A stretch of 64,000 nt of DNA, taken from Acuticoccus sp. I52.16.1. GTDB lineage: Bacteria > Pseudomonadota > Alphaproteobacteria > Rhizobiales > Amorphaceae. Below are positions 1 through 64,000 of this stretch, one piece after another (within the stretch, counting starts at the first letter, position 1; the number at the start of each line of letters is the position of its first letter). The position numbers and the translations under genes were made by a program. Where the stretch lies: assembly GCF_022865125.1 (NCBI RefSeq), contig NZ_CP094828.1, forward strand, positions 3,899,219-3,963,218, in the 5' to 3' direction. The notes under the pieces are model-generated. The model was not told the origin of the DNA and did no database searches. It saw only the letters and a list, made by a program, of their open reading frames with translations.

Positions 1-690
<690 letters not shown>

Positions 691-694
<4 letters not shown>

Positions 695-1482
695 GCGGCG
701 TGCCCCAGGTAGGCCTCGATGACGGCCGGGTCCTGCTGCACCCGCTCGGGCGTCCCCTCGGCGATCTTGCGGCCGAAGTTGAGCACCACCACCGTGTCGG
801 AGACCGACATGACGAGCGCCATGTGGTGCTCCACGAGGAGGACGGTGACCGCGAGGTCGTCGCGAATTTGGCGGATCAGGCCGGCGAGTTCCTCCACCTC
901 GTCGTGGTTGAGGCCGGCGGCCGGCTCGTCCAGCAGCAGCAGCGTCGGCCGTGCCGCGAGAGCCCGCGCCAGCTCCACCCGCTTCTGCACGCCGAAGGGA
1001 AGGCCGGAGATGGGAAGGTCCGCCACCGCGCCCAGCGAGAGATAGTCGACGATGTCGTGCGCGGCGCGAAAGGTGGCGGCCTCGTTGCTCCGGCAGCGCG
1101 GCAGGCGCAGCGCATCGCTCCACGGGTCCGACACGCTGCGCGCGTGGGCGCCGATGCGGATATTGTCGAACACCGAGAGCTTGGAGAAGGCGGCGACGTT
1201 CTGAAACGTGCGCCCCATGCCGAGGCGTGCGATGCGGTGCGCCGGCTGGGCGAGGATGTCGACCCCCTCGAAGGTGATGGCCCCGGCGCGGGGCGTGTAG
1301 AGACGGCTGAGGCAGTTGAAGAGGGTGGTCTTGCCCGCACCGTTGGGGCCGATGAGGCCGAGCACCTCGCCACGCCCGAGATCGAAGCCGATGCCGTCCA
1401 GCGCGACCACGCCGCCGAAGCGCACCGTCACGCCCTCGACGCGCAGGATCGGGTCGCCACGTGCGGGCGCTCGGTCCCCCAT
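691..1482 (-). CDS. livG: Branched-chain amino acid ABC transporter ATPase LivG
   Basis: Second ATPase of the LivFG pair, 263 aa, normal for the family. Walker A GPNGAGKT is at residues 45-52. The signature region reads LPFGVQ, a variant usual in this subfamily, followed by Walker B LLLLDEP. The ATG at 1482 is chosen because GGGAGGA precedes it at good spacing; a longer reading from 1581 adds a low-complexity N-terminus with no homology look. It is the first gene of its operon, is translationally coupled to livF, and is transcribed away from the acyl-CoA synthetase. The shared 244-bp spacer carries a 20-bp perfect palindrome, so a common regulator is plausible. Confidence 0.9.
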
Positions 1483-1617
1483 AACCCCAGTTCCTCCCGA
1501 GGAACGCTGCCGGCTGTTGTCAGCCGTTGTCCGTTGCCGCCCCGGCGGATTTGGCGGCTGCTTATGGATGCATAACCACACGCTGCGGGTGCGCTGTCAA
1601 TATGCGAAACGGCGGTT

Positions 1618-1637
1618 CGCATTGAAATTTCAATGCG
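1618..1637. promoter_or_regulatory. 20-bp perfect palindrome, candidate operator
   Basis: CGCATTGAAATTTCAATGCG reads identically on both strands. It lies in the spacer between divergent livG and the acyl-CoA synthetase, 89 bases before the synthetase start, in a locally AT-rich patch. A dimeric regulator such as a TetR-type protein would fit. No regulator gene is adjacent, so the binding protein is unknown. Confidence 0.5.
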
Positions 1638-1726
1638 CAGTTAATTCGCCGTCGCGCGGATTGGCGCGGGGCGCAGCGTGAGTTAATTTCGCGATTAAAT
1701 CGCTACGCCCTCGGGGAGGAGGCGCC

Positions 1727-3274
1727 GTGAAGCATCCCTCGTTTCATGCGCAGGTGACGCCGGACAAGGTCGCCTACCAGATGGCGACCTCGGGAGAGGC
1801 GCTGACCTACGCGGCACTGGACCGCCGTTCCAATCAGGGCGCCCGGCTGCTGCGCCGGCTCGGCGTCGCGCCCGGCGAGAACATCGCCATCTTGATGGAG
1901 AACCGCCTCGAGTTCTTCGAGGTGCTGTGGGCGGCGCATCGCGCGGGCATCGTCTACACCGCGGTCAGCCGTCACCTCGGCGTGGAGGAGGCGGCCTACA
2001 TCATCGGCGATTGCGGGGCCAAGGTGCTCGTCGTCTCGGAGGGGTACGCGGCGCTGGTGGATGCGATCCGCCCCCGGCTTCGCGGCGAGGTGGCGGTGGT
2101 GATCGTCGGCGGGCGCGACCCGGCAGGCGGCGCCACCTGGCGCGAGCGGTGCGAGGCCGAACCGGAGACGCCCGTCGCCGACGAGTGCTGTGGTGCCGAT
2201 CTCCTGTATTCGTCCGGCACCACCGGCCGCCCGAAGGGCATCGTGGCGGAGGTTAACCCCGGTCCGATCGACACCGTGAACCCGCTGCTCACGCTGCTGT
2301 GCGAGACGCTGGGCGGTATGACGCCGCGCTCGCTCTACCTCTCGCCGGCGCCGCTCTATCACGCCGCCCCGCTGCGGTTCACCAGAACCGCGGCCAACCT
2401 CGGCGCCACCACCATCGTCATGGAAAAGTTCGATGCGCAGACCTTCCTGCGCCTCGTCGCGCGCCACCGCGTCACGCACACCCAGCTCGTGCCGACGATG
2501 TTCGTGCGCCTCCTGAAGCTTCCCGAGGCGGTGCGCGCGGCGGCCGACGTCGCGACGCTGGAGTGCGCGATCCACGCCGCGGCGCCCTGCCCGGTGGAGG
2601 TGAAGCAGCGGATGATCGACTGGTGGGGGCCGATCATCCTGGAATACTACGCCGGCACCGAGGGCAACGGCGTGACCGTGGTCGACAGCGCGGCCTGGCT
2701 GGCGCACCCCGGCACCGTCGGCCGCAGCCTCATCGGCGACATCGTCATCGCCGACGCGGACGGGCGGCAGCTGCCGCCGGGGGAGGTCGGCCGCGTCTAC
2801 TTCGATTCCGGGCGCGACTTCGTCTACCGCGGCGACGCGCAGAAGACCGCCGCCGCCTTCCTGCGCCCCGGCTGCGGCACCCTGGGCGACATCGGCTCCG
2901 TCGACTCCGACGGCTACCTCTTCCTGACCGACCGGGCCGACTACATGATCATCTCCGGCGGCGTGAACATCTATCCGCAGGAGACCGAGGACGTGCTCAT
3001 CTGCCATCCGTGGGTGGTGGATGCGGCGGTCTTCGGCGTGCCCAGCGAAGATCTCGGCGAGGAGGTGAAGGCGGTCGTCCAGTTGCAGGACGGCGCGGCG
3101 GCGGGGCCCGAGACGGAGGCGGCGCTGATCGCCTACGTGCGCAGCCGCATCTCCCCCATCAAGGCTCCGCGCACGGTCGACTTCCGCGACGAGCTGCCCC
3201 GCACGCCCACCGGCAAGCTGATGAAGCGCCTCTTGAAGGACGAGTACAAGACCCGCGCGGCCGCGACCGCCTGA
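1727..3274 (+). CDS. AMP-dependent acyl-CoA synthetase (FadD/ANL family)
   Basis: Activates a carboxylic acid to its CoA thioester through an acyl-adenylate. The 515-aa protein carries the ANL P-loop SSGTTGRPKG near residues 162-171, the adenylate-forming region YYAGTEGNG, the hinge-side motif GGVNIYPQETED and the C-terminal PTGKLMKR, which holds the catalytic lysine. The GTG start at 1727 has a strong GGGGAGGAGG six bases upstream. Its divergence from livGF suggests a shared catabolic role, for example an amino- or aromatic acid taken up and then activated, but the substrate is inference. A fatty-acid or benzoate-type ligase are both possible. Confidence 0.85.
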   Translation: MKHPSFHAQVTPDKVAYQMATSGEALTYAALDRRSNQGARLLRRLGVAPGENIAILMENRLEFFEVLWAAHRAGIVYTAVSRHLGVEEAAYIIGDCGAKVLVVSEGYAALVDAIRPRLRGEVAVVIVGGRDPAGGATWRERCEAEPETPVADECCGADLLYSSGTTGRPKGIVAEVNPGPIDTVNPLLTLLCETLGGMTPRSLYLSPAPLYHAAPLRFTRTAANLGATTIVMEKFDAQTFLRLVARHRVTHTQLVPTMFVRLLKLPEAVRAAADVATLECAIHAAAPCPVEVKQRMIDWWGPIILEYYAGTEGNGVTVVDSAAWLAHPGTVGRSLIGDIVIADADGRQLPPGEVGRVYFDSGRDFVYRGDAQKTAAAFLRPGCGTLGDIGSVDSDGYLFLTDRADYMIISGGVNIYPQETEDVLICHPWVVDAAVFGVPSEDLGEEVKAVVQLQDGAAAGPETEAALIAYVRSRISPIKAPRTVDFRDELPRTPTGKLMKRLLKDEYKTRAAATA

Positions 3275-3498
3275 CCGTCACGGCACGGCCTGGCGAAGCA
3301 TCGTAACGGCCGCAGGCGCCACGCATTCGCCACAACCGACGGGTGCTGCCGTTGGGTGACACCGAAGACGAAACCGCAATAGACCGGGATCACGACCGGG
3401 GAATTATCTTGCGCGCTTCAGAGCAGCGTGGACTGATGCCGGAGGTCGGTCGACAAGTACATCCGCCGACGACCGTCTGCGCGAGGATTAGTTTCGCT

Positions 3499-4296
3499 AT
3501 GTCGCCGTTTCGCTGGATCTCGTCCGTCCTCCTCGTCACCGTCGCGCTGGCCCTGCCGGGCCCAGCGGCGCGCGCCGCGGACCTCGGCCCGGCCCCCGCG
3601 CCGATCTCGCCGGAGGACTTCCAAAAGCGGTGGGAAGTGAAGGGCGGGGCCTATCTCTGGGCTGCCGGCCTCGACGGCAACATGGGTGTGCGCGGCCTCG
3701 GCCCATTCGACACTCACCTCAGCTTCTTCGACATCCTAGAGGACCTGGAGTTCACCGTGATGGCCGCCGGCGAGGCGCGCTACGACCGCTTCGGCCTCTT
3801 CGCCGACTTCATCTACATGAACCTCACTCAGGCCGAGACCGATCTCGCCGGCTTCATCGACGCCAACGCCGGCATCAACATGGTCGCCGCGACGGCGATG
3901 GGCGAGTTTCGCGTGGTCGAGCAGGGAGGCTCCTCGATCGACGTGATGGCGGGCGCGCGGTTGTGGCGCGTGGGCGGCAGCGTGCGGCTGGTCGGACCCG
4001 GCGGCGGCTCCGTGCGCGAGGCCGACAACGAGGTGTGGGTCGACCCGATGATCGGCGTCAAAGGCCGTTGGAAGAGCGCGACGCCGTTCTACGCCACCGG
4101 CTGGGGCATGATCGGCGGTTTCGGCATCGCCTCGGACATCGACTGGGACGTGATGGGCGCCATCGGCTACGAGTTCAACGAGCATGTCTCGTTGCTGGCC
4201 GGCTACCGTGCCGCCGGCGTCGACTACTCGAACGGCGGTTTCTCGATCGATTCCATCATCCACGGCCCGCTGGTCAGCGGCATCCTGCGGTTCTGA
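3499..4296 (+). CDS. Secreted outer-membrane beta-barrel-like protein
   Basis: A 265-aa protein with a clear signal peptide: basic start MSPFRW, hydrophobic core, and AARA cleavage near residue 26. The mature part has alternating amphipathic stretches, many aromatic and glycine residues, and ends in phenylalanine (GILRF), the usual last residue of barrel proteins inserted by BAM. I chose the ATG at 3499 because it begins the signal peptide; the upstream 52 codons look noncoding. It stands alone between the acyl-CoA synthetase and a tRNA. No specific function is recognised; it resembles small alphaproteobacterial porin-like or OmpW-like barrels only in general shape. Confidence 0.7.
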   Translation: MSPFRWISSVLLVTVALALPGPAARAADLGPAPAPISPEDFQKRWEVKGGAYLWAAGLDGNMGVRGLGPFDTHLSFFDILEDLEFTVMAAGEARYDRFGLFADFIYMNLTQAETDLAGFIDANAGINMVAATAMGEFRVVEQGGSSIDVMAGARLWRVGGSVRLVGPGGGSVREADNEVWVDPMIGVKGRWKSATPFYATGWGMIGGFGIASDIDWDVMGAIGYEFNEHVSLLAGYRAAGVDYSNGGFSIDSIIHGPLVSGILRF

Positions 4297-4397
4297 CCGC
4301 AGCGCCGGGGTACGGCGCGGCGGCGGTCCAGACGCCGGAGACGCGAGCGTGCGGCCGATGGGCGAGAGGCGCGTGAGCAGGAGGCGCGCCGGGAAAT

Positions 4398-4474
4398 TGG
4401 TAGCGGAGGAGGGACTTGAACCCCCGACACGCGGATTATGATTCCGCTGCTCTAACCAACTGAGCTACTCCGCC
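4398..4474 (-). tRNA. tRNA-Met (CAT), elongator type
   Basis: On the minus strand a complete cloverleaf folds: acceptor GGCGGAG with CTCCGCT (first pair G-U), D-arm with GCTCAGTTGGTTAGAGC, anticodon stem GCGGA/TCCGC with loop ATCATAA, and T-arm GGGGGTTCAAGTCCCTC. CCA is encoded. Anticodon CAT could mean initiator, elongator Met or lysidine-Ile; the A-containing D-arm and G-U acceptor end match the usual alphaproteobacterial elongator tRNA-Met. Confidence 0.93.
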
Positions 4475-4557
4475 CGGGCTCGGGCTAAATGTGACGGCGG
4501 GGCGCGAAAGTCAAGCGGGCAATCTCGCCGATCCACGCCGTGCATATCCGCGCCGGA

Positions 4558-5205
4558 CTACGCCGTGCGGCGGAACATCAGCAGCGTGATGAGGCCGAGC
4601 GGGGGCAGCTCCTCGCGCGCCTCCAGCGTGAGACCGGGAACGTCGAGAACGCCGTCGATCGGCATCGAGGGGTTCCACCCCAGGCGCTTGGAGAAGGGCG
4701 TGAGCACGCGGTCGGTCACCTGCCAGGGGCCGCGCTTGGCCTCGAAGTGGCTGGCGATCATCACGATGCCGCCCGGCCGCACCACACGCGCGAACTCCGC
4801 CATAACCTTGGCGGCGTCCGGAACGGCGGTGATCGTGAACATGCACACCACGCCGTCGAACGAGGCGTCGGCGAAGGCGAGGTTCATGAGGTCCATCTCC
4901 AGGATGGCCTCGACGTTCCTCAGTCCCGGCTTGCCGTCCGTGCCCACGACGCGCTCGCGTGCGATCTTCAGCATGTCGTGCGAAAGGTCGACCCCGACGA
5001 GATCGACATTGTCGCCATAGAGGGGGAGAGCCGAGCCCGAGCCGACACCCGCCTCCAAAAAGCGCCCGCCGATGGCGTTGACGCGTTTGGCGGCGATCTT
5101 GCGGGCCGGAACGGTGGGCGTGGCGATGAACTCGTAGATCGGCGCCCAGCGGGCATAGGCCGATCTGACGTCGCTGCCTTCGACGGTGCGGTTCGGTGAA
5201 GTCAT
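4558..5205 (-). CDS. Class I SAM methyltransferase, probable phosphatidylethanolamine N-methyltransferase (PmtA-like)
   Basis: A 215-aa soluble methyltransferase with the YARWAPIYEF N-terminal motif typical of alphaproteobacterial PmtA-like enzymes. SAM motif I LEAGVGSGS is at residues 50-58 and the acidic ribose-binding loop GVDLSHDML at 71-79. Such enzymes methylate phosphatidylethanolamine stepwise towards phosphatidylcholine at the membrane surface. It lies 15 bases downstream of mnmA on the same strand, with no functional tie. A ubiquinone-type or other small-molecule methyltransferase cannot be excluded from sequence reading alone. Confidence 0.65.
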   Translation of the reverse strand: MTSPNRTVEGSDVRSAYARWAPIYEFIATPTVPARKIAAKRVNAIGGRFLEAGVGSGSALPLYGDNVDLVGVDLSHDMLKIARERVVGTDGKPGLRNVEAILEMDLMNLAFADASFDGVVCMFTITAVPDAAKVMAEFARVVRPGGIVMIASHFEAKRGPWQVTDRVLTPFSKRLGWNPSMPIDGVLDVPGLTLEAREELPPLGLITLLMFRRTA

Positions 5206-5220
5206 CAGGTCCGTTCGGAG

Positions 5221-6387
5221 TTACGCGTGGGCCAGCGCCGGGGTCGATCCCGCCGTGGTGCGTTGGATGAAGCCGCCGCCCAGGATCTCGGCCCGGGCAG
5301 CGTCGGAGGCGTAGAGCACGCACGCCTGCCCCGGCGCAACGCCCTCCTCGCCCTCGGCCAGCTCCACCTCGAGCCCACCCTCGATACGGCGCACGAGCCC
5401 GGGGCGGGGGGGACGCGTGGAGCGGACACGCGCGAAGATCGCCACCTCGTCGGTCTCCGACAGGGGGTCGCCGAGCCAGTTGGTGTCCCGCAGCAGGATC
5501 CGGTGCGTCTTCAGCGCCTCGCGCGGTCCAACGATCAGCTCGTTGGTCTCGGGCTCGATCCGCACCACGAAGAGCGGCTCGCCGAGCGCGATGTTCAGGC
5601 CGCGCCGCTGACCGACCGTGTACCCGATCACGCCATGGTGGCGGCCGAGCACGCGCCCGTCGACGTGGCGGATGACGCCGTCCTGGGTGGCGTCCGGGCG
5701 CATCGCGGCGACGATCTTGGAGTAGCGCCCATCGGGCACGAAGCAGATGTCCTGGCTGTCCGGCTTGTCGGCGACGACGAGGCTCATCTCGGCCGCGATC
5801 TCGCGCACGCGGTCCTTCGGCAGGTCGCCGAGGGGGAAGCGCACATAGTCGAGCTGATCGGCGGTGGTGGCGAACAGGAAGTAGCTCTGGTCGCGCTGCG
5901 CGTCGTGCGGGCGGAAGAGGCGCCGCCGGCCGCGCTCGAATCGGCTGGCCACATAATGGCCGGTCGCCAGCGCCGAGGCGCCCAACGTGCGGGCCGCGGC
6001 CAGAAGGTCGGTGAATTTTACGGTCTGGTTGCAGGCGATGCACGGCACCGGCGTCTCGCCCCGCGCATAGGCGTCCGCAAAGGCTGCGATCACCCCTTCC
6101 TGGAAGCGACTCTCGTAGTCGAGCACATAGTGCGCGATGCCCAGCCGCTCGGCGACGACGCGGGCGTCATGAATGTCAGACCCCGCACAACAAGCGCCTT
6201 TTTTCGCCGTCGCGGCGCCATGATCGTAAAGCTGGAGCGTCATGCCGACCACGTTGAAACCCTCGTGCGCCAGCAGCCCGGCGACGACGGAGGAATCCAC
6301 GCCACCCGACATCGCGACGACCACGCGGTGGTCCTCGGCACGGCCGGGCAGGCCTAGAGAGTTGGTCGGTTCCGACGAATGCATCAC
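5221..6387 (-). CDS. mnmA: tRNA-specific 2-thiouridylase MnmA
   Basis: Installs the 2-thio group of U34 in tRNA Lys, Glu and Gln using ATP and a sulfur relay. The 388-aa protein has the PP-loop SGGVDSS at residues 27-33, the first catalytic cysteine in [11 protein letters not shown] (119, with an extra cysteine at 116) and the second in [10 protein letters not shown] (215). The reading starts at a GTG (6387) directly followed by an ATG (6384); either could be used and neither has a strong ribosome site. It is monocistronic or co-transcribed with the methyltransferase 15 bases downstream. Confidence 0.95.
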
Positions 6388-6454
6388 GTCCGTTAGCTAA
6401 TAACAAACCGCTCGCACGGCAACGTACCTCGGGAGAGGAAGCCCCCGCGGCACA

Positions 6455-6469
6455 TTAGCTTCGCGTTAA
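6455..6469 (+). promoter_or_regulatory. CtrA-like box upstream of sciP
   Basis: TTAG-N7-TTAA, one mismatch from the TTAA-N7-TTAA half-site pair bound by the cell-cycle regulator CtrA. It ends 52 bases before the sciP ATG. In Caulobacter sciP is itself under CtrA control, so the placement fits a known feedback loop. Binding here is inferred. Confidence 0.55.
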
Positions 6470-6521
6470 TCTGAGTCGCGGCTTATCGTGAGAACAGAAG
6501 TTGGGCGTATGTCGAGGCGTC

Positions 6522-6797
6522 ATGTCTGAGTATCCACAGCCGCGTTATCGTTATGTCATCGGGCCCGACGGGACCCCGCTTACCCTAGCCGATCTACCAC
6601 CCAAGAATACCAAACGTTGGGTCATCCGTCGCAAGGCGGAAGTGGTGGCCGCGGTGCGGGGTGGCCTCCTGTCGATGGACGAGGCGTGCGATCGCTATAC
6701 GCTGACGGTCGAGGAGTTCCTGTCGTGGAACGCGTTGATCGACCGGCACGGCCTCGCCGGCCTGCGCGCCACCAAGGTTCAGCAGTACCGCGCCTGA
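6522..6797 (+). CDS. sciP: SciP family CtrA inhibitor (DUF1153)
   Basis: Small helix-turn-helix protein that in Caulobacter binds CtrA and blocks its transcription activation in G1. The 91-aa product has the near-invariant core YVIGPDGTPLTLADLPP, RWVIRRKAEVVAAVRGGLL and YTLTVEEFLSWNALIDRHGL, normal in length. The ATG at 6522 is preferred because GAGG lies just upstream and family members start near this point; an in-frame start at 6501 adds seven unconserved residues. It stands alone between mnmA (divergent) and a phosphoesterase (convergent), with a CtrA-like box in its leader. Confidence 0.92.
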   Translation: MSEYPQPRYRYVIGPDGTPLTLADLPPKNTKRWVIRRKAEVVAAVRGGLLSMDEACDRYTLTVEEFLSWNALIDRHGLAGLRATKVQQYRA

Positions 6798-6898
6798 AGG
6801 CGTGCTCGGCGGAGCGCCGGGGCTCCCGCCGCCGCACCTGCGCACCCGCCCGGTGCGCGGGACGGGACGCCCCGGCGTCCATCGCTCAAGGCCGCCCG

Positions 6899-7774
6899 TC
6901 ATACCAGCGCCCGGCCTGCGATCTCCACCGTCTCGATCGTGCGCACCGTCTCGCTGCCCGCAGGGCAGCCGCGGCGGGTGAGGTGCACGGTGCGGGCGTC
7001 GGTGTCGATGTCGATCATCGCCCAGGCGCCCGGCGGGTGGGCCGTGCCGTCCGAGGAGGCGGACGGCACGCCGATCACCGCCGCCTGTCCGCGCGGCGTT
7101 TCCAGGTAGGTCAGCGACGGCTTGTGGGTGTGGCCGTGCAGCACGAGGTCGGCGCAGCCAGCTGACAGCACCTCACGCACGGCGTCCACGTCGGTCAGGC
7201 CGCGCCGCCCGGACGCGAGGGCGGCGTCGGGCGGGTGGTGGATCATCACCACCTTGTAGGCGTCGTCGTGCCGGTCGAGCAGGGCGGCGAGGGCCCGGCG
7301 CTGCGCGGCGCCGACGCGGCCGGAGGCGATCAGCGGCGGCGTCGCGACCGCGGTCGACACGCCCACCAGCGCCACCGCGCCCAGCCGCCGCGCATAGGGA
7401 AACTGGCCGCCGGGGATATAGGGCCCGTAGGCCTGGATGGCGCGGCAGGCGGCGCCCGGCACATAAGCATCGTGGTTGCCGAGGATGACGCTGACGCGCT
7501 GCGCCGGCCCCAGCCGCTCCAGCCACGCGCGGGCGAGCGAGACCTCCGCGTCGGTGGAGATGTTCACCAGATCGCCGGTGACGCAATAGTGGTTGGGATT
7601 GTAGGCGCGCATGTCGGCGATCAGGCGGTCGAGCCCGGTCTGACCGAGGGCGGCGCGGCGATTGCGCACCCAGTTGGCGTAGCCGAAGGCGCGTTTCGAC
7701 ATCAGCTCCCCCAGGGCCGGCTTGGGGAAGGGGCCGAGGTGCAGGTCGGACAGATGGGCTAGACGCAGTCGCAT
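6899..7774 (-). CDS. Calcineurin-like metallophosphoesterase
   Basis: A 291-aa cytoplasmic phosphoesterase with all five metal-site blocks: HLSDLH (D10, H12), GDLVN (67-71), GNHD (99-102), MIHHPP (near 180) and HGHTH (213-217). There is no signal peptide. The fold serves cyclic-nucleotide, nucleotide or phospholipid-headgroup hydrolases; sequence alone does not set the substrate. The gene starts 195 bases from a divergently read Nudix gene, and both could belong to nucleotide housekeeping, but that is inference. Confidence 0.88.
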
Positions 7775-7956
7775 ACGAGACCTTCAACGCGCTTGCCGCG
7801 CCAGATCAACGCCGGCGGCGGCGGTATCCAGATTGTGGTCGACCCGGGCGCCGGTCGACCTGGGTTTCCGCTCGACCCGGCGAAAGCGGGGGTGCAGTCG
7901 CTCAATATCAGCCATACAAAACAATCAACGCGCCGAGTGCGGCGTGCGTTCGCAGG

Positions 7957-7963
7957 AAGGAGG
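7957..7963 (+). promoter_or_regulatory. Strong ribosome binding site that fixes a TTG start
   Basis: AAGGAGG, a full anti-16S match, lies six bases before a TTG codon at 7970. It decides the start of the Nudix gene, for which upstream in-frame starts give a long non-homologous extension. Confidence 0.7.
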
Positions 7964-7969
7964 GCCGAT

Positions 7970-8434
7970 TTGGGGCTATCACGCGCTCTACGTTGGCGGA
8001 TCACCGCTCTGATCAACCCGCCGGTCAGTCTCGGCGTGCGACTCATCGTGCGAGATCGGGCGGACAGGGTCCTTCTTGTTCGTCATACTTATACGGCCGG
8101 CTGGCACCTTCCCGGCGGCGGGGTCGACGTCGGCGAGACGGCCCAGGAGGCGGCGGTGCGCGAGTGTCGCGAGGAGACCGGCTACCAGGTCGACGCCCCG
8201 CTACGCCTCGTCGGCGTCCAGTTCAACCGCACCTACTCCAATCGCGACCACGTCGTCACCTTCGCCGCGGAGGTCGACGACGACCTGTCCACCGCTCCCT
8301 TGAAGGTCCAGGCGCTGGAGATCGCCGAGGCGATCGCCGCGCCGCTGGCCGACCTGCCGCAGGCCACCACGGCGCCGACGCGCCGCCGCCTCGCCGAAGC
8401 CTACGACGGCGCGCCGTCCACCGTCGACTGGTGA
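7970..8434 (+). CDS. Nudix hydrolase
   Basis: Hydrolyses a nucleoside diphosphate linked to another moiety. The 154-aa product has a full Nudix box: G50, five residues, E56, seven residues, then REC-REETG at 64-71, all key residues present. The TTG start is chosen from its perfect ribosome site; reading from 7793 would add 59 residues of arginine-rich, non-homologous sequence. It abuts the convergent CorC-type gene with no gap (stop 8434, next stop 8435). The substrate is unknown; ADP-ribose or oxidised nucleotides are typical for the family. Confidence 0.88.
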
Positions 8435-9706
8435 CTACTCGGCGTCCTGCTGGTTCAGCTTCAAGAGCGTGATGCGGTTGCGCTCGCGCTCGGCCACCTC
8501 GAAGCGCACGCCGTGGAAGGTGAACGCCTGGCCGACGTCCGGGATCATCTGCGCCTCGTGGATGACGAGGCCGGCGGCGGTCGTCGCCTCGTCGTCCGGC
8601 AGCTCCCAGTCGAGCGCGCGATTGAGGTCGCGGATCGACACCGAGCCGTCGACCAGCACCGTCCCGTCCGGCTCCACGCGCAGGCCCTCGACCTCGTTGT
8701 CGTACTCGTCCTCGATCTCGCCGACGATCTCCTCGATGATGTCCTCGAGGGTCACGAGGCCCATCACCTCGCCATACTCGTCGACCACCAGCGCGAAGTG
8801 GGCCTTGCGCTTCAGGAAGGCGTTGAGCTGGTCGTGCAGCATGGTCGATTCGGGCACGAACCACGGCGGCTTGGCGATCGCCCGCACGTTCAGCCGCTCC
8901 ATGTCCCCGCCCAGCGACTGCACCGCGCGCAGAAGGTCCTTGGCGTGGAGGATGCCGACGATGTTGTCGGTCTCGCCCTCGAACAGCGGCAGGCGGGTGT
9001 GGGGCGAGCCGGCGGCCTCGGCGACGAGTTCGGCCGGGGGGAGGGCGGCGTCCAGCATGCGCATGCGCGTGCGGTGGACCATGACGTCCGACACGTCGAG
9101 CTCGGCGAGGTCGAGGATCGCGCCCAGGCGGTCGCGATCGGACTTGTGGAGGCCGCCTTCGGCGTGCTGCAGGTCCACCGCGCCGCGGATCTCCTCGCGC
9201 GCGGAGTTCACCGTCGCCGCGTCCGCATGCACGCCGAACATGCGTAGGATCAGCGCCACGATGTGATTGACAAGGCTGGTGACCGGCGCGAACAGGATCA
9301 CGATCACCCGCACCACCGGCGCCACCGCCAGCGCGAAGCCCTCCGGCCGCAGGATCGCCAGGGTCTTGGGCAGCACCTCGGAGAAGACGAGCACCAGCGT
9401 CGTCATGATGATGGTCGCGTAGACGATCGCGGTATCGCCGAAGATGCGCAGGAGCGCCTGCGTGGCGAGCGCCGAGGAGAGGATGTTGACGAGGTTGTTG
9501 CCGACCAGCAGCGCCCCGATCAGCCGCTCGCGCATCTCCATGAGCTTGGCGGCGGTGCCGGCCCGACGCGAGCCCTGCTTCTCATATTGCAACAGCCGCG
9601 CGCGCGAGGCGGCCGTCAGCGCCGTCTCCGAGCCGGAGAAGAACGCCGACATCGCGAGCAGCACCGCAATCGCGCCCACGGTCAGCCAGAGGTTCCAGTC
9701 GATCAC
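8435..9706 (-). CDS. CNNM/CorC-type transporter-associated protein (HlyC/CorC, TlyC family)
   Basis: A 423-aa membrane protein with the DUF21/CNNM membrane domain (about residues 1-185, several hydrophobic segments including WLTVGAIAVLLAMSAFF and FSGSETAL), a paired CBS domain (about 200-330, DEYGEVMGLVTLEDIIEEIVG) and a C-terminal CorC/HlyC domain. Family members are linked to magnesium or cobalt efflux; the hemolysin name is historical. It starts with GTG at 9706, 25 bases after the aroB stop, so it probably belongs to the aroK-aroB transcript, an arrangement seen in other alphaproteobacteria. Confidence 0.9.
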   Translation of the reverse strand: MIDWNLWLTVGAIAVLLAMSAFFSGSETALTAASRARLLQYEKQGSRRAGTAAKLMEMRERLIGALLVGNNLVNILSSALATQALLRIFGDTAIVYATIIMTTLVLVFSEVLPKTLAILRPEGFALAVAPVVRVIVILFAPVTSLVNHIVALILRMFGVHADAATVNSAREEIRGAVDLQHAEGGLHKSDRDRLGAILDLAELDVSDVMVHRTRMRMLDAALPPAELVAEAAGSPHTRLPLFEGETDNIVGILHAKDLLRAVQSLGGDMERLNVRAIAKPPWFVPESTMLHDQLNAFLKRKAHFALVVDEYGEVMGLVTLEDIIEEIVGEIEDEYDNEVEGLRVEPDGTVLVDGSVSIRDLNRALDWELPDDEATTAAGLVIHEAQMIPDVGQAFTFHGVRFEVAERERNRITLLKLNQQDAE

Positions 9707-9731
9707 CGCTAGGCCCGATCAATTGCCGCGG

Positions 9732-10856
9732 TCATGGCGTGGGAAGACCCTCGTGGTGGAGGAAGGTGCGCAGTGCCTCGGGCGGCACACCTTCGGAAAC
9801 GAACGCATCGCCGATCCGGTTCAGCAAAATGAAGCGCACGACGCCGTCCTTCACCTTCTTGTCCTGTCCCATGGCGGCGATCAGCGACGGCGCGTCGAGC
9901 GCAACCGGCAGCTGATCGAACGTCGTGGGCAGGCCCACCGCGGCGAGGTGCCGCTCGACCCGGACCGTGTCCTGACCCGGACACAGACCCAGAGTCTGCG
10001 AGAAGCGGAAGGCGAGAGCAAGCCCGAGTCCGACAGCCTCGCCATGCACCACGCGACCATCATAGCCCGCGCACCGCTCCACCGCGTGGGCGAAGGTGTG
10101 GCCGAGATTGAGGAGCGCGCGGCGGCCGGCCTCGCGCTCGTCGGCCACCACCACCTCGGCCTTGGCGGCGACCGCGGTGGCGACCGCCTCCTGCAGCCCG
10201 TCGCCGAAGACGCGGGGGCCGAGCGCCTCCAGCCGGTCGAAGAAAGCGGCGTCGCCGAGGAGGCCGATCTTGACGATTTCGGCATAGCCGGCCTTGCGGT
10301 GGCGCTCGGAGAGGGTGGCGAGGACGCCGAGGTCGGACAACACCAGCGCCGGCTGGTGGAAGGCGCCGACGAGGTTCTTGCCGTGGCGCGTGTTGATCCC
10401 GGTCTTGCCGCCGACGGAGGAATCCACCTGCGCGAGCAGCGTCGTCGGCACCTGCACGAAGGGCATGCCGCGCCGCGCGACCGCCGCGGCGAAGCCGGCG
10501 AGGTCGCCGATCACGCCGCCGCCCAGCGCGATCACGAGGTCGCCCCGCTCCAGCCCCGCGTCGAGGATGGCGTCGACCGTCTCCATCAGCCGCGCGGGCG
10601 ACTTGGTGGCCTCCCCTTCGGGCAGGACGATGGCGGTGGAGCCGATGCCGGCGGTGTCCAGCGAGGCGGTGAGAGCGGGCAGATGCAGCGCGGCGACGAC
10701 CTCGTCCGTCACCACCAGCGCGCGGCGGCGGCCGAGCCGTTCGGCGATGATCGGGCCGGCGTTCGCGACGAGTCCCTCGCCGATGAGGACGTCGTAGGCG
10801 CGGTCGCCGAGCGGGACATGGACGGTCTGCGGCCGGAGGCGGTCGAGGGTCGTCAT
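9732..10856 (-). CDS. aroB: 3-dehydroquinate synthase
   Basis: Second enzyme of the shikimate pathway; converts DAHP to 3-dehydroquinate using NAD and a divalent metal. The 374-aa product carries GGGVIGDLAGFAAAVARRG, QVDSSVGGKTGIN, the metal-site stretch LNLGHTFAHAVE and HGEAVGLGLALAF, all intact. Its ATG overlaps the aroK stop by four bases (ATGA), so the two are translationally coupled. A class II DAHP synthase, the step before, is encoded 15 kb away in this window. Confidence 0.96.
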   Translation of the reverse strand: MTTLDRLRPQTVHVPLGDRAYDVLIGEGLVANAGPIIAERLGRRRALVVTDEVVAALHLPALTASLDTAGIGSTAIVLPEGEATKSPARLMETVDAILDAGLERGDLVIALGGGVIGDLAGFAAAVARRGMPFVQVPTTLLAQVDSSVGGKTGINTRHGKNLVGAFHQPALVLSDLGVLATLSERHRKAGYAEIVKIGLLGDAAFFDRLEALGPRVFGDGLQEAVATAVAAKAEVVVADEREAGRRALLNLGHTFAHAVERCAGYDGRVVHGEAVGLGLALAFRFSQTLGLCPGQDTVRVERHLAAVGLPTTFDQLPVALDAPSLIAAMGQDKKVKDGVVRFILLNRIGDAFVSEGVPPEALRTFLHHEGLPTP

Positions 10857-11455
10857 GCCGGGTCGACGGCCTCCGGTTGGCCGACGCCGCGGGTGCGCGC
10901 CTTCAATTCTCGGATGATCGCCTGGACGACGCGGTCGTGCGGGCCGGCGGAGGAGGTGACCCTGATCTGCGCCTCGGCGAAGACCGGGTCGCGCACGGCC
11001 CTGAGGTCCACCAGCTTCTGGCGCGGGTCGACGTTGTGGAACAGCGGCCGGTTGGTCCGGCGCACGATGCGCGACAGCAGTACGTCGGTCGACGCGTCGA
11101 GCCAGATGGCGATGCCGTGGCCGGCGATCGCCTCGCGCGTGTCGGATCGCATGAAGGCGCCGCCGCCGGTGGCGATGACGTGCGGGCCGCCGCGCACCAG
11201 CCGCGCGATCACCCGCGCCTCACCGTCGCGAAAGGCAGGTTCGCCGTGCATCTTGAAGATCTCGTCGATCGTCATGCCGGCGGCTTTTTCGATCTCGGTG
11301 TCGGCGTCGACGAACGGGACGCCGAGCTTGGTCGCCAGACGCTTGCCGACGCTCGACTTGCCTGCGCCGGGCAAGCCGACCAGGACCGGGTTGCGCCCCA
11401 GCGCGGTCACCAGCCCAGGGCGATCCTGGCTCAACCTTGTCTCCCTGTTCGTCAC
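10853..11455 (-). CDS. aroK: Shikimate kinase
   Basis: Phosphorylates shikimate with ATP. The 200-aa product has the P-loop GLPGAGKS at residues 27-34, the shikimate-binding DTEIE and FRDGEARV, and GGGAF for the substrate lid. The GTG start at 11455 gives a short N-terminal extension over Escherichia coli AroK, common in alphaproteobacteria. It heads the aroK-aroB-CorC operon and is divergent from xerD across 259 bases. Confidence 0.95.
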   Translation of the reverse strand: MTNRETRLSQDRPGLVTALGRNPVLVGLPGAGKSSVGKRLATKLGVPFVDADTEIEKAAGMTIDEIFKMHGEPAFRDGEARVIARLVRGGPHVIATGGGAFMRSDTREAIAGHGIAIWLDASTDVLLSRIVRRTNRPLFHNVDPRQKLVDLRAVRDPVFAEAQIRVTSSAGPHDRVVQAIIRELKARTRGVGQPEAVDPA

Positions 11456-11714
11456 GCCACGACACCGTCCCTCAGCGGACCCGAAATCCGTGGCGAGGGC
11501 AAGCCCCTATCGGCCATCCCGCGGAAAGGCGGCCTAGCTGCATGATGCCCGACCACCCGTCAAGCTATGGTCGCCGATTCTCGCCACGTCGATACAATTC
11601 GATGCGCGCCGGCGACGGTCGGTCAACGGGCCGCGGCGACAATCGGCCTTTGCCGTGAGGCGCATCGGTGCACCGCGAGGCCGCACCGGGCCGACGACCG
11701 GGGAGGGTACGGGC

Positions 11715-12593
11715 GTGCACATGATCGACGCGTTCCTGGAGATGATGGCGGTGGAAAAGGCCGCCTCGCCACACACGCTGGACGCCTACCGGCGCGACCT
11801 TGCCGCCTTCGCGGCCCACTGCGCGGGCGGGGGCACCACGCCCGACCGCGCCGGCACCGGCGACGTCACCGGCTTCCTGCGCGCCATGGCCGGCGAGGGC
11901 GCGGCGGTCGCCACGCAGAACCGCCGCCTCTCCGCGGTGCGGCGATACCTGCGCTTCCTCTACGCCGAGGGGGTGCGCGACGACGACCCCGGCGCCCAGG
12001 TGGACAGCCCCAAGAAGACCCGCCCCCTCCCCAAGATCCTCACGGTGGAGGAGGTCGACCGCCTCCTGACCGCGGCGGAGGCGGCGGCCGTCCGCGGCGA
12101 GCCGGGCGCCGTGCGCCGCGCGGCGCTGGTGGAGCTTCTCTATGCCGGGGGCCTGCGCGTCACCGAGCTCGTCGGCCTGCCGGACGCCGCCCCGCGCGCG
12201 GACAGCGACATGATGATGATCCGCGGCAAGGGAGAGAAGGAGCGCGTCGTGCCGTTGTCGCGGCACGCCAAGCGCGCGGTGACGCGGTGGCGGGCGGTGC
12301 GCGGCCCGTCGCGGCACATGTTCCCGGCGGCTTCGCGGACCGGCTACCTGACGCGCCAGGCCTTCGCGCGGGAGCTGAAGGCGCTGGCGGGAGCGGCCGG
12401 CCTGCGGGCGGACCGCGTCTCGCCGCACGTCCTGCGCCACGCATTCGCAACCCATCTCGTGGCGCGCGGCGCGGATCTTCGCATCGTGCAGGCGCTTTTA
12501 GGCCACCAAGATATTGCCACGACCGAAATTTATACCCACGTCGGCAACGATCACCTCGCCGCCGTCGTCTCCGACTGTCACCCTCTCGGCTGA
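11715..12593 (+). CDS. xerD: Tyrosine recombinase XerD
   Basis: Site-specific recombinase that with XerC resolves chromosome dimers at dif. The 292-aa product has the SAM-like N-terminal domain and a complete catalytic set: Arg in GGLRVTEL, Lys in GKGEKER, His-Arg in HVLRHAFATHL, His in LLGHQDI and nucleophile Tyr in TTEIYTHV. The GTG at 11715 is preferred because GGGAGG lies nine bases upstream; an ATG two codons later is the alternative. It is divergent from aroK and followed by accA, an order common in Rhizobiales. Confidence 0.92.
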   Translation: MHMIDAFLEMMAVEKAASPHTLDAYRRDLAAFAAHCAGGGTTPDRAGTGDVTGFLRAMAGEGAAVATQNRRLSAVRRYLRFLYAEGVRDDDPGAQVDSPKKTRPLPKILTVEEVDRLLTAAEAAAVRGEPGAVRRAALVELLYAGGLRVTELVGLPDAAPRADSDMMMIRGKGEKERVVPLSRHAKRAVTRWRAVRGPSRHMFPAASRTGYLTRQAFARELKALAGAAGLRADRVSPHVLRHAFATHLVARGADLRIVQALLGHQDIATTEIYTHVGNDHLAAVVSDCHPLG

Positions 12594-12599
12594 CACGGC

Positions 12600-12627
12600 T
12601 TGACAGGGGGCGCGTCCGACTTAAACG
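12600..12627 (+). promoter_or_regulatory. Candidate sigma-70 promoter of accA
   Basis: A consensus -35 TTGACA (12600-12605) is followed after 15-16 bases by TTAAAC/TAAACG (12621-12627), the only AT-rich run in this stretch. It lies about 35 bases before the accA ATG. The spacing is slightly short, so this is a candidate only. Confidence 0.4.
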
Positions 12628-12661
12628 GTCCCGCCCCAACGCCAACCAGTATTGCGGACGA

Positions 12662-13618
12662 ATGCGCACATTCCTCGACTTCGAAAAGCCCGTCGCCGAC
12701 GTGTTCGGCAAAATCGAGGAGCTGCGCTCGCTGGGCGACACGTCGGCCGTCGACGCGCGCGACGAGATCGGCAAGCTGAAGGACAAGGCCGAGCGGGCGC
12801 TGGCCGAGATCTATTCCAAGCTGACACCCTGGCAGAAGACCGAGGTCGCGCGTCACCCGGACCGGCCGCACACCTCGCATTATATCGCCCGCCTGCTGGA
12901 GGACTTCACCCCGCTCGCCGGTGACCGTTCGTTCGCCGAGGACTCGGCCATCATCGCCGGCGTCGGCCGCCTCGACGGGCATTCCGTGGCCGTCCTGGGG
13001 CATGAGCGCGGGGTCGATACCGAGAGCCGGATCAAGCACAATTTCGGCATGGCGCGGCCGGAGGGCTACCGCAAGGCCAAGCGCATCATGCAGATGGCCG
13101 AGCGCTTCCGCATGCCCGTCGTCACCCTGATCGACACCGCCGGCGCCTATCCCGGCATCGGTGCCGAGGAGCGTGGCCAGGCCGAGGCGATCGCCCGGTC
13201 CACCGAGCAGGCGCTGACGCTGACCGTTCCGTCCGTCGCGGTGGTGATCGGCGAGGGGGGCTCCGGTGGCGCGCTGGCGCTGGCGGCCTCCAACAAGGTG
13301 ATGATGCTGGAGCACGCCATCTACTCGGTGATCTCGCCGGAGGGGGCGGCGTCGATCCTGTGGCGCGACGCGGCGCGGGCGCAGGACGCCGCGTCGTCGA
13401 TGAAGATCACGGCGCAGGACCTCCTGCGTCTCGGCGTGATCGACGACGTCATCGAGGAGCCGATCGGCGGCGCGCATCGCGACCGGGCTGCGGCGATCGA
13501 CCGCGTCGGCGAGCGAATCTCCGCCGCCCTGCGCGAGCTGCGGCAGGAGGACGGGGCGACGCTGAAGTCCATGCGCGCCCAGCGTTTCCTGGATATCGGC
13601 CGTTCTCTCGAAGTTTGA
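12662..13618 (+). CDS. accA: Acetyl-CoA carboxylase carboxyltransferase subunit alpha
   Basis: Transfers the carboxyl group from biotin to acetyl-CoA in the first step of fatty-acid synthesis, with AccD. The 318-aa protein is full length for the family: N-terminal MRTFLDFEKPV, the carboxyltransferase core GMARPEGYRKAKRIMQMAERF, DTAGAYPGIGAEERGQ and GEGGSGGALAL. Start is the ATG at 12662, the point where family similarity begins. accD is not in the window. It lies between xerD and an L,D-transpeptidase lipoprotein. Confidence 0.96.
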   Translation: MRTFLDFEKPVADVFGKIEELRSLGDTSAVDARDEIGKLKDKAERALAEIYSKLTPWQKTEVARHPDRPHTSHYIARLLEDFTPLAGDRSFAEDSAIIAGVGRLDGHSVAVLGHERGVDTESRIKHNFGMARPEGYRKAKRIMQMAERFRMPVVTLIDTAGAYPGIGAEERGQAEAIARSTEQALTLTVPSVAVVIGEGGSGGALALAASNKVMMLEHAIYSVISPEGAASILWRDAARAQDAASSMKITAQDLLRLGVIDDVIEEPIGGAHRDRAAAIDRVGERISAALRELRQEDGATLKSMRAQRFLDIGRSLEV

Positions 13619-13768
13619 CCTGGACCGTTGCTCCAGAGTGACGGTTCCGCCGATTCGCATGCGCAAGCTGGGAACAAGCCGGCGCGCCCATTTGATAAGC
13701 GCGTCGCCGCGGGGTAGAGGCAATGTTCGGCGGCGCGTGACTGTCGCCAGTGATCGCGGGATCCACGC

Positions 13769-15124
13769 ATGATGCATGACCCCATTCGCCCCATGCCTCG
13801 TTCGGAGCGCCGTTGCGAGCCTCGCTCGAATCGCCGTCGGACGCGCGCCGGTCTGGCCGTCGCATCGGCTCTGCTGGGGGCGGTTCTCCTGACCGGCTGC
13901 CAGGTGTCCGACCTCGGGACCGCCAAGCATCTCGCCCCGGTCCCGTCCGGACTGGAGCGCAAGATGGCGCGCCTGAACATGGACAAACGCTCGCCCATCA
14001 TGCTGCGCATCTACAAGGAGGACGACGTCCTCGAGGTGTGGAAGCGCGACAAGTCGGGCAAGTACAAGCTGCTGGAAAATTACGAGATTTGCGCTTGGTC
14101 CGGAAAGCTGGGGCCGAAGCTCAAGGAGGGCGACCGGCAGGCGCCCGAGGGCTTCTACACCGTCGGCCGCGGCCAGATGAATCCGAACTCCTCCTATTAC
14201 CTGTCGTTCGACCTCGGCTTCCCCAACGCCTTCGACCGTAGCCTCGGCCGCACCGGCTCGCACCTGATGGTGCATGGCGACTGCTCCTCGCGCGGCTGCT
14301 ACGCGATGGAGGACCAGGCGGTCGGCGAGATCTACGCGCTGGCGCGTGAGGCGTTCATGGGCGGGCAGCAGGCCTTCCAGGTCCAGGCCTTCCCCTTCCG
14401 GATGACGCCGGAGAACATGGCCAAGCACGCCGACAGCGAAAACCTCGCCTTCTGGGAGAACCTGAAGGAGGGGGCCGATCACTTCGAGGTGACCGGCGTG
14501 GCGCCGAAAGTCGACGTGTGCGGCAAGCGCTACGTCTTCAACGCGTCGACGAGTGGCCGGTTCACCGCCGCGGCGGCCTGTCCCGATTATCAGGTCGACC
14601 CGTCGGTCGAGCAGCTCGTCGCCAAGAAGCGCACGGACGACCTCGAGAAGCGGGCGACCATCGTCGCGCGCGCCAAGATCCGCGACGATCGCGAGAAGGC
14701 GTGGGAAGATCGCGAGGAGGCGATCGCCGGCTTCTTCTCGCGCGCCCGCGCCGACAGCGACGAGACCAAGACCGGCGCCGGCGATGCGCCGAGCACCGAG
14801 GCCGCCGCGACCGCGACCGCGACCGCGACCGCGACCGGCGCCGGCGGTGCCGTGCCGGTCCCGCGCCAGGCGCCCGGCGGACAGCGGCCGGCGAACGCCT
14901 CGCCGGCGCCCGCCGCACCCGCGCCCGCGGTCGCATCCGTCGCCGGCACCACGACGCCCGAGACCGAGAGCCGCGACGCGCAGGCCCCCGTCGCCTCCAC
15001 CGCGGGGGCGGAGGCGACCGCGCCGCTCGGCTATGCCGCCGAGGACGACGACGCCGGCTTCTTCTCCTCCGTCGCCAAGAGCAGCCGCGGCCTGTTCCGC
15101 TCCGCCGGCAAGCTCTTCAACTAA
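13769..15124 (+). CDS. L,D-transpeptidase family lipoprotein (YafK/YkuD type)
   Basis: A 451-aa predicted lipoprotein: arginine-rich N-terminus, hydrophobic core and lipobox LTGC with Cys44. The YkuD catalytic domain spans about residues 75-200 and has the active-site block HGDCSSRGCYAM (H169, C177). Such enzymes cross-link peptidoglycan or attach proteins to it in the periplasm; the SRGCYAM form is typical of the YafK/ErfK-like branch. The last 190 residues are charged, then Ala/Pro/Thr-rich and contain a pure Ala-Thr repeat encoded by a hexanucleotide array; the tail ends in a short conserved-looking FFSSVAKSSRGLF stretch. Two adjacent ATGs open the frame. Confidence 0.85.
   Translation: MMHDPIRPMPRSERRCEPRSNRRRTRAGLAVASALLGAVLLTGCQVSDLGTAKHLAPVPSGLERKMARLNMDKRSPIMLRIYKEDDVLEVWKRDKSGKYKLLENYEICAWSGKLGPKLKEGDRQAPEGFYTVGRGQMNPNSSYYLSFDLGFPNAFDRSLGRTGSHLMVHGDCSSRGCYAMEDQAVGEIYALAREAFMGGQQAFQVQAFPFRMTPENMAKHADSENLAFWENLKEGADHFEVTGVAPKVDVCGKRYVFNASTSGRFTAAAACPDYQVDPSVEQLVAKKRTDDLEKRATIVARAKIRDDREKAWEDREEAIAGFFSRARADSDETKTGAGDAPSTEAAATATATATATGAGGAVPVPRQAPGGQRPANASPAPAAPAPAVASVAGTTTPETESRDAQAPVASTAGAEATAPLGYAAEDDDAGFFSSVAKSSRGLFRSAGKLFN
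14807..14836 (+). repeat. Hexanucleotide tandem repeat (GCGACC)5 within the L,D-transpeptidase gene
   Basis: Five exact copies of GCGACC encode Ala-Thr five times in the linker region. Because the unit is six bases, slippage changes linker length without breaking the frame. Confidence 0.9.
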
Positions 15125-15216
15125 CGCCGGACCCGGCACCGGCACCGACGCGAGCACCTACACGCACGCACGCGCGCGCCGCAGCCACGGCTCGCGCGCC
15201 GTGAAGCGCCGCCGGT

Positions 15217-15858
15217 TCAATCCAGCGTGACGGTGCGTCCGTCCGGTGTCTGGAACGTCAGCGCGATCGCCGGCGCGGCCGCGGGCTCGACCTGCGCGAG
15301 GTCTGCGATTTCGACCGACGCCAGGAAGGCTCGCACGGCGTCCGGGTCGGGCGTGCGCAGCGTGATCGCGGCGAGCTTCAGCCCCGCGTCCTGCATCGCC
15401 TCCGCCGGGTGCGGCTCGGCATCCCACTGGATGAACGAGGGCACCAGCCCGCCCAGCGCGGCGATCCCGGATTCGGCGACGGTGAGTGTCCACGTCAGCG
15501 ACCCGCGGCTCAGCCGGCGCGGGGTGCCGATGTCGGCGCTGGCGAGGGCGGCGACGCGCTCCAGGTCGTCCGTGCGCACCACCCACGAGACCGGCGCGGG
15601 GCCGGCGGCGAGGCGCGCCTGCGTCGCCGCCTCGTCGAGCGCGAACCAGCGCGGATGGGCGGGGGCGGGCGCGGCCGGGTCGATGGCGATCAGCTCCAGG
15701 AATTCGCCCGGGCCGGTGCGGGTGAGGCGGTTGTGCGTGCCCATGTCCGGATGCTTGCCGCCGGGCGCGATGTCGACCCCCAGGTGCTCGCGCAGGGCGG
15801 CGGCGCCGGTCTCCAGCGTGGTCGCGCCGATGGCGACATGATCGATGACGTTGTGCAT
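15217..15858 (-). CDS. VOC-family glyoxalase-like protein
   Basis: A 213-aa protein with two vicinal-oxygen-chelate halves; the opening NVIDHVAIGATTLETGAAAL and GTHNRLTRTGPGEFLELIAID match the Glyoxalase_3-like branch. The ATG at 15858 is chosen for the GGAGGGG six bases upstream; a reading from 15999 would run into the IclR promoter. It is divergent from the IclR regulator gene across about 145 bases and is the likely target of that regulator. Its substrate is unknown. Confidence 0.75.
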   Translation of the reverse strand: MHNVIDHVAIGATTLETGAAALREHLGVDIAPGGKHPDMGTHNRLTRTGPGEFLELIAIDPAAPAPAHPRWFALDEAATQARLAAGPAPVSWVVRTDDLERVAALASADIGTPRRLSRGSLTWTLTVAESGIAALGGLVPSFIQWDAEPHPAEAMQDAGLKLAAITLRTPDPDAVRAFLASVEIADLAQVEPAAAPAIALTFQTPDGRTVTLD

Positions 15859-15925
15859 GGGACCCCTCCGCCGGCAGCGGCGGGCGCTTGGGGGCCGCCG
15901 TGTCGCATTCGTGCCGTCGATTTTT

Positions 15926-15955
15926 GATATATCGAACAGCGGTTCCAAATATTGG
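15926..15955. promoter_or_regulatory. Candidate IclR-family operator between VOC gene and iclR-type gene
   Basis: A clustered set of dyads lies mid-spacer: GATATATC (15926-15933), GAAC-agcg-GTTC (15934-15945) and CCAAATATTGG (15945-15955). The block is much more AT-rich than its surroundings, as expected for overlapping divergent promoters. Binding is inferred from position. Confidence 0.35.
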
Positions 15956-16004
15956 CACGCTGTGTTAGGGATCTCAAGTCGGCGCGAGAGGTGGTTCACC
16001 CACT

Positions 16005-16763
16005 ATGACAGAGCGGTTGGACAGCACCTTGTCCAAGGGTCTGCTTATCCTGGAGGCGCTGGCCGCATCGCCCAAACCCCTCGGCATCACCGAGCTTGCG
16101 ACCCTCCTCGCGATGAACAAGTCCAACGTTCACCGCCTGGTCAGCACGCTGCGCAAGATGGACTACGTGGTGCAGGATCCGGACCGCACCTACCGCGCCA
16201 GCCTCAAGCTCTGGCGCCTGGGGCATGCGTTGATGAGCCACCAGCGCATCGCCGAGCTCTGCGCTCCGGCGATGCACGGCCTGCTGGCGGCGACCGGGGA
16301 GACGGTGCACCTCTCGGTGCTCGACGGGGCGCGCGTCATCCAGATCGACAAGGTGGACGGGGGTCAGGCGCTGCGCACCTACACCGAGCAGGGCGAATCG
16401 GCCGAACTTCACCGCACCGCCTCCGGCAAGGTGCTGCTGGCCTACAACTATGACCGGTTGCGCCCCGTGGCGGTCCAGGCGCTCACCGTCCACACCGCCC
16501 GCACCATCGCCGACGCGGCCTCGCTCGATGCGGAGGTGGCGCAGATCCTCCGGCTCGGCTACGCGCGGCACCTGGGCGAATACCTGCCCGACGTCGCCGC
16601 CGTCGCGGCGCCGGTGGCGGACGCCCGCGGGGCGGTGATCGCCGCGATCACCGTATCCGGACCGGCCCAGCGGCTGACGCGCCAGCGCATCAAGGATCTC
16701 GCCCCGGTGGTGGTCGCGGCGGGGCGGGCGGCGTCCGAGGCGCTCGGCGCGCCGGCCGTCTGA
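16005..16763 (+). CDS. IclR-family transcriptional regulator
   Basis: A 252-aa DNA-binding regulator. The N-terminal winged helix (about residues 5-65) has KGLLILEALAASPKPLGITE and MNKSNVHRLVSTLRKMDYV; the C-terminal IclR effector domain follows with HLSVLDGARVIQIDKVDG and the typical SAELHRTASGKVLLA. IclR proteins bind small acids and control nearby catabolic genes; here the divergent VOC gene is the obvious candidate. It is convergent with a universal stress gene one base away. Confidence 0.92.
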   Translation: MTERLDSTLSKGLLILEALAASPKPLGITELATLLAMNKSNVHRLVSTLRKMDYVVQDPDRTYRASLKLWRLGHALMSHQRIAELCAPAMHGLLAATGETVHLSVLDGARVIQIDKVDGGQALRTYTEQGESAELHRTASGKVLLAYNYDRLRPVAVQALTVHTARTIADAASLDAEVAQILRLGYARHLGEYLPDVAAVAAPVADARGAVIAAITVSGPAQRLTRQRIKDLAPVVVAAGRAASEALGAPAV

Positions 16764-16764
16764 G

Positions 16765-17607
16765 CTAGCGGACCACCAGCACCGGCACTTTGCACGACAG
16801 CATCATCTGCGACGTCGTCGACCCGACGAGGAGGTTGCGCACGCGGCTATGCCCGTACGCGCCCATCACCAAGAGGTCGATGCAGTGATCCTCGACATAG
16901 TCGGCGATGGCCTTCTCCGGCTCGCCGTCGACATGGTCGAACACCACCTTGCCGCTCCAGTTCAGTGCGTCCTCCGCCTGCTCCAGACGTTTCTCCGCCT
17001 CCGCCTTGTTGCCGGACACGGTGAGGATGTGGAGCTGCAGGTGGTCGTAGAGGGGGCTGCGCGAGATCAACTCGAGCGCCTTGGTGGCGCTGCGCCCGCC
17101 GTCGTAGGCGACGAGGAAGCGCTTGATCGGCGCGAAGCTGCGGTTTGCGACCATCACGTTGACACGCGACGCACGCACGACACGCTCGATATTCGAACCC
17201 AGGTGGCTCTTGGCGAAGTCCGCCGCCGCGCCGCGCTTGCCGACCACCAGGCAGCGCGCGTCCACCTCCAGCTCGTGCAGCGCGTCGAGGAGGTCGCCGT
17301 GGCGCAGGCGGCGGTGGACTTCGGGCGCGCCGGCGCCCGTCGCTATGCCGGCCGCCTCGGCGAGGATCGCCTCGCCCATCGCCTCCATCAGCTCGGAACG
17401 CTTGCCGTCCACCTCACGGAGCTTCTCCAGAAGCTCGCCGCGGTCCGACTCCTCGAGCAGGTCGCGCGGCGCCTGCTCGCGCCGGCCGATGACGTGGACC
17501 AGCTCGACGGGTACGTCGTAGCGCTTGGCGATCCACGCCGAGTGCTCGCACACGCTCGTCGAGTAGATGGATCCGTCGACCAGCGCGACGACTTTGCCGA
17601 CCGCCAT
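16765..17607 (-). CDS. Tandem universal stress protein (UspA family)
   Basis: A 280-aa cytoplasmic protein with two Usp folds. The first (residues 1-150) ends in VVGKRG and HLGSNIERVVRAS; the second (150-280) has the ATP-binding pattern MGAYGHSRVRNLLVGSTT, that is G-x2-G-x9-GS. ATP binding is therefore likely in the second half. The ATG at 17607 is set by GGGGGAGGACC just upstream. It is divergent from a quinone oxidoreductase gene, a pairing that hints at a stress role but does not prove it. Confidence 0.9.
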   Translation of the reverse strand: MAVGKVVALVDGSIYSTSVCEHSAWIAKRYDVPVELVHVIGRREQAPRDLLEESDRGELLEKLREVDGKRSELMEAMGEAILAEAAGIATGAGAPEVHRRLRHGDLLDALHELEVDARCLVVGKRGAAADFAKSHLGSNIERVVRASRVNVMVANRSFAPIKRFLVAYDGGRSATKALELISRSPLYDHLQLHILTVSGNKAEAEKRLEQAEDALNWSGKVVFDHVDGEPEKAIADYVEDHCIDLLVMGAYGHSRVRNLLVGSTTSQMMLSCKVPVLVVR

Positions 17608-17747
17608 ATCGGTCCTCCCCCTGCCGGCGCCAGAGTGCCGCGCCGTGCTTGCCCCGGGCTGCACCGGGCGGCGAACCGCGCGGGGGCGGTGCACAAGCGG
17701 GGGTCGATCGGATTAAGGTGCCGCTGAAACAAGAGGGAGGGACATCC

Positions 17748-18746
17748 GTGAAAGCATTGATCTCGCGCGTGCCGGGGCCGCCAGAAACGCTGGAATATGC
17801 GGAGATGCCGGACCCCGTGCCCCAGGCCGGCGAGGTGCTCATCCGCACCGAGGCCTGCGCGCTCAACTTTCCGGACGTCCTGGTGATCGAGGACAAGTAC
17901 CAGTACCGGCCGGAGCGTCCCTTCGCGCCGGGCGGCGAGGTCTCCGGCGTGATCGAGGCCGTGGGCGAGGGAGTGGAGACGTTCAAACCCGGCGACCGGG
18001 TGATCGCCGACACCCGCTTCGGCGGCATGGCGACCCTCGCGACGGCGGACGCGAACGATACCTTCCCGCTGCCGCAGGGCGTCTCGGCGACGGAGGGCGC
18101 GGCGCTTCTCTTCACCTACGGCACCACCATCTACGCGCTGCTCGACCGGGGCGAGCTGAAGGCGGGCGACACGCTGCTGGTGCTGGGGGCTGCCGGCGGC
18201 ATCGGCATGTCGGCGGTGGAGATCGGCAAGGCGGTCGGCGCGCGGGTGATCGGCGCCGTCTCCAGCCAGGAGAAGGCCGACGCGATCATGGCGGCGGGCG
18301 CCGACGGGGCGGTCATCTACCCCCGCGGCCCGCTCGACAAGGCGGCGTCCAAGGCGCTGGCGGCGGAGTTCAAGGCGGCCGTGGGCGAGGACGGCGCCAA
18401 CGTGATCTACGACCCGGTCGGCGGCGACTATGCCGAGCCGGCGCTGCGTTCCATCGCCTGGGAGGGGCGCTACCTCGTCACCGGTTTCACAGCCGGCATC
18501 CCGCGCCTGCCGCTGAATCTGACGCTGCTGAAGAGCTGCGACGTGCGCGGGGTGTTCTGGGGTGCCTTCGCGCGGCGCTTCCCGGACAAGAACCGCGCCT
18601 ACGTCGCCCAGCTCTTCGACTGGTGGGCCGAGGGCAAGGTGCGCCCGCGCGTCAGCCGGACCTGGCCGCTCAGCGAGGGGGCGGAGGCGATCAAGCACCT
18701 CGCCTCGCGCCAGGCGATCGGCAAGGTGGTCGTCACCACGCGGTGA
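17748..18746 (+). CDS. NADPH:quinone oxidoreductase family protein (zinc-free MDR)
   Basis: A 332-aa medium-chain dehydrogenase/reductase lacking structural zinc cysteines. It has the substrate-side ACALNFPDVLVIEDKYQ and PGGEVSGVIEAVGEGV, and a Rossmann motif LGAAGGIGMSAVEIGKAVGA. The family reduces quinones or enoyl-thioesters with NADPH. The GTG at 17748 is chosen for its GGGAGGG ribosome site; upstream codons are unlikely to be translated. It is convergent with potI, 15 bases away. Confidence 0.88.
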   Translation: MKALISRVPGPPETLEYAEMPDPVPQAGEVLIRTEACALNFPDVLVIEDKYQYRPERPFAPGGEVSGVIEAVGEGVETFKPGDRVIADTRFGGMATLATADANDTFPLPQGVSATEGAALLFTYGTTIYALLDRGELKAGDTLLVLGAAGGIGMSAVEIGKAVGARVIGAVSSQEKADAIMAAGADGAVIYPRGPLDKAASKALAAEFKAAVGEDGANVIYDPVGGDYAEPALRSIAWEGRYLVTGFTAGIPRLPLNLTLLKSCDVRGVFWGAFARRFPDKNRAYVAQLFDWWAEGKVRPRVSRTWPLSEGAEAIKHLASRQAIGKVVVTTR

Positions 18747-18761
18747 GCGGACGGCCGGTCC

Positions 18762-19553
18762 TCACGGGGCCGGCTGCATCGCCCGGCGACGCATCACGAA
18801 GGTCGTCGCCATCACCCCCACCGCCACGCAGCCGATGAGGATGGTGCAGGCGGCGTTGATGTCCGGCGAGACGCCGAGGCGCACCGAGGAGAAGATGCGC
18901 ATCGGCAATGTGGTCGACCCCGGACCGGAGGTGAAGCTGGCGATCACCAGGTCGTCCAGCGACAGGGTGAAGGCGAGGAGCCAGCCCGCGGCGACGGCCG
19001 GCGCGATGGCGGGGAGGGTGACGAGCAGAAACGCCTGCCACGGCGGCGCGCCGAGGTCCTGCGCCGCCTCTTCCATGCTGGTGTCGAACGCGGCGAGGCG
19101 GGACTGGACGACCACCGCCACGAAGCACAGCGCGAACGTGGTGTGGGCGACGGTGATCGTCCAGAAACCGCGGTCGATCCCCAGCGCCACGAACAGAAGC
19201 AGCATAGAGAGGCCGGTGATCACCTCGGGCATCACCAGCGGCGCATAGGTCATCGCGGTGAAGAGCGAGCGGCCGGGCAGGCGTTGCGCCCGGATTAGCG
19301 CCACCGCCGCCAGCGTGCCGAGCACCGTGGCGATGGTCGCGGTGGCGAGACCGACGAGGATCGACACGCGCGCCGCGTCGAGGAGCTGCGCGTTCTGAAA
19401 CAGCGCCACGTACCACTTGGTGGAGAAGCCGCCCCACACGGTGACGAGCTTCGATTCGTTGAAGCTGAAGATCACCAGCAGCACGATCGGCAGGTAGAGG
19501 AACGCCAAGCCTAGCGTCAGCGAGACGGCGTTGAAGCGGGTGAATCGGGACAT
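18762..19553 (-). CDS. potI: Spermidine/putrescine-type ABC permease (PotI/PotC-like)
   Basis: Inner-membrane permease subunit, 263 aa, about six membrane segments, with the EAA loop EEAAQDLGAPPWQAFLLVTLP that docks the ATPase. It follows potH with a one-base gap. No ATPase (potG/potA) or binding protein (potF/potD) gene is adjacent, so this pair must rely on components elsewhere or be a remnant. The exact polyamine or other substrate cannot be judged from the permease. Confidence 0.88.
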   Translation of the reverse strand: MSRFTRFNAVSLTLGLAFLYLPIVLLVIFSFNESKLVTVWGGFSTKWYVALFQNAQLLDAARVSILVGLATATIATVLGTLAAVALIRAQRLPGRSLFTAMTYAPLVMPEVITGLSMLLLFVALGIDRGFWTITVAHTTFALCFVAVVVQSRLAAFDTSMEEAAQDLGAPPWQAFLLVTLPAIAPAVAAGWLLAFTLSLDDLVIASFTSGPGSTTLPMRIFSSVRLGVSPDINAACTILIGCVAVGVMATTFVMRRRAMQPAP

Positions 19554-19554
19554 G

Positions 19555-20502
19555 TCAGCCGGTCGTCCTCGCCTGGGCGCGCTGGAAGATGGTGATCGGC
19601 ACCACCAGCACCAGCACCAGCAAGACCGCCACCGCCGAGGCGAGCGGCCAGTCGCGGTTGTAGAAGAACTCGTCCCACAGCGTCTGTCCGATCATCAGCG
19701 TATCCGATCCGCCGAGGAGGTTGGGAATCACGAACTCGCCCACCGCCGGGATGAAGACCAGCAGGCACCCCGCCATGATGCCCGGCACCGCGAGCCGCAC
19801 CGTCACCTGCCAAAAGGCGAGCCAGGGTGGGCTGCCGAGGTCGGACGCCGCCTCCAGCAACGCCGGGTCTTGCCGTTCCAGCGACGCGTAGAGCGGCAGG
19901 ATCATGAACGGCAGGTAGGCGTAGACGATGCCGATATAGACCGCGAGGTCGGTGTTCATGATCGTCAGCGGCTCGCCGATGACGCCGGTGGAGAGGAGGA
20001 AGTGGTTGAGGAGCCCGTCGCGCTTGAGGATGCCGATCCACGCATAGACGCGGATCAGAAACGAGGTCCAGAACGGCAGGATGACCAGCGCCAGCAGCAG
20101 CGGCCGCCAGCGCCGCGGCGCCCGCGACATGGCGTAGGCCATCGGAAAGCCGATGACGAGGGTGACGGCGGTGGAAACCGCCGCGATCCGCACCGAGGAG
20201 AGGTAAGCGCGCCAGTAGAGCGAATCCTCGGCGAGGAAGGCGTAGTTGTAGGTGGTGAACTCCTGCACCTTGGCCCACAACCCGGGGATCCCGTCCGCCA
20301 GGTCGAACGCGGGGGCATAAGGCGGCTGGGCGATCACCGCCTCCGAGAACGAGATCCGCAGCACGATCAGGAACGGCGCCAAGAAGAAGGCGAGGAGCCA
20401 CACGTAGGGCGGCAGCGCCACGGCGAGGCTGCGCAGCCGCCACAGCGCGCGTGTGCGCCACGGCACCGGCGGCCCGTCGCGGCTGTGGTCGACTGCGCTC
20501 AA
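19555..20502 (-). CDS. potH: Spermidine/putrescine-type ABC permease (PotH/PotB-like)
   Basis: First permease of the pair, 315 aa, with six hydrophobic segments and the EAA loop LEAASDLGSPPWLAFWQVTV. The start is a TTG at 20502 with GGGAG at good spacing. Its upstream neighbour is an SDR gene ending 211 bases away rather than the potFG genes that normally lead this operon. I see no gene in the 20503-20713 spacer. Confidence 0.88.
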   Translation of the reverse strand: MSAVDHSRDGPPVPWRTRALWRLRSLAVALPPYVWLLAFFLAPFLIVLRISFSEAVIAQPPYAPAFDLADGIPGLWAKVQEFTTYNYAFLAEDSLYWRAYLSSVRIAAVSTAVTLVIGFPMAYAMSRAPRRWRPLLLALVILPFWTSFLIRVYAWIGILKRDGLLNHFLLSTGVIGEPLTIMNTDLAVYIGIVYAYLPFMILPLYASLERQDPALLEAASDLGSPPWLAFWQVTVRLAVPGIMAGCLLVFIPAVGEFVIPNLLGGSDTLMIGQTLWDEFFYNRDWPLASAVAVLLVLVLVVPITIFQRAQARTTG

Positions 20503-20713
20503 GACGCTCTCCCAGGTGCGAGCCGAGTGGGGCCGGGTCGGCCAGGTAGGTCGGCTGGGGGCATGGTGCGGTCAGGCGCTGGAATGGCGGACGGTCGGGC
20601 GAAATCGTGACCCAAGGCCCCGCGATTGTCGAGGCGCCGAACCACCTTTGTCCCGCCCGGAGCCCCCGCCGACGGCATCGGTGCAGGGGCCGATGCAGGG
20701 CCCGTGCCGCGGC

Positions 20714-21499
20714 CTAGCGCGGACCCATGCGGATCGCACCGTCGAGACGGACGTCCTCGCCGTTGAAGTAGCGGTTCTCGATCATCGTCAGCGCCAGGTG
20801 GGCGTACTCGGACGGGTCCCCCAGGCGTTGCGGGAAGGGGACCGCGGCCGACAGCGCCATGCGCACCTTCTCCGGTGCCGAGGCCAGGAGCGGCGTGTCG
20901 AAGATCCCCGGCAGGATTGTGTTCACCCGGATTCCGGCGGCCGAGAGGTCCCGCGCGATCGGCAAGGTCATGCCCACCACGCCGGCCTTCGAGGCCGCGT
21001 AGGCGACCTGTCCGATCTGCCCGTCCTCGGCCGCGACCGAGGCCGTGTTGACGATCACGCCCCGCTCGCCACCGGCCAGCGGGTCGAGCGTGAGCATCCC
21101 CTCCGCGCCGATGGCGATGCATCGGAAGGTGCCGACGAGATTGACCGCGACGACCTTGTCGAACCGGTCGGTGGGGAAGCGGGTGGGGTGGCCGCTGTCG
21201 CGGTCGATGCTGGCGGTGCGCTGGGCGCCGCTGCCGATCCCCGCGCAGTTCACCAGGATCCGCTCCTGCCCGTGCGCCGCCCGCGCCGCCATGAAGCCGT
21301 CGACCGTGCTCTCCTCGTCGGCGACGTCCACCTTGAAGAAGGCGCCGCCGATCTCGCGGGCCAACGCGTCGCCCTTGGGGGCGTTGAGGTCGAACAGCGT
21401 CACCTTGACCCCGCGCGCCGCCAGCGCTCGCGCCGTCGCCGCACCGAGGCCCGAGGCGCCGCCGGTGACGATCGCCGCTACCGATCCGTCGATCTCCAT
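20714..21499 (-). CDS. SDR-family 3-hydroxyacyl-CoA dehydrogenase-like protein
   Basis: A 261-aa classical short-chain dehydrogenase: cofactor motif TGGASGLG (12-19), NCAGIG, catalytic Ser in NTASVAAEDGQIG, and Tyr-Lys in YAASKAG. The overall pattern, with PLAGGERGVIVNTASVAAEDGQ and the C-terminal NRYFNGEDVRLDGAIRM, is that of type 2 3-hydroxyacyl-CoA dehydrogenases acting on beta-hydroxyacyl-CoA. The ATG at 21499 follows GGGAGGGGACCC. The neighbouring divergent thioesterase fits acyl-CoA metabolism. Confidence 0.88.
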   Translation of the reverse strand: MEIDGSVAAIVTGGASGLGAATARALAARGVKVTLFDLNAPKGDALAREIGGAFFKVDVADEESTVDGFMAARAAHGQERILVNCAGIGSGAQRTASIDRDSGHPTRFPTDRFDKVVAVNLVGTFRCIAIGAEGMLTLDPLAGGERGVIVNTASVAAEDGQIGQVAYAASKAGVVGMTLPIARDLSAAGIRVNTILPGIFDTPLLASAPEKVRMALSAAVPFPQRLGDPSEYAHLALTMIENRYFNGEDVRLDGAIRMGPR

Positions 21500-21690
21500 G
21501 GGTCCCCTCCCGCTCGTCGTCTCGTGGTTGCGTTCATCATAGGGCGCAAGCCAGCCGCCGGCGCCACCCGTCTCGCGCCGGCTTGTCCACCGCCCCGGCT
21601 CGACGGACGGCGCCGGGGCCCATAAGCCTGGGAGCGACCCGCCGGCGCAGAAGGCTGCGCCGCGACCCTTTGAAGAGGACACACCGATCG

Positions 21691-22512
21691 ATGGCGCTCG
21701 TCGACACGCACGTGGGATATGTTGAAAGCTGGGAGTGCGACACCAACGATCACCTCAACGTCCGCTATTACGCCAAGCGCTACGACGAGGCGCTGGAGAT
21801 GCTGTGCGCGCTGGCCGGCCAGCCCAGCGCCGTCGCGCGCTGCCGTCACGTCCGGTTCCACCGCGAGCTGCGCTTCGACGCGCTGACTCGCGTGCGCTCG
21901 GCTCGCGTGGTGGGCGGCCCGGCCGACGGTCGTGTGGTCCACCTGCTGATCGACGCTTCGACCGACGCCGTGGCCGCCACCGCGCTCGATCTGGTCGACG
22001 CTCTGGGCGAGGTGCCGACCGTGGCGGCCGACGAGGTGGCCGCGGCGATGCCCCGCAGCGTCCCCCTCGCGCCGGCCGAGCCCGCCGACGCGGTGCACCG
22101 CCTGGAGCGCGGCGCGGCGACGGTCTCCAACGTGCGCGTCGCCGATCCGAGCGCGTTCGACGCGGCGGGGCGGTACCGCACCTACGAGTTCATCAGCGGC
22201 TTCAGCGACGGGGGTGCCCATGCCTGGGCCTTCGCCGGCGTCACCGGCGCGTACCTCAACGAGCATCGCCATGGCCGCATCGCCGTCGAGCAGAAGCTGA
22301 CGATCGTCGCGCCGGTCACGCCGGGCATGGTGCTGCGGCAGATCTCCTGGATCCACGAGGTGGCGCCCAAGTCGGTCGCGATCGTGCACCAGGTCGACGA
22401 GGTGCGCACCGGCACCGTCCTCGCCCGCGGCGACGTGCGCGCGATGCTGCTCGACTTCGCCACCCGCCGCTCGGTGCCGATCCCGGACATGGTGCGGGTG
22501 CTGGAGGCCTAA
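21691..22512 (+). CDS. Tandem hotdog-fold thioesterase-like protein
   Basis: A 273-aa protein with two hotdog-like halves. The first opens with VESWECDTNDHLNVRYYAKRYDEA, the DHxNxxYY pattern of 4-hydroxybenzoyl-CoA-type thioesterases; the second has FISGFSDGGAHAWAFAG. It probably cleaves or binds an acyl-CoA or related thioester in the cytoplasm. The ATG at 21691 is chosen because upstream codons are arginine-rich and unlike the family. It is divergent from the hydroxyacyl-CoA dehydrogenase gene and convergent with gph. Confidence 0.75.
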   Translation: MALVDTHVGYVESWECDTNDHLNVRYYAKRYDEALEMLCALAGQPSAVARCRHVRFHRELRFDALTRVRSARVVGGPADGRVVHLLIDASTDAVAATALDLVDALGEVPTVAADEVAAAMPRSVPLAPAEPADAVHRLERGAATVSNVRVADPSAFDAAGRYRTYEFISGFSDGGAHAWAFAGVTGAYLNEHRHGRIAVEQKLTIVAPVTPGMVLRQISWIHEVAPKSVAIVHQVDEVRTGTVLARGDVRAMLLDFATRRSVPIPDMVRVLEA

Positions 22513-22538
22513 CCGCGCCAGCGGCCGGCGGCCGGCGG

Positions 22539-23210
22539 TCAGGCGGCGGGCATCAGCTCCAGGATGGCGGCGCCGACGTCCTCGCCGCGGGCCATCAGCC
22601 GGTCCGGGGCGAGGTCCAGCATGGGCACGTCCGAGTAGCCGTAGGCGAGGCCGACGAACGGCACCTGCGCCGCCCGCGCCGTCATCAGGTCGACGCGGCT
22701 GTCGCCGACGAACACCGTGCGCGCCAGATCGCCGCCCGCCGCCTCGACCGTCGCCGTCAGGTGGCCGGGATCCGGCTTGGAGACGGCGAAGGTGTCGAAC
22801 CCGGCGACGAAACGGAAGCGGTCGATCAGCTTCAGCTCGGCGAGGAGCTGCTTGGCGTTGGCCTCGCGCTTGTTGGTGCAGACCGCCAGGCCCACGCCCG
22901 CCGCGTCCAGCGTGTCGAGTGCGCCGAGAAGCTCGGGAAAGGGGCGGCTCAGCTTGGCGATGCGCAGCGCGTAGTGCTCCAGGAAGTCGCGGTAGGCGCC
23001 CTCGATCTCGTCCGGGGGCAGTGAGGTGCCGGATTCGATCAGCGTCGCCGAGATCATCGCCTTGGCGCCCATCGAGATGTGCGGCATCAGGATCGTGGCG
23101 TCGATGGGCGGGACGCCGCGCCATCCCAGCACGACGTTGCAGGTGTCGATGAGGTCGGGCGCGGTGTCCACCAGCGTCCCATCGAGGTCGAACACCGCCA
23201 GTCCGTTCAC
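22539..23210 (-). CDS. gph: HAD hydrolase, phosphoglycolate phosphatase type
   Basis: Dephosphorylates 2-phosphoglycolate or a similar phosphate ester. The 223-aa protein has HAD motif I FDLDGTLVDT, motif II VCTNK, motif III KPDPGHL and motif IV FVGDSRVDLMTA, with the alpha-helical cap of Gph. The GTG at 23210 with GGAGG six bases before it is preferred over the longer reading from 23267. A second HAD gene sits at 52.5 kb, so which one handles phosphoglycolate is open. Confidence 0.85.
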   Translation of the reverse strand: MNGLAVFDLDGTLVDTAPDLIDTCNVVLGWRGVPPIDATILMPHISMGAKAMISATLIESGTSLPPDEIEGAYRDFLEHYALRIAKLSRPFPELLGALDTLDAAGVGLAVCTNKREANAKQLLAELKLIDRFRFVAGFDTFAVSKPDPGHLTATVEAAGGDLARTVFVGDSRVDLMTARAAQVPFVGLAYGYSDVPMLDLAPDRLMARGEDVGAAILELMPAA

Positions 23211-23341
23211 ATTGCGCCTCCGCTCTCGGCACGGGATAACCGTTGCCCACGGTGACGCCATTAGCACGCCCGGCTTGCAACTTGCGCCGCGACTTGCTTC
23301 AAGCGCCCAGATATCGCCAGTTGACCGTTAGGGGTCCCACG

Positions 23342-23863
23342 ATGCGTGCACTCGCACTCGCTGCAGCTTTCGGACTGTCCCTCGCCATCGCGCCCGCGTT
23401 CGCCCAGAACAACGCCGCCTCCGGCGGTACCTCCGCCGACGAGACGTTCACGCCCGAGCAGCTGGCCTTGGCCCAGGACGTGGTCGACTTGACCGAGTCG
23501 GCCGCCACGTTCGACGACATCCTGCCCCGGATCGCCAACCAGGTGCAGACCATCTTCACCCGCAACAACCCCAGCATCGCCCGCGAGGTCGAGGAGGTGG
23601 TGTTCGCGGTGGCCATCGAGTATGCGCCCCGCCGCGTCGACCTCGCCCGCACGATCCAGGAGGTCTGGGCGCGCCGCTTCACGGTGGCCGAGCTGGAGGA
23701 GATGAAGGCCTTCTTCGCCAGCGAGACGGGCAAGAAGTTCGTCGAGCTGACGCCCTCGATCACCGCGCTCAGCGTCGGCGCCGCGCGCCAGTGGGAGCAG
23801 CAGCTCTCGCAGCAGATGCTGGAGGAGTCCCGCAAGCGCCTCGTGGCGGCGGGCGCACTCTAA
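23342..23863 (+). CDS. Exported DUF2059 protein
   Basis: A 173-aa periplasmic protein with a signal peptide (MRALALAAAFGLSLAIAPAFA, cut before Q) and one DUF2059 domain, marked by VWARRFTVAELEEMKAFFASETGKK. The family is widespread in alphaproteobacteria and has no known function. It ends four bases before the gor GTG start, so it is probably co-transcribed with glutathione reductase, an arrangement common in the group. Confidence 0.88.
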   Translation: MRALALAAAFGLSLAIAPAFAQNNAASGGTSADETFTPEQLALAQDVVDLTESAATFDDILPRIANQVQTIFTRNNPSIAREVEEVVFAVAIEYAPRRVDLARTIQEVWARRFTVAELEEMKAFFASETGKKFVELTPSITALSVGAARQWEQQLSQQMLEESRKRLVAAGAL

Positions 23864-23867
23864 GGCC

Positions 23868-25250
23868 GTGGCCGAGTTCGACTACGACCTCTTCGTCATC
23901 GGCGCCGGGTCCGGCGGCGTCCGCGCCGCGCGGATCGCGGCCGGCTTTGGGGCCAAGGTCGCCGTGGCGGAGGAGCACCGCGTCGGCGGGACCTGTGTCA
24001 TCCGCGGCTGCGTGCCCAAGAAGCTGATGGTCTACGCCTCGCAGTTCTCCGAGGCGTTCGAGGATGCCGCCGGATACGGCTGGACCGTCCCCGAGGCGAC
24101 GTTCGACTGGGCCAAGCTGATCGCCGCCAAGGACGCCGAGATCGACCGGCTCAACGCGATCTACATCCGCAACCTGACCGCCTCGGGCGCGGAGCTGTTC
24201 CAGAGCCGGGCCGTGGTGGAAGGCCCGCACGAGGTGCGCATCTGCGAGGAGGACCGCACCGTCACGGCGCGCATCATCCTCGTCGCGACCGGCGGCTCGC
24301 CCTGGCTCGACATGACCCTCGCCGGGATCGACAACGTCATCACCTCCAACGAGGTCTTCTATCTGAAGGAGATGCCGAAGCGGGTGGTGATCGCCGGCGG
24401 CGGCTACATCGCGGTGGAGTTCGCGGGCATCTTCAACGGTCTCGGCGCCGACACCACGCTCGTCTACCGCGGCCCGGAGATCCTGCGCGGGTTCGACGAC
24501 GAGATCCGCGCCTGCGTCCGCGCCGAGATGGAAAAGCGCGGCGTGAAGTTCGAGTTCGACACGATCTTCTCCAAGCTGGAGAAGGGCGCGGACGGGATCA
24601 CCGCCACGCTCTCCAACGGCAAGACGCTCGCCGCCGACCAGGTGCTCTTCGCCACCGGCCGCCGCCCGGCCACCGAAGGGCTGGGCCTGGAGACCGCCGG
24701 CGTGGAACTCGACGGCGTCGGCGCCGTGAAGGTCAATCACGAGAGCCGCTCGTCGGTCCCCTCGATCTACGCCATCGGCGACGTGACCAACCGCGTCAAC
24801 CTGACCCCGGTCGCGATCCGCGAGGGGCACGCCTTCGCCGACACGGTGTTCGGCGGCACGCCGCGCCATGTCGACCATACGCTGATCCCGACCGCGGTGT
24901 TTTCGCAGCCCGAGATCGGCACCGTGGGGCTGACCGAACAGGAGGCCGTCGAGGCGTTCGACGCGGTCGACGTCTACCGCGCCTCGTTCCGGCCGATGAT
25001 CGCCACGCTGTCGGGCCGCGACGAGCGGATGCTGATGAAGGTGCTCGTCGACGCGCAGACCGACAAGGTGCTCGGCGTCCACGTCGTCGGCCACGGGGCG
25101 GGCGAGATGGCGCAGGTGCTCGGCATCGCCGTCAAGATGGGCGCCACCAAGGCCGACTTCGACGCCACCGTCGCCGTCCACCCCACCGCCGCCGAGGAGC
25201 TGGTGACGATGCGCACCCCCTCCGCACAGCTGAGGCGCGAGGCGGCTTGA
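23868..25250 (+). CDS. gor: Glutathione-disulfide reductase
   Basis: FAD- and NADPH-dependent reductase that regenerates glutathione. The 460-aa protein has the FAD site GAGSGGVRAARIAA, redox-active disulfide GGTCVIRGCVPKK, NAD(P)-binding GGGYIAVEFAGIFNGLG and the C-terminal interface HPTAAEEL with the catalytic histidine. It starts at GTG 23868 and its stop overlaps the TTG start of a GGCT-fold protein, a partner that may act on gamma-glutamyl compounds. Confidence 0.95.
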   Translation: MAEFDYDLFVIGAGSGGVRAARIAAGFGAKVAVAEEHRVGGTCVIRGCVPKKLMVYASQFSEAFEDAAGYGWTVPEATFDWAKLIAAKDAEIDRLNAIYIRNLTASGAELFQSRAVVEGPHEVRICEEDRTVTARIILVATGGSPWLDMTLAGIDNVITSNEVFYLKEMPKRVVIAGGGYIAVEFAGIFNGLGADTTLVYRGPEILRGFDDEIRACVRAEMEKRGVKFEFDTIFSKLEKGADGITATLSNGKTLAADQVLFATGRRPATEGLGLETAGVELDGVGAVKVNHESRSSVPSIYAIGDVTNRVNLTPVAIREGHAFADTVFGGTPRHVDHTLIPTAVFSQPEIGTVGLTEQEAVEAFDAVDVYRASFRPMIATLSGRDERMLMKVLVDAQTDKVLGVHVVGHGAGEMAQVLGIAVKMGATKADFDATVAVHPTAAEELVTMRTPSAQLRREAA

Positions 25251-25813
25251 CCTTCTCCGTCTTCGGCTACGGCTCGCTCGTCAATCGTCTGACCCTGCCG
25301 CCGCACGTCGCGGCCGAGCCGGTGAGCCTCTCCGGCTGGCGGCGCGCGTGGCGGGCGACCAGCATCGCCCATGCCGGCGGGGTCTGCGCGCTGTCGGTGG
25401 TGCCGGGCGAGGATACGATCGAGGGCCTGCTCGTCACCTTCGAGGACGAGGTCCGCCCCGTGATCAACGCGCGTGAGTACCGCTACGATCCGCTCTTGGC
25501 CGAAGCGCTGGGCGAGGGGGCGCTGATCTTCCGTGCCAACGCCGAGGCGGACCGGTTCGGCGACGCGGCGAGCCCGGTGCACCTCTCGTACGTCGACGTC
25601 GTCGTGCAGGGCTTCCTCACCGAGTTCGGCGAGGCGGGGGTGGAGCGCTTCTTCGCCACCACGGACGGATGGCATGTGCCGATTTTGAACGACCGAGCGG
25701 CACCCCGTTACCCGCGTGCCCAACAGTTGACCGAAAACGAGCGTTCGTTGTGCGATCGGATGCTAACAATGGTTGACGTTACGTTCCTGTCGACGGATGA
25801 AGCCCAACACTGA
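25247..25813 (+). CDS. Gamma-glutamylcyclotransferase-fold protein
   Basis: A 188-aa protein with the GGCT-fold substrate motif FGYGSL at its start and an acidic candidate catalytic residue in INAREYRYDP. Family members cleave gamma-glutamyl peptides to 5-oxoproline. The TTG start overlaps the gor stop (TTGA), so it is translated in coupling with glutathione reductase, which supports a link to glutathione turnover. The exact substrate is unproven. Its stop codon lies in the loop of a perfect hairpin that precedes the DAHP synthase gene. Confidence 0.75.
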   Translation: MTFSVFGYGSLVNRLTLPPHVAAEPVSLSGWRRAWRATSIAHAGGVCALSVVPGEDTIEGLLVTFEDEVRPVINAREYRYDPLLAEALGEGALIFRANAEADRFGDAASPVHLSYVDVVVQGFLTEFGEAGVERFFATTDGWHVPILNDRAAPRYPRAQQLTENERSLCDRMLTMVDVTFLSTDEAQH

Positions 25814-25823
25814 ACGTGTTGGG
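25803..25823 (+). promoter_or_regulatory. Perfect 8-bp hairpin in the DAHP synthase leader
   Basis: CCCAACAC and GTGTTGGG flank a five-base loop that begins with the stop codon of the GGCT-fold gene. It ends nine bases before the DAHP synthase ATG and has no T-run, so it is not a simple terminator. It could control access to that start, which lacks an obvious ribosome site. Confidence 0.5.
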
Positions 25824-25831
25824 TAAGCGCC

Positions 25832-27232
25832 ATGAGAAACGAGACACCGCTTCGCCACAGCGCGCCGGGCTGGAGTCCGTCCAGCTGGCGCGCCAAACCG
25901 GCCAAGCAGATTCCCGAGTATCCCGATACCGCGGCGGTCGACGCCGTGGAGAAGCGCCTCGCGTCCTATCCGCCGCTCGTTTTTGCAGGTGAGGCGCGCG
26001 CGCTCAAAGCCGAGCTGGCCGAGATTTCCGAGGGTCGTGGTTTCCTGCTCCAGGGCGGGGACTGCGCCGAAGCCTTCGCCGAGCATCACCCGGACGGCAT
26101 CCGCGACTTCTTCCGCGTCTTCCTGCAGATGGCGGTCGTGCTGACCTACGGGTCGGCGTCCTCCGTCACCAAGGTCGGCCGCATCGCGGGCCAGTTCGCC
26201 AAGCCGCGCTCCTCGCCGATGGAGAAGCGCGACGGGATCGAGCTGCCGTCCTACAAGGGCGACATCGTCAACGGCATCGAGTTCACTGAGGAAGCGCGGA
26301 TCCCCGATCCGCAGCGCATGGAAATGGCGTACCGCCAGTCGGCGGCGACGTTGAACCTCCTGCGCGCGTTCGCCCAGGGCGGCTACGCCAACCTCGACAA
26401 CGTGCACTCGTGGATGCTCGGCTTCGTCGAGGATTCGCCCCAGGGCCATCGATACCGTGCCTTGGCCGATCGTATCTCCGAGTCGCTCGAGTTCATGCGC
26501 GCCTGCGGGGTGTCCGCCGAGTCGACGCCGCAGCTCCAGTCGACCGAGCTCTATACCTCGCACGAGGCGCTGCTGCTGGGCTACGAGCAGGCCTTCACGC
26601 GCGTCGACTCGCTGACCGGCGACTACTACTCGACCTCGGGTCACATGATCTGGATCGGTGATCGCACGCGCCAGCCGGACCACGCGCACGTCGAGTATTG
26701 CCGCGGCGTCAACAACCCGCTGGGGCTGAAGTGCGGCCCGTCGCTGACGGCCGACGGGCTGATCGAGCTGTTGGATCTCCTCAACCCCGACAACGAGGCA
26801 GGGCGGATGACGCTGATCTGCCGCTTCGGCGCGGACAAGGTGCTCGACCACCTGCCGGCGCTGATCCGCGCGGTGAAGCGGGAGGGCAAGAAGGTCGTGT
26901 GGTCGTGCGATCCGATGCACGGCAACACGATCTCTGTCGCCGGCTACAAGACGCGCCCGTTCGACCGGGTGCTGAAGGAGGTGCAGTCGTTCTTCGCGGT
27001 GCACCGGGCCGAGGGCACGCACGCCGGCGGCATCCACATCGAGATGACCGGCACCAACGTGACCGAGTGCACCGGCGGCGCCCGCGCCGTCACCGAGGAC
27101 ACGCTGTCGGACCGCTACCATACGCACTGTGACCCGCGCCTCAACGCCGAGCAGGCGATCGAGCTGGCGTTCCTGATGGCCGAGAACCTCCAGGCCGAGA
27201 AGCGCGACCGCACCGCCAGCAAGGCGGCCTGA
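25832..27232 (+). CDS. aroG: 3-deoxy-7-phosphoheptulonate synthase, class II
   Basis: Joins phosphoenolpyruvate and erythrose 4-phosphate in the first step of aromatic amino-acid synthesis. The 466-aa protein is a full class II (plant/Mycobacterium type) enzyme: [15 protein letters not shown] near the start, [12 protein letters not shown] with the metal-binding cysteine, [22 protein letters not shown] and [15 protein letters not shown]. It has no separate regulatory domain. It is followed by a strong intrinsic terminator, and a hairpin lies directly before its start. Confidence 0.96.
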
Positions 27233-27280
27233 CCGGGCTCTCCTGCACGACGCGGGGCGACCCGCGGCGAAGGATGATCG

Positions 27281-27308
27281 AGGGGCGGCCGCCGGGCCGC
27301 CCCTTTTT
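27281..27308 (+). terminator. Intrinsic terminator after DAHP synthase
   Basis: A nine-base GC stem (GGGGCGGCC/GGCCGCCCC, 27282-27290 and 27295-27303) with loop GCCG is followed directly by TTTTT. It ends the DAHP synthase transcript just before the convergent MFS gene. Confidence 0.9.
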
Positions 27309-27323
27309 CGTTGCCCCGCGCGG

Positions 27324-28529
27324 TCAGCTCTCGCGGGCGACGAGGTGGGCTGCGCCGGCCGCCGCGGCACAGACGGCGAAGACGGCGAAGACGACGGCAG
27401 TCGCGTCGTAGGTGACGGCGAAGCCGTGCGCGGCGATCATCGGCTCGCTGCCGAAGGGCGACAGGAACCGCCCCAGATACATGCTCATCGTCACGATCCC
27501 CGCCGTCATGCCGCGCCGGGCGGCGGGGGCGGCGTCGAGCGCGAGTGTCACGAAGTGGGGCGACACGGTGCCGAAGCCGGCGCCGATGGCCGCCCCCGCC
27601 AGGGCCATCGCCGGGCCAGTCGCCGCGCCTGCCAGCGCCGCGAAGCCCGCCCCCATCGCCGCGAAGCCGAGCGCCATGGTCGCCGCGCGGCCGAACCGCA
27701 TCCGCAGCGGCTGCGCGCCGAGGGCGCCGACTCCGCCCGCCAGCATCAAGGTGCCGAGGACGAGGCCGGTGGTCGCCGCGCCGTCCAGCCCGCGGACCTC
27801 GGCGGCGAAGGGGATCTGCGTCGGCATCAGGAAGAAGAGGGCGCCGGTGAGGATCTGCCCGCCCGCCGCCACTGCGACGACGAACGCCCAGCCGCGCCGC
27901 CCTTCGCCCGCCGTCCCCGCCGCCGGCCGCCGCCCCGGCACCTCCGCGCCCGCCAGCACGCGCCACATGAACGGCGCGAAGAGGAGCGGCAGGGCGTAGA
28001 CCGCGAACGGCAGCCGCGCCGACTGCCCCGCCAGCGTGCTCGCCAGCATGATGAAGACGAACCCGCCCCAGTTGATCGCCGCGAACTGGTAGCTGGAGAA
28101 GCGCCCGCGCGCCTCCCCGGCGTAGATGTCGCCCAGCAGTGCGGTCTGCGCCGTCATGATGAGCGCCATCGGCAGCCCGAGCAGGAAGCGGCTCGCCAGG
28201 ATCCCTCCCAGCGTCGGCAGAACGAGACCCGCCGTGCCGACCAGCGCGAAGAGGACCACGCCGAGGACGAGGAGCGGGCGCCGCCCCCAGCGGTCCACCG
28301 CCGCGCCGCAGAAGGGCGCCGCCAGCGCCACCGTCAGCGACGGCGCGCTGACGAGGAGGGGCAGCAGGAGCGCGGTGTCGGGCGCATCGGCGAACTCGCC
28401 GGCGAGGCCGGGGAGGGCGGGGCTCACCGTGGCGTTGGTCATGATGTTGAGCGTCGCCGCCAGCAGCAGCGCGTGGGCGCGCGGGTCGCGCCAGATGGGG
28501 CGTGGGGCGGTGGTGGATGGAGCGTGCAT
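27324..28529 (-). CDS. MFS transporter, probable drug efflux
   Basis: A 401-aa inner-membrane protein with about twelve hydrophobic segments and the MFS motif A variant GAAVDRWGRRPLL after segment 2. It resembles 12-segment proton-linked exporters. Its gene is divergent from a MerR-type regulator, and the spacer holds a promoter of MerR/SoxR type reading into it, so it is the likely regulated target. The substrate is unknown; toxic or redox-active compounds would fit the control. Confidence 0.88.
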   Translation of the reverse strand: MHAPSTTAPRPIWRDPRAHALLLAATLNIMTNATVSPALPGLAGEFADAPDTALLLPLLVSAPSLTVALAAPFCGAAVDRWGRRPLLVLGVVLFALVGTAGLVLPTLGGILASRFLLGLPMALIMTAQTALLGDIYAGEARGRFSSYQFAAINWGGFVFIMLASTLAGQSARLPFAVYALPLLFAPFMWRVLAGAEVPGRRPAAGTAGEGRRGWAFVVAVAAGGQILTGALFFLMPTQIPFAAEVRGLDGAATTGLVLGTLMLAGGVGALGAQPLRMRFGRAATMALGFAAMGAGFAALAGAATGPAMALAGAAIGAGFGTVSPHFVTLALDAAPAARRGMTAGIVTMSMYLGRFLSPFGSEPMIAAHGFAVTYDATAVVFAVFAVCAAAAGAAHLVARES

Positions 28530-28566
28530 CGGGGCCTCGGACTTGCGGTTTCTCGGATCCGGCGCG

Positions 28567-28597
28567 AGGCTACGAATTCAAGTCGACTTGAGGTCAA
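28567..28597 (-). promoter_or_regulatory. MerR/SoxR-type promoter for the MFS gene
   Basis: On the minus strand a -35 TTGACC (28592-28597) and a -10 TAGCCT (28567-28572) are separated by 19 bases, the overlong spacing used by MerR-class activators. The spacer contains the perfect 14-bp palindrome TCAAGTCGACTTGA (28578-28591), which matches the SoxR box pattern (CTCAAGT..ACTTGAG) in all but its centre and edge. Confidence 0.75.
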
Positions 28598-28599
28598 GC

Positions 28600-29022
28600 A
28601 TGCCTTTGATGGATATATCTGCCGTCGCGCGGCACTCGGGTCTGCCGGCGTCGACGTTGCGCTACTACGAAGAGAAGGGCCTCATCGTCTCGGTCGGCCG
28701 CAGCGGGCTGAAACGGCTCTTCGAGGCGACGGTGCTGGAGCGGCTGTCGCTGATCGCGCTCGGTCGCACGGCCGGCTTCTCGCTGGACGAGATCGGCGCC
28801 ATGTTCGGGTCCGACGGCCGCCTCGCGATCCAGCCCGCCGACCTGGAGGCCAAGGCCGAGACGCTCGACCGCACGATCCGCAAACTGAGCGCGCTGCGCG
28901 ACGGACTGCGCCACGCCGCCGTCTGCCCCGCGCCCAGCCACATGGAGTGCCCGACATTTCGCCGCATGATGCGCCTCGCCGGGCATCGCGGGCGACCGGA
29001 AGGGCCGCTGCCGCGCCGCTGA
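28600..29022 (+). CDS. MerR-family transcriptional regulator
   Basis: A 140-aa regulator with the MerR winged helix at the start (MDISAVARHSGLPASTLRYYEEKGLI), a dimerisation helix in the middle and a short tail with two cysteines in CPAPSHMECPTF. The tail does not have the four-cysteine iron-sulfur motif of SoxR, so its signal is unclear even though its operator looks SoxR-like. It is divergent from an MFS exporter and probably controls both genes from the palindrome nine bases before its start. Confidence 0.9.
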   Translation: MPLMDISAVARHSGLPASTLRYYEEKGLIVSVGRSGLKRLFEATVLERLSLIALGRTAGFSLDEIGAMFGSDGRLAIQPADLEAKAETLDRTIRKLSALRDGLRHAAVCPAPSHMECPTFRRMMRLAGHRGRPEGPLPRR

Positions 29023-29116
29023 CGCACTTTGCGGGACCGGCGTGCGGGCGGTGGGTTTCGCGCGCGCCCCGCGGCAGGCTACACAGCGCCCGGCACGAAC
29101 ACACGACAAGGACCCG

Positions 29117-30688
29117 ATGCGCGACACCTTCACCGTCTCGATCCAGCAGCTCAACCCGGTGCTGGGCGATGTCTCGGGCAACCGCGCCGTGGCCGAGGCG
29201 GCCTGCCGCGCCGCCGACGCGGACCTCGTGGTGTTCCCGGAACTCTTCCTCAGCGGCGCGCCGCCGCACGACCTCGCCCGCATGCACGGCTTCGCCCGGC
29301 GGTGCATGGCCGAGGCGGAGGCGCTCGCCGCCGCGCTCGCCGCCGGGCCGGCCGTCGCCATCGGCACGCCGTGGCTGGAGGAGGGGCGGCTCACCAACGC
29401 CTGCGCGGTGTTGCAGGGCGGTGCCGTCGCGGTCGTGCGTCACAAGGTGGAGGTGCAGGACGGCCCGCCGTTCGACGAGGCGCGCGTCTTCGCCTCGGCC
29501 GACATGCCGGGCCCGGTGGACATCGACGGCGTGCGCGTGGGGCTGCCGATCGGCGAGGACCTCTTCGGGGCAGACGTGGTGGAGTGCCTCGCCGAGACCG
29601 GGGCGGAGATCCTCATCGTGCCCACCGCCTCGCCGTTCACGCCGGTGGAGGCGGACCGGCGGCTCAACGTCGCCGTCGCGCGGGTGGTGGACAGCGAGCT
29701 GCCGCTGGTGATCGTCAACGCCGTCGGCGGCCACGACGAGTGGGTGTTCGACGGCGCCTCGTTCGCGTTGGGCGCGGACCGGCGGCTGACGCATCAGCTC
29801 CCCGCGTTCGTCCCCGCCTCGGCCCGGCTCGTCTTCCGTCGCGGACCGCGGGGGTGGACGCTGGAGCCGGGGCTGTCCGCGACGATCCCGGACGGGGCGG
29901 CCGCGCGCTGGGCCGCGGCCGTGCTCGGCCTTCGCGACGCGGTCCGCAAGGCCGGCGCGGGGCGGATCGTGCTGGAGCTGGCCGGCGGGGTGGACGCCGC
30001 CGTCGCCGCGGCGCTCGCGGTCGACGCGTTGGGTGCCGACGCCGTCGACGCGGTGGTGTTCGATCCGCCGCCCGAGGCCGCCGCGGCCGCGCTCGCCACT
30101 ACGCTCGGCCTGGCGCCGCGGCCCGTCGCGCTGGCGCCGGCGTTGCGCGCGGTGGACGGCCTGGCGCTGGGGCCGGCCGGGGCGGCCGAGCTGCGCGCCG
30201 GCATCGCCCGCGGTGTCCTGGGGGCGCTGGCCGAAGATGGCGGCGCGCTGGTGGTGCGGGCCGGCAGCGCGACGGCGATCGCGCTGGGGCAGGGACCGGT
30301 GGGCGGCGGGCTGAACCCCATCGGCGACCTCGACCGGACCGACGTCAAGGCGCTGGCGCACTGGCGCGACGTCCACCGCCCGGACGGGGCCCTCGGCCCT
30401 GCGGGGCCGCTCTTCCCGCCGCCGCTGCTCGCCGCGCCCATCGGTCTCGGCGCCGACGCGCCGGAGGACGTGGTGCTCGACGCGATCCTCGGCGCGCTCC
30501 TGGAGCGAGACGCCGACGTGGACGAGCTGGTCGCGGAAGGTTACGAGGCTGACACCGTGCGGCGGTTGGCGCGCCGGGTGACCGATGGCGAGGCCATGCG
30601 GCGCCGGGCGACGCCACGGCTGCGGCTGGCGCCTCGGCCGGCCGGAGATCGCCGCTACCCGATCACCAACCGGTATCGTGATGCCTGA
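29117..30688 (+). CDS. NAD synthetase (NadE)-like protein lacking catalytic residues in both domains
   Basis: A 523-aa homologue of glutamine-dependent NAD synthetase: nitrilase-type glutaminase domain (about 1-260), then a PP-loop synthetase domain with the family ending RRYPITNRYRD. In the glutaminase triad E42 and K110 are kept, but the nucleophile position in PIGEDLF is Gly146 where active enzymes have CED. In the synthetase domain the PP-loop SGG-D-S reads AGGVDAA (289-295), the TGNKSE block reads RAGSATA, and the PSRYTS segment is replaced by alanine-rich sequence. The frame is open and ends overlapping gltX by eight bases. It cannot work as a normal NadE; a structural or regulatory role, or early decay, are the options. 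Its ATG at 29117 follows AAGGA. Confidence 0.8.
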   Translation: MRDTFTVSIQQLNPVLGDVSGNRAVAEAACRAADADLVVFPELFLSGAPPHDLARMHGFARRCMAEAEALAAALAAGPAVAIGTPWLEEGRLTNACAVLQGGAVAVVRHKVEVQDGPPFDEARVFASADMPGPVDIDGVRVGLPIGEDLFGADVVECLAETGAEILIVPTASPFTPVEADRRLNVAVARVVDSELPLVIVNAVGGHDEWVFDGASFALGADRRLTHQLPAFVPASARLVFRRGPRGWTLEPGLSATIPDGAAARWAAAVLGLRDAVRKAGAGRIVLELAGGVDAAVAAALAVDALGADAVDAVVFDPPPEAAAAALATTLGLAPRPVALAPALRAVDGLALGPAGAAELRAGIARGVLGALAEDGGALVVRAGSATAIALGQGPVGGGLNPIGDLDRTDVKALAHWRDVHRPDGALGPAGPLFPPPLLAAPIGLGADAPEDVVLDAILGALLERDADVDELVAEGYEADTVRRLARRVTDGEAMRRRATPRLRLAPRPAGDRRYPITNRYRDA

Positions 30689-32036
30689 AATCGTCCGCTT
30701 CGCTCCGTCGCCCACCGGCGAGATCCACATCGGCAACGCCCGCACGGCGCTGTACAACTACGCCGTCGCGCGACAGACCGGCGGCACCTTCATCCTGCGG
30801 TTCGACGATACCGACGTGGAGCGCTCCGAGGCGCGGTTCGCGGAGGCGATCGCGGCCGATCTCGCCTGGCTCGGCATCCGCCCGGCGACGCTGGTGCGCC
30901 AGTCCGACCGCCTGGCGCTGTACGACGACGCCGCGGACCGATTGCGCGCCGCCGGCCTCCTCTACCCGTGCTACGAGACGCCGGACGAGCTGGAGCGCAA
31001 GCGTGCCCTCCAACGCGCACGCGGCCATCCGCCCAAGTACGACCGCGCCGCGCTCGCCCTCGCCGACGCGGACCGGGTCGCGCTGGAGGCGCAGGGGCGC
31101 CATCCGCACTGGCGCTTCCGTCTGCCGGACGGCGCGCGCACCTGGGACGACCGCTGCCGCGGCGAGCAACGCGTCAACCTCGACGCCATCTCCGATCCGG
31201 TGCTGGTGCGCGCCGACGGCAGCTACCTCTATACCCTGACCTCGGTGGTGGACGACGTCGACATGGGCGTCACGCTGATCGTGCGGGGCGAGGATCACAT
31301 CACCAATACCGGCGTACAGATCGCCCTGTTCGAGGCGCTGGGGGCGGCTGCGCCCGCCTTCGCGCACCACAACCTCCTCACCCGCAGCGACGGCGAGCCG
31401 CTCTCCAAGCGCGACAACCCGCTCTCGCTGACGCGGCTGCGCGGGGACGAGGTGGAGCCGATGGCGGTCGCCTCGCTGGCGGTGCTGACGGGGACCTCGC
31501 AGCCGGTGGAGCCGGTGGCCGACCTCGGCGCGCTGTGCGCGCGGGCCGATCTCGCCGCCGTCTCGCGCGGGCCGGCGACGTTCGATCCGGCGGACGTCAC
31601 CCGCCTCAACGCCGCGCTCCTGCACGAGATGCCTTACGAGGCGGTCGCAGGATGGCTGGCGGAGACCTACGGGGTGAGCGATCCGGCGGTGTGGACGACG
31701 CTGCGCGGGAACCTCGCCCGGCGGACCGACATCGCGCCGTGGGTGGCGATCCTGCGCGACGGCCCGGCCGCCGTGCCGCCGGCGGAGGGGGATCGCCCGG
31801 TGCTCGCCGCCGCGCGCCAGGCGCTGCCGCCCGAGCCGTGGGATGAGAGCACCTTCAAAGGGTGGACCGCGGCGGTGAAGGCCGCTACCGGGGCCAAGGG
31901 CAAGGGCCTCTTCATGCCGCTGCGGCTGGCACTGACGGGCGAGGCACAGGGCCCGGAACTCGCCGCCTTCCTCCTCCTCCTCGGCCGCGAGGAGACCTCC
32001 CGCCGCCTCGACGCCGCGCTCTCCCGCGCGCCCTGA
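30681..32036 (+). CDS. gltX: Glutamyl-tRNA synthetase
   Basis: Charges tRNA-Glu (and often tRNA-Gln) with glutamate. The 451-aa class I synthetase has the HIGH-type motif PSPTGEIHIGNAR (residues 8-20) and a KMSKS variant EPLSKRD (about 240-246). It is slightly shorter than many GltX proteins, as in the second GltX copies found in alphaproteobacteria. The ATG at 30681 lies inside the last codons of the NadE-like gene, so the two are translated in coupling. Whether this is the only gltX of the genome is unknown. Confidence 0.93.
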   Translation: MPEIVRFAPSPTGEIHIGNARTALYNYAVARQTGGTFILRFDDTDVERSEARFAEAIAADLAWLGIRPATLVRQSDRLALYDDAADRLRAAGLLYPCYETPDELERKRALQRARGHPPKYDRAALALADADRVALEAQGRHPHWRFRLPDGARTWDDRCRGEQRVNLDAISDPVLVRADGSYLYTLTSVVDDVDMGVTLIVRGEDHITNTGVQIALFEALGAAAPAFAHHNLLTRSDGEPLSKRDNPLSLTRLRGDEVEPMAVASLAVLTGTSQPVEPVADLGALCARADLAAVSRGPATFDPADVTRLNAALLHEMPYEAVAGWLAETYGVSDPAVWTTLRGNLARRTDIAPWVAILRDGPAAVPPAEGDRPVLAAARQALPPEPWDESTFKGWTAAVKAATGAKGKGLFMPLRLALTGEAQGPELAAFLLLLGREETSRRLDAALSRAP

Positions 32037-32100
32037 CCCGAGCCGCCGCGCCACCCGGCCGCGCGAAAGCCGCGAGCGAGCAGTTGCCTGAAGCGGCGGA

Positions 32101-33615
32101 TCAGCCGCCGCGCGGTCCTTCGAGGGGGCCGCGGGCCTCTTGCTGTGCGTCCGTGGTGGCGCCGGCGGGGGCATCGCCCGTCGCCGGATGCGCCTGCGGG
32201 CCGGGGGCGTCACCCTCGGTGGCGGGCGGCGCGGCGAGCGAGGCCGGAGCGAGGGTGCCGGAGGCCGCCGGCGTCAGCGTCGCCGCCTCGGCGTCGGCCG
32301 CGGCCGGCGTGACGGGCGAGGCCGCCGAGGGGGCGGTCGACGATGCGACCGGCGTCGTCGCGCGCGGGGCCGCCGAGCGCGGGGTCGTCGTGCCGAGGGG
32401 GATCACGGTGACGGCGGTCGTCGCGATCATGCCGGTGGTCTTGGGGCGGGCTTGGGCGACGGCCGGCTCGCTGACGTACTTGGAGAAGAACTGCGGGCCG
32501 ACGTCGCGATACCGGTGGTCGCCTTCCATCGCCATCGTCGGGTTGGAGGCGACGCGGCGCGGCGCGTCGGGCAGGGTCAGCCCGGTGAGACGGGTTGGCG
32601 CCTCGGACGTGCGGTCGGTCTTGAGGGGCGGCAGCGGCTTGCCCGTCTCGTCGTAGACGGCTTTGAACGGCGTCCACTCGACGATCTCCGGCGCCGGCGC
32701 GTCGGAGGCCGTCTGCTCGTCCGCCTTCAGCGAGGCGACCACGGAGTCGACCACCTTCTCGTCCGGCGAGCCGGTGGACATCGGCTGGCAGCCGCAGCCG
32801 GAAACGGAGCGCTTGCGGTAGGCGAACGCGGTCGGCAGCGTCACATAGCGCTCGCCGGTCATGGTCGAGCGCATGCTCTCCACCGGCGAATCGCTGCCGT
32901 GCGCGTAGAGCGAAACGTCCGCCCCCGGACAGCGGCCGATGCACATGGCGAGCTCGTCGTAGAAATTGTCCGAATGGGAGCGGCTGTTGATGGGGAAGTA
33001 GAAGCCGTCGCACAGACGCACGCACACGGTGCGATAGTTGCCGACACGCATCTGCCCCTTCACGTGCCCGCTGGAGCGCGTCGCGGCGGAGACGTACGTC
33101 TCGCCACCGCCGGAGGCGGCGCGGTTGGGCCGCGCGGAGTTCAGGTCCAGCCGCTCGACGCCGTTGGCCGGGGCGGTGCTGACGACCCGCACCTCCTCCC
33201 GGCTGCGCGAGTTGCCGAACAGGCTGGAGAAGATGCCGCGGTTGCGCTTGCCCTCGGTGTGGACGCCGGTGACGACGCGCCCGCCGATCATCATGGTGCT
33301 TTCACGCGGGGCGGGCTCGCGGCGGGTGGCGACGCGGCTCGGCGCACACGCCTGCTGCACCTGCCGCTGCAACGCGGCGACCTGCCGGCCGCTGCCCGCG
33401 CGGGCCATGCGCGCCTCGATCCCCGCGCAGGCGCGATTGCGCCCGTAGCGGGTGGAGGCGTCGCACCGATAGGCCTTGTACTGCGAGCGCAGGCTGGCCA
33501 TGTCGCCACCACCGCTCTGCGCTGCCGCCAGCTGCTTGCGCAGGGAATTGCACGACTGAGCCGCCGCCTCGCCGACGAATAGCACAGCTATGAGGGCAGC
33601 AATCAGAAGGCGCAT
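32101..33615 (-). CDS. Secreted DUF2865 protein
   Basis: A 504-aa exported protein: signal peptide MRLLIAALIAVLFVGEAAA, a cysteine-rich N-terminal region (CNSLRKQLAAAQ, YRCDAS, CAGIEARM), and the DUF2865 core VCVRLCDGFYFPINSRSHSDNFYDELAMC with SLYAHGSDSP. The last 150 residues are Ala/Pro/Thr-rich and low in complexity. DUF2865 is found mainly in Rhizobiales and has no known role; a periplasmic cell-wall function is only a guess. The ATG at 33615 is fixed by GGGGAAG and the signal peptide. Confidence 0.85.
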   Translation of the reverse strand: MRLLIAALIAVLFVGEAAAQSCNSLRKQLAAAQSGGGDMASLRSQYKAYRCDASTRYGRNRACAGIEARMARAGSGRQVAALQRQVQQACAPSRVATRREPAPRESTMMIGGRVVTGVHTEGKRNRGIFSSLFGNSRSREEVRVVSTAPANGVERLDLNSARPNRAASGGGETYVSAATRSSGHVKGQMRVGNYRTVCVRLCDGFYFPINSRSHSDNFYDELAMCIGRCPGADVSLYAHGSDSPVESMRSTMTGERYVTLPTAFAYRKRSVSGCGCQPMSTGSPDEKVVDSVVASLKADEQTASDAPAPEIVEWTPFKAVYDETGKPLPPLKTDRTSEAPTRLTGLTLPDAPRRVASNPTMAMEGDHRYRDVGPQFFSKYVSEPAVAQARPKTTGMIATTAVTVIPLGTTTPRSAAPRATTPVASSTAPSAASPVTPAAADAEAATLTPAASGTLAPASLAAPPATEGDAPGPQAHPATGDAPAGATTDAQQEARGPLEGPRGG

Positions 33616-33749
33616 GGAACTTCCCCAATCGGTTTTCGGCCAAACGCTAACTGCAGGTAAATAAGCAAGCGGCGTCAAACCCACAACGAACCGACGATAC
33701 GTCCGTTGCATAGGCTTAATGAATTAGGGCTGAGCGAGCGTGGGTTCGT

Positions 33750-35261
33750 CTACCTTTCCGGTGGATATGCCATCCCGAGCTCACGGACTCGTGACAGATC
33801 GGCAACGAATTGTTCGAACTCCGATCGCTTCGCGTCGGGGTCCGGGAGACGCAGCAGATAAGACGGATGAATGGTGATCAATCCATGGTCGCCGTTGGCC
33901 CAGGCGAGGGCCCGGCCACGCTCGCGGCCGATGCTGACCGCGCGCCCCATGAGCGCCTGCGCCGCCGTCGCGCCCAGCGCCACCGTCAGCCGCGGCCGCA
34001 CCAGGTCCCGCTCCGCCTCCAGCCAAACGCCGCATGCATGGACCTGCGACAGCGTCGGCTTCTGGTGGATGCGCCGCTTGCCGCGTGGCGTGAATCTGAA
34101 GTGCTTCACCGCATTGGTGATGAACGTCTGCGCCCGGTCGATGCCGGCGGCGGCGAGCGCCTCGTCGAAGAGCCGGCCCGCGGGGCCGACGAAGGGGCGC
34201 CCGGCGAGGTCTTCCTGGTCGCCGGGCTGCTCGCCCACGAACATGATCGGCGCGCCGGGCCGCCCTTCGCCGACCACCACCTGGGTCGCCGGGCCGTAGA
34301 GCGGACAGCGGGTGCAGTGCGTGGCGGCACGGGCGAGGTCGGCGAGGGTGGCGATGTCGGCCGCGGCGGCGGCGCCGGCGTCGTCCTGCGCGCGCCGTTC
34401 GCGGGCGACGCGGGTGGAGCGGGCCGGGGTGCGTGTCGGCGCGGCGACCATGGCCTCGGTGCGCCGGCCGGCCGCCTGGATCAGCGGCGTGATCAGCGCC
34501 GCCTCGGGCATGTTCTTCCAGTAGCGCTTGGGCATCTCGGACTGCATCGCCTTCACCTTCAGCCGCGCCGGGTTGAAGATCGCGCCGAAATAAGTGCGCC
34601 ACAGCTCCTCGTTGACGTCGCCGCCCGGCGCCACGTCGCGCGCGGCGCCCGGACCCGTCGCCAGGATCTCGCCGTCCCAGTGGGCCGAGCGGTCCGGCGT
34701 GAGGATCGACCAGCGCATCTCCGGGAAACGGCGCATGAAGAACGGCGCGGTGCGGTCCAGCGTGTGGTGCTCTGGCTCGAACCAGGCGACGAAGCGGGCG
34801 ATGCCGTCGGCGTCATGCGTCTCGCGGAAGCGCACGAAGGCCTTCATCTTGTGCGAGCAGCGGGCGACGTTCTTGGCCATCGTGCGCGCCTTGGCGACGT
34901 CCGGGTCGCTGGCGATCTCCAGAAGCTTCGGCTCGGCGGCGAACCGCTCCAGCAGGCGGTGCGCCAGGACGAACCGCTCCGGCGCGCGGTGGCACACGAG
35001 GGCCTCGGCCAGCGCCGGGAAGTCGCGGGGGGCGCGCGGGGCGTCGACCGGGGCGGGCTCCGGCAGCTCGTCGACGTGGCGGTCGGCACCGAAGAGGCTG
35101 CGCGGCACCTCGCCGACCACCCAGTCCACATCGCGTGCCGGCACGCAGCCGGCGGTCAGCTTGCGGGCGGCGGCGCGGAAGGTCGCGAAATCCGCCGGGT
35201 GGTCGAGCGTGACCGTCCAGCGCGGGGTCCGCTCCGCGCGGGCGAGGGCGGCGGCGGTCAC
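33750..35261 (-). CDS. UdgX-type uracil-DNA glycosylase fused to an N-terminal DUF4130 domain
   Basis: A 503-aa fusion. The N-terminal part (about 1-230) is the DUF4130/SAM_7-link domain, and the C-terminal part is a family UDG domain with iron-sulfur cysteines (CTRCPLY), the uracil-binding loop GEQPGDQEDLAGRPFVGPAG (near 345) and the UdgX signature KRRIHQKP (near 397-404). In UdgX the histidine of this loop forms a covalent bond with the DNA at the uracil site. The GTG start at 35261 overlaps the radical-SAM stop by four bases. The pair is a recognised but poorly understood DNA-repair module, here behind a LexA-type box. Confidence 0.9.
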   Translation of the reverse strand: MTAAALARAERTPRWTVTLDHPADFATFRAAARKLTAGCVPARDVDWVVGEVPRSLFGADRHVDELPEPAPVDAPRAPRDFPALAEALVCHRAPERFVLAHRLLERFAAEPKLLEIASDPDVAKARTMAKNVARCSHKMKAFVRFRETHDADGIARFVAWFEPEHHTLDRTAPFFMRRFPEMRWSILTPDRSAHWDGEILATGPGAARDVAPGGDVNEELWRTYFGAIFNPARLKVKAMQSEMPKRYWKNMPEAALITPLIQAAGRRTEAMVAAPTRTPARSTRVARERRAQDDAGAAAAADIATLADLARAATHCTRCPLYGPATQVVVGEGRPGAPIMFVGEQPGDQEDLAGRPFVGPAGRLFDEALAAAGIDRAQTFITNAVKHFRFTPRGKRRIHQKPTLSQVHACGVWLEAERDLVRPRLTVALGATAAQALMGRAVSIGRERGRALAWANGDHGLITIHPSYLLRLPDPDAKRSEFEQFVADLSRVRELGMAYPPER

Positions 35262-36571
35262 GGCGCGGCCTCCGCGGCTCCGGCGGCGGCGGTGGTGGCG
35301 GCGGCGGAGCTGGCGGTGGCGAATAGGTCGAGCTGGCGGGCCGGCGGCAGGAAGCGCTGGCGCAGGTTCGCCGTGTCGATCAGCCGGCCGGGATGCCAAC
35401 CTTCCAGCGCGACGAAGGGCTTGGCCTTGCGGGCCGTCGGCGTCAGCCGGGCGAGGTCCTCCAGGCGCATGCGTCGATGGCGCCGCGTGCGCACGATGGC
35501 GTCCACCGCCTTCACCCCGAGGCCCGGCACGCGCAGGAGCTGCTCGCGCGGCGCTCGGTTGACGTCCACCGGGAAGTCCGCCCGGTTCGCCAGTGCGAAG
35601 GCGAGCTTGGGGTCGATGTCGAGGTCGAGCATTCCGCCGTCGGTGGCGCGCTCCAGGTCGTCGAGCTCGTAGCCGTAGAAGCGGGTGAGCCAGTCGGCCT
35701 GGTAGAGGCGGTGCTCACGCACCAGGGGTGGTGCTGCGGGCGGCAGCGCGGAGGATGCGTCCGGAACCGGCGAGAAGGCGCTGTAGTAGACCCGTCGCAG
35801 ATCGTACGAGGTATAGAGATTGCGGCTCGTGGTGAGGATCGTGAGATCGCTCGCCCCGTCCGCGCCGACGATCATCTGGGTCGACTGCCCGGCCGGCGCG
35901 AAGCGTGGTGCGCGGCGGCGGCTCTGGCGCGTGGTGTCGCGCGCGGCGTCGATCCCGGTGCGCAGCGCCGCCATCGACGATTTGATCGTGCGTCCGCTCT
36001 TCTCCGGCGCCAGGGCGGCGAGCCCGCGCTCGGTCGGCAGCTCGATGTTGATCGACAGCCGGTCCGCCCACCGTCCCGCCTCGGCGATCAGCGCTGGCGA
36101 GGCGTCGGGGATGGTCTTGAGGTGGATGTAGCCCTGGAAGCCGTGCGCCACGCGCAAGGTGCGGGCGACGCGCACGACCTCCTCCATCGTATGGTCGGCC
36201 GAACGGACGATCCCGGAGGAGAGGAACAGCCCCTCGATGTAGTTGCGCCGGTAGAAGGCGAGGGTGAGGTCGACCACCTCGTCCGGCGTGAAGGCCTCCC
36301 GCTCCACCCGGCTCGACACGCGGTTGATGCAATAGGCGCAGTCGTAGATGCAGGCGTTCGTCAGCAGCAGCTTCAACAGCGAGATGCAGCGGCCGTCCGG
36401 CGCGTAGGCGTGGCAGATGCCCGAACCTTCGGTAGAGCCGATCCCGCCCGAGGTGCGCGCATTGCGCTTCGTGGTGCCCGACGAGGCGCAGGAGGCATCG
36501 TATTTCGCCGCGTCGGCGAGGATGGCGAGCTTCTCTTGCAACGAGCGGATTCGGCCGGAATAGGGCGGCAT
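35258..36571 (-). CDS. Radical SAM protein, UDG-linked putative DNA modification/repair (TIGR03916-like)
   Basis: A 437-aa radical-SAM enzyme with the 4Fe-4S motif C74-x3-C78-x2-C81 (TNACIYDCAYCINR) and a C-terminal helix-hairpin-helix (REQLLRVPGLGVKAVDAIV) that suggests DNA binding. The start MPPYSGRIRSLQEKLAILADAAKYDASC fits the rSAM_link_UDG family. It leads a two-gene operon with the UdgX fusion, joined by a GTGA overlap. The ATG lies ten bases from a GTTC-N7-GTTC box, so SOS control is likely. The chemical reaction is not known for the family. Confidence 0.9.
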   Translation of the reverse strand: MPPYSGRIRSLQEKLAILADAAKYDASCASSGTTKRNARTSGGIGSTEGSGICHAYAPDGRCISLLKLLLTNACIYDCAYCINRVSSRVEREAFTPDEVVDLTLAFYRRNYIEGLFLSSGIVRSADHTMEEVVRVARTLRVAHGFQGYIHLKTIPDASPALIAEAGRWADRLSINIELPTERGLAALAPEKSGRTIKSSMAALRTGIDAARDTTRQSRRRAPRFAPAGQSTQMIVGADGASDLTILTTSRNLYTSYDLRRVYYSAFSPVPDASSALPPAAPPLVREHRLYQADWLTRFYGYELDDLERATDGGMLDLDIDPKLAFALANRADFPVDVNRAPREQLLRVPGLGVKAVDAIVRTRRHRRMRLEDLARLTPTARKAKPFVALEGWHPGRLIDTANLRQRFLPPARQLDLFATASSAAATTAAAGAAEAAP

Positions 36572-36581
36572 GGCGGCCTCA

Positions 36582-36596
36582 GTTCATTCTTTGTTC
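36582..36596 (-). promoter_or_regulatory. LexA (SOS) box of the alphaproteobacterial type
   Basis: GTTC-ATTCTTT-GTTC, an exact match to the GTTC-N7-GTTC direct repeat that LexA binds in alphaproteobacteria. It lies 11-25 bases before the ATG of the radical-SAM gene, in a region otherwise GC-rich. Placement and exactness favour a real site. Confidence 0.75.
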
Positions 36597-36761
36597 CATT
36601 TAGGTGTGAAACTGACGGTTCGTAAACTGCGACGTAACGTCTGTTGAAGAATGGTCACACTAATCGCCGCGTTTCTCGCTATTGTCGTCGCGGTTGGACA
36701 ACCATGCATGGTCATCGCGCGCCGTCATCGGCCGGGTAGTCAGGCGAACGGGGGAGGTACC

Positions 36762-37727
36762 ATGGGGCGGTTGAGAACATGGGTGGGGGCGCTGACGCTC
36801 GCCGTCCCGGTGGTGGCCGGGGCGGGGCCGGCGGCGGCGCAGTCGACCGTGGTGATCGGCATGCCCGACTGGCCGACCGCGAAGGTGACGGCCAACATCA
36901 TCGCGCGCGTGGCCGAGAAGACCTACGGCATGACGCCGATGCTGCGCCCGATCGGTACCGTGCAGCTGTTCGACGCGATCGACCGCGGCGAGGTCGACAT
37001 CCACCCCGAGATCTGGATGCCGAACGAGACGGTCGATATCCGGAAGTACACCGACGAGCTGGGCACGCTGACCCTGGCGCCGGCCCGCGTGGAGGCGACG
37101 CAGCACATCTGCACCACGCCCGCGACGGTCGAGGCGACGGGGATCCGGCGGGTGGCCGACCTCGCCGACCCCGCGATGGCCGCCCAATTCGACACCGACG
37201 GCGACGGCCGCGGCGAGATGTGGATCGGCGACTTCTACTGGTCGGCGACGCGGATCGAGCGGCTGCGGGCCAAGAGCTACGGCTACGACCAGTCGATGAT
37301 GCTGCTGACCATGCCCGAGGACATGGCGATGGCCTCCGTCGACGCGGCGGTGGCCCTGGGCACGCCCATCGTCTTCTATTGCTATGCGCCGCACCACCTC
37401 TTCGCGCTGCACGACATCGTGCAGCTGGAGGAGCCGGCGCACGACCCGTCGACCTGGCACGTCCTGTCGCCGTCCGAGGATCCGGCGTGGCTGGAGAATT
37501 CCACCGCGGCGAGCGCGTGGATGGCCTCGCACTATCATATCGGCTACGCGAGCGACCTCGCCGACTACCACCCCGACCTCGTCGCCTTCCTCGACAAGAT
37601 GGCGCTGACGGACGAGGACGCCGAGGCGATGAGCTACGCCATCGACGTGGAGGCGCGCACGCCGGAGGACGTGGCGGACGAGTGGATCGCCCAGAACGAA
37701 GACAAGATCGCGGAGTGGACCCAATGA
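36762..37727 (+). CDS. Glycine betaine/choline-type ABC substrate-binding protein (OpuAC/ProX-like)
   Basis: A 321-aa periplasmic binding protein with signal peptide (cleavage near AAAQ, residue 27) and one OpuAC domain: STVVIGMPDWPTAKVTANIIARV, EVDIHPEIWMPNE and IGDFYWSATRIERL. The family binds quaternary amines such as glycine betaine, choline or proline betaine. The ATG at 36762 has GGGGGAGG upstream. No permease or ATPase gene is adjacent; instead its stop overlaps the start of an L,D-transpeptidase gene (ATGA). Confidence 0.85.
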   Translation: MGRLRTWVGALTLAVPVVAGAGPAAAQSTVVIGMPDWPTAKVTANIIARVAEKTYGMTPMLRPIGTVQLFDAIDRGEVDIHPEIWMPNETVDIRKYTDELGTLTLAPARVEATQHICTTPATVEATGIRRVADLADPAMAAQFDTDGDGRGEMWIGDFYWSATRIERLRAKSYGYDQSMMLLTMPEDMAMASVDAAVALGTPIVFYCYAPHHLFALHDIVQLEEPAHDPSTWHVLSPSEDPAWLENSTAASAWMASHYHIGYASDLADYHPDLVAFLDKMALTDEDAEAMSYAIDVEARTPEDVADEWIAQNEDKIAEWTQ

Positions 37728-38377
37728 GTGCGATGTTCGCCAGGATTGTCGCGGCGGCGCTCGGCATCGCGCTGGCGGTGGGTACGGCCCACGCGACCGA
37801 GGTGTTCGACCCCAACACCCGCACGTGGGTGCCCTACGACCCCTCGCACGCGCTGCGCTACTACAAGCAGCACGGCCAGGTGCCGGCGGACTTCCGCCGC
37901 CAGGTCGTGACCTTCCGCACGGCCGAGAAGCCCGGCACCATCGTGATCGACGGCAACCGGCACTTCCTCTACCTCGTGCTGGGCGACTTCAAGGCGATCC
38001 GCTACGGCATCGGCGTCGGGCGCGAGGGGTTCGGCTGGGCCGGCATCGTCAACGTCGGCCGCAAGCAGGAGTGGCCGACGTGGACGCCGCCGGCGGAGAT
38101 GGTGGCGCGCGACCCGAAGGCGGCCAAATATGCCGGTGGCATGCCCGGCGGGCCGGACAATCCGCTCGGCGCCCGCGCGCTCTATCTCTTCGAAGGCAAC
38201 CGCGACACGATCTACCGCATCCACGGCACCAACGAGCCGTGGTCGATCGGGCTCGACATCTCGTCAGGCTGCATCCGCATGAACAACGAGGACGTGATCG
38301 ATCTCTACAGCCGGGTAGAGAAAGGCGCGAAGGTGATCGTGTTGATGCAGGGCGCAGCGCTCTACCGCGGCGTTTAA
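37724..38377 (+). CDS. L,D-transpeptidase (YkuD domain), exported
   Basis: A 217-aa periplasmic enzyme: signal peptide ending near AHA (residue 24), then a YkuD domain with GTIVIDGNRHFLYLVLG, and the active-site block IHGTNEPWSIGLDISSGCIRM (split H167 and C183). It forms 3-3 cross-links or anchors proteins to peptidoglycan. It is translationally coupled to the binding-protein gene upstream and followed eight bases later by a small lipoprotein gene, so the three form one transcript. It is much shorter and more canonical than the lipoprotein L,D-transpeptidase at 13.8 kb. Confidence 0.9.
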   Translation: MSAMFARIVAAALGIALAVGTAHATEVFDPNTRTWVPYDPSHALRYYKQHGQVPADFRRQVVTFRTAEKPGTIVIDGNRHFLYLVLGDFKAIRYGIGVGREGFGWAGIVNVGRKQEWPTWTPPAEMVARDPKAAKYAGGMPGGPDNPLGARALYLFEGNRDTIYRIHGTNEPWSIGLDISSGCIRMNNEDVIDLYSRVEKGAKVIVLMQGAALYRGV

Positions 38378-38384
38378 GGGAATT

Positions 38385-38693
38385 ATGCGAATGCTGAAGC
38401 TTGGAATGGTGATTGCGGGCTGCGCGCTCGGCTTGTGCGCCTGCCAGTCATCCTCGTCGACCAACGCGCCGTCCACGAGCACCACGGTGCGCGAGACCGT
38501 CGTCACCGCGCCGGCCGACCTGCAGCTCCTGTGCGCTTCAGAGGCGCAGACGCGTCTGGGCGCGTCGGGTGACGTCCTGCCGATCTCGTCGGCGCAGACG
38601 ACGGCGGGGCGCTACTCGGTGGTGCTGAGCGTCGGCAACGGGCAGGCGACCTGCGTCGTCACCGACCAGGGCGTGATCGAAAGCATCGCCTGA
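38385..38693 (+). CDS. Small lipoprotein of unknown function
   Basis: A 102-aa predicted lipoprotein with a lipobox LCAC (Cys20), a Ser/Thr-rich linker and a compact C-terminal part with two cysteines (LLCASEAQTRLG, ATCVVTDQGV) that could form a disulfide. AAGGG lies just before the ATG. It is the last gene of the binding-protein/L,D-transpeptidase transcript. I do not recognise the family. Confidence 0.7.
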   Translation: MRMLKLGMVIAGCALGLCACQSSSSTNAPSTSTTVRETVVTAPADLQLLCASEAQTRLGASGDVLPISSAQTTAGRYSVVLSVGNGQATCVVTDQGVIESIA

Positions 38694-38704
38694 TCGGGAT
38701 GAGG

Positions 38705-38731
38705 GCGGGGCCTGCCGGAGGCAAGCCCCGC
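38705..38731. terminator. Hairpin between convergent genes, candidate bidirectional terminator
   Basis: GCGGGGC (38705-38711) pairs with GCCCCGC (38725-38731); inside, TGCC and GGCA pair around a GGA loop. It lies between the lipoprotein stop and the convergent SDR stop. There is no T-run, so termination would need a factor or be weak. Confidence 0.4.
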
Positions 38732-38742
38732 GCTCCGCCGCG

Positions 38743-39492
38743 TCAGCCGCGGCCGACGAACGGCATCTTCGTGGCCATGATGGTCAGGAACTGCGCGTTG
38801 GCGTCGAGGTCGAGGCCGGCCATGTAGAGGAGCGTGTCGGCGACGACCTGCACGTCCATCAGCGGCTCCGGCGCGATCTCGCCGTTCGCCTGCGGCACGC
38901 CGTGGGCCATGCGCGAGGCCATGTCGGTCTGCGCATTGCCGATATCGATCTGACTGCAGGCGATGTCGTGCTTGCGGCCGTCGAGGCTGATGGTCTTGGT
39001 CAGGCCGGTGATGGCGTGCTTGGAGGCGGTGTAGGCGATGGAGCCGGGCCGCGGCGCATGGGCCGAGATCGAGCCGTTGTTGATGATCCGCCCGCCCTTG
39101 GGGGACTGCTCGCGCATGAGCCGATAGGCCCCGCGCGCGACGAGGAAGCAGGCGTCGAGGTTGGTGCCCACGACACGGCGCCACTCGGCGAACTCGATGT
39201 CGCCGACATCGGTGCCGGGCATATTGGCGCCGGCGTTGTTGAACACGACGTCGATCCGGCCGAGTTCGTCCTTGATGCGTGCGAACATGGCGTCGACCGA
39301 CGCCTCGTCGGTGGCATCGCAGCGGATCGGCACGATGGTGCCTTCGGCCTCGGCGGCGACGGCTTTCAGCTTCTCTTCGGTGCGGGCCGCGGCCACGACC
39401 TTGGCGCCGTGCTTGGCGAGGGTCAGCGCGCACGCCTTGCCAATCCCCTGACTGGCCCCTGTCACCAAGACGACTTTTCCCTCAACGCCCAC
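38743..39492 (-). CDS. SDR-family oxidoreductase
   Basis: A 249-aa classical short-chain dehydrogenase with TGASQGIG (11-18), NNAGAN, catalytic serine in NNGSISAHAP and Tyr-Lys in YTASKHA. The GTG start at 39492 has a strong AGGAGG seven bases upstream. The substrate is unknown. It is monocistronic by appearance, convergent with the lipoprotein gene on one side and 129 bases from a small secreted protein gene on the other. Confidence 0.88.
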   Translation of the reverse strand: MGVEGKVVLVTGASQGIGKACALTLAKHGAKVVAAARTEEKLKAVAAEAEGTIVPIRCDATDEASVDAMFARIKDELGRIDVVFNNAGANMPGTDVGDIEFAEWRRVVGTNLDACFLVARGAYRLMREQSPKGGRIINNGSISAHAPRPGSIAYTASKHAITGLTKTISLDGRKHDIACSQIDIGNAQTDMASRMAHGVPQANGEIAPEPLMDVQVVADTLLYMAGLDLDANAQFLTIMATKMPFVGRG

Positions 39493-39621
39493 AGCGTCCT
39501 CCTAAGTTTATTTAGGATTTGGCGTAGGGCCTTCGCATCGGCGATGCAACGGGCGAAACGGTCCGGCGTCAGGTGCGACGGTGCGGACCGGCCCGCTCAT
39601 CGGGCCGGCGTGTGAGGCGGT

Positions 39622-39924
39622 TCAGGCCGGCTCGCCGGTGGGCACCGGGGGAAGGACGGTCCAGGCTTCGCCCGCGGCGACGACACAGGACTTGCCGTTG
39701 GGCATGGAGAGGATGGCGGTCCAGGTGCCGTCGGCGGAGGCGTAGAGTTCGAGGACGCGGCGGTCGTTCTGGAGGCCGAACGAGCGTTGATGTTCGTTGA
39801 ACTTCCGTGAGAGGATCTTGATCATCTCACCGCGTTCTTTGCAGACGGTCTTGGCGTCGGCTGTATCGACCGGAGCGAAGAAAGCCAGGGCAGCAAGAGG
39901 GGCAAAAAGAGCAAGTTTGCGCAT
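39622..39924 (-). CDS. Small secreted protein of unknown function
   Basis: A 100-aa protein with a signal peptide (MRKLALFAPLAALAFFAPV, cut near ADA at residue 24) and two cysteines in the mature part (VCKERGEM, KSCVVAAGEAW). The pattern C-x-ERGEMIK..L..KF.E and GTWTAILSMPNGKSCVVAAGE is shared by many short exported alphaproteobacterial proteins with no known role. The 218-base spacer upstream is relatively AT-rich and probably holds its promoter. Confidence 0.75.
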   Translation of the reverse strand: MRKLALFAPLAALAFFAPVDTADAKTVCKERGEMIKILSRKFNEHQRSFGLQNDRRVLELYASADGTWTAILSMPNGKSCVVAAGEAWTVLPPVPTGEPA

Positions 39925-40142
39925 CAGGAATCTCCTTCTGTCGCTGGCGACCGTCCGTCGAAGACTTGGCCGCCTACGGCGTGTTTGCTGTCATCAGTCC
40001 GTTACATCTTCATCTTAAGAGTTGCGCAGTCTGCGAGGATAAAGTGCGGTCCGCGTGAACCGACCGCCACCTGCCTCTTGGTATAATGCGCTCCGCCGAC
40101 GGGATATTCGTCAGCGGCAGCCCCCCATTCGAGATCTCAACG

Positions 40143-41357
40143 TCACACTTTGGGCCGTTCACCCTTCGCCACCGCCTGCATCAGCCCCCATTGCTTGGGA
40201 AGGATGACGGGCAGTGCATAGCGTTCGACGATCGTGCGGCGTGCGGCTTTCTCCAGGCTTGCCCGGTCCACCTCCTTGCGCAGGACGCGTTCCAGAGTAT
40301 CGGCCAAGCGGTCGGCATCGAAGAAGGGCGTCAGCAGGCCATTGCGCTTGTCATCAACAACTTCGTGCAGCGGCTGTGTATCCGAACCGACGACGAGCGC
40401 CCCGGTCGACATCGCTTCCAGCAGCGACCACGACAATACGAAGGGCACGGTCAAATAGACGTGCGCTTTCGTGATTCTAAACATCGACCGCAAGGTCTTC
40501 AGCGGCACCAGGCCGAGGAAGTGGACGCGCTCGAGGTCGAGGTCGAGCGTCTCCATCGCGTGTTCGCGGTGGGTCTTGCCGTCCTTGCGCGTCTTGCCGT
40601 AGGCGGTGCGGTCGGTGCCGGCGATCAGGACGTGGAGGTCGGGGCGGCGCTGTTGCAGTTTCGCCACGGCCTGCATGAACTGCGGGAACCCGCGATAGGG
40701 CTCCATCCCGCGCGCGACGTAGGTGATCACCTCGTCCTGCGCGGTGAAGGTGCGGTCGCCCACGGTCACCTGATCGGGGCCGGGCTTGAAGAACTCGCAG
40801 TCCACGCCCTCGTGCAGGACGGACATATTGTGCGTCAGGTGCTTGGGGAACTGGCTGTGCTGCCAGCGCGTCGGCGAGGAGCCCCAGTCCATGGTCGCGA
40901 GGTCCAGAAGGATGGGGATATTCTTGAAATGCGCCCGCGCCGCGGCGTCGTGATTGAGCGGCTCGAGAAAGTCCGCGTCGCTGCCGCGGGCGTTGTAGTA
41001 CCACTCGAACAGGCTGAGCTGCTTCGTCTTGGGCCACAGCTCCTTGACGAGGAGCGAGGGCCCCCAGCCGGAATGGGCGCAGACGAGATCCGGCTCCCAC
41101 CCCTGGTTCTTCAACGGATAGAGCGCCTTGAAGGCCGCTTGTGCGGTCAGCACGGCGCGCTCGGCGGTGACGAGCGTGGGGTGAATGCCCTTGGCGACCT
41201 CCCGGTGAAGCTCGTAGGGGACCTTCTTGATCCCCATGTCCTGCTGGTTGCTGGCGAGCGTTCCCGCCAGCATTTCCACGCCTGCGACGGATTTCAGGTG
41301 ATTGGCGATCCGCCGGTACTGGCCGGGGAAATTGTTGTGTAGGAATAGGATGCGCAT
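40143..41357 (-). CDS. Glycosyltransferase family 4-like
   Basis: A 404-aa GT-B glycosyltransferase. The N-terminal half opens MRILFLHNNFPGQYRRIANHL; the C-terminal half has VARGMEPYRGFPQFMQAV, VHFLGLVPLKTLRSMF and the nucleotide-sugar site SWSLLEAMSTGALVVGSDTQPLHEVV. No signal peptide. The ATG at 41357 follows GAGG. It stands alone, divergent from the pyruvate dehydrogenase E2 gene; the sugar and acceptor are unknown. A link to the polysaccharide export genes 12 kb away is possible but unsupported. Confidence 0.85.
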   Translation of the reverse strand: MRILFLHNNFPGQYRRIANHLKSVAGVEMLAGTLASNQQDMGIKKVPYELHREVAKGIHPTLVTAERAVLTAQAAFKALYPLKNQGWEPDLVCAHSGWGPSLLVKELWPKTKQLSLFEWYYNARGSDADFLEPLNHDAAARAHFKNIPILLDLATMDWGSSPTRWQHSQFPKHLTHNMSVLHEGVDCEFFKPGPDQVTVGDRTFTAQDEVITYVARGMEPYRGFPQFMQAVAKLQQRRPDLHVLIAGTDRTAYGKTRKDGKTHREHAMETLDLDLERVHFLGLVPLKTLRSMFRITKAHVYLTVPFVLSWSLLEAMSTGALVVGSDTQPLHEVVDDKRNGLLTPFFDADRLADTLERVLRKEVDRASLEKAARRTIVERYALPVILPKQWGLMQAVAKGERPKV

Positions 41358-41526
41358 ATTGGCCTCGCGGTCGTTGGCCGGGCCATACACTGAAACCTTG
41401 GCGCGTCACTAGGCATTTGCGATGTTAGAGCGCCTTGCAATCACGCGCTGGTTGCCCAACAGTCCGGCCGACGCGCGGACGGGAGGCGTTCCGAGCGCGT
41501 GCGAGCGACAACACTGAGGACGCGCC

Positions 41527-42924
41527 ATGCCTACCCCGATCTTGATGCCGGCTTTGTCGCCTACGATGGAGGCGGGAACGCTCGCGAAATGGCTCGTCAA
41601 GGAAGGCGACACCGTCTCCTCCGGCGACGTGATCGCTGAGATCGAGACCGACAAAGCCACCATGGAAGTCGAGGCGGTCGACGAAGGGACCGTCGGCAAG
41701 ATCGTCGTCGCCGAGGGCACGGCGGACGTGCCGGTGAACGACACGATCGCCATCCTCCTCGCCGAGGGCGAGAGCGCGGACGACATCGCCGCCGCCCCGA
41801 GCGAGGCGAAGGCCCCCGCGGCGCAGAAGCCCGAAGCCAAGGATCAGGCCGCGGCCGAGACCTCCACCGGCGGCGCCGCCGATGCGACGCGCAACGGCAC
41901 CGGCAGCGGCAACGGCAGCGGCGCCTCCACCGCCGGTGCGGCGCCCAAGGGCGGCGACGGCGGTCGCGTCTTCGCCTCGCCGCTGGCCCGCCGCCTCGCC
42001 AAGGAAGGCGGGATCGACCTCGCCGCCGTCTCCGGCACCGGGCCGCACGGACGCATCGTCAAGGCCGACGTCGAGCAGGCGAAGACCACCGGCACCGCCC
42101 CGGCGAAGGCGCCCGAGGCGGCCAAGGCTCCGGCTTCCGCGCCGGCCGCCAAGGCGCCGCCCCCCACCGGTGCGCCCGCCGGCATGTCCGACGATCAGAT
42201 CAAGGCGATGTTCGCGGAGGGGGCCTACAAGGAGATCCCGCACGACGGCATGCGCAAGACGATCGCGCGCCGCCTGACCGAATCGAAGCAGACCATCCCG
42301 CACTTCTACCTGACGCGGGACGTCGAACTCGACGCGCTGCTGAAGCTGCGCGGCGATCTCAACGCCGCCGCCCCCAAGGACGGCGACGGCAAGCCCGCCT
42401 ACAAGCTCTCGGTGAACGACTTCGTCATCAAGGCGATGGCGCTGGCGCTGCGCGACGTGCCGATGGCGAACGCCACCTACACCTCCGCCTCGCGTCTGAT
42501 CCACACCGGCGTCGACGTCGGTGTGGCGGTGGCGATCCCGGACGGGCTCATCACCCCGGTCGTGCGCAAGGCCGATTCGAAGACGCTGTCGGTGATCTCC
42601 AACGAGATGAAGGACCTCGCCAAGCGCGCGCGCGACAAGAAGTTGCAGCCGGCCGAGTATCAGGGCGGGTCTACTGCCGTCTCCAACCTCGGCATGTTCG
42701 GCATCAAGGACTTCGCCGCGGTGATCAACCCGCCGCACGGCTCGATCCTGGCCGTCGGCGCCGGCGAGCAGCGGGCGGTGGTGAAGGACGGCGCGCTGGC
42801 GATCGCCACGGTGATGACGGTGACGCTCTCGGTCGACCACCGCGCGGTCGACGGGGCGCTCGGTGCCGAGGTGTTGCAGGCCTTCGCCCGCTACGTCGAG
42901 AGCCCGATGGCGCTGCTGGTCTGA
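41527..42924 (+). CDS. pdhC: Dihydrolipoamide acetyltransferase, pyruvate dehydrogenase E2
   Basis: Transfers the acetyl group from lipoamide to CoA. The 465-aa protein has one lipoyl domain (lipoylated Lys43 in [12 protein letters not shown]), an Ala/Pro-rich linker, the E1/E3-binding domain ([29 protein letters not shown]) and the catalytic domain with [17 protein letters not shown]. The form matches the pyruvate rather than the oxoglutarate enzyme. The usual pdhA, pdhB and lpd partners are not adjacent; a glycosyltransferase and a VOC gene flank it. Confidence 0.92.
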
Positions 42925-43028
42925 CCGGCGGCCCGCCCCGCATCGGGCGAGAGGCGATGGATTCGGGTGGCTTCGGCTGCCCGTTTTCGTTTCAGCCGGA
43001 TGCGTCCATAGACGCCTGCGCGAACGCC

Positions 43029-43425
43029 TCAGCCCCCAGATGCGCGGTTCGGCAAATTCGATGGAATTGCCGGCGGGGTCGCGCAGGTACAGCGACCGGC
43101 CCCCTTGCGGCCAAGCGAAGGCGCTCTCGACGGTGACGCCGGCGGCGGTGAGGCGGTCGTGCCAACGGTCGATCTCCGCGCCGGGGGCGGCGAAGCAGGC
43201 GTGACCGGGCCCGGTGGCGCCGTGAGGTGGGACGGGGAGGGCGCCGTTCGCCGGCGCCTCGGCCGTGGCAGACGGCTTGAAGAGGAGGAGGACCGTCCCC
43301 TCCAGGCGGAAGAAGACGTGCCGCCCGTCGACCTCGGCGAAGCGCTCCAGGCCGAGAATATGTTCGTAGAAGTCGGCCGTTTCGGCGAGGTTTTCGGCGT
43401 AGAGGGCGGTTTCGAGGATTCGCAT
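43029..43425 (-). CDS. VOC-family (glyoxalase/dioxygenase-like) protein with a displaced stop codon
   Basis: A small VOC protein, about 132 residues of clear domain: MRILETALYAENLAETADFYEHILGL at the start and SLYLRDPAGNSIEFAEPRIWG at the end. The start at 43425 has AAGGAG at ideal spacing. Homologous proteins stop right after this point, but here the frame continues with no stop down to 41425, antisense through pdhC. A TGA lies one base out of frame at 43029-43031, directly after a run of five G, so a single extra base would explain it. It could be a sequencing slip, a real frameshift or a translational slip. Substrate unknown. Confidence 0.65.
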
Positions 43426-43566
43426 GGCGGCTCCTTCGTCGCGGGTCGAAGGAGAGGGAGATAGGGCCCACGTCCCTTTTCGCCGACCCCCGCGGCCCTC
43501 AGCCGACCCCGTTGCCGGCCCCTGCCGAGCCCTGCCGGACAAGGGCGGACGCGGCGCGCCGGTGCC

Positions 43567-43838
43567 TCAGGCGGTCGGCAGGACGACGAAGCCGGTCACG
43601 GACGGATCGCCGACGGGGTCGAGGCCGATGCCGGTGACCTTGGCCATCGGCGGGCCCTGGCGGCAGGCGGCGAGGAGCGCGTCGGTCTCCTCGAAGGTGC
43701 CGACGACGACGGCCTCGACGCGGCCGTCGCGCAGGTTGCGCACCGTGCCGCGCAGCCCCCGGCGCTGCGCTTCCTCCTGGAGCCAGTTGCGATAGCCGAC
43801 GCCCTGGACCCGGCCTTCGATGAGGAAGCGCGTCGCCA

Positions 43839-43839
<1 letters not shown>
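43567..43839 (-). CDS. acyP: Acylphosphatase
   Basis: A 90-aa enzyme that hydrolyses acyl phosphates such as carbamoyl or acetyl phosphate. It has the phosphate loop VQGVGYRNW with the catalytic arginine, and GTVRNLRDGRVEAVVVG with the catalytic asparagine. Its ATG shares one base with the TAA stop of pccA (TAATG), so the two are translationally coupled. Confidence 0.9.
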
Positions 43840-45818
<1,979 letters not shown>

Positions 45819-45895
45819 TGCCGTCCCTTCAGCCCATCAGTCTGCAAGCGTTTTAGACGCATACTGCACCGAATCCCAAATCAAACGAGGCCCCT

Positions 45896-46231
45896 ATGAT
45901 CAACGCCATCGCTCTCCTCCTCGGGTGCCAGCTCCTGGGCGAAATCTTCGTGCGTCTGGCTGACCTCCCGGTGCCCGGTCCGGTCGTCGGCGCGGCGCTG
46001 ATGTGCGCGGGGCTGCTCGTGCGGGGCGAGGTATCGCCGACGATGGACACCACCGCGCGCACGATCCTGTCCAACCTGTCGCTCCTGTTCGTACCGGCGG
46101 CGGTGGGGGTGATCGACCACCGCGAGCTCTTCATGGAGTACGGCTTCGCGCTGATCGCGGCGCTGGTGGTGTCGTCGGTGGCGGCGCTGTCGGCGGCGGC
46201 GCTGGCGTTCCGCTGGGCGGCGGGCAAGTGA
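45896..46231 (+). CDS. lrgA: CidA/LrgA family holin-like protein
   Basis: A 111-aa membrane protein with four hydrophobic segments, starting AIALLLGCQLLGEIFVRLADLPVPGPVVGAALM and including LLFVPAAVGVIDH, both family hallmarks. LrgA/CidA proteins modulate murein hydrolase activity or export small acids such as pyruvate or glycolate. Its TGA shares a base with the lrgB start. The pair is read divergently from pccA. Confidence 0.92.
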   Translation: MINAIALLLGCQLLGEIFVRLADLPVPGPVVGAALMCAGLLVRGEVSPTMDTTARTILSNLSLLFVPAAVGVIDHRELFMEYGFALIAALVVSSVAALSAAALAFRWAAGK

Positions 46232-46956
46232 TGCCGCAGGAGGTCGAGCTTCTCTGGGTCTACCTCTCCGAAGAGCCGCTGACGTGGCTCACGGTGACGG
46301 TGATCGCCTACGCGCTGGCGGACCGGCTGGCGGCACGGGTGGGGCGGCATCCGCTGGCGAACCCGGTGGTGGTGTCGGCGGTGCTGGTGATCGCGCTGCT
46401 GGGGATCACCGGTACGCCGTTTCCCACATATTTCGAGGGGGCGCAGTTCGTGCACTTCATGCTCGGCCCGGCGACGGTGGCGCTGGCGATCCCGCTGGTG
46501 CAGAACCGCGCGCTGGTGCGCCGGTCGGCCAAGCCCATCGCCGCGGCGCTGGTGGCGGGGTCGGTGACGGCGGTGACCAGCGCGCTCGTCGTCGGCTGGG
46601 CGTTGGGGCTGCCGGGGGACGTGCTCGCCTCGCTGGCGCCCAAGTCGGTGACGACGCCGATCGCCATGGGCATCGCCGAGGCACTGGGGGGCATTCCGCC
46701 GCTGACGGCGGTGCTGGTGATCCTCACCGGTATCATCGGCGCCGTGGCGGTGACGCCGCTGATGAACCTCCTGAAGATGACCGACATGCGCGCCCGCGGG
46801 TTCGCGGCGGGGGTGGCCGCGCATGGGATCGGCACTGCGCGCGCCTTCCAGGTCGACCCGGTGGCGGGGGCTTTCGCGGGTATCGGCATGGCACTCAACG
46901 GGGCGTTGACCGCGCTGCTGACACCGCTTGCCTTCATGCTTCTGGCGGCGTTGTGA
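46231..46956 (+). CDS. lrgB: LrgB family protein
   Basis: A 241-aa integral membrane protein with several hydrophobic segments and the LrgB hallmark LAPKSVTTPIAMGIAEALGGIPPLTAVLVILTG (quoted in two parts: SVTTPIAMGIAEALGG and ILTGIIGAV). It partners LrgA as a holin-like or metabolite efflux pair in the inner membrane. Translation is coupled to lrgA by TGATG; a GTG one codon earlier is the alternative start. Confidence 0.92.
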   Translation: MPQEVELLWVYLSEEPLTWLTVTVIAYALADRLAARVGRHPLANPVVVSAVLVIALLGITGTPFPTYFEGAQFVHFMLGPATVALAIPLVQNRALVRRSAKPIAAALVAGSVTAVTSALVVGWALGLPGDVLASLAPKSVTTPIAMGIAEALGGIPPLTAVLVILTGIIGAVAVTPLMNLLKMTDMRARGFAAGVAAHGIGTARAFQVDPVAGAFAGIGMALNGALTALLTPLAFMLLAAL

Positions 46957-47136
46957 CCGTGCGCCCCGGCCGCGCCGGGGGCCGTGTACGCCCGCTGTCA
47001 GGGCGTGCGCGGCGGATTGGAACTTTGCGCACCTTCACGCAAGCCTGATTGTACATCGATTGATCGCCAAATGCTCTGCTGGTACCTGAGGCCATTCGAG
47101 AGACACCTCGGCGGCGCAAGGATTCGGCGGAGCAGG

Positions 47137-48102
47137 ATGAGCGGTATCGACACCCCCACGGGTCACTATGCGCTCCTCTTCACGGGCCGCGGCAAGCCGG
47201 CGTGGGACATGGCGCTGACCTTCGTCAACGCCGACCGCGCCTCGCGCGACCAGTTCCAGCTGGCGGTCGACGTGCTGGGGCGCGAGCTCATCGAGTTGAC
47301 CTGCCATCGCGATCCTAAGATCCACGGCCGGGTCGAGGTGCAGACGGTGAGCAACGTCCTCGCCTCGGCGATCGCGTTCGACTATGCGCGCCGCAACGGG
47401 CTGGCCGAGCCGGGCGCCGTCAGCGGGCTGAGCCTGGGCGAGACGGTCGCCGCCTATGCCGCCGGCGTGGTGGACTTTCCCACGGTGCTGCGACTCGCCC
47501 ATTATCGCGGCGTGTGCGAGGCGGAGATCGCGCGCACCTTGCCGCCGGGCGGCGTCGGCCTGCTGATCGGCACCACGGAGGACGGGGCGAAGGATCTTTG
47601 CGCCGAGGTGAGCGGGCTGGGCCATATCGAGATGGTCGGCATCCTCGGCCCCAACCTGCAACTGATCGCGGGGATGGAGCCGGCACTGTCGGAGGCGGCC
47701 TGGCTCGCCGGCGAGATGGGCTGGCGCTGGCTGGAGCAGGCCGTCGAGGGGCCGTGGCACCTGCCGATGTTCCAGCCGGCGGTCGACAAGTTCCACGCCT
47801 ACGCCGAGACGCAGCCGTTCAAGGACCCCGAGGTGACGCTGCTGTCGGGCGCGCAGGAGGCGCCGATCGCCGACGCCTCCACGGCGCGCGAGGTGCTGGC
47901 CGATTCGATCACCGCCTTCGTCGACGCGCCGCTCACGGCGCAGCGGCTGCGGGCGGTGGTGTCGTCGGGCATGATGGTGCGGGTGACGCCGCGCGGTGCG
48001 ATGGGCCGGCCGGAGGTGCTGCCGCCGCACACCGTTCCGTTGAACGCGCCCAAGGACCTCCCGGCGCTCCTGGGCGCCGTGGGGCGCGCCGTTCAGGCCT
48101 GA
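47137..48102 (+). CDS. FabD-like malonyl/acyl-CoA:ACP acyltransferase
   Basis: A 321-aa acyltransferase. The nucleophile elbow SGLSLGET has Ser99, the acid-anchoring Arg124 is in HYRGVCEAE, and the catalytic histidine is His208 in GPWHLPMF. GLSLGE in place of GHSLGE is a known FabD variant. The enzyme should load malonyl or methylmalonyl groups onto an acyl carrier protein. It sits inside the propionyl-CoA carboxylase region, which makes methylmalonyl-CoA a possible substrate. The ATG at 47137 follows GGAGCAGG; longer readings lack similarity. It is not the fab-cluster fabD, since no fabG/acpP/fabF surround it. Confidence 0.8.
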   Translation: MSGIDTPTGHYALLFTGRGKPAWDMALTFVNADRASRDQFQLAVDVLGRELIELTCHRDPKIHGRVEVQTVSNVLASAIAFDYARRNGLAEPGAVSGLSLGETVAAYAAGVVDFPTVLRLAHYRGVCEAEIARTLPPGGVGLLIGTTEDGAKDLCAEVSGLGHIEMVGILGPNLQLIAGMEPALSEAAWLAGEMGWRWLEQAVEGPWHLPMFQPAVDKFHAYAETQPFKDPEVTLLSGAQEAPIADASTAREVLADSITAFVDAPLTAQRLRAVVSSGMMVRVTPRGAMGRPEVLPPHTVPLNAPKDLPALLGAVGRAVQA

Positions 48103-48124
48103 GCCGCGCCGCGGACCCGGCGGA

Positions 48125-49009
48125 TCAGCGCCGCCGGCCCCCCATCTCAATCACTTCGCCCGTCAGGCTCTCGTCCAGGCAGGTGGTGACGATCTGCAGC
48201 ACGATGTCGTCGAGCCTCGCCTTCAGCGCCGGAGGCAGCGGGCGCAGCTTGTCGAGCCGCCGGCCCTCGGCGGAGATCATCGCGCGGGCGGCCCCGAGGG
48301 TCGCGGGCGCCGGCTCCACGGCCGGGAGCGGGGTCACGTCGGTCATGTCCGGGGCGACGCAGTTGACCTGGATGGCGGGCGCGAGCGCGGCGGCGAGGAA
48401 GCGCGTCAGCTCGGCGACGGCGAGGCGGCTGGGCGCATAGGCGGCGGCGCCGGCCTTGCCGTCCGGCGCGATGCTGGCGCCGACCATCACGATCCGCCCC
48501 CACCGGGATTGGCGAAGATAAGGCGCGGCCGCTCTGGCGACGAGATAGGGGCCGCGCAGGTTCACCTTCATCAGGTCGTCCCACAGCGTCGGCGTCAGCG
48601 CGTCGAGATCGCCGGTCGGGACGCGGACCCGCCCCTCGGTCGCGCCGGCGCAGTTCACCAGGATGTCGAGCCCGCCGAGGAAGTGCGCCGTGGTCTCGAT
48701 CGCGGTGGTGACGTGGGTCGGCTTGGTATGGTCGAGCGGCAGGGCGATGGCGCGGGCGCCGCCGGCGGTGATGGAATCCACCGCGGCCTTGGCCCGCACG
48801 TCGCCGCGCCGGTAGGTGAGGGCGACGGAGGCGCCGCGCCGTGCGACCGCCTCGGCCACCAGCCGCCCGAGCCAGCCGCTCCCGCCGGTGACGAGCACCG
48901 CCGCCCCCGCGAAGCTGCGGTCGACGGGCGGGGCCGCCTCGTCCGCACCGCCGTCCGCGCGGTCGATGATGGCGGCTTTGATGCGTGGCTCGGTCTTCGT
49001 CGCCTCCAT
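48125..49009 (-). CDS. Atypical SDR protein with Arg in place of the catalytic Lys
   Basis: A 294-aa short-chain dehydrogenase-like protein with a 33-residue N-terminal extension, cofactor motif TGGSGWLG (41-48), NCAGA, serine 179 in GASIAPD and Tyr191 in AAYAPSRLAV. The YxxxK lysine is replaced by Arg195, so normal proton relay is doubtful. Before the insertion sequence arrived, its ATG lay only nine bases after the pccB stop, with AGAGG overlapping that stop, so it was the second gene of a pccB operon. Its function is unknown. Confidence 0.75.
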   Translation of the reverse strand: MEATKTEPRIKAAIIDRADGGADEAAPPVDRSFAGAAVLVTGGSGWLGRLVAEAVARRGASVALTYRRGDVRAKAAVDSITAGGARAIALPLDHTKPTHVTTAIETTAHFLGGLDILVNCAGATEGRVRVPTGDLDALTPTLWDDLMKVNLRGPYLVARAAAPYLRQSRWGRIVMVGASIAPDGKAGAAAYAPSRLAVAELTRFLAAALAPAIQVNCVAPDMTDVTPLPAVEPAPATLGAARAMISAEGRRLDKLRPLPPALKARLDDIVLQIVTTCLDESLTGEVIEMGGRRR

Positions 49010-49016
49010 TGTGGAC

Positions 49017-49866
49017 CTCTAGGTCGTGGACTCATGGTGTCGTAGCCATAGGCGGGTCGATGCCAAGGCGACGGCGGCCATGAAGTTTCGGGCGAGTTTG
49101 TCGAATCGGGTGGCAATGCGGCGGAAGTGCTTCAGCTTGTTGAAGTACCGCTCGACGAGGTTGCGCAGCCGATAGAGCGGTGGTGCAACGGTGCGCATAA
49201 CACGAACGTTGCGCTGGCTCGGGATGTGGGCGGTGGCGCCTCTGGCCGCACACCATTCGATCAGCGCCTTGGCGCTGTAGCCGCGGTCGGCCACGATGTC
49301 CGGTGCGAGTGGGAGCCCGTCGAGGAGGATCGGCGCTGTTGTCTTGTCGGAGGCCTGACCAGCCGTGATTACGAAGCGGATCGGCAGGCCCCGCTCGTTG
49401 ACGACGGCGTGGAGTTTGGTCGTCAGTCCTCCACGAGAACGGCCAATGGCGTGATCCGGGCCCCCTTTTTTCCGCCGGCTGCGTGCTGGTGAGCCTTCAC
49501 GATGGAGCTGTCGATGAGCTGGAGCGCGGCCGGCTCTTCTCGAGCAAGTGCCTCGAACACCACCAGCCATACGCCGCGCTTGGCCCATCTGTTGAAGCGA
49601 TTGTAGACCGTCGTCGATGGGCCATAGCGCGCCGGCAAGTCGCGCCACGGTGACCCGGTCCGCAACACCCAGAAGATGCCGTTGAGGACACGCCGGTCGT
49701 CCACACGCTGCTTTCCGGCCGGCGCCGGCGGCAACAGCGGCTCGATGATCGACCATTCCACTTCGCTCAGATCGTAACGTGCCACGCCCCAACTCCTGAC
49801 TGACAGGAGATTGAATCATGGGCGCGACCATTTGAGAATCCCGGACCATGAGTTCACGACCTAGAG
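49017..49866 (-). mobile_element. IS5-family (IS427-like) insertion sequence, complete
   Basis: About 840 bases bounded by 22-base inverted repeats with one mismatch (left 49017-49038, right 49845-49866; outer sequence CTCTAGGTCGTG). CTAG occurs at both borders (49019-49022 and 49861-49864) and is probably the duplicated target; because CTAG is palindromic, the exact repeat/target limit is ambiguous. The transposase is read from two frames joined by a slippery A6G5 run. Both ends and the reading frames look intact, so the copy may be active. It lies exactly at the stop codon of pccB. Confidence 0.9.
49019..49785 (-). CDS. IS5-family DDE transposase made by programmed -1 frameshift
   Basis: Frame one (49785 down to 49423) begins MARYDLSEVEWSIIEPLLPP and holds the first catalytic Asp in QLIDSSIVKAH. 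Frame two continues with GRSRGGLTTKLHAVV, second Asp in IVADRGYSAK and the Glu in LVERYFNKLKHFRR, ending at the TAG formed by the target CTAG. The frames meet at A6G5 (49461-49471), where AAA-AAA-G slippage by -1 joins them. The whole DDE set is present, so a full fusion of about 255 residues is expected. Confidence 0.88.
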
Positions 49867-51393
49867 CGGGATCGTGTCGTGTTTGCGCCAGGGGTTCTCG
49901 AGGCGCTTCTCCTGCAGGAGGCGCAGCGCCCGCGCGATCCGCCGGCGGGTCGAGTGGGGCAGGATCACCTCGTCGATGAACCCGCGCTCGGCGGCGACGA
50001 ACGGGTTGGCGAAGCGCTCCTCATATTCCTTGATGCGCTTGTCGAGCGCCTCCTGGTTGCCGCGGTCGGCGCGGTAGAGGATCTCGGCGGCGCCCTTCGG
50101 CCCCATCACCGCGATCTCGGCCGTCGGCCAGGCGTAGTTCATGTCGCCGCGCAGGTGCTTGGAGGCCATGACGTCGTAGGCGCCGCCGTAGGCCTTGCGG
50201 GTGATCAGCGTCACCTTCGGCACCGTCGCCTCGGCATAGGCGAAGAGCAGCTTGGCGCCGTGCTTGATGAGCCCGCCATACTCCTGCGCGGTGCCCGGCA
50301 GGAAGCCCGGCACGTCGACGAACGTCACGATCGGGATGTTGAACGCGTCGCAGAAGCGCACGAACCGGGCGGCCTTGCGGGAGGCGTCGCTATCGAGCAC
50401 GCCCGCCAGCACCAGCGGCTGGTTGGCGACGAAGCCGACCGTCTTGCCCTCGATCCGGCCGAACGCGGTCAGGATGTTCTTGGCGAACGCGGCCTGGATC
50501 TCGAAGAGGCTGCCCTCGTCGGCGACCTTCTCCAGAAGCTCCTTCATGTCGTAGGGCGCGGTCGGGCTGTCGGGGATCAGCGTGTCGAGGCTCATCTCGA
50601 CGCGGTCCCACGGATCGTCCGTCGCCAGCACCGGCGCGGGGGAGACGTTGGAGGCCGGCAGGATGTCGATCAGGCGCCGCACGTCGATCAGGGCGGCGAT
50701 ATCGTCGTTGTAGGCCCCGTCGGCGACGGAGGAGCGGGTGGTGTGGACGTCCGCCCCGCCCAACTCCTCGGAGGTGACGGTCTCGTTGGTGACGGTCTTC
50801 ACCACCTCGGGTCCGGTGACGAACATGTAGGACGTGCCGCGGACCATGAAGATGAAGTCCGTCATCGCCGGGGAGTAGACGTCGCCGCCCGCGCACGGCC
50901 CCATGATGACCGAGATCTGCGGGATGACGCCCGACGCCAAGACGTTGCGCTGGAACACCTCGCCGTAGCCGCCGAGGGCTGCGACGCCTTCCTGGATGCG
51001 CGCGCCGCCGGCGTCGAACAGGCCGATGATGGGGGCGCGATTGCGCACCGCCATGTCCTGGACCTTCATGATCTTCTCGGCATGGGTCCACGACAGCGAC
51101 CCGCCGAAGACGGTGAAGTCCTTGGCGAAGACGAACACCTGGCGCCCGTTGATGGTGCCCCAGCCGGTGACGACGCCGTCGCCGGGGAACTTCTGCGTCT
51201 CCATGCCGAAGTCGGTGCAGCGGTGCTCGACGAACATGTCGAACTCCTCGAAGGAGTTCTCGTCGAGGAGCACCTCGAGCCGTTCGCGGGCGGTGAGCTT
51301 GCCGCGTTCGTGCTGCGCGGCGATGCGCTTCTCGCCGCCGCCGGCCCGCGCTTCGGCCCGCCGTCGCTCCAGCTCTACAAGCACGTCCTTCAT
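49861..51393 (-). CDS. pccB: Propionyl-CoA carboxylase beta (carboxyltransferase) subunit
   Basis: A 510-aa carboxyltransferase: [23 protein letters not shown] near the start, [16 protein letters not shown], the acyl-CoA site [36 protein letters not shown] and [21 protein letters not shown]. The Asp in the specificity region and the whole layout match propionyl-CoA carboxylase. The ATG at 51393 follows GGAGGAG. Its stop codon TAG is part of the CTAG that the insertion sequence duplicated, so the protein is unaffected by the insertion. Confidence 0.94.
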
Positions 51394-51718
51394 CCGGCTC
51401 CTCCGTGAGTGATTCTTCGGCGGCGGGGCCGCTTCGTCCGGTTGTTCAATCGCCAATTCAATCACGTGACAAGGCTCGGCGCATCCGCCGGGGGCGGCTA
51501 TTGTCGGATTGTTGGGGCCGGGGGGCGGATCGGGTGAGATATTTCCGCCCGATGTCACATCGCGCATGACGGCGGCGTCATGGGGGTATCGACGACGCAG
51601 ACGAACTCGCGACGACCCCCACGACTGGACTTCGCCAAGGCCAACCCCAAGGCCTTCAAGATGCTCCCGCGGAGACGCGCGCCCCGGCGGCTGACGACCC
51701 GCGGGGTGGGTCGCGGCG
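51394..51718. other. 325-base spacer upstream of pccB with two adjacent dyads
   Basis: No convincing gene. It should hold the pccB promoter. Two inverted repeats sit side by side: CGATGTCACATCG (51550-51562) and CATGACG-GCGG-CGTCATG (51565-51582). I see no TTTGCAAA repeats of the kind bound by the PccR regulator of Rhodobacter. A short AT-richer run (GTTCAATCGCCAATTCAATC) lies near 51450. Confidence 0.5.
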
Positions 51719-52456
51719 TCAGCCGGGCGTTTCCTCCGGGCGCAGCACGAAGGCGGCGGCCTCGGCGTCGCGGCGGCGCTGGGCGCGCCGGTCGGCCGCC
51801 TCGGCGTCCACGCCCCAGGCCTTGATGTTCCAGTCTTCGTCGACGTGGGCGGTGCGCCACAGGGTGTCGAAGTCGATCGCGGCCTCGGCGAAGGCGAGGG
51901 CGGTGAGGGCGCTGCCGGTGAGCGTGGTGAGCTGGTGGAAGGCCGCGAGCGGCAGCGGCGCCTCGGGCAGGCGGGCGCGAACCGCCGGGGCGAGGCGGGG
52001 GTCCTGATCGGCCGGCATGATCCCCTCGACGAGGACGATGCGCACGCCGAGGAGCCGTTCGGCGATCGTCACCACCGGATCCCACAGCGCCCGCTGCTCG
52101 GCGACGAGGCCGGCGGGGAAGTCGGCGCGGTACATGACGAGGTCGTTGGTGGCCATCTGGGCGATGTCCTCGCGCACCGGGTCGACGGCGGCGGCGACCC
52201 CGTCGATCGCGGTATTGACGAGGCGCGTCATCGGCATGGTGATCGGCAGGATGTGCTCGCCCTGCGCGTTCCACTCGGCGGCGATGCGCGCGGCGACGGG
52301 GGGCGGGGCGCTCAGGTGCGCCTTCGCCGGAGTGCGCACCGGTCGCCCATCGAGGTGGATGCGCGCCGTGCCGTCCTCTTGCGGCGCGACGGACGCGGCC
52401 TCGTAGAACCGGCGGATCGCCTCCGGCGGCCGCGGCGGCTGCCGCTCCGCGCTCAC
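51719..52456 (-). CDS. ATP12-family F1-ATPase assembly chaperone
   Basis: A 245-aa protein of the ATP12 family, which in mitochondria and alphaproteobacteria helps assemble the F1 alpha subunit. Diagnostic stretches are [49 protein letters not shown] and [18 protein letters not shown]. The GTG start at 52456 overlaps the HAD gene stop by four bases (GTGA), a pairing conserved in Rhizobiales. Confidence 0.9.
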
Positions 52457-53130
52457 GAGGCCACCTTGCGCAGCACCTCGTCGACCAGGTGCGGCAGCTC
52501 TTCCATCGACCGGGCGATGGCGTGCGCGCCGGCGGCCTCGAGGTCGGCGGTGGCATGGTAGCCCCAGTCGACGCCGATCGCGGCGGCCCCGGCGCTCAGG
52601 CCCATCTCGATGTCGAACACGGTGTCGCCGACGACGACGGTGCTCGCCGCCGCGGCACCGGTGGCGGCGAGGGCGTTCAGCACCATGTCGGGCGCGGGCT
52701 TGGAGGCTGCATCATCGGCGGTGACGGTGACGGCGAAGCGCTCGGCGAGGCCGTGCTCGGCGAGAACGCGTTCCAGGCCGCGGCGCGACTTGCCGGTGAC
52801 GACGCCCAGCAGCGTATCCTCGCGGTGGATCGCGGCGATCGCCTCGTGCGTGCCGGGGAAGGTGGGCTCATTCCCCGTGGTGGCGAGCGCCTGATCGCGA
52901 TAGGCGGCCTTGTAGGAGGCGACCAGGACATCGACCGGCGCCTCGGGATGGCGCGCGGCGAGCACGCCGACCGCACGCGGCAGCGAGAGGCCGATGATGG
53001 CGCGCACCTCCGCGTCGGAGGGCGGGGGCAGGCCTTCGAGGACGAAGGCGCCTTGCATGGCGGAGACGATGACGGCGGCACTGTCGACGAGCGTGCCGTC
53101 ACAGTCGAAGAGGACGAGGCGGAGTGTCAT
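52453..53130 (-). CDS. HAD-IA family hydrolase
   Basis: A 225-aa phosphatase: motif I LFDCDGTLVDS, motif II VVTGKS, motif III KPAPDMV and motif IV VVGDTVFDIEMG, with an alpha-helical cap. It resembles the HAD protein that often sits between an rluA-type gene and atp12 in alphaproteobacteria; its substrate is unknown. It is distinct from the gph-like gene at 22.5 kb. The pseudouridine synthase gene usual upstream is not present here. Confidence 0.88.
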   Translation of the reverse strand: MTLRLVLFDCDGTLVDSAAVIVSAMQGAFVLEGLPPPSDAEVRAIIGLSLPRAVGVLAARHPEAPVDVLVASYKAAYRDQALATTGNEPTFPGTHEAIAAIHREDTLLGVVTGKSRRGLERVLAEHGLAERFAVTVTADDAASKPAPDMVLNALAATGAAAASTVVVGDTVFDIEMGLSAGAAAIGVDWGYHATADLEAAGAHAIARSMEELPHLVDEVLRKVAS

Positions 53131-53210
53131 AGCGTCAAGGTCATACCGCGCGCCTCCGGGTCAAGTCCTTCGCGGCGATCTCGTTCCTCGGGCCGGGCGC
53201 GGTGATTTGC

Positions 53211-53227
53211 CGACAAACAGTTTGTCG
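53211..53227. promoter_or_regulatory. 17-base perfect dyad, candidate operator for the export genes
   Basis: CGACAAAC-A-GTTTGTCG, eight-base arms around one base. It lies upstream of the candidate promoter of the KpsT-like gene and 81 bases from the start of the divergent HAD gene. Its regulator is unknown. Confidence 0.45.
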
Positions 53228-53332
53228 CGGCTGGGGGACACCCGGCCGGCGGCTCCGGCCGCCGGTGGTCCACCTGCCGCTCACGATGGCGGCATGCCCG
53301 ATCACGTTGCACCAGAAACTCGCCCGCCGCCT

Positions 53333-53360
53333 TTGCGCCGGAGCTGAAAATCGCTATTTA
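53333..53360 (+). promoter_or_regulatory. Candidate promoter of the polysaccharide export genes
   Basis: TTGCGC (53333-53338) and TATTTA (53355-53360) are separated by 16 bases in the only AT-rich stretch of the spacer. The -35 matches consensus in three first positions. Confidence 0.35.
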
Positions 53361-53546
53361 TCGAGCGGTTGCGGGAGGCGCCGCCGCGAGACGGGGCCTT
53401 GCCCGTGGATATTTGCGCGCCCATACCCGGTCCGGCACGGCCGGGCTCGGATGGGGCGGCGCCTTTGCACAGACGCGCGCCGGCCGGGCCGGAGCGCACG
53501 GCGGCACGGCGCGCGGCCGCGTTCGCCCGCACGTCTTGGAGTTGGC

Positions 53547-54404
53547 ATGATGGAGACCAACGTCGTCTCGTTTAACGACGCCGCGCGGGCGCGGGACGAG
53601 TCCATCGCCTACATCTCCGACGAGGCGCTGCGCAGCGCACAGCCGGTGATCGACGCCGGGTCCTGCCATGTCGCGCTGGACCGCTGCACCATCATCATGC
53701 AGGCGAAGACCAGCCGCTATGCGCTTTTCAAGGACCTGTCGGCGGCCTTCCCGAAGCAGCGGCGCATCGCGGTGCTCGGCCACAAGGGCTCCGGCAAGAC
53801 CGTTTTGATCGACATGATGCTGAAGCGCCGGGCGGTGCAGAAGGGGCGGGTGATCGTCAACTCGCGCCTGTCCTGGTCGGTGTCGTTCGTGCAGTACCTC
53901 GACGGACGGCTGACGCTGCGGCAGAACATGATCTTCATCGCGCGGGTGCTGAACGTCGACCCCTCCTACCTGATCGGCGCCGCGCTCGAGATCTGCAACT
54001 TCCAGCAGGGGCAGCTCAAGGAGCGCATGGGCAACATGCCCATCTCCATGCGCCGACGGATCGGCCTGCTGGTGTACCTTCTGGGGAATTTCGACTGCCA
54101 CATCATCGACGGCCCGTTGCGTGGCATGATGTTCGGGCAGATGAACGAGCGGCTCGAGGCGATGATGTCGGCGGTGACGTCGCGGGACTATATTGCGGCG
54201 CTCAGCGAGCCACGACAGGTTCCGAGCAACTGCGACCTGCTCCATATCCTGTATAATGGGCGACTGTTCATGTTCGAGGATGTCGCGCGGGGGATGGAGA
54301 TCTACCAGTCTCTGCCGACGCCGGAGAACCCGAACCCGTTTGCGGGTCAAGACGACAAGGACGACGGCAGCGACGACGAAAGCGTTGCCGTCGATCTCAT
54401 GTAG
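53547..54404 (+). CDS. KpsT-like ABC ATPase with degenerate catalytic motifs
   Basis: A 285-aa homologue of capsule export ATPases. Walker A GHKGSGKT (78-85) is intact, and the layout YALFKDL..., GRLTLRQNMIFIARVLNV is that of KpsT. The rest of the catalytic site is not: the signature S-x-G-M reads PISM (165-168), Walker B reads CHIIDGP so the catalytic Glu is Gly189, and the H-loop region IAALSE lacks His. It can probably bind ATP but hydrolysis is doubtful. A poorly ordered acidic tail ends the protein. The ATG at 53547 follows GGAG. It is followed six bases later by the KpsE-like gene; no permease gene is present. Confidence 0.82.
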   Translation: MMETNVVSFNDAARARDESIAYISDEALRSAQPVIDAGSCHVALDRCTIIMQAKTSRYALFKDLSAAFPKQRRIAVLGHKGSGKTVLIDMMLKRRAVQKGRVIVNSRLSWSVSFVQYLDGRLTLRQNMIFIARVLNVDPSYLIGAALEICNFQQGQLKERMGNMPISMRRRIGLLVYLLGNFDCHIIDGPLRGMMFGQMNERLEAMMSAVTSRDYIAALSEPRQVPSNCDLLHILYNGRLFMFEDVARGMEIYQSLPTPENPNPFAGQDDKDDGSDDESVAVDLM

Positions 54405-54410
54405 GGCGAT

Positions 54411-55745
54411 ATGACCGACAAGAATCTCGTTCCTCTGCCGAACTCGGAGCGGCGCGGCACCCGCCTCAGCAAGATCGAGCGCCGCCAGCGCTATCTCGCC
54501 GAGCGGCGCCAGGCCCCGACCCCGGTCGACACCACCGACGTCGACGAGGTCGACAACCTGCCGCAACCGGCGAGCGAGAACCCGGTCCAGACGTTCGTTC
54601 TGCCGCCACGCGTCCAGCTCGACCAGCGCACGTCCCCGTTTGCCTGGTTCTCGCGCTGGACGTTCATCCTGTTCGTGGCGGTGCCGGTGATCTGCGTGGC
54701 GCTGTTCTACGCCTTCGCGGCGAGCCCGCAGTATGCGACCGAGAGCAAGTTCGCGGTGCGCGGCTCCTCCGATTCGAGCGGCGCGATGGACAGCGCCGGC
54801 CTCTTCATGGCCTCCGGCGGCGGCGCGGGCACCGAGATCGCCGACAGCTTCATCGTCCAGGAGTACATCCTGTCCCGCGCGATGGTGCAGGCGCTGGTGA
54901 ACGAGGCGAACTTCCTCGAAGTCTACAGCCGTCCCTCGGCCGATCCCTACTACCGGCTCGATCCGTCGCTGCCGATCGAGGGGCTCGTCGCCTACTGGAA
55001 CATGATGGCCGCGGTCGACTACGACCTCGAGACCGGCATCCTGACGCTGACGATCCGCGCCTTCCGCCCCAGCGACGCCGAGGCAATCACCCGCAAGGTG
55101 ATCGAGAAGGCGGAGAACCTCGTCAACGACATCTCGCTGCGGGCGCGCGAGGACAGCGTGCGATCGGCCCAGCGCGAGGTGGACATCGCCGAGACGCGCT
55201 ACGCCGACGCGCGCAAGGCGGTCGCCTCCTACCGCGGCACGACGCAGGAGATCAGCCCGGAGAAGACCGCCGAGGCCCGCCAGACCGTGGTCAGCAAGCT
55301 GGAGTCGGACGTGGCGAACATGGAGTCGCTGCTGACCTCGCTGCGCTCCACCATGAGCGAGAACTCGCCGCGCGTGGTCTACGTGCGCAACCAGATCGAG
55401 GCGATGCAGCGCCAGATCGACGCCGAGCGGCGCCGTGTCGCCGTGGGCGAGGAGGGGCAGGATGAGAGCGTCCTCACCGAGCGCCTCTCGCTCTACGAGG
55501 AGCTGGTGGCCGAGCGTGAATTCGCGCTCAACCAATACCAGTCCTCGTACGAGACCTTGGAGGCGGCGCGCGTCGATGCCTTGAAGCAGCAACGGTATCT
55601 GACAGTCTTCGTGCGGGGGGATGCGCCAGAAGAGGCGACGTACCCGCAAGCAATGCGCTGGACGGCGATCGTTGCGGTCACCAGCTTCTTGATCTGGGGC
55701 TTCATTATTTTGGTGTCTGCTGTGATTCGGGACCGGGCGGCCTGA
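54411..55745 (+). CDS. KpsE/CtrB-like polysaccharide co-polymerase/export protein
   Basis: A 444-aa inner-membrane protein: cytoplasmic basic N-terminus, membrane segment about 84-104 (FILFVAVPVICVALFYAFAA), a large periplasmic part with coiled-coil character (about 215-400, rich in Arg/Glu/Ala), and a second membrane segment near the C-terminus (WTAIVAVTSFLIWGFIILVSA). YATESKFAVRGS and SSYETLEAARVDALKQQRYL match KpsE/BexC/CtrB proteins, which link the inner-membrane exporter to the outer-membrane channel. Six bases separate it from the KpsT-like gene. Confidence 0.9.
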   Translation: MTDKNLVPLPNSERRGTRLSKIERRQRYLAERRQAPTPVDTTDVDEVDNLPQPASENPVQTFVLPPRVQLDQRTSPFAWFSRWTFILFVAVPVICVALFYAFAASPQYATESKFAVRGSSDSSGAMDSAGLFMASGGGAGTEIADSFIVQEYILSRAMVQALVNEANFLEVYSRPSADPYYRLDPSLPIEGLVAYWNMMAAVDYDLETGILTLTIRAFRPSDAEAITRKVIEKAENLVNDISLRAREDSVRSAQREVDIAETRYADARKAVASYRGTTQEISPEKTAEARQTVVSKLESDVANMESLLTSLRSTMSENSPRVVYVRNQIEAMQRQIDAERRRVAVGEEGQDESVLTERLSLYEELVAEREFALNQYQSSYETLEAARVDALKQQRYLTVFVRGDAPEEATYPQAMRWTAIVAVTSFLIWGFIILVSAVIRDRAA

Positions 55746-55975
55746 GGGCCGGGCCGCGATGTTGCAGCAGGCGGCAAGGAGGTGTTAACTATAGTGCGCC
55801 GCCCCGCCCGCAAACCCGGAGGTTTCGGCGCGAAGTGCTTCCGACTACTACGCGTTCATGTGGCTTCGATGCCACGATCTAAATTGATGTTTCGTCAAGT
55901 CACGCAATAGCGGTCCCCACAGCGCAACGACGGTGTTAAGCCTGACGTCGTTGTGTACCGAACGGGGACGTCTCG

Positions 55976-57112
55976 ATGATGCTGAGATGGATAGCGCTCG
56001 CGTGTGCCGCGGCCTTGGCCGGCTGCGGTGCGGTGCCGTCGAGTGGTCCGTCCGCTCAGGTGATCACCGAGACCAATCGTGAGAACGCGGCTCCGGCCGC
56101 ATATGTCGTGGTCGACGTGGACGAGAAGGTCGTCAACGTCACCGGCCAGTACAAGACCAAGGGCTTCTCCTCGTTCTACAAGGTCGACTTCGGCAGCGTG
56201 CAGGTGCGCCTGGCGGTCGGCGATCAGATCGCCATCAGCATCTACGAGGCCGGCGCGGACGGCCTGTTCTCGTCCGAGACGTCCAAGGCCACGCAGATCG
56301 TCGCGACGATCGACGGCGACGGCGAGGTCTTCGTCCCTTACGTCGGCACCATCCAGGCGGCCGGCCGCTCGTCCAAGTCGCTGCGCGCGGCCATCGAGGA
56401 GGCGTTGCAGGACAAGGCGATCCAGCCGCAGGTGCAGGTGCAGGTGGCCAACTCGGTCGTCAACACCGTGACCATTCTGGGCGAGGTCGGCACCGGCGGG
56501 AAAATCCCGGTCCCAGTGTCGGACTTCCGGGTTCTGGACGTGATCGCGGCGGCCGGCGGCTCGTCGATCCCCACCTATCAGACGCGGGTGATCCTGCGCC
56601 GCGGCAACAAGGTCGCCAGCGCCGACCTCGAGGACCTGTTCGACAATCCCAAGGAGAACGTGGCGGTCCAGCCGGGCGACACGATCCTCCTCGCCGCCGC
56701 GCCGCGCTCCTACACCGTCTACGGCGCGACGACGACCAAGGCCGAGATCCCGTTCGAGGCGCGCCGCATCAACATCGCCGAGGGTCTCGCCAAGGCCGGC
56801 GGCCTCAACGACCTGCAGGCCGATGCGCGCGGCGTCTTCCTGTTCCGCTTCGAGCCGGACACCATCGCCAAGCAGCTTTCCGAGCGGGCGATCGTGGCGC
56901 ACGAGGGGTCGCTGGTGCCGGTGGTCTACCGCTTCAACCTGAAGGATCCGAAGAGCTTCTTCCTGATGCAGACCTTCGAGCTGCGCGACGAGGACCTGCT
57001 CTACGTCTCCACCCACCCCTCGGTCGAGTTCAACAAGTTCCTGCGGATCATCGAGCCGGCCGTCTCGCAGGTCATCACCGCGCTGACCCTGTCCGAGCGC
57101 TTCAGCAACTAG
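55976..57112 (+). CDS. Polysaccharide export outer-membrane lipoprotein (Wza/KpsD family)
   Basis: A 378-aa lipoprotein with lipobox LAGC (Cys17). The export domain lies at about 60-150 (VGDQIAISIYEAG, GDGEVFVPYVGTIQAAGRS), followed by SLBB-type repeats (VTILGEVGTGGKIPVPVSDFRVLDVIAAAGG and SYTVYGATTTKAEIPFEARRINIAEGLAKAGGL, each a soluble ligand-binding fold) and a C-terminal region that may form the membrane-spanning helix. A 230-base AT-richer spacer separates it from the KpsE-like gene, so it may have its own promoter. It ends at a strong terminator. Confidence 0.92.
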   Translation: MMLRWIALACAAALAGCGAVPSSGPSAQVITETNRENAAPAAYVVVDVDEKVVNVTGQYKTKGFSSFYKVDFGSVQVRLAVGDQIAISIYEAGADGLFSSETSKATQIVATIDGDGEVFVPYVGTIQAAGRSSKSLRAAIEEALQDKAIQPQVQVQVANSVVNTVTILGEVGTGGKIPVPVSDFRVLDVIAAAGGSSIPTYQTRVILRRGNKVASADLEDLFDNPKENVAVQPGDTILLAAAPRSYTVYGATTTKAEIPFEARRINIAEGLAKAGGLNDLQADARGVFLFRFEPDTIAKQLSERAIVAHEGSLVPVVYRFNLKDPKSFFLMQTFELRDEDLLYVSTHPSVEFNKFLRIIEPAVSQVITALTLSERFSN

Positions 57113-57148
57113 GCTGCGGCGCCCGCCCCACGGAAGGCTTGAACGCGA

Positions 57149-57182
57149 ACGGCCCGCCTGGTCACCCAGGCGGGCCGTTTTT
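57149..57182 (+). terminator. Intrinsic terminator after the polysaccharide export genes
   Basis: A 13-base stem (57149-57161 with 57166-57178, outer ACGGCCCGCC) and loop TCAC are followed by TTTTT. It closes the export transcript ahead of the convergent UDG gene. Confidence 0.93.
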
Positions 57183-57245
57183 CGTCGGGGGCGGGCGGGC
57201 GCTGCCGGCGGCCGGGCGGCGGGGCGGTCCGCTGGCCGGGCGGTC

Positions 57246-57911
57246 TCAGCTGGCCGAGCGGTCGAGGAGGGCGCGCACGCCGGCGACCACGTCGTGGAAC
57301 ATCGCGTCGGTGAGGACGCCGGTGTTCACGTTGTAGCGGGACGGGTGGTAGCTGTCGGCGACGTTGAGGCCGGACGCCGTGGCGTGGATCGCGCCGTGGC
57401 CGAATGGGTGGGCGGAAAGGCGCGCGCCGAGCGTGCGCAGGATCGCGTCGTGAGCGATGCGGCCCAGCGCGAGGATCGTCGACACCCGGGGGTAGGCGGC
57501 GAGCGTCGCCGTGAGGAACGGGGCGCAGGCGCGGATCTCGGCGGTGGTGGGCTTGTTCTGCGGGGGGACGCAGCGCACCGCGTTGGTGACGGCAGCGTCG
57601 ACGAGGACGAGGCCGTCGTCGGGCCGGGCGTCGAACCGGCCGTTGGCGAAGCCGTGGGCGGTGAGCGCGGCGTAGAGGAGGGTGCCGGCATAGTCGCCCG
57701 TGAAGGGACGGCCGGTGCGGTTGGCGCCCATGCGGCCGGGGGCGAGGCCGACGATGAGCACACGCGCCGCCGGGTCGCCGAAGGTCGGCACCGGGGCGTT
57801 GTGCCACGCCGGCTCGAGGGCCCGCTGCTCGTGACGGTAGCCGACCAGGCGCGGGCACCGCGGACAGTCGTGGTCCGGGTCCCGCGGCCAGTCGACGGTC
57901 GGCGTCGTCAA
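57246..57911 (-). CDS. Uracil-DNA glycosylase, family 5 (UDGb) type
   Basis: A 221-aa iron-sulfur DNA glycosylase that removes uracil and some other deaminated bases. It has cluster cysteines C16 and C19 (DCPRCPRL) with further cysteines in AVRCVPPQNKP and RACAPFL, the family 5 motif GLAPGRMGANRTGRPFTGD (55-73) and the C-terminal DSYHPSRYNVNTG. The TTG start at 57911 overlaps the NYN gene stop (TTGA). It is unrelated in subfamily to the UdgX fusion at 34 kb, so the cell carries at least two iron-sulfur UDGs. Confidence 0.9.
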   Translation of the reverse strand: MTTPTVDWPRDPDHDCPRCPRLVGYRHEQRALEPAWHNAPVPTFGDPAARVLIVGLAPGRMGANRTGRPFTGDYAGTLLYAALTAHGFANGRFDARPDDGLVLVDAAVTNAVRCVPPQNKPTTAEIRACAPFLTATLAAYPRVSTILALGRIAHDAILRTLGARLSAHPFGHGAIHATASGLNVADSYHPSRYNVNTGVLTDAMFHDVVAGVRALLDRSAS

Positions 57912-58507
57912 GCGGTGGGGTGCGGGTGACGCTCGGCGGCGACCGGGCGATCGGGCCGGTCGGGGCGCGGGTTGCGCTCGGACGGGTCGCGCCCGATCTG
58001 AGCCTGCAGGTCGGCGAGTTCGATGAAGTGGTCGGACTGGCGGCGCAGGTCGTCGGCGATCATCGGCGGCTGGGTCTGCAGCGAGGAGACGACGCTGACC
58101 TTCTTGCCCTTGCGCTGCAACGCCTCGGCCAGACGACGGAAGTCACCGTCGCCGGAGAAGAGGACGATGTGGTCGACCTGCTCGGCGAGCTCCATGGCAT
58201 CGATCACCAGCTCGATATCCATGTTGCCTTTGACCTTGCGGCGGCCGCTCTGGTCGTAAAACTCTTTGAGAGGCTTCGTGACGACGGAATATCCGTTGTA
58301 ATCGAGCCAGTCGATCAGCGGGCGCAGGGTCGAGAATTCCTGGTCCTCGGCGAGGGCCGTGTAGTAATATGCGCGGAGAAGGTAACCCTTCTCGCCGAAG
58401 ACTGACAGCAATCGCTTATAGTCAATATCAAATCCAAGCGATCGCGCAGCGCTGTAGAGATTCGCGCCGTCAATAAATAGAGCGATCTTCTCTCGGGGGT
58501 CGAACAT
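57908..58507 (-). CDS. NYN-domain (LabA/DUF88) putative ribonuclease
   Basis: A 199-aa protein with the PIN-like NYN fold: IALFIDGANLY (Asp13, Asn16), GNMDIELVIDAM (Asp97, Asp103) and LFSGDGDFRRL (Asp120, Asp122), the acidic metal site of this nuclease group. The last 35 residues are charged and low in complexity. It is coupled to the UDG gene and divergent from rpoZ, as in many Rhizobiales. Its RNA target is unknown. Confidence 0.9.
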   Translation of the reverse strand: MFDPREKIALFIDGANLYSAARSLGFDIDYKRLLSVFGEKGYLLRAYYYTALAEDQEFSTLRPLIDWLDYNGYSVVTKPLKEFYDQSGRRKVKGNMDIELVIDAMELAEQVDHIVLFSGDGDFRRLAEALQRKGKKVSVVSSLQTQPPMIADDLRRQSDHFIELADLQAQIGRDPSERNPRPDRPDRPVAAERHPHPTA

Positions 58508-58700
58508 TCGGGGTCTTTCTGTTCAGTATGTTCAAGGCGACGCACTGGTCCGTGAATGCGGGAGCACAGCTATCACATAAATAGGAGGTCGGGGCGGAAA
58601 GGCCCGCCCATGACACATGATGCTACAACATGACGCTTGCGTCGGTCGAGTGTGCTTGGTATCGGAGCCCCCTTGTTGTCAACTCATTTTGGAGTTCGCC

Positions 58701-59090
58701 GTGGCCCGTGTCACCGTCGAAGATTGCGTCGATAAGGTCGAGAACCGCTTCGAGCTGGTCCTGCTGGCCGCTCACCGTGCGCGGATGATCTCGTCCGGTT
58801 CGCCGATCATGGTCGACCGCGACAACGATAAGAATCCGGTCGTGGCTCTGCGTGAGATCGCCGATCAGCGCCTTCATCCCGAAGACCTGAAGGAAGAGCT
58901 CATCCACTCCCTGCAGAAGAACGTCGAGGTCGACGAGCCGGAGGCCGAGATGCCGGCCGCCGCCGCCATCCAGCAGCCCTCCGGCGGCGCCGACGACAGC
59001 GTCGACCAGACCTTCAACTCCATGTCCGAGGAAGAACTCCTGCGCGCCATGGAGACCCTGGTCCCGCCGGAGCGGACGGAAGAGGTCTGA
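58701..59090 (+). CDS. rpoZ: DNA-directed RNA polymerase omega subunit
   Basis: A 129-aa omega subunit that aids RNA polymerase assembly and forms part of the ppGpp site. It opens [30 protein letters not shown] and contains [13 protein letters not shown], followed by an acidic tail usual in alphaproteobacteria. The GTG at 58701 follows GGAG; an upstream ATG at 58617 is unlikely. It is directly followed by rsh, which makes ppGpp, a conserved pairing. Confidence 0.94.
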
Positions 59091-59233
59091 CGGAGGCACC
59101 ATAACGCGCGATGCTTCGTACCTTATCCGGCACCGACGAACACGCTGGGCAGGTCGAAGCACGCGTTGCAGGAAAGCCTTCCCACCCCCATGTGACGTCC
59201 TCTGGGGGCGGGACGGAAGGGCCGCAGCGGCCG

Positions 59234-61360
59234 ATGATGCGGCAATACGAGCTGGTCGAGCGGGTCGCCGCCTATAACCCGGACGTCGACGAGGCGCTTC
59301 TGAACCGCGCCTACGTCTACTCCATGACCAAGCACGGCGGGCAGAAGCGCGCCTCGGGCGACCCCTACTTCTCCCATCCGCTGGAAGTCGCCGCCATCCT
59401 GACGCAGATGCGGCTCGACGACGCCACCATCGTCGCCGCCCTGCTGCACGACACCATCGAAGACACCGACGCCACCCGCGCCGAGATCGACCACCTGTTC
59501 GGTCCGCGCATCGGCAAGCTGGTCGAGGGGCTGACCAAGATCGGCCGCCTGGCGTTCGTCAGCCAGGCCGACAAGCAGGGCGAGAACCTCCGAAAGCTGC
59601 TGCTGGCCGTCGCCGAGGACGTGCGCGTGCTTCTCGTCAAGCTCGCCGATCGCCTCCACAACATGCGCACCATCCACTGGGTGCCGGTCCACAAGCGCGC
59701 CCGCATCGCGCAGGAGACCATGGAGGTCTACGCCCCGCTCGCCGGCAAGATGGGCATCTTCTGGATGCGCGAGGAGCTGGAGCACCTCTCCTTCCACGTC
59801 CTCCACCCCGAAGAGGCGGCCTACATCGAGGGCAAGCTCGCCGAGCGGCGCGCCGCCGTCGGCTCGCTGCTGTCGGGCATCGAGGCGGAGCTGTCCGAGC
59901 GGCTGCGCGTGAACGACATCGCCGCCGTGGTGACCGGGCGGGAGAAGAAGCCCTATTCGATCTTCGCCAAGATGCAGCGAAAATCGATCAACTTCGAACA
60001 CCTGTCGGACATCTACGGCTTCCGCATCCTCGTCGACACCACGGCCGACTGCTACGCCGCGCTCGGCGTCGTGCACACGATCTGGCAGTCGGTCCCGGGC
60101 CGCTTCAAGGACCACATCTCGACCCCGAAGCAGAACGGCTATCGCTCGATCCACACCACGCTCGTCGGCCCGCGCAAGCAGCGCATCGAGCTGCAGATCC
60201 GCAGCCACGAGATGCACCGCCTCGCCGAGTACGGCATCGCCGCACACGCCTTCTACAAGGACGGCACGTCGCGCCGGCCGAGCGAGCTGGCGCGCGATTC
60301 GGAAGCCTATGCCTGGCTGCGCCACACCATCGAGCTGTTGTCGGACGGCGGCTCGTCGGCCGAATTCCTGGAGCACACCAAGCTCGAACTGTTCCAGGAT
60401 CGCGTCTACTGCTTCACGCCGCGCGGCAAGCTGATCGCGCTGCCGCCGGGCGCGACCCCCATCGATTTTGCATATCAGGTCCACACCGACGTCGGGAATA
60501 CCTGCACGGGTTGTCGTATCAACGGCCATCCGCGCCCGCTCGTCACCCCGCTCAACAGCGGCGACGAGGTGGAGATCCTGTGCAAGGAAGGGGCGCAGCC
60601 GCCGTCCGCATGGAACGCGCTCGCCGTCACCGGCAAGGCCCGCGCCGCCATCCGGCGCGCCAACCGCGAGCAGGACCGGCGCAAGTTCGTGCGCCTCGGT
60701 CGCCAGCTGTTCGAGAACGAGGTCGTGCGCCGCGCGCTGCCGGACGTCCCCTCGCTCGCCACCAGCGCCGAGCGGCTGGGCTATCCGGAGGCCGATGCGC
60801 TCGCCTACGCCATCGGCAGCGACGCGATGTCGGCGACCGACGTGCTGCGCGCCCTCGGCTACGAGGCGGAGGGGACGGTGCCGCCGCCCGCCCACCACAA
60901 CGGGGCGCCGGTGAAGATCCGCGGCCATGGCGATGATCTGCCCATCACCTTCGCCCCCCAGCATCCGACGATCCCGGGCGACAAGATCGTCGGCATTCTC
61001 CAGCCGGGGGAGGGTGTGACGATCTATCCGGCCGGCGCCAGCGACGCACTCGATGCGGTGGCCGCGGATCCGCATTGCTGGGTGGACGTGGCTTGGGACC
61101 TTTCCGGCGCCGCGGCGACGCTCTATACCGCAGCAGTCCGGGTCGTCGCGTCGAACAAGCCCACCGTGTTCGCCGGCATCGCCGAGGCGCTCGAGGCCGA
61201 GGACGCCGATCTCGGGGAACTCACAGTCGTGACGAAGACCCCTGATTATCGCGAACTCAACCTCCATATCGAGGTGCGGGATGCTGCGCATCTGTCCCGC
61301 GTACTGGACAGGTTGCGGGGACTGACGACGGTGGCCGAAGCCTCGCGCACCAGCCACTGA
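59234..61360 (+). CDS. rsh: RelA/SpoT homologue Rsh, bifunctional (p)ppGpp synthetase/hydrolase
   Basis: A 708-aa stringent-response enzyme. The HD hydrolase domain is intact (His48 in YFSHPLEVAA, His72-Asp73 in LLHDTIEDT, LVKLADRLHNMRTI), as is the synthetase (PYSIFAKMQRKSINFEHLSDIYGFRI, with the RxKD-type loop variant of the SpoT/Rsh branch). TGS (CFTPRGKLIALPPGATPIDFAY) and a C-terminal ACT domain follow. The paired ATGs at 59234/59237 begin the conserved MMRQYELVERV; a longer reading from 59111 is not supported. Confidence 0.95.
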   Translation: MMRQYELVERVAAYNPDVDEALLNRAYVYSMTKHGGQKRASGDPYFSHPLEVAAILTQMRLDDATIVAALLHDTIEDTDATRAEIDHLFGPRIGKLVEGLTKIGRLAFVSQADKQGENLRKLLLAVAEDVRVLLVKLADRLHNMRTIHWVPVHKRARIAQETMEVYAPLAGKMGIFWMREELEHLSFHVLHPEEAAYIEGKLAERRAAVGSLLSGIEAELSERLRVNDIAAVVTGREKKPYSIFAKMQRKSINFEHLSDIYGFRILVDTTADCYAALGVVHTIWQSVPGRFKDHISTPKQNGYRSIHTTLVGPRKQRIELQIRSHEMHRLAEYGIAAHAFYKDGTSRRPSELARDSEAYAWLRHTIELLSDGGSSAEFLEHTKLELFQDRVYCFTPRGKLIALPPGATPIDFAYQVHTDVGNTCTGCRINGHPRPLVTPLNSGDEVEILCKEGAQPPSAWNALAVTGKARAAIRRANREQDRRKFVRLGRQLFENEVVRRALPDVPSLATSAERLGYPEADALAYAIGSDAMSATDVLRALGYEAEGTVPPPAHHNGAPVKIRGHGDDLPITFAPQHPTIPGDKIVGILQPGEGVTIYPAGASDALDAVAADPHCWVDVAWDLSGAAATLYTAAVRVVASNKPTVFAGIAEALEAEDADLGELTVVTKTPDYRELNLHIEVRDAAHLSRVLDRLRGLTTVAEASRTSH

Positions 61361-61406
61361 CGCCGGTCCTTCAATGACGCGCGCGATTGGGTTCGGAGGA
61401 GAGTGC

Positions 61407-62177
61407 ATGCTGTTCGCGCGGAAGGCTCGGCCATCGTTCCGCGAGCGTTTGCGGGTTGCGGCCTGGCCCCGTCGATCGTTCGGGCGATCGTTCAGCTACT
61501 ACAAGCACCGCGTCCTGCGTCTCGAGGCGTCGCCGCATGCGATCGCGGCGGGCGTGGCGGCGGGCGCCTTCGCATCCTGTACGCCGCTGGTGGGCTTCCA
61601 CTTCATCCTTTCGTTCGCGCTCGCCTGGGTGATCGGCGGGTCGATGATCGCCGCCGCGTTCGGCACGGCGGTCGGCAATCCGTTGACCTTCCCGTTGATC
61701 TGGCTGTCCTCCTTCCAGCTGGGCGAACTGATCCTCGGCCCCTCTCCGAAGGGGGCGCATCCGGGACAGGTCGAGCTGTCGTTCAACACGCTGACCCAGT
61801 CGTTCGACACCATCTGGCCGACGCTGAAGCCGATGTTCGTCGGCGGGATCGTGATGGGCACGGTGATCGCCGGGGCGCTCTATCTGCTTGTCCGCTCGAC
61901 GGTGGTCATGTCGCAGTCGCTGCGGTCGGCCCGGCTCGCGGCCGCGGCGCAGAACCGCGTCGACCTGGCGCTGCGGCCGGCCGATCTCCTGCATCCCGCC
62001 GCCATGATCGACGAGATCGAGCACGCCCAGGACCTCGCCCACCACCGTGAGGCCGAGCCTTGCCGGGACGGAAGCCACCACGGCGCGCACGAGCACGGCT
62101 TCGCCCATGAAGGCGCCGGCGAGGCCGCGCACGAGACGGACCCCGCGCCGCTGCGCCGGACCGAGGGGCGCTCGTGA
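61407..62177 (+). CDS. DUF2062 membrane protein
   Basis: A 256-aa inner-membrane protein with the DUF2062 domain ([38 protein letters not shown] and [14 protein letters not shown], each a family hallmark), three or four hydrophobic segments and a His-rich C-terminal tail ([20 protein letters not shown]) that could bind metal. The ATG at 61407 follows GGAGGAG. The gene regularly sits between rsh and acpS in this group; its function is unknown. Confidence 0.9.
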
Positions 62178-62572
62178 TCATCGGCATCGGCTCGGACCTG
62201 ATCGACATTCGCCGCATCCAGAAGACGCTCGACCGCTTCGGCGAGCGCTTCACCCACCGCGTCTTCACCGACGTCGAGCGCGCCAAGGCCGCCCGCCGCG
62301 TGACGCCGGCCGCCACCTTCGCCAAGCGGTTCGCCGCCAAGGAGGCCTGCTCCAAGGCGCTGGGGTCGGGCATCCGGATGGGGGTTGCCTGGCGCGAGAT
62401 GGGCGTGGTTAACCTGAAGTCCGGCCAACCGACGCTGCAACTGACCGGCGGCGCTCTCGACCGGTTGAACGCGATGATCCCCGACGGACACGTCCCGGCG
62501 ATCCATCTCACCATGACGGACGACCACCCCCTGGCGCAGGCCTTCGTGGTGATCGAGGCCGTTCCATCATAG
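62174..62572 (+). CDS. acpS: Holo-[acyl-carrier-protein] synthase
   Basis: Transfers 4'-phosphopantetheine from CoA to acyl carrier protein. The 132-aa protein has the metal-binding Asp8 in [10 protein letters not shown] and Glu57 in [16 protein letters not shown]. The GTG start overlaps the stop of the DUF2062 gene (GTGA). It is followed by lepB after 122 bases. Confidence 0.95.
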
Positions 62573-62694
62573 CGGACGGCCCGCGCACCCGCGCAGACCG
62601 AATTGCTTGACAGTGCCTCACGCTCTATGAGCTGAGGTTCGTGCCGCCCGGCGGCGAAGGGCGTGTAGAGTGACGCGCCGCATTAGGGGTTTCG

Positions 62695-63450
62695 ATGAGC
62701 GTGGCGAAAGACAAGACGTCGGAAGGCGAGGGCAGCCTGTACGAGTTGTTCAAGGTCATCGTTCAGGCACTTCTGATCGCATTGGTGATCCGAACGTTCC
62801 TGTTCCAGCCGTTCAACATCCCGTCAGCCTCGATGGTCGACACCCTCCTCGTGGGTGACTACCTCTTCGTGTCGAAATATTCTTACGGATATTCGCGATA
62901 TTCTGTCCCGTTCGGAGCGATCCCGGTGTCGGGTCGTATTTTCGCCTCGGAGCCCGAGCGCGGCGACGTCGCCGTCTTCAAGCTCCCGCGCGACAATGCG
63001 ACCGACTACATCAAGCGCGTCATCGGCCTGCCGGGCGACCGCATCCAGGTGCGCGAGGGGATCCTCTACATCAACGACCGCGAGGTGCCGCGTCGCCAGC
63101 TCTCCGACTATGTGGAGGTCGGCGCCAACGGCCGCGAGGTCCGCGCCCACCGCTACGAGGAGACGCTGCCCAACGGCGTCACCTACGAGGTCCTGGACTC
63201 CAGCCCCAACAGCCTGTTCGACAACACGCAGGTCTACACCGTCCCCGAAGGCCATTACTTCATGATGGGCGACAATCGGGACAATTCGACCGACAGCCGC
63301 AGCCAGTCGGGTGTCGGATTCGTGCCGTTTGAAAATTTCGTGGGTCGCGCGGAAGTTATCTTCTTCTCAATTGGGGAAGGCACGCCCATCTGGCAGGTTT
63401 GGAACTGGCCGTGGGCCGTGCGGTGGAACCGCATATTCACTTCGCTGTAG
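62695..63450 (+). CDS. lepB: Signal peptidase I
   Basis: Cleaves signal peptides of exported proteins in the inner membrane. The 251-aa protein has one N-terminal membrane segment (about 19-37), the catalytic serine in IPSASMVDTLLVGDY (Ser46), the general-base lysine in DYIKRVIGLPGDRI (Lys107) and the box E region YFMMGDNRDNSTDSR. A TTGACA about 85 bases upstream may be part of its promoter. It is followed by rnc after nine bases. Confidence 0.95.
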   Translation: MSVAKDKTSEGEGSLYELFKVIVQALLIALVIRTFLFQPFNIPSASMVDTLLVGDYLFVSKYSYGYSRYSVPFGAIPVSGRIFASEPERGDVAVFKLPRDNATDYIKRVIGLPGDRIQVREGILYINDREVPRRQLSDYVEVGANGREVRAHRYEETLPNGVTYEVLDSSPNSLFDNTQVYTVPEGHYFMMGDNRDNSTDSRSQSGVGFVPFENFVGRAEVIFFSIGEGTPIWQVWNWPWAVRWNRIFTSL

Positions 63451-63459
63451 GAGACGTCT

Positions 63460-64000
63460 TTGGGGCAACGGTCTGACGATGCGCTCGACGCGCTCGAGCT
63501 CCGCCTGGGGCACACCTTCTCAGACCGTCGGGTCCTGATCGAGGCGCTCAACCACGCCAGCGTTCACGTCAACGGCCGCGGGCCCAACTACCAGCGGCTG
63601 GAGTTCGTGGGCGACCGCGTGCTCGGCCTCACCATCGCCGCCGAACTCTACCGCCGCGATCCGGCCGCCGACGAGGGCGACCTCGCGCGGCGCCTGAACG
63701 CGCTGGTGCGCAAGGAGACCTGCGCCGACCGGGCGCTGTCGCTGGGGATCGACGAGGCGCTGCGCCTCGGCGCCGCGGAGGCCCAGGCCGGCGGCCGCCG
63801 CAAGACCGCCATCCTCGCCGACGCGTGCGAGGCGGTGCTCGCCGCCGTCTTCCTCGACGCCGGCTTCGGTGCCGCGGAAGCCGCGGTCCTGCGCGTGTGG
63901 GCCCCGCTGCTCGACGACAAGGGCATCGACCGCGACGCCAAGACCAGCTTGCAGGAACGCCTCCAGGCCGAGGGCGGCCGGCCGCCGGTCTACCGCCTCA
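63460..64000 (+). CDS. rnc: Ribonuclease III (3' part beyond window)
   Basis: Double-strand-specific endoribonuclease for rRNA processing and RNA turnover. About 180 residues are visible: the N-terminal part LGHTFSDRRVLIEALNHAS, the signature RLEFVGDRVLGL with its catalytic acids, and LADACEAVLAAVFLDAGF, then the start of the dsRNA-binding domain (TSLQERLQAEGG). The start is a TTG at 63460 with GGAG six bases upstream, tightly behind lepB. era and recO would be expected next. Confidence 0.93.
   Translation, partial: MGQRSDDALDALELRLGHTFSDRRVLIEALNHASVHVNGRGPNYQRLEFVGDRVLGLTIAAELYRRDPAADEGDLARRLNALVRKETCADRALSLGIDEALRLGAAEAQAGGRRKTAILADACEAVLAAVFLDAGFGAAEAAVLRVWAPLLDDKGIDRDAKTSLQERLQAEGGRPPVYRL

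Follow-up and report, generated by a model that had tools for sequence, protein, structure and literature searches.

A NAD synthetase homologue upstream of gltX that has lost the catalytic motifs of both domains and is probably retained as a pseudoenzyme

The 64,000 nucleotide stretch of Acuticoccus sp. I52.16.1 DNA analysed here (the window) carries, directly upstream of gltX, a full-length homologue of the glutamine-dependent NAD synthetase NadE2 that has lost the catalytic motifs of both of its domains. Based on shared losses, a second NAD synthetase and codon models, we consider dead NadE2 likely to be a selected pseudoenzyme. With somewhat less assurance, we favour an account in which such pseudoenzymes derive from the native dimeric NadE2, keep the glutaminase fold for protein contacts, and have arisen recurrently within the order.

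Results

The pseudo-NadE2 gene and its predicted fold

The genome of the window is called G000 and that of its sister species G005; both belong to family f1 (10 genomes). The features are as follows:

25832..27232, + strand: class-II DAHP synthase gene (aroG), the neighbour upstream of pseudo-nadE2
29117..30688, + strand: pseudo-NadE2, 523 codons and a stop (523 aa)
29117..29806, + strand: glutaminase-like (nitrilase-fold) domain, codons 1-230; nucleophile lost, purifying selection
29258..29260, + strand: codon 48, Tyr to Ala in the GYPPED motif, relative to intact orthologues
29453..29464, + strand: codons 113-116, the former LPNY at the start of a YRE-type loop (loop role from an excerpt of PMC6946656)
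29552..29554, + strand: codon 146 (GGC), the nucleophile Cys replaced by Gly
29912..30556, + strand: synthetase-domain remnant, codons 266-480; relaxed selection
29981..29998, + strand: codons 289-294, the former PP-loop SGGxDS, now AGGVDA, relative to intact orthologues
30260..30277, + strand: codons 382-387, the former TGNKSE block, now AGSATA, relative to intact orthologues
30557..30685, + strand: C-terminal tail, codons 481-523
30681..30688, + strand: overlap of pseudo-nadE2 and gltX, 8 bases
30681..32036, + strand: gltX (glutamyl-tRNA synthetase), the conserved neighbour downstream

The original prediction described a 523-codon open NadE homologue with Gly146 at the nucleophile, a dead PP-loop and no TGNKSE block; compared with 46 intact orthologues, this observation is confirmed. 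Pfam assigns CN_hydrolase to residues 7-229 and NAD_synthase to residues 266-493. The NAD+ synthase equivalog model PRK13981 matches the full length at 343.8 bits, under its cut-off of 479; the other eight dead copies described below score 108.8-352.2 bits, placing all nine below the cut-off, while eight of eight intact relatives, used as a control, score 789-825 bits. Pseudo-NadE2 is 48-54% identical to six intact family f1 orthologues, and its best-scoring solved relative by sequence is 4F4H from Burkholderia thailandensis, whose NadE is grouped with the dimeric NadE2 enzymes in the consulted part of PMC7196632. A structure predicted from 26 sequences has a mean pLDDT of 87 and its Foldseek matches are NadE structures (3n05, 4f4h, 5kha); a model built from two sequences only reaches a pLDDT of 35. 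Overall, identity, conserved neighbourhood and predicted fold establish common descent and a common fold with NadE2.

The DNA here has a GC content of 69.6%, and an antisense open reading frame of 691 aa spans the same place; because GC-rich DNA also yields this long antisense frame, the open frame of pseudo-NadE2 is weak evidence by itself. Sequencing error or an assembly artefact was rejected as the source of the losses, because the sister species carries a copy that is 70% identical and shares the main losses; the orthologue with the same residues lost, which the original prediction had asked for, thus exists.

Residues lost and kept

The reference for reading the dead copies was the set of 46 intact orthologues; loci L027 and L031 lie outside this set, and L111, which the ORF finder missed, was left out of it. 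Compared with this set, the PP-loop SGGIDS has become AGGVDA in G000, with loss of the PP-loop serines, and the PTAELRENQxDxDSLPPY block is mostly deleted. Further losses in G000, absent from the original prediction, are Tyr48, the LPNY loop (113-116), Trp150, Asn170 and Gly171. Glu42, Lys110 and Glu121 are retained; the C-E-K glutaminase triad is therefore incomplete, with E42 and K110 present and Gly146 in place of Cys. The PP-loop (ATP loop) of the G005 copy reads EDDVES. Of the near-invariant positions, both species keep 45 of 60 in the glutaminase domain; the synthetase domain retains 32 of 96 and the tail 14 of 21.

Across the nine dead copies, position 146 is always Gly, and Y48, N115, Y116, C146, W150, N170 and G171 are lost in every one; at position 48, seven copies have Ala and two have Gly. 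Glu42 is retained in eight of the nine, Lys110 and Glu121 in seven each, and only three copies have Ser or Thr at position 147. A scan for named relatives, at least 401 of them confirmed, gave mainly Hyphomicrobiales along with other Proteobacteria; in the best 80 of the 401, E42, K110, C146 and the PP-loop positions tested are unchanged in 80 of 80, and the exceptions elsewhere are one row with Tyr116 replaced and another in which TGNKSE is not covered. Expressed relative to the identity among 35 intact sequences, the identity of dead to intact copies falls to 0.35-0.53 in four active-site segments, and the remaining twelve segments stay at 0.79-1.02. The top value (1.02) belongs to the helix at 152-164, which we take to be part of the nitrilase A-surface. 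Members of the nitrilase superfamily dimerise across the A-surface, according to the consulted part of PMC4700190.

The E42-Y48 and K110-Y116 spacings are six residues each, as in the Mycobacterium enzyme, where Glu52-Tyr58 and Lys121-Tyr127 are each six apart and Tyr127 contacts glutamine (excerpt of PMC6946656). Judged by motif spacing, Tyr116 would be the counterpart of this glutamine-contacting Tyr. Concerning the nucleophile, a single non-synonymous, non-stop step from a TGC codon yields Gly with a probability of 0.11-0.24 across the models tried; with two origins, the chance that both give Gly is 0.01-0.06, and the chance that all do falls to 0.001-0.013 with three and to 0.00002-0.0008 with five. 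In nitrilase-type enzymes the catalytic Cys occupies the apex of the nucleophile elbow, where its conformation is energetically unfavourable (passages of PMC4812014), and Gly at 146 would relieve this strain in a domain whose folding is still required.

A second NAD synthetase

As the original prediction had anticipated, a second nadE with intact motifs is present in the genome: NadE1 lies at C1:4559103-4561133 (NF002730, 1052 bits) with its CED, SGGLDS and GDLSE motifs all present. Moreover, a motif-intact NadE1 occurs in all nine genomes holding a dead NadE2; judging from these motifs, NadE1 would supply their NAD synthetase activity. Within the 10 genomes of family f1, NadE1 was found in G000, G002, G005 and G009, and the six genomes without it carry a full-length, motif-intact NadE2, including the congeners G001, G003, G004, G006 and G007. 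The NadE1 locus is syntenic in G000, G002 and G005 and sits elsewhere in G009, and the NadE1 tree has the form ((G000,G005)98,G002). The concatenated species tree joins G000 and G005 with a support of 74, from an alignment that includes two ORFs overlapping in different frames, one of them probably spurious.

Searches for full-length NadE2 gave no match in the NadE1-bearing genomes G002, G009, G051 and G053 of the 61-genome sample, and a nadE2 remnant was not found upstream of gltX in G002 (best tblastn E 0.011, 18 kb). The NadE2 role is thus dispensable in G002, since NadE1 is present and there is no NadE2 trace beside gltX, which weighs against a selected role. Intact NadE2 motifs coexist with NadE1 in G013, G032, G043 and G058, so the presence of NadE1 need not lead to a dead NadE2. 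The association of dead NadE2 with NadE1 presence has p 0.025 in a Fisher test (2/10 vs 0/51); this result was not used, the genomes being related and the 51 incompletely read. Separately, G059 (98% complete) has neither a full-length NadE2 match nor an NF002730 match; it may have a different type of NAD synthetase, or the assembly may lack the gene.

Gene neighbourhood and the gltX overlap

In family f1, gltX follows nadE2 in all eight genomes having nadE2 (a contig end cuts gltX in G001), and a class-II DAHP synthase gene lies upstream in seven of the eight; it was not found in the stretch fetched around the G004 nadE2. The eight-base overlap at 30681-30688 was correctly predicted. It had also been read as a hint of partnership with gltX, a reading that is not supported: the same overlap lies beside intact nadE2 in G003, G004 and G006, and is therefore ancestral, and gltX sits ~0.3 kb (G135), 1.1 kb (G084) and 2.8 kb (G276) beyond the dead gene in three other genomes. 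In G007, an intact nadE2 touches gltX. The native nadE2 neighbours lie on both sides of the dead gene in G276 and in G135, and gltX flanks that of G084; the fetched surroundings of the dead genes of G402, G443, G414 and G452 contained neither neighbour, and there was no gltX match within ~2.2-2.7 kb downstream of those in G414 and G452. The computed SD pairing of gltX is 0.0 in G005 and G006, +1.2 in G003 and G004, and -3.0 in G000; it is -4.0 in G002 and -4.7 in G009, where nadE2 is gone from the site, and -4.0 in G007, which has an intact nadE2.

Other genes of the neighbourhood were noted in passing. An MFS transporter gene (- strand) and a MerR-type regulator gene (+ strand) occupy 27324-29022 between the DAHP synthase gene and pseudo-nadE2 in G000; this segment is an insertion or a local loss, because the corresponding gap in G005 is only about 330 bp. 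Convergent to gltX lies a gene for a DUF2865 protein (32101-33711, - strand), which is matched in eight further genomes of the family (37-62% identity). Further on, at 33750-36571 (- strand), a DUF4130 and uracil-DNA-glycosylase fusion adjoins a radical-SAM/helix-hairpin-helix protein; the two genes are also adjacent in G002, G003, G005 and G007.

Other dead copies and the number of origins

Dead NadE2 was found in nine genomes of four families (G000, G005, G135, G276, G084, G402, G443, G414 and G452). In the order sample of 397 genomes, 13 with a reduced best match were re-searched together with six others (19 in all), and residue readings cover seven of these 13 (G135, G276, G084, G215, G343, G207 and G324) plus the six others; because reading of the other genomes in the sample was incomplete, the number of dead copies is at least nine. 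A 61-genome family search with 12 loci listed led to G402, G414, G443 and G452; five loci outside that listing were fetched, these four and G426, which is intact. G084, G135 and G276 are single finds; those of G084 and G276 are shortened, the two lengths being 457 and 445 aa. Apparent frameshifts split nadE2 at L210 (G215) and L201 (G207), with the readable active-site motifs kept; these are assembly errors or fresh breaks, and both were excluded from the count of dead copies as seemingly frameshifted intact genes.

A single dead lineage for all nine copies was rejected (AU p 0.0065, KH 0.0136; SH 0.0698). One origin of the seven copies outside family f1 is not rejected (AU 0.415), and neither is the placement of G000/G005, G135, G084 and G276 with relatives of their own families (AU 0.18). 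Three groups appear in the best glutaminase tree: G000 with G005; G135 within its own family (support 97.7/96); and the f35 copies with G276 (89.4/98 for G276 and 98.3/96 for G084 with the f35 dead copies). In the full-length tree, G135 also joins the f35 dead copies, weakly (20.6/73). The grouping of G084 and G276 with the f35 dead copies would favour fewer origins, unless long branches mislead; the linker of G084 is 77% identical to that of its intact congener G418 and at most 54% identical to those of other f35 dead copies, which counts against grouping G084 there. Overall, at least two origins are supported; the best tree shows three, and as many as five are possible.

Selection on the two halves

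The two halves of the gene have diverged differently between G000 and G005. In codons 1-250, synonymous codon differences (64) outnumber amino-acid-changing ones (43); codons 276-475 show the opposite, with 35 synonymous against 92 amino-acid-changing, and the last 23 codons have 6 synonymous differences and 0 that change an amino acid. In pairwise codon maximum likelihood (MG94 type), the omega of the G000-G005 glutaminase half is 0.074, compared with 0.064-0.113 in five intact pairs; for residues 231-480 it is 0.306, compared with 0.054-0.069, and for residues 266-480 it is 0.231. The tail has an omega of 0.147 vs 0.005-0.054 in intact pairs, several with time at bound. Likelihood ratio tests against an omega of 1, which for this pair rest on one loss preceding the split of the two species, give p 9e-28 for the glutaminase half and p 5e-8 for residues 231-480. 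A GY94-type model, run for the dead pair only, gives lower omega values (0.043 and 0.137). Synonymous sites are near saturation, several pairwise times exceeding 4, and the comparison with intact pairs was therefore weighted above absolute omega. In a control on the same bases read in other frames, omega is 1.6-4.0 in four frames and 0.153 in one antisense frame, the last a control artefact.

Branch models assign the glutaminase half a background omega of 0.081, a stem of 0.85 and tips of 0.051 and 0.161; the tips cannot be told from background (p 0.15). In the synthetase half, the tips reach 0.242 and 0.483 vs a background of 0.057 (p 0.003), and the stem yields no omega estimate, its length having reached the bound. 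Overall, constraint on the glutaminase half of G000 and G005 resembles that in intact enzymes, and constraint on the synthetase half is four- to fivefold weaker. The G414-G452 pair, from one genus and without the C-terminal tail, agrees for the glutaminase half: its omega is 0.137 there and 0.151 in the synthetase half, and three intact pairs of the same family have 0.14-0.17 and 0.066-0.105. For G402-G443 the values are 0.142 and 0.192. Against its intact congener G418, G084 has omega values of 0.233 (glutaminase) and 0.606 (synthetase), above those of intact pairs, which is milder constraint.

Discussion

Shared catalytic loss beside a paralogue, whose activity is read from its motifs, is found in G000 and G005, as is purifying selection after the loss; both are what a pseudoenzyme would display. 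The non-catalytic role that the original prediction proposed is likely, given the second NadE, the shared losses and the codon tests; the purifying selection it expected appears chiefly in the glutaminase half, so that the evidence comes mainly from the N-terminal half.

The proposed course of events begins with an ancestor of G000, G005 and G002 that, from the comparison of these genomes, would have gained a NadE1 of another lineage, making NadE2 redundant. NadE2 then lost its glutaminase nucleophile, the neighbouring loops and the synthetase ATP/NaAD motifs, as seen in G000 and G005, and nadE2 is gone beside gltX in G002. After the shared loss, codon models indicate selection on the glutaminase half as in intact enzymes, and several-fold relaxation of the synthetase half. 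The function that was kept would be a nitrilase-fold binding surface and not chemistry; the change of Cys to Gly fits this step, because a domain that still folds no longer needs the strained catalytic elbow. The last and weakest step concerns the partner, which would most likely be PII or a PII-regulated NAD synthetase, and the dead glutaminase domain could be a PII dock that competes with NadE1 or is tethered to it.

The proposal of such a binding module arises because the retained half is the one that distinguishes the NadE isoforms that are GlnZ targets. In Azospirillum, both glutaminase-bearing NadE isoforms were identified as targets of GlnZ, a PII protein, and the isoform without that domain was not; the authors speculate that GlnZ docks on the NadE glutaminase domain (consulted sections of PMC7646526). 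Further, NadE2 is subject to NAD+ feedback inhibition, which PII relieves (excerpt of PMC7196632), and the G000 genome has two P-II genes. By this analogy PII is the leading candidate partner, and as a specific identification it is doubtful. The broader suggestion, that after takeover by NadE1 the NadE2 protein became the same non-catalytic dock regulating PII or NadE1 on two or more occasions within the order, conceivably as many as five, is tentative and somewhat easier to entertain.

The main rival, which we hold to be rather unlikely, is slow decay: NadE2, redundant after NadE1, would be eroding, its frame held open by GC-rich DNA and by coupling to gltX, since a frameshift or stop would harm a gene that is overlapped by eight bases and apparently lacks a good ribosome site. 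Erosion agrees with the relaxed synthetase half, with its GC1 (0.90 in G000 and 0.80 in G005 vs 0.64-0.67 in five intact copies), with the loss of nadE2 in G002 and G009, and with the shortened copies of G084 and G276. When combined with gltX coupling, it may also explain the tail and the weak gltX ribosome site, SD pairing being weak in most overlap species and stronger in G002 and G009, which are without nadE2. However, SD strength is not strictly tied to nadE2, as the G007 value illustrates, and coupling cannot explain the G414-G452 pair, because gltX has no match in the ~2.2-2.7 kb downstream. Moreover, the glutaminase omega equals that of intact enzymes in both G000-G005 and G414-G452, the G000 and G005 tips are indistinguishable from background, and Gly at the nucleophile of all nine copies is unlikely to arise by random single steps. 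The original prediction held that simple decay would combine intact relatives with frameshifts or relaxed selection; the congeners are indeed intact and relaxation is seen in the synthetase half, but the reading frame has no break and no relaxation can be measured in the glutaminase half.

Two further readings would assign the dead sites a direct task. A sensor of glutamine or NAD, in which the dead sites still bind the ligand and report it, had been suggested originally and could draw on the retention of Glu42, Lys110 and Glu121 in most copies and on the allosteric NAD+ site of dimeric NadE2 (part of PMC7196632). It is weakened to the point of being very unlikely: six residues of the active-site segments (Tyr48, Asn115, Tyr116, Trp150, Asn170 and Gly171) are lost in all nine copies, Tyr116 among them matching the glutamine-contacting Tyr by spacing, and the PP-loop is destroyed, reading EDDVES in G005. 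A new catalytic activity in place of the old could account for a stem omega of 0.85 followed by renewed constraint in the glutaminase half; it is the least credible reading of all, as Gly146 is universal among the nine, a Ser or Thr at 147 occurs in three only, and the active-site loops show no new shared residue set.

If the broader suggestion of repeated conversion into a dock is true, it would describe a recurrent route from a two-domain amidotransferase to a regulatory subunit. A takeover followed by repeated conversion to a dead, apparently selected protein would be a natural experiment on the other roles of the glutaminase domain, and dead NadE2 opens to direct test the questions of where on NadE PII docks, and why. 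The finding is also a caution for annotation pipelines, since some genes labelled nadE probably do not code for a NAD synthetase. Among the papers listed from the open-licence literature on NadE and on nitrilase-type pseudoenzymes, none seemed to deal with a dead NadE.

Comparison with known systems

The GlnZ-NadE2 and GlnZ-NadE1 complexes of Azospirillum brasilense share with the proposed arrangement the glutaminase domain common to the GlnZ-target isoforms, as far as the consulted parts of PMC7196632 and PMC7646526 describe them; there the partner is an active enzyme, whereas pseudo-NadE2 is a putatively inactive candidate partner. The dimeric glutamine-dependent NadE2 (PRK13981, 4F4H) is alike in its two-domain architecture, predicted fold and gene place before gltX, and differs in that pseudo-NadE2 has lost the catalytic motifs of both domains and scores below the equivalog cut-off. 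NadE1 (the PRK02628 model, which we take to be that of the octameric Mycobacterium-type NAD synthetase) also has the two domains, but belongs to a separate lineage, lies at another locus and keeps its catalytic motifs. Pseudoenzymes in general are catalytically dead paralogues retained as scaffolds or regulators, and dead NadE2 has in common with them the loss of catalytic residues with retention of fold and selection; pseudoenzymes are already known as a kind, and the recurrent origin is the unusual feature of dead NadE2.
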